This document shows positions 1 to 6,484 of a stretch of DNA of 6,484 nt, piece by piece (position 1 is the first letter of the stretch; every line of letters starts with the position of its first letter). Under the pieces are notes generated by a model. The model had not been told where the DNA came from, did not search any database, and saw only the letters and a program-made list of their open reading frames with translations. Where the stretch lies: contig DIYC01000126.1 in assembly GCA_002428895.1 (NCBI GenBank), positions 1 to 6,484 on the forward strand. The letters run 5' to 3'. Position numbers and translations under genes: made by a program. The stretch is from Burkholderiales bacterium UBA6064 (GTDB lineage Bacteria > Pseudomonadota > Gammaproteobacteria > Burkholderiales > Burkholderiaceae_B).

Positions 1-414
1 GGTAAGGTGCTAATCAGGAAAAACAATTATTCAGAGAAAAATGAAAAACGAGTCGCAGCTAAAAAATACCCATTGTTGATGCAATCATTCATGGCAGCAG
101 GTGAGGCATTTAAAGCAATTGACGCACCCATTCATTCAGTCATTGTTTCTTATGGTGAAGAGGGGAAACAGATTATTAACGATCTTTGTGCTGTTAATAA
201 TGACTTTAATGCAAAATCTTTTTATACCCTGCTTAAAAAGGCACAAAAATATAGCGTCAATGTTTTTCCGCATGTATGGAAACAGTTAGTTGAGGACGGT
301 GCTGTTATTGAAATTCAAGGCGAAGGTATTTTTTATTTGAAAGAACAATACTATAACAACGAATTTGGTTTGAGTGTAAAGCCTATAGAAAAAATGAAAT
401 TTAATGGTTGTTGA
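1..414 (+). CDS. cas3: Cas3 nuclease-helicase (type I-C), C-terminal fragment cut by window start
   Basis: This is the last 137 residues of a larger protein. The frame is open to base 1, so the GTG at position 7 is an internal valine codon, not a start. The fragment resembles the C-terminal end of type I-C Cas3: a segment reading IDAPIHSVIVSYGEEGKQII (fragment residues about 43-62) and a final FYLKEQYYNNEFGLSV before the tail. From knowledge of the family, the missing part should hold the HD nuclease and the SF2 helicase domains, which degrade the DNA strand displaced by Cascade. It lies directly upstream of the other I-C genes, the usual position for this gene. Unlike a fully fused operon, it is followed by a strong intrinsic terminator 4 bases after its TGA stop. 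Identification rests on recalled family sequence and on context; the catalytic domains are outside the window. Confidence 0.85.
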   Translation, partial: GKVLIRKNNYSEKNEKRVAAKKYPLLMQSFMAAGEAFKAIDAPIHSVIVSYGEEGKQIINDLCAVNNDFNAKSFYTLLKKAQKYSVNVFPHVWKQLVEDGAVIEIQGEGIFYLKEQYYNNEFGLSVKPIEKMKFNGC

Positions 415-418
415 GTTT

Positions 419-449
419 GGCATCGGCTTTTGGCCGATGCCGTATTTTT
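419..449 (+). terminator. Intrinsic terminator after cas3
   Basis: A perfect 9-bp stem, GGCATCGGC (419-427) with GCCGATGCC (433-441), has a 5-nt loop and is followed by GTATTTTT, with five T at 445-449. It starts 4 bases after the cas3 stop. On the + strand this is a good Rho-independent terminator that would separate cas3 from the cas5c operon. On the minus strand the same hairpin has no T-run. There it falls about 35 nt after the handle of the repeat-like element, where a second repeat would sit in a normal crRNA unit. Confidence 0.78.
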
Positions 450-508
450 AAGGCTTCTAAATAAAACCCTTTCTCTATTTCAATCCACGTAACATTTTAG
501 GCGTTACG
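419..508 (-). ncRNA. Candidate Cas-regulating guide RNA (CreR/CreA-like): degenerate repeat plus ψ-spacer
   Basis: Read on the minus strand, this contains a single CRISPR-repeat-like unit and one spacer-like tail. The ψ-repeat has stem CGTAAC (508-503) pairing with GTTACG (493-488), plus a possible G-U pair, and then the handle TGGATTGAAAT (487-477). The array repeat has a different, GC-rich stem but the same base pair at the stem foot and handle TGGATTGAAAC. Cas5c of this subtype cuts at the 3' foot of the stem and leaves an 11-nt handle, so the element should be processable. The ψ-spacer starts at 476 (AGAGAAAGGGTTTTATTT) and runs toward the hairpin at 441-419, which replaces a second repeat. 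Its first 18 bases match 528-511 at 15 positions. CreA and CreR RNAs of other subtypes have this architecture. The RNA itself, its ends and its function are inferred. Confidence 0.75.
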
Positions 509-510
509 AA

Positions 511-531
511 ATATAATACCCTCTCTCTGAA
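511..531 (-). promoter_or_regulatory. Predicted Cascade target (PAM TTC + partial protospacer) of the ψ-spacer
   Basis: On the minus strand TTC (531-529) is followed by AGAGAGAGGGTATTATAT (528-511). Against the ψ-spacer AGAGAAAGGGTTTTATTT, bases 1-5, 7-11, 13-16 and 18 are identical. Mismatches are at 6, 12 and 17, and the match ends after base 18. TTC is the established I-C PAM and it sits exactly adjacent to base 1. In type I Cascade every sixth guide base is flipped out of the duplex, so mismatches at 6 and 12 cost little. Such partial pairing would allow binding but is expected to be too short for a full R-loop and Cas3 cutting. The PAM end lies 1 base from the -35 box of the forward promoter. 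Confidence 0.7.
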
Positions 532-541
532 ATTGACTTAA
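513..541 (-). promoter_or_regulatory. Possible promoter of the guide RNA
   Basis: On the minus strand TATTAT (518-513) is a good -10 hexamer. Seventeen bases upstream is TTAAGT (541-536), a poor -35 with 3 of 6 matches. Transcription would begin near 507-504, inside the first arm of the ψ-repeat stem, which may cost one or two base pairs. The promoter overlaps the predicted Cascade target, so the guide could also repress its own synthesis. The same bases read forward as a perfect TATAAT (512-517), but I see no -35 for it. Support is modest. Confidence 0.35.
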
Positions 542-561
542 TTTTCGTTTGTGCTTACTAT
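533..561 (+). promoter_or_regulatory. Sigma-70 promoter for the small ORF and cas5c operon
   Basis: TTGACT (533-538, 5 of 6 to consensus) and TACTAT (556-561, 4 of 6) are separated by an optimal 17 bp, placing the start site near 568. The transcript would have about 24 bases before the small ORF at 592 and no obvious terminator before cas5c. It is the best forward promoter in the interval and lies directly beside the predicted Cascade target, so bound Cascade would block RNA polymerase. Confidence 0.6.
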
Positions 562-591
562 TTAGTTGTTGGCAATTTATCAGGGGTTGGC

Positions 592-693
592 ATGTTGAAA
601 TTAGCAGCAGATTTAGTTAAGCAAATTCGATTGTTACAGACAGATAGATTTTACGTACTTTTGCTCTGCCTATTGTTATTTGTTTCATTTTAG
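592..693 (+). CDS. Small 33-aa hydrophobic protein, candidate CreT-like toxin or leader peptide
   Basis: An ATG at 592 opens 33 codons ending in TAG (691-693). A strong SD, AGGGG (582-586), lies 5 bases before the start, and a promoter ends about 30 bases upstream, so this looks like a real gene. Eleven of 33 residues are Leu. Residues 1-19 are a possible amphipathic helix (K3, K10, R13, R19, with D7 and D18); residues 20-33 (FYVLLLCLLLFVSF) form a short membrane-like segment at the C-terminus. I recognise no family. Its position, controlled by a promoter that the adjacent ψ-spacer targets, is that of creT in CreTA modules, and short cationic-hydrophobic peptides are common among type I toxins. 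Alternatives are a leader peptide coupled to cas5c translation or a chance ORF. The hydrophobic tail and SD are seen; toxicity is inferred. Confidence 0.6.
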   Translation: MLKLAADLVKQIRLLQTDRFYVLLLCLLLFVSF

Positions 694-695
694 GT

Positions 696-713
696 CCTTT
701 CTTTAAATAAAGG
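696..713 (+). promoter_or_regulatory. Weak hairpin holding the cas5c ribosome binding site
   Basis: CCTTT (696-700) can pair with AAAGG (709-713), which is the SD of cas5c 6 bases before its ATG at 720. The stem begins 3 bases after the stop codon of the 33-aa ORF, so a terminating ribosome would cover CCTTT and free the SD, coupling the two genes. The stem is only 5 bp, mostly A-U, with an 8-nt loop, so the effect may be small. Confidence 0.3.
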
Positions 714-719
714 TTGGCG

Positions 720-1424
720 ATGAAAAATCAAATTAGTTTTAAATTGTGGGGTAAATATGCCTTATTCAGTGACCCCGTGACAAAAGTCGGCGGCGAAAAG
801 TGTTCTTATCATATCCCAACTTATGAGTCTATTAAAGGGGTGCTTAAGTCAATTTATTGGAAGCCTACGTTGATCTGGTATGTGGACAGGGTTCGGGTTA
901 TGAAGTCAATTCGTACACAGACAAAAGGTGTTAAGCCTTTATTGTGGAATGGTGGCAACAGTTTAGCAATTTATACTTTTTTACATGATGTTGAATATCA
1001 AGTTGAAGCGCATTTTGATTGGAACTTTCATCGACCTGAATTAGAAAAAGATCGCGTTGAGGGTAAGCATTACAACATCATCAAGCGAATGCTAGAAAAG
1101 GGTGGTCGTCAAGATATTTTTTTAGGTACACGAGATTGTCAGGCTTATGTGGAACCATGTGAGTTTGGCGTGGGTGAGTCACCATACGACAAATTGCAGG
1201 AATTAAGTTTTGACTTCATGTTTCATGGTTTTGATTACCCAGATGAAACGGGTGTACCTGAGTTGCATAGCCGTTTCTGGAGGGCGAAAATGACAAATGG
1301 GGTCATCACATTTCCTCGTCCGCAAGATTGTGATAACAAGACTTTTGTTCGAAAAATGTCGGTTAAGCCATTTGGCCTTGATGATAATTTGCTTGGCGTT
1401 GTGATGGAGGAGGCTAATTTATGA
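720..1424 (+). CDS. cas5c: Cas5c (Cas5d), crRNA-processing endonuclease and Cascade subunit
   Basis: The 234-residue RAMP protein cuts pre-crRNA in type I-C, which lacks Cas6, and caps the 5' handle in Cascade. With the ATG at 720 the residues fall at Tyr46 (SIYWKP), Lys116 and His117 (EGKHYN), the same numbers as the catalytic Y46/K116/H117 reported for Bacillus halodurans Cas5d. This supports that start over the in-frame TTG at 714, which would overlap the AAAGG SD at 709-713. Other family blocks are HFDWNFHRPELEKDRVE (98-114), IFLGTRDCQAYVEPCEFG (133-150) and FMFHGFDYPDETG (166-178). The length is normal. Its stop overlaps the cas8c start (ATGA). The same enzyme should process both the array and the ψ-repeat unit upstream. 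Identity is very secure; the motif numbers are counted from the sequence. Confidence 0.96.
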   Translation: MKNQISFKLWGKYALFSDPVTKVGGEKCSYHIPTYESIKGVLKSIYWKPTLIWYVDRVRVMKSIRTQTKGVKPLLWNGGNSLAIYTFLHDVEYQVEAHFDWNFHRPELEKDRVEGKHYNIIKRMLEKGGRQDIFLGTRDCQAYVEPCEFGVGESPYDKLQELSFDFMFHGFDYPDETGVPELHSRFWRAKMTNGVITFPRPQDCDNKTFVRKMSVKPFGLDDNLLGVVMEEANL

Positions 1425-3397
1425 GTTGGTTATATCGGTTATATCAAACTTACGAAAAAGCACTCAAGTTGCCAGATTTGCCTGAAGACCAGCAGCTTAT
1501 GTCAATTAGTCACACTGTTCAAAACGCACATATTAATATTGTGCTTGACCAAGATGGAAACTTTAAACGGGCACAAGTCCTTAAAAAAACACAAATTGTG
1601 TTGCCTGCCACAGAAAGTTCTGCTGGCCGAAGCAGTAATGAGGCACCACATGCTTTGGCTGATAAATTGCAATATGTTGCAAAAGATTATGCTGAATTTG
1701 GTGGTAAGAAAAATGCTTATTTTTCAAGTTATCAAAAACAGCTTGCCCAGTGGTGTGCCTCAGAGTTTACTCATCCGCAGATTGTGTCAATTCTTACTTA
1801 TGTCAATAAAGGGGATGTAATTCGTGATTTGGTTGAAGCCAATATTATTCATTTGAATAATAATGGGAAATTGCTAAGCAATTGGCCTGACGACAGTAAA
1901 ACTGCACCGGTATTGTTTACTGTTTTGCCTAAGGAGGGTGGGCAGCTAGACCAAGGTTCTGCCCTTGTGTGTTGGTCGGTAGAGCGAAGCGATGGCTATT
2001 TAAATGCTGATACCTGGAAAGATGCAAGCGTACAGCAAAAATGGATTGATTACGAAGCATCTAAAATTGATTCTAAAGGTTTTTGTTTTCTGTTGGGCAT
2101 TCAAACAGCAGTTGCTAGCAATCACCCTTCAAAAATTAGACATTCAGGCGATAAAGCTAAATTAATTTCTGCGAACGATAATTCTGGTTTTACTTTTAGG
2201 GGCAAATTTTTTGAAAGTGAGCAGGCGTGTACAGTTAGTTTTGACGTTACTCAAAAAGCCCATAATGCTTTGCGTTGGCTAATTAAAAGACAATCGGTTC
2301 GAAACGGTGACCAAGTGATTGTGATCTGGGCAATCTCTGGAAAGTCGGTACCTCCTGAAGTAGCTTTTGACCCTTTAAGTTTGGATGAGGATTTAAGTGA
2401 TGATGGTAATGAAGTCGTTGAATCGCCTACTAATCAGGAAGGCACGTTAGACTTAAGTAGTGATTTTGGGCAGCGTGTTGCTTGTAAAATAAGATGCAAG
2501 CTTAAAGGTTATTATCAGAGCTTGGGTGCCACAGAGCAGCTCTCTATCATGGCAATCGACTCCGCTACACCAGGCAGAATGGCGGTCACTTATTATCAAG
2601 AGCAGTTAGCAAAAAATTATTTTGAGCATCTTTATGACTGGTACGAAAATTTTTCGTGGTATCAGCGGTATAACAAAGAACAACAAGTTGATGGTAAAAA
2701 GAAAGATACAAAATTGATTTGGCCAATCGTGCCCCCTTCACCATTTAGTATTGCGCAGGCAGCTTATGGTGATGTTCTTAAAAGCCAAGATACATTAAAG
2801 AAACAGCTTTATTTAAGAATATTGCCATGTATCGCAGAAGGAAAAGCATTTCCAAAAGATATTGTTGATTCATGTGTTGCCAGAGCCACTAACCCAAATA
2901 GCGGTGAGCATTGGGAGTGGGAACGCAATGTAGGCGTTGCATGCGCATTGTATCGTGGCTATTTTAGCCGACATCCCGATCAAAATAAAAGGAGAAAATT
3001 TGAGATGGCTTTAGATGAAACTAATGATAATCGCAATTATTTGTATGGACGGTTGTTGGCGGTGGCGGAGTGTTTAGAGCAAAAGGCACTTTGGCTCTCA
3101 GACGAAAAAAGAGCAACAACGGCTGAACGTTTTATGCAGCAATTTTCTGAGCGACCTTTTTCAACCTGGCGAAATATTGAACTTGCATTAGCGCCGTATA
3201 AGCGTCGTTTGCAAAACAATGGTAAGTGGGGTGGATTTTTGACAAATCGAGAAACTGAAATCACAGAGATAACTAATTTATTTGGTAGGCAAGATTATTG
3301 TGATGATTCGAAATTGACGGGTGAGTTTTTGCTTGGTTACCATGCGCAAAAAATGAGTTATAAAAAAGAAAAAAAATCAGCAGAAGCAACTGAATAA
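1421..3397 (+). CDS. cas8c: Cas8c (Csd1), large subunit of I-C Cascade
   Basis: The 658-residue protein is the large subunit that recognises the PAM and helps recruit Cas3. It fits the family by its start MSWLYRLYQTYEKA, a block around residues 230-262 with NHPSKIRHSGDKAKL and NDNSGFTFRGKF, and a helical C-terminal region with RLLAVAECLEQKAL. Residues about 314-343 form an acidic, Ser/Asp-rich linker typical of this protein. It is somewhat longer than many Cas8c proteins of about 570-620 residues. The start overlaps the cas5c stop by ATGA and has a very strong SD, GGAGGAGG (1406-1413), 7 bases upstream. The last 130 codons also carry an internal start for Cas11c. The gene is followed by a 54-bp gap before cas7c. 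The PAM role is from the family, not visible here. Confidence 0.95.
   Translation: MSWLYRLYQTYEKALKLPDLPEDQQLMSISHTVQNAHINIVLDQDGNFKRAQVLKKTQIVLPATESSAGRSSNEAPHALADKLQYVAKDYAEFGGKKNAYFSSYQKQLAQWCASEFTHPQIVSILTYVNKGDVIRDLVEANIIHLNNNGKLLSNWPDDSKTAPVLFTVLPKEGGQLDQGSALVCWSVERSDGYLNADTWKDASVQQKWIDYEASKIDSKGFCFLLGIQTAVASNHPSKIRHSGDKAKLISANDNSGFTFRGKFFESEQACTVSFDVTQKAHNALRWLIKRQSVRNGDQVIVIWAISGKSVPPEVAFDPLSLDEDLSDDGNEVVESPTNQEGTLDLSSDFGQRVACKIRCKLKGYYQSLGATEQLSIMAIDSATPGRMAVTYYQEQLAKNYFEHLYDWYENFSWYQRYNKEQQVDGKKKDTKLIWPIVPPSPFSIAQAAYGDVLKSQDTLKKQLYLRILPCIAEGKAFPKDIVDSCVARATNPNSGEHWEWERNVGVACALYRGYFSRHPDQNKRRKFEMALDETNDNRNYLYGRLLAVAECLEQKALWLSDEKRATTAERFMQQFSERPFSTWRNIELALAPYKRRLQNNGKWGGFLTNRETEITEITNLFGRQDYCDDSKLTGEFLLGYHAQKMSYKKEKKSAEATE
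3005..3397 (+). CDS. cas11c: Cas11c small subunit from an internal start in cas8c
   Basis: Type I-C Cascade needs a small subunit that, in studied members, is translated separately from an in-frame start inside cas8c. Here Met529 of Cas8c (ATG at 3005) begins MALDETNDNRNYLYGRLLAV and would give 130 residues, about the size known for Cas11c. The sequence AAGGAG (2989-2994) lies 10 bases before this ATG, an SD that has no reason to exist inside a coding region other than internal initiation, although the Lys-Arg-Arg codons there also constrain it. The product should be a helical bundle that lines the Cascade belly and contacts the non-target strand. The spacing of 10 is slightly long. I am fairly confident because position, length and SD all agree. 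Confidence 0.8.
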   Translation: MALDETNDNRNYLYGRLLAVAECLEQKALWLSDEKRATTAERFMQQFSERPFSTWRNIELALAPYKRRLQNNGKWGGFLTNRETEITEITNLFGRQDYCDDSKLTGEFLLGYHAQKMSYKKEKKSAEATE

Positions 3398-3451
3398 TTC
3401 ATACTCAAACACAGTATTCAATTTTGAAAAATTTAATTTGGAGATAGATAA

Positions 3452-4303
3452 ATGAGTCTAAGTAAAAAAATTGATTTTGGAATGATTATTAATATAAAAA
3501 ATGCTAACCCTAATGGTGATCCATTAAACGGTAACAGGCCGCGCACTGATTATGATGGTAAAGGAGAAATTACTGATGTTTGTTTAAAACGTAAGTTAAG
3601 GGATCGTTTGCAAGAGGCAGGGCAATTTATATTTGTGCAATCTGACGAAAAGAAAATTGATGGCATGACGAGTTTAAAGAATCGAGCAGAAAGTGAACAG
3701 TTTGGTGTTGGAAAAGATGTTTTTAACCCCAAGAAAACAAGTAAGGATGAGGCAGTAAAAAAGCTTTGTCAAAAATGGTTTGATGTAAGGGCTTTTGGGC
3801 AGGTTTTTGCATTTGGAAAAAGTGACGATGCGGCAGGCGTATCGATTGCAATTCGTGGCCCCGTAACTATTCAATCCGCTTTTAGTATTGAACCTGTTAG
3901 CGTAACCAGCACGCAAATCACGAAAAGCGTAAACAGTGAAGGTGATGGTAGCAAAAAGGGTGCCGATACAATGGGTATGAAGCATCGGGTTGATAAAGGG
4001 GTGTATGTGGTTTATGGCGCGATCACGCCACAATTAGCTGAGCGTACGGGTTTTACAAATGAGGATGCTGCAATTATTAAAAATTTGCTTCCAAAATTAT
4101 TTGAAGGAGATGCTTCTTCAGCACGTCCTGAAGGTTCTATGTCGGTGAGTAAGCTTTTTTGGTGGGAGCATAACTCAAAGGCTGGCCAATATTCATCAGC
4201 TAGAGTACATTCATCGCTCAAAGCCAATGCGGATGGTAGTTACGATGAAAAATTGATAATGAGTTTGGATGGGCTTAAACCAGAAATTATTTCAGGGTTC
4301 TGA
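3452..4303 (+). CDS. cas7c: Cas7c (Csd2), crRNA-binding backbone of I-C Cascade
   Basis: The 283-residue RAMP protein polymerises along the crRNA spacer to form the Cascade backbone. Family blocks are NANPNGDPLNGNRPRTD (17-33) followed by GEITDVCLKRKLRD (38-51), DVRAFGQVFAFG (111-122), RGPVTIQSAFSIEPV (135-149), KHRVDKGVYVVYGAI (177-191) and KLFWWEHNSKAGQYSSARVH (234-253). The length is normal. The start is set by the SD GGAGA (3440-3444), 7 bases before the ATG. It stands 54 bp after cas8c, a gap in which I see no terminator or promoter that I would defend, so it is read as part of the same operon. The end runs into cas4: the TGA at 4301-4303 lies 4 bases before the likely cas4 start. Identity is very secure. 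Confidence 0.97.
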   Translation: MSLSKKIDFGMIINIKNANPNGDPLNGNRPRTDYDGKGEITDVCLKRKLRDRLQEAGQFIFVQSDEKKIDGMTSLKNRAESEQFGVGKDVFNPKKTSKDEAVKKLCQKWFDVRAFGQVFAFGKSDDAAGVSIAIRGPVTIQSAFSIEPVSVTSTQITKSVNSEGDGSKKGADTMGMKHRVDKGVYVVYGAITPQLAERTGFTNEDAAIIKNLLPKLFEGDASSARPEGSMSVSKLFWWEHNSKAGQYSSARVHSSLKANADGSYDEKLIMSLDGLKPEIISGF

Positions 4304-4307
4304 GTTT

Positions 4308-4937
4308 TTGGATATTGATATTCAAGTTGCTATCTCCGCCCTTCAACACATAGCGTATTGCCCACGTCAGTTTGCGTTAATTCACATTGAGCGGGCCTGG
4401 GCAGAAAATTATTTCACGGCGCAAGGTAAAGTGTTGCATGAACGTGTTGATGGGGGTGCACCCGAGAAACGAGGCAATGTGCGAACAGAGCGCAGCGTTG
4501 CCGTGTACTCGCAGAGTTTGGGTATACATGGCCAATTAGATTTGTTAGAAATAGAGGGCAAAACCGACAAAAAATATTTTCCGGTAGAGTACAAGCGCGG
4601 TAAGTCCAAAGCCGAAGATTGGGATCGCATTCAGTTGTGTGCGCAGGCGCTTTGTTTGGAAGAAATGCGACAAATTGTGATCGAAGAGGGCGCATTATGG
4701 TACTGGTCAGAACGGAAAAGGGAACGGGTCACGATTGATCAAAATTTGCGCAATTTGACACTTCAGGCTATTGCTCAAGCCAAAGACATTTTGTCGTCAG
4801 GCAAAACCCCCGCGCCAACCACCAAAAAAAGTCGTTGCAAGGCTTGTTCGTTGATTGATGTTTGTATGCCAGATGTTGCGCGTAAAGACCGCTCTGCGGA
4901 CTATATTCAACAACTTTTTTCAGCGCCAGACACATGA
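4308..4937 (+). CDS. cas4: Cas4 RecB-like exonuclease of spacer acquisition
   Basis: Cas4 trims prespacers and checks their PAM, working with Cas1-Cas2. Numbered from the TTG at 4308 (209 residues), it shows the four Fe-S cysteines C18 (AYCPRQ) and C177, C180, C186 (RCKACSLIDVC), and the RecB-type nuclease residues H44 (VLHERV), D78 (GQLDLL), E94 and K96 (VEYKRGK), and Q109 (RIQLCAQ). All are intact, so the enzyme should be active. The start is ambiguous. An ATG at 4269 would add 13 residues by overlapping cas7c by 35 bases, but has no clear SD. The TTG is 4 bases after the cas7c stop, has AGGG at 4294-4297, and leaves a short tail before ISALQH, as is usual in the family. The stop overlaps cas1 by ATGA. 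Confidence 0.93.
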   Translation: MDIDIQVAISALQHIAYCPRQFALIHIERAWAENYFTAQGKVLHERVDGGAPEKRGNVRTERSVAVYSQSLGIHGQLDLLEIEGKTDKKYFPVEYKRGKSKAEDWDRIQLCAQALCLEEMRQIVIEEGALWYWSERKRERVTIDQNLRNLTLQAIAQAKDILSSGKTPAPTTKKSRCKACSLIDVCMPDVARKDRSADYIQQLFSAPDT

Positions 4938-5950
4938 AAAAACTATTAAATACCTTGTACATTACACGTCAAGAAACTTACATTCACAAAGAACGAGAAA
5001 CGATTGTGATTAAGCAAGGAGGTGAAAAATTAGGGCAATTCCCCGCGTTAACAATCGGAAATATTTTGTGTTTTGGTTTGGTGACAGTTTCCCCTCCGTT
5101 GATGGGGTATTGTGGCGAGCAGGGTATTGGTCTTAGTTTTTATACTGATTATGGTCGCTTTTTAGCTCGAATACAGGGTAGGCAAAGTGGCAATGTGTTG
5201 CTTCGCCGAACGCAGTATCGCATTGCAGACGATGAACAAAAGTCAAATCAAATTGCACAAGTGATGGTAGGTGCAAAAATTGCAAATGCCCGTTCTGTAT
5301 TACAAAGAGAGCTTCGTAACCATGGTGAAAATCAAGCCATTACTGAGATTGTGCGTCGACTGGCAGATGCTTTAAAACGTTGCGAAAAAAGCGAACGTGT
5401 TGAACAAACTATGGGTATAGAAGGTGAGGCGGCTTCAAGCTATTTTTCTGTGTTTAATGAATTGTTACGTGGCAGTGAGTGTACTTTTGACGGTCGCATT
5501 CGTCGACCACCAACAGACCCTGTCAATGCTTTGCTTTCATTTATTTATTCTCTGATTACTCAAGAATGTGTCTCTGCTTTAATGGGTGTCGGGTTAGACC
5601 CCTACGTAGGTTTTTTACATCAAGATCGTCCAGGCAGGCCAAGTTTAGCTTTAGATTTGCTTGAGGAATTTAGAGCACCCTGGGCAGATCGATTTGTGTT
5701 GACTTTGTTTAACAGAAAGCAATTGCAAAGTAATGATTTTAAAATTGAAGCAAGTGGGGCTATTAGGTTATCCGATGACGCAAGAAAAAAAGTATTGACT
5801 GCTTTTCAAGAGCGCAAGCAAGAGGAGGTGATGCATCCTTATTTGGAAGAAAAAGTACCTTATGGTTTGTTGCCTCATTGTCAAGCTATGTTGCTTGCAC
5901 GTCATTTAAGAGGCGATATGGCGTTTTACCCTCCTTTCTTGGTGAAATAA
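4934..5950 (+). CDS. cas1: Cas1 integrase (type I-C)
   Basis: Cas1 is the integrase that joins prespacers to the leader end of the array, as a heterohexamer with Cas2. The 338-residue protein has the usual beta-rich N-terminal domain and helical catalytic domain. The metal-binding residues appear as E165 (GIEGEAASSYF), H229 (VGFLHQDRPGRPSLALDL) and D241 with E244 in the following LDLLEEFRAPWADR block. The closing part, ERKQEEVMHPYLEEKVPYG, and the short C-terminal tail are typical of the I-C branch. The ATG overlaps the cas4 stop (ATGA) and has no good SD of its own, so translation is probably coupled to cas4. No damage is seen. Confidence 0.97.
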   Translation: MKKLLNTLYITRQETYIHKERETIVIKQGGEKLGQFPALTIGNILCFGLVTVSPPLMGYCGEQGIGLSFYTDYGRFLARIQGRQSGNVLLRRTQYRIADDEQKSNQIAQVMVGAKIANARSVLQRELRNHGENQAITEIVRRLADALKRCEKSERVEQTMGIEGEAASSYFSVFNELLRGSECTFDGRIRRPPTDPVNALLSFIYSLITQECVSALMGVGLDPYVGFLHQDRPGRPSLALDLLEEFRAPWADRFVLTLFNRKQLQSNDFKIEASGAIRLSDDARKKVLTAFQERKQEEVMHPYLEEKVPYGLLPHCQAMLLARHLRGDMAFYPPFLVK

Positions 5951-5953
5951 TTT

Positions 5954-6247
5954 ATGCTGGTTTTAATTACTTATGATGTCAGTGTATTAACTAAGCAAGG
6001 GCAGCGGCGTTTGCGCCATATTGCTAAAACTTGTTTAGATTATGGGATGAGGGTTCAAAACTCTGTTTTTGAGTGCGAAGTTGCTCCAGACCAGTGGGTG
6101 ACCTTAAAGCAAGCTTTGTTAGAAACTTATCATCCAGAAGAAGACTCTTTACGGTTTTACATGTTGGGCAGTAAAGGGCGAAGAAAAGTTGAACATTTTG
6201 GTGCTAAACCTGCGCCAGATGCTTTACGAGATACCCTCATTTTATAG
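5954..6247 (+). CDS. cas2: Cas2 (type I-C)
   Basis: The 97-residue ferredoxin-fold protein dimerises between two Cas1 dimers in the acquisition complex. It begins MLVLITYDVS with the conserved Asp8 after the first beta strand, continues with RRLRHIAKTCLDYGMRVQNS (residues 18-37) and SVFECEV, and ends with LRFYMLGSKGRRKVEHFG, a pattern of I-C Cas2. GGTGA (5941-5945), inside the end of cas1, serves as SD 8 bases before the ATG. The gap to the cas1 stop is 3 bases. It is the last gene before the leader, and no intrinsic terminator follows it, so read-through into the leader is possible. Confidence 0.96.
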   Translation: MLVLITYDVSVLTKQGQRRLRHIAKTCLDYGMRVQNSVFECEVAPDQWVTLKQALLETYHPEEDSLRFYMLGSKGRRKVEHFGAKPAPDALRDTLIL

Positions 6248-6251
6248 TGCC

Positions 6252-6292
6252 CGCTAACCTATTGTTCTCATTTAAACCTAAGGAGGTTAGCG
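6252..6292 (+). repeat. 9-bp inverted repeat upstream of boxA (boxB-like stem-loop)
   Basis: CGCTAACCT (6252-6260) is perfectly complementary to AGGTTAGCG (6284-6292), with a 23-nt loop. A competing hairpin AACCT (6275-6279) with AGGTT (6284-6288) and a 4-nt loop uses the same right arm. There is no T-run after it, so it is not a good terminator. It ends exactly where boxA begins, as the boxB stem precedes boxA in rRNA leaders. Confidence 0.55.
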
Positions 6293-6306
6293 CTCTTTAA
6301 CAATTT
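6292..6306 (+). promoter_or_regulatory. boxA antitermination site in the leader
   Basis: GCTCTTTAACAATTT is identical to the core of the gammaproteobacterial rRNA boxA, the RNA site bound by NusB-S10. NusB/boxA antitermination of CRISPR array transcription has been reported, protecting long untranslated arrays from Rho. For this to work the leader must be transcribed from upstream, for example by read-through from cas2 or from a -10-like TATAGT at 6243-6248. Such a 15-base match in this position is unlikely to be chance. Confidence 0.8.
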
Positions 6307-6341
6307 GAATAAAAACAACTTTTTTCTTAGTTAAATTTTAA

Positions 6342-6357
6342 TTTACTTTGAAGTAAA
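6342..6357. repeat. Perfect palindrome in the leader
   Basis: TTTACTT (6342-6348), TG, AAGTAAA (6351-6357) gives 7-bp arms around a 2-bp centre. It has the form of an operator for a dimeric DNA-binding protein or of a small hairpin. No partner can be named. AT-rich sequence makes short palindromes more likely by chance. Confidence 0.45.
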
Positions 6358-6408
6358 GTTTGCGAGCTTTATTAGCGGAAATATAAGTCAATTGCTTTGT
6401 ATTTCCAA

Positions 6409-6417
6409 TGATAGAAT
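6409..6417 (+). promoter_or_regulatory. Extended -10 promoter close to the array
   Basis: TGATAGAAT is an extended -10 (TGn plus TAGAAT, 5 of 6). No -35 is seen at 16-18 bp. The start site would be near 6424, just before the first repeat. A transcript from here would lack boxA, so it may be an alternative to a promoter upstream of boxA. Confidence 0.35.
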
Positions 6418-6425
6418 GTTCGTTG

Positions 6426-6484
6426 GTCGCGCCCCCCGTGGGCGCGTGGATTGAAACAGACAATTCAGCGTCGTAAGCGCCTCG
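6426..6484 (+). CRISPR. Start of type I-C CRISPR array (first repeat and partial first spacer)
   Basis: The 32-base repeat at 6426-6457 has a 7-bp stem, CGCGCCC (6428-6434) with GGGCGCG (6440-6446), a 5-nt loop and the 11-nt handle TGGATTGAAAC (6447-6457). This is the usual I-C repeat form, cut by Cas5c after the stem. The first spacer starts at 6458 and its first 27 bases are present before the window ends. Only one repeat is visible, so identity rests on the repeat sequence and on its place after cas2. I do not recognise the spacer's origin. Confidence 0.93.

Follow-up and report, generated by a model that had tools for sequence, protein, structure and literature searches.

CRISPR-derived regulatory elements have reportedly been described by Shmakov et al. 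(2023, NAR) as stand-alone repeats whose guides are directed to cas promoters or cargo genes. Guides of the CreR kind are named for types I-B, I-E and V-A, with I-C not among them in the accessible part of that source (PMC13131331). The CreTA element of the Acinetobacter I-F system fills the gap between cas3 and csy1, has a mini-ORF divergent from creA, and gives approximately 7-fold repression, according to the available portion of the paper (PMC10097628). CrePA is reportedly released by anti-CRISPRs (PMC12737573). Here we describe a guide element in a type I-C cas operon, together with its recurrence in other I-C loci.

Guide element between cas3 and cas5c

The window, by which we mean the whole stretch of 6,484 nt analysed, is the entire contig G000:C79. 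It belongs to an assembly of 2.32 Mb in 177 contigs that is 85% complete. The window carries the subtype I-C genes cas5c, cas8c, cas7c, cas4, cas1 and cas2 and a single repeat (Table 1). The earlier note on this DNA had not recognised the first ORF, which encodes the end of Cas3. Contig C64 of the same assembly holds the remainder of Cas3, which is 55% identical to residues 3-698 of the L007 protein. The guide element thus lies between cas3 and cas5c of an apparently complete I-C system. The internal start in cas8c at 3005 is presumably the Cas11c start expected in I-C. The last bases of cas7c (4269-4303) are shared with the longest ORF for cas4, whose true start may be further down.

Table 1. 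Positions of the features in the window
Feature	Positions	Strand	Basis or remark
cas3, 3' end	1..414	+	54% identity to L007 Cas3 residues 704-820
Intrinsic-terminator-like hairpin after cas3	418..449	+	read on the minus strand, guide positions 36-58, the place expected for a crRNA 3' hairpin
Guide tail, from compared stretch to 3' hairpin	442..459	-	sequence reading
Guide bases 1-17	460..476	-	sequence match
5' handle, 11 nt, TGGATTGAAAT	477..487	-	sequence match
Degenerate repeat hairpin, 7-bp stem	488..508	-	7/7 pairs; position relative to handle as in the real repeat
Second promoter-like match, GTAACA-17-TATAAT	489..517	+	-10 box within target
Target (protospacer) of guide	512..528	-	match, shuffles, assembly pattern scan
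PAM TTC	529..531	-	adjoins target
Predicted sigma70 promoter, TTGACT-17-TACTAT	533..561	+	4 nt from target to -35; offset shared with L007, L029, L058
33-aa hydrophobic peptide, candidate toxin	592..693	+	homologues in L058, L038, P0121
cas5c (crRNA processing and Cascade)	720..1424	+	TIGR01876
cas8c	1421..3397	+	TIGR01863
In-frame internal start (ATG) within cas8c	3005..3397	+	GGAG upstream; read from sequence
cas7c	3452..4303	+	TIGR02589
Real I-C repeat, handle reference	6426..6457	+	sequence comparison with handle

A lone-repeat guide matches a site beside the operon's predicted promoter, and this observation is confirmed. The handle GTGGATTGAAA is identical to that of the operon's real repeat at 6426-6457. 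The guide AGAGAAAGGGTTTTATTTAG (minus strand, from 476) agrees with the target AGAGAGAGGGTATTATATTT (minus strand, from 528) at 15 of 18 bases; the match that the note had claimed was recovered on direct comparison of 476 downwards with 528-512. The TTC PAM said to adjoin the target was found at 531-529, and the first two mismatches fall at guide bases 6 and 12, as had been stated, with the third at 17. The distance of 35 bases given for the target is approximately right from guide base 1 to the far end of the 17-nt match, but from start to start it is 52. At the guide's own locus, the place of the PAM is taken by AAT.

In a shuffle control over the 700 bp upstream of cas5c, which excluded the handle match, 4 of 5000 dinucleotide-shuffled guides scored as well as the real one. 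The assembly (85% complete) was also scanned with the PAM and guide bases 1-16, leaving bases 6 and 12 open. Only this site matched with two or fewer mismatches; two other PAM-bearing sites had three mismatches each.

A repeat-derived hairpin and a handle are present outside an array, and the guide is partly complementary to the predicted cas promoter region next to a PAM, as in CreR. The identical, regularly spaced repeats of a canonical array are absent: within three mismatches, the assembly holds only the repeat at 6426-6457, which sits at the end of the contig. In stem length, as in its spacing from the handle, the hairpin equals that of the real repeat. Folded alone, the repeat hairpin of the window is no better than many shuffles (z = -1.31; 0.07 in L029). 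Folding is far better for the 94 nt from 508 to 415, terminator hairpin included (z = -4.93; 0 of 200 shuffles).

Recurrence of the module in I-C loci with an open gap

We gathered Cas5c relatives from named genomes (the best 80 of 305) and from further genome sets, which overlap and differ in their E-value limits (3 of 60, 10 of 369, 10 of 395, 24 of 237, 6 of 268, 7 of 108 and 1 of 2). Rows were dropped if they had identical 200 bp upstream, less than 100 bp upstream, or a Cas5c match beginning after residue 5. This left 102 distinct I-C loci including the window, 97 of them with a recognisable cas3 end; the others are L038, L053, L125, L137 and L138. In these loci cas3 usually abuts cas5c. 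The gap is below 60 bp in 83 of the 97, 60-199 bp in 6, and at least 200 bp in 8.

All eight loci with a gap of at least 200 bp have a guide/target pair (seven by the automatic rule, L034 by a later test), and none was found in the 89 loci with a shorter gap. Besides the window, these are L007, L029, L031, L058, L065, L127 and L034. Each of the seven has a stand-alone handle with 10 or 11 of 11 bases and a guide that fits a site close by, in the layout of the window and with other sequences, which supports the earlier note's reading of a CreR/CreA-type guide and shows the conservation in related loci that it had called for. Six of these loci have a TTC PAM; the seventh, L065, has TTT, or TTC if the register is moved by one. 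A handle-free scan for TTC-flanked pairs was run on L007 to L131. Among the matches listed (handle score of at least 5), the guide loci had 10-11 of 11 handle bases and the others at most 7.

In L034 the handle upstream of cas5c is exact, and no 17-nt match was found at short range. A longer comparison (24 nt within 2 kb, leaving out bases 6, 12, 18 and 24) gave a target matching at 17 of 20 bases; this test was chosen post hoc for the sole exception, and the automatic rule alone finds the pair in 7 of 8 wide-gap loci. The score was reached by 0 of 5000 shuffles and by 1 of 3000 random genomic 24-mers. When the longer test was applied to all 13 handle-like stretches (10-11 of 11) of the 102 loci, L034 came out on top with its 17 of 20. 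The loci that lack a counted pair contribute five of these stretches (L011, L072 twice, L125 and L137), which scored 9-12. The same test gives L065 only 11 and the window 14, where the matches are short or, in L065, there is no TTC in that register.

The near-handles in L011 and L072 lack a 17-nt match. In L137, a handle-like stretch at about -152 relative to cas5c (a more divergent cas5c, of about 56% identity) has no matching TTC site, the best being 12 of 20. L125 (G1001) carries two degenerate repeats from -215 to the cas5c start, the second reaching into the cas5c start codon; it was left uncounted, as its contig ends too early to show a target. The gaps of 106-183 bp in L024, L116, L056 and L131 contain no guide/target pair, and those of L024, L056 and L131 resemble inverted or dispersed repeats by eye.

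Across the seven pairs compared over guide bases 1-17 (L034 left out), 8 of 12 mismatches are at base 6 or 12 (P = 1.2e-5). The value is 6 of 9 without the window (P = 1.6e-4), 7 of 10 without one member of the related pair L065/L127 (P = 2.7e-5), and 5 of 7 without the window and that one member (P = 3.9e-4). L029 has no mismatch at either base. The guides of L065 and L127 are identical at 16 of 24 positions and differ at 1, 5, 6 and 12 within bases 1-17. Their targets carry the matching change at 1, 5 and 12, which keeps the pairing in both loci, and base 6 is unpaired in both. The earlier note had expected covariation that skips every sixth base. This holds for base 6, but base 12 is paired and covaries. 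Target-only changes at 13 and 17 cost each locus one pair. Because guide and target covary with those of L127, the register of L065 (12-nt handle, PAM TTT) is settled. This evidence comes from the one related pair of loci.

The geometry is regular. The distance from the target to the best -35 box, 4 nt in half of the eight loci (Table 1), is 11 nt in L031, L065 and L127. The 7-bp repeat stem is fully paired with different letters in the window, L007, L058 and L031, and is poor in L065 (4 of 7) and L034 (5 of 7). A clear hairpin follows 23-36 nt after the guide start in seven of the eight loci, a count made with no shuffle control; the hairpin listed for L031 is weak.

The module is gained or lost repeatedly across the Cas5c tree. 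The tree covers 100 of the 102 loci. On it, the module label needs 7 changes, at least 4 of them forced by starred branches; shuffled labels need 7.8. Pseudoalteromonas rubra S2471 (L058) has the module in a 340-bp gap, and in strain S2599 (L050) the gap is 32 bp and holds no module. No Cas5c relatives were found in the scan of viral contigs, where a degenerate pattern gave a single match, L134.

Predicted promoter, cargo and proposed switch

The number of promoter-like sites in the window, 2 against 1.6 expected, is not above that in shuffles. Since the P values of single promoters are weak (0.026-0.29), the argument for the promoter rests on its regular offset from the target. A terminator-like hairpin follows cas3; hence cas5c and the genes after it may depend on the promoter at 533-561. 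With no terminator found between the peptide ORF and cas5c in the window, this promoter would drive both.

The small peptide with homologues, placed between the targeted promoter and cas5c in an otherwise closed gap, is absent from the earlier note. By eye, a Shine-Dalgarno-like AGGGG precedes it at 582-586. Members of the family lie directly upstream of cas5c in the window (33 aa), L058 (40-48 aa) and L038 (41 aa), where the contig begins too close to cas5c to reveal a guide. A protein database search with three peptides gave one further homologue, P0121, which is close to that of L038; a search with two peptides gave none. No homologues of the L058 peptide were found in plasmids and none of the window peptide in phages. 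L134 was not among the matches of a peptide-profile scan of the collected loci that included it, and a DNA pattern for the peptide core had no match when run on the window.

None of 20000 shuffles reaches the score of the window peptide against that of L058. A nine-codon core, picked for its conservation, has 8 codon differences, 7 of them silent. Along the full set of 32 ungapped codons there are 7 synonymous and 24 non-synonymous differences, and second positions changed least (10 against 21 and 24). Codon pattern and similarity together fit a translated hydrophobic peptide and are not proof of one. That the loci resemble each other in amino-acid sequence favours a peptide as the product; the codon changes are equivocal. 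The peptide is probably toxic, as judged from its size, its hydrophobicity and analogy only.

Other loci carry different ORFs behind the targeted promoter, of 63 aa in L007 and 50 aa in L029. L031 has a ParD_like protein of the antitoxin type there (PF11903; -237 to -55 relative to cas5c), with no visible partner gene before cas5c. In L034 the guide/target pair surrounds an Abi_2 gene (PF07751; -1782 to -542) that is interrupted and lies in two pieces.

We propose that the element is a switch that combines autorepression with CreTA-like addiction through a Cascade-loaded guide, a reading to which we assign a probability of roughly 0.75. The minus-strand element would be a crRNA-like guide gene. 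Its RNA, once transcribed, is predicted to be processed by Cas5c and loaded into I-C Cascade. Cascade would then park on 512-531 without cutting, likely blocking the adjacent predicted promoter. A guide match that ends near base 17 fits binding without cutting and is too short for ordinary cleavage. The promoter is predicted to drive the 33-aa peptide, cas5c-cas8c-cas7c and the rest of the operon. As long as Cascade works, the peptide and the cas genes should be kept at a low level. Loss or inhibition of Cascade, or its titration by other crRNAs, would lead to more Cascade and more of the probably toxic peptide. Judged from the sequence, then, Cascade likely represses both its own genes and a small hydrophobic peptide that is probably toxic.

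The guide might instead serve only to regulate the cas genes in the manner of CreR, with the peptide no toxin, for example a membrane partner of Cas proteins, or never made. L065 and L127 speak for this, since there one targeted promoter lies ahead of both the guide and cas5c, and the stretch between these two contains no convincing ORF. For the same reason a toxin is not a general part of the module. The lack of a terminator from the peptide to cas5c in the window also suits plain autorepression, as does the excess of amino-acid-altering over silent codon changes along the whole peptide. However, an ORF of 33-63 aa is found behind the targeted promoter in the window, L007, L029 and L031, one of 40-48 aa in L058 and the interrupted Abi_2 gene in L034, and homologues of the window peptide occupy the same place. 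We regard regulation of the cas genes alone as less likely than not.

A decoy repeat RNA (Racr-like), or an ordinary self-targeting spacer, would block or attack the system. Lone repeat units carried in viral genomes have been described as inhibitors of the host's CRISPR (PMC11656645), but the present element is inside a cas operon and its guide is matched to neighbouring DNA with a PAM. A match of this length would also be too short for ordinary cleavage, and both variants are very unlikely. We reject the remnant of a decayed CRISPR array with a chance match as scarcely credible: the degenerate repeat and the 4 of 5000 shuffles that reach the window score would suit it, but the handle-free scan, the shuffles, the tie to an open cas3-cas5c gap, the same geometry in eight loci and the L065/L127 covariation stand against it.

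If the combined switch is true, there are I-C systems that both regulate and guard themselves, and the peptide represents a new candidate toxin family. More tentatively, and with rather less than even confidence, we suggest that the cas3-cas5c gap is an I-C cargo slot, in which a self-derived guide makes Cascade restrain a swappable killer whose release would mean arrest and a boost of Cas. The killers in the slot would be membrane mini-proteins that form a new family, an Abi_2 protein and other small proteins. Anti-CRISPRs or loss of Cascade would then trigger cell arrest and raise Cas production.

Comparison with known systems

Type I-C, to our knowledge, lacks cas6, and searches around cas6 would therefore miss I-C modules. 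The term I-C was absent in a term search of the main text of the CreTA and CreR papers PMC12737573, PMC9458426, PMC8501985 and PMC10097628, and no I-C guide of this kind was found in titles or abstract openings among the matches listed. Priority for such a guide cannot be claimed.

With the CreR guides of types I-B, I-E and V-A, the present element shares a partial match to the cas promoter, and L065 and L127 fit that class directly. With CrePA it would share a protein product restrained by Cascade, which here is proposed (PMC12737573). CreP typically has a KilA-N domain, whereas the window peptide has no match to Pfam, NCBIfam, PHROGs or PADLOC families.

The differences from the Acinetobacter I-F CreTA, as far as the accessible text of that paper goes (PMC10097628), begin with the subtype: here it is I-C, with Cas5c in place of Csy4. 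There is one degenerate repeat followed by a plain hairpin, whereas CreTA has two repeats. CreT is described as a small toxic RNA with a 33-bp ORF, in contrast to the 33-aa hydrophobic peptide with homologues found here. In the same text (PMC10097628), the shared features are a gap between cas3 and a Cascade gene, occupied in a minority of loci; a guide divergent from a mini-ORF, with a PAM-flanked target between them; and a repeat hairpin that is kept while its sequence drifts.
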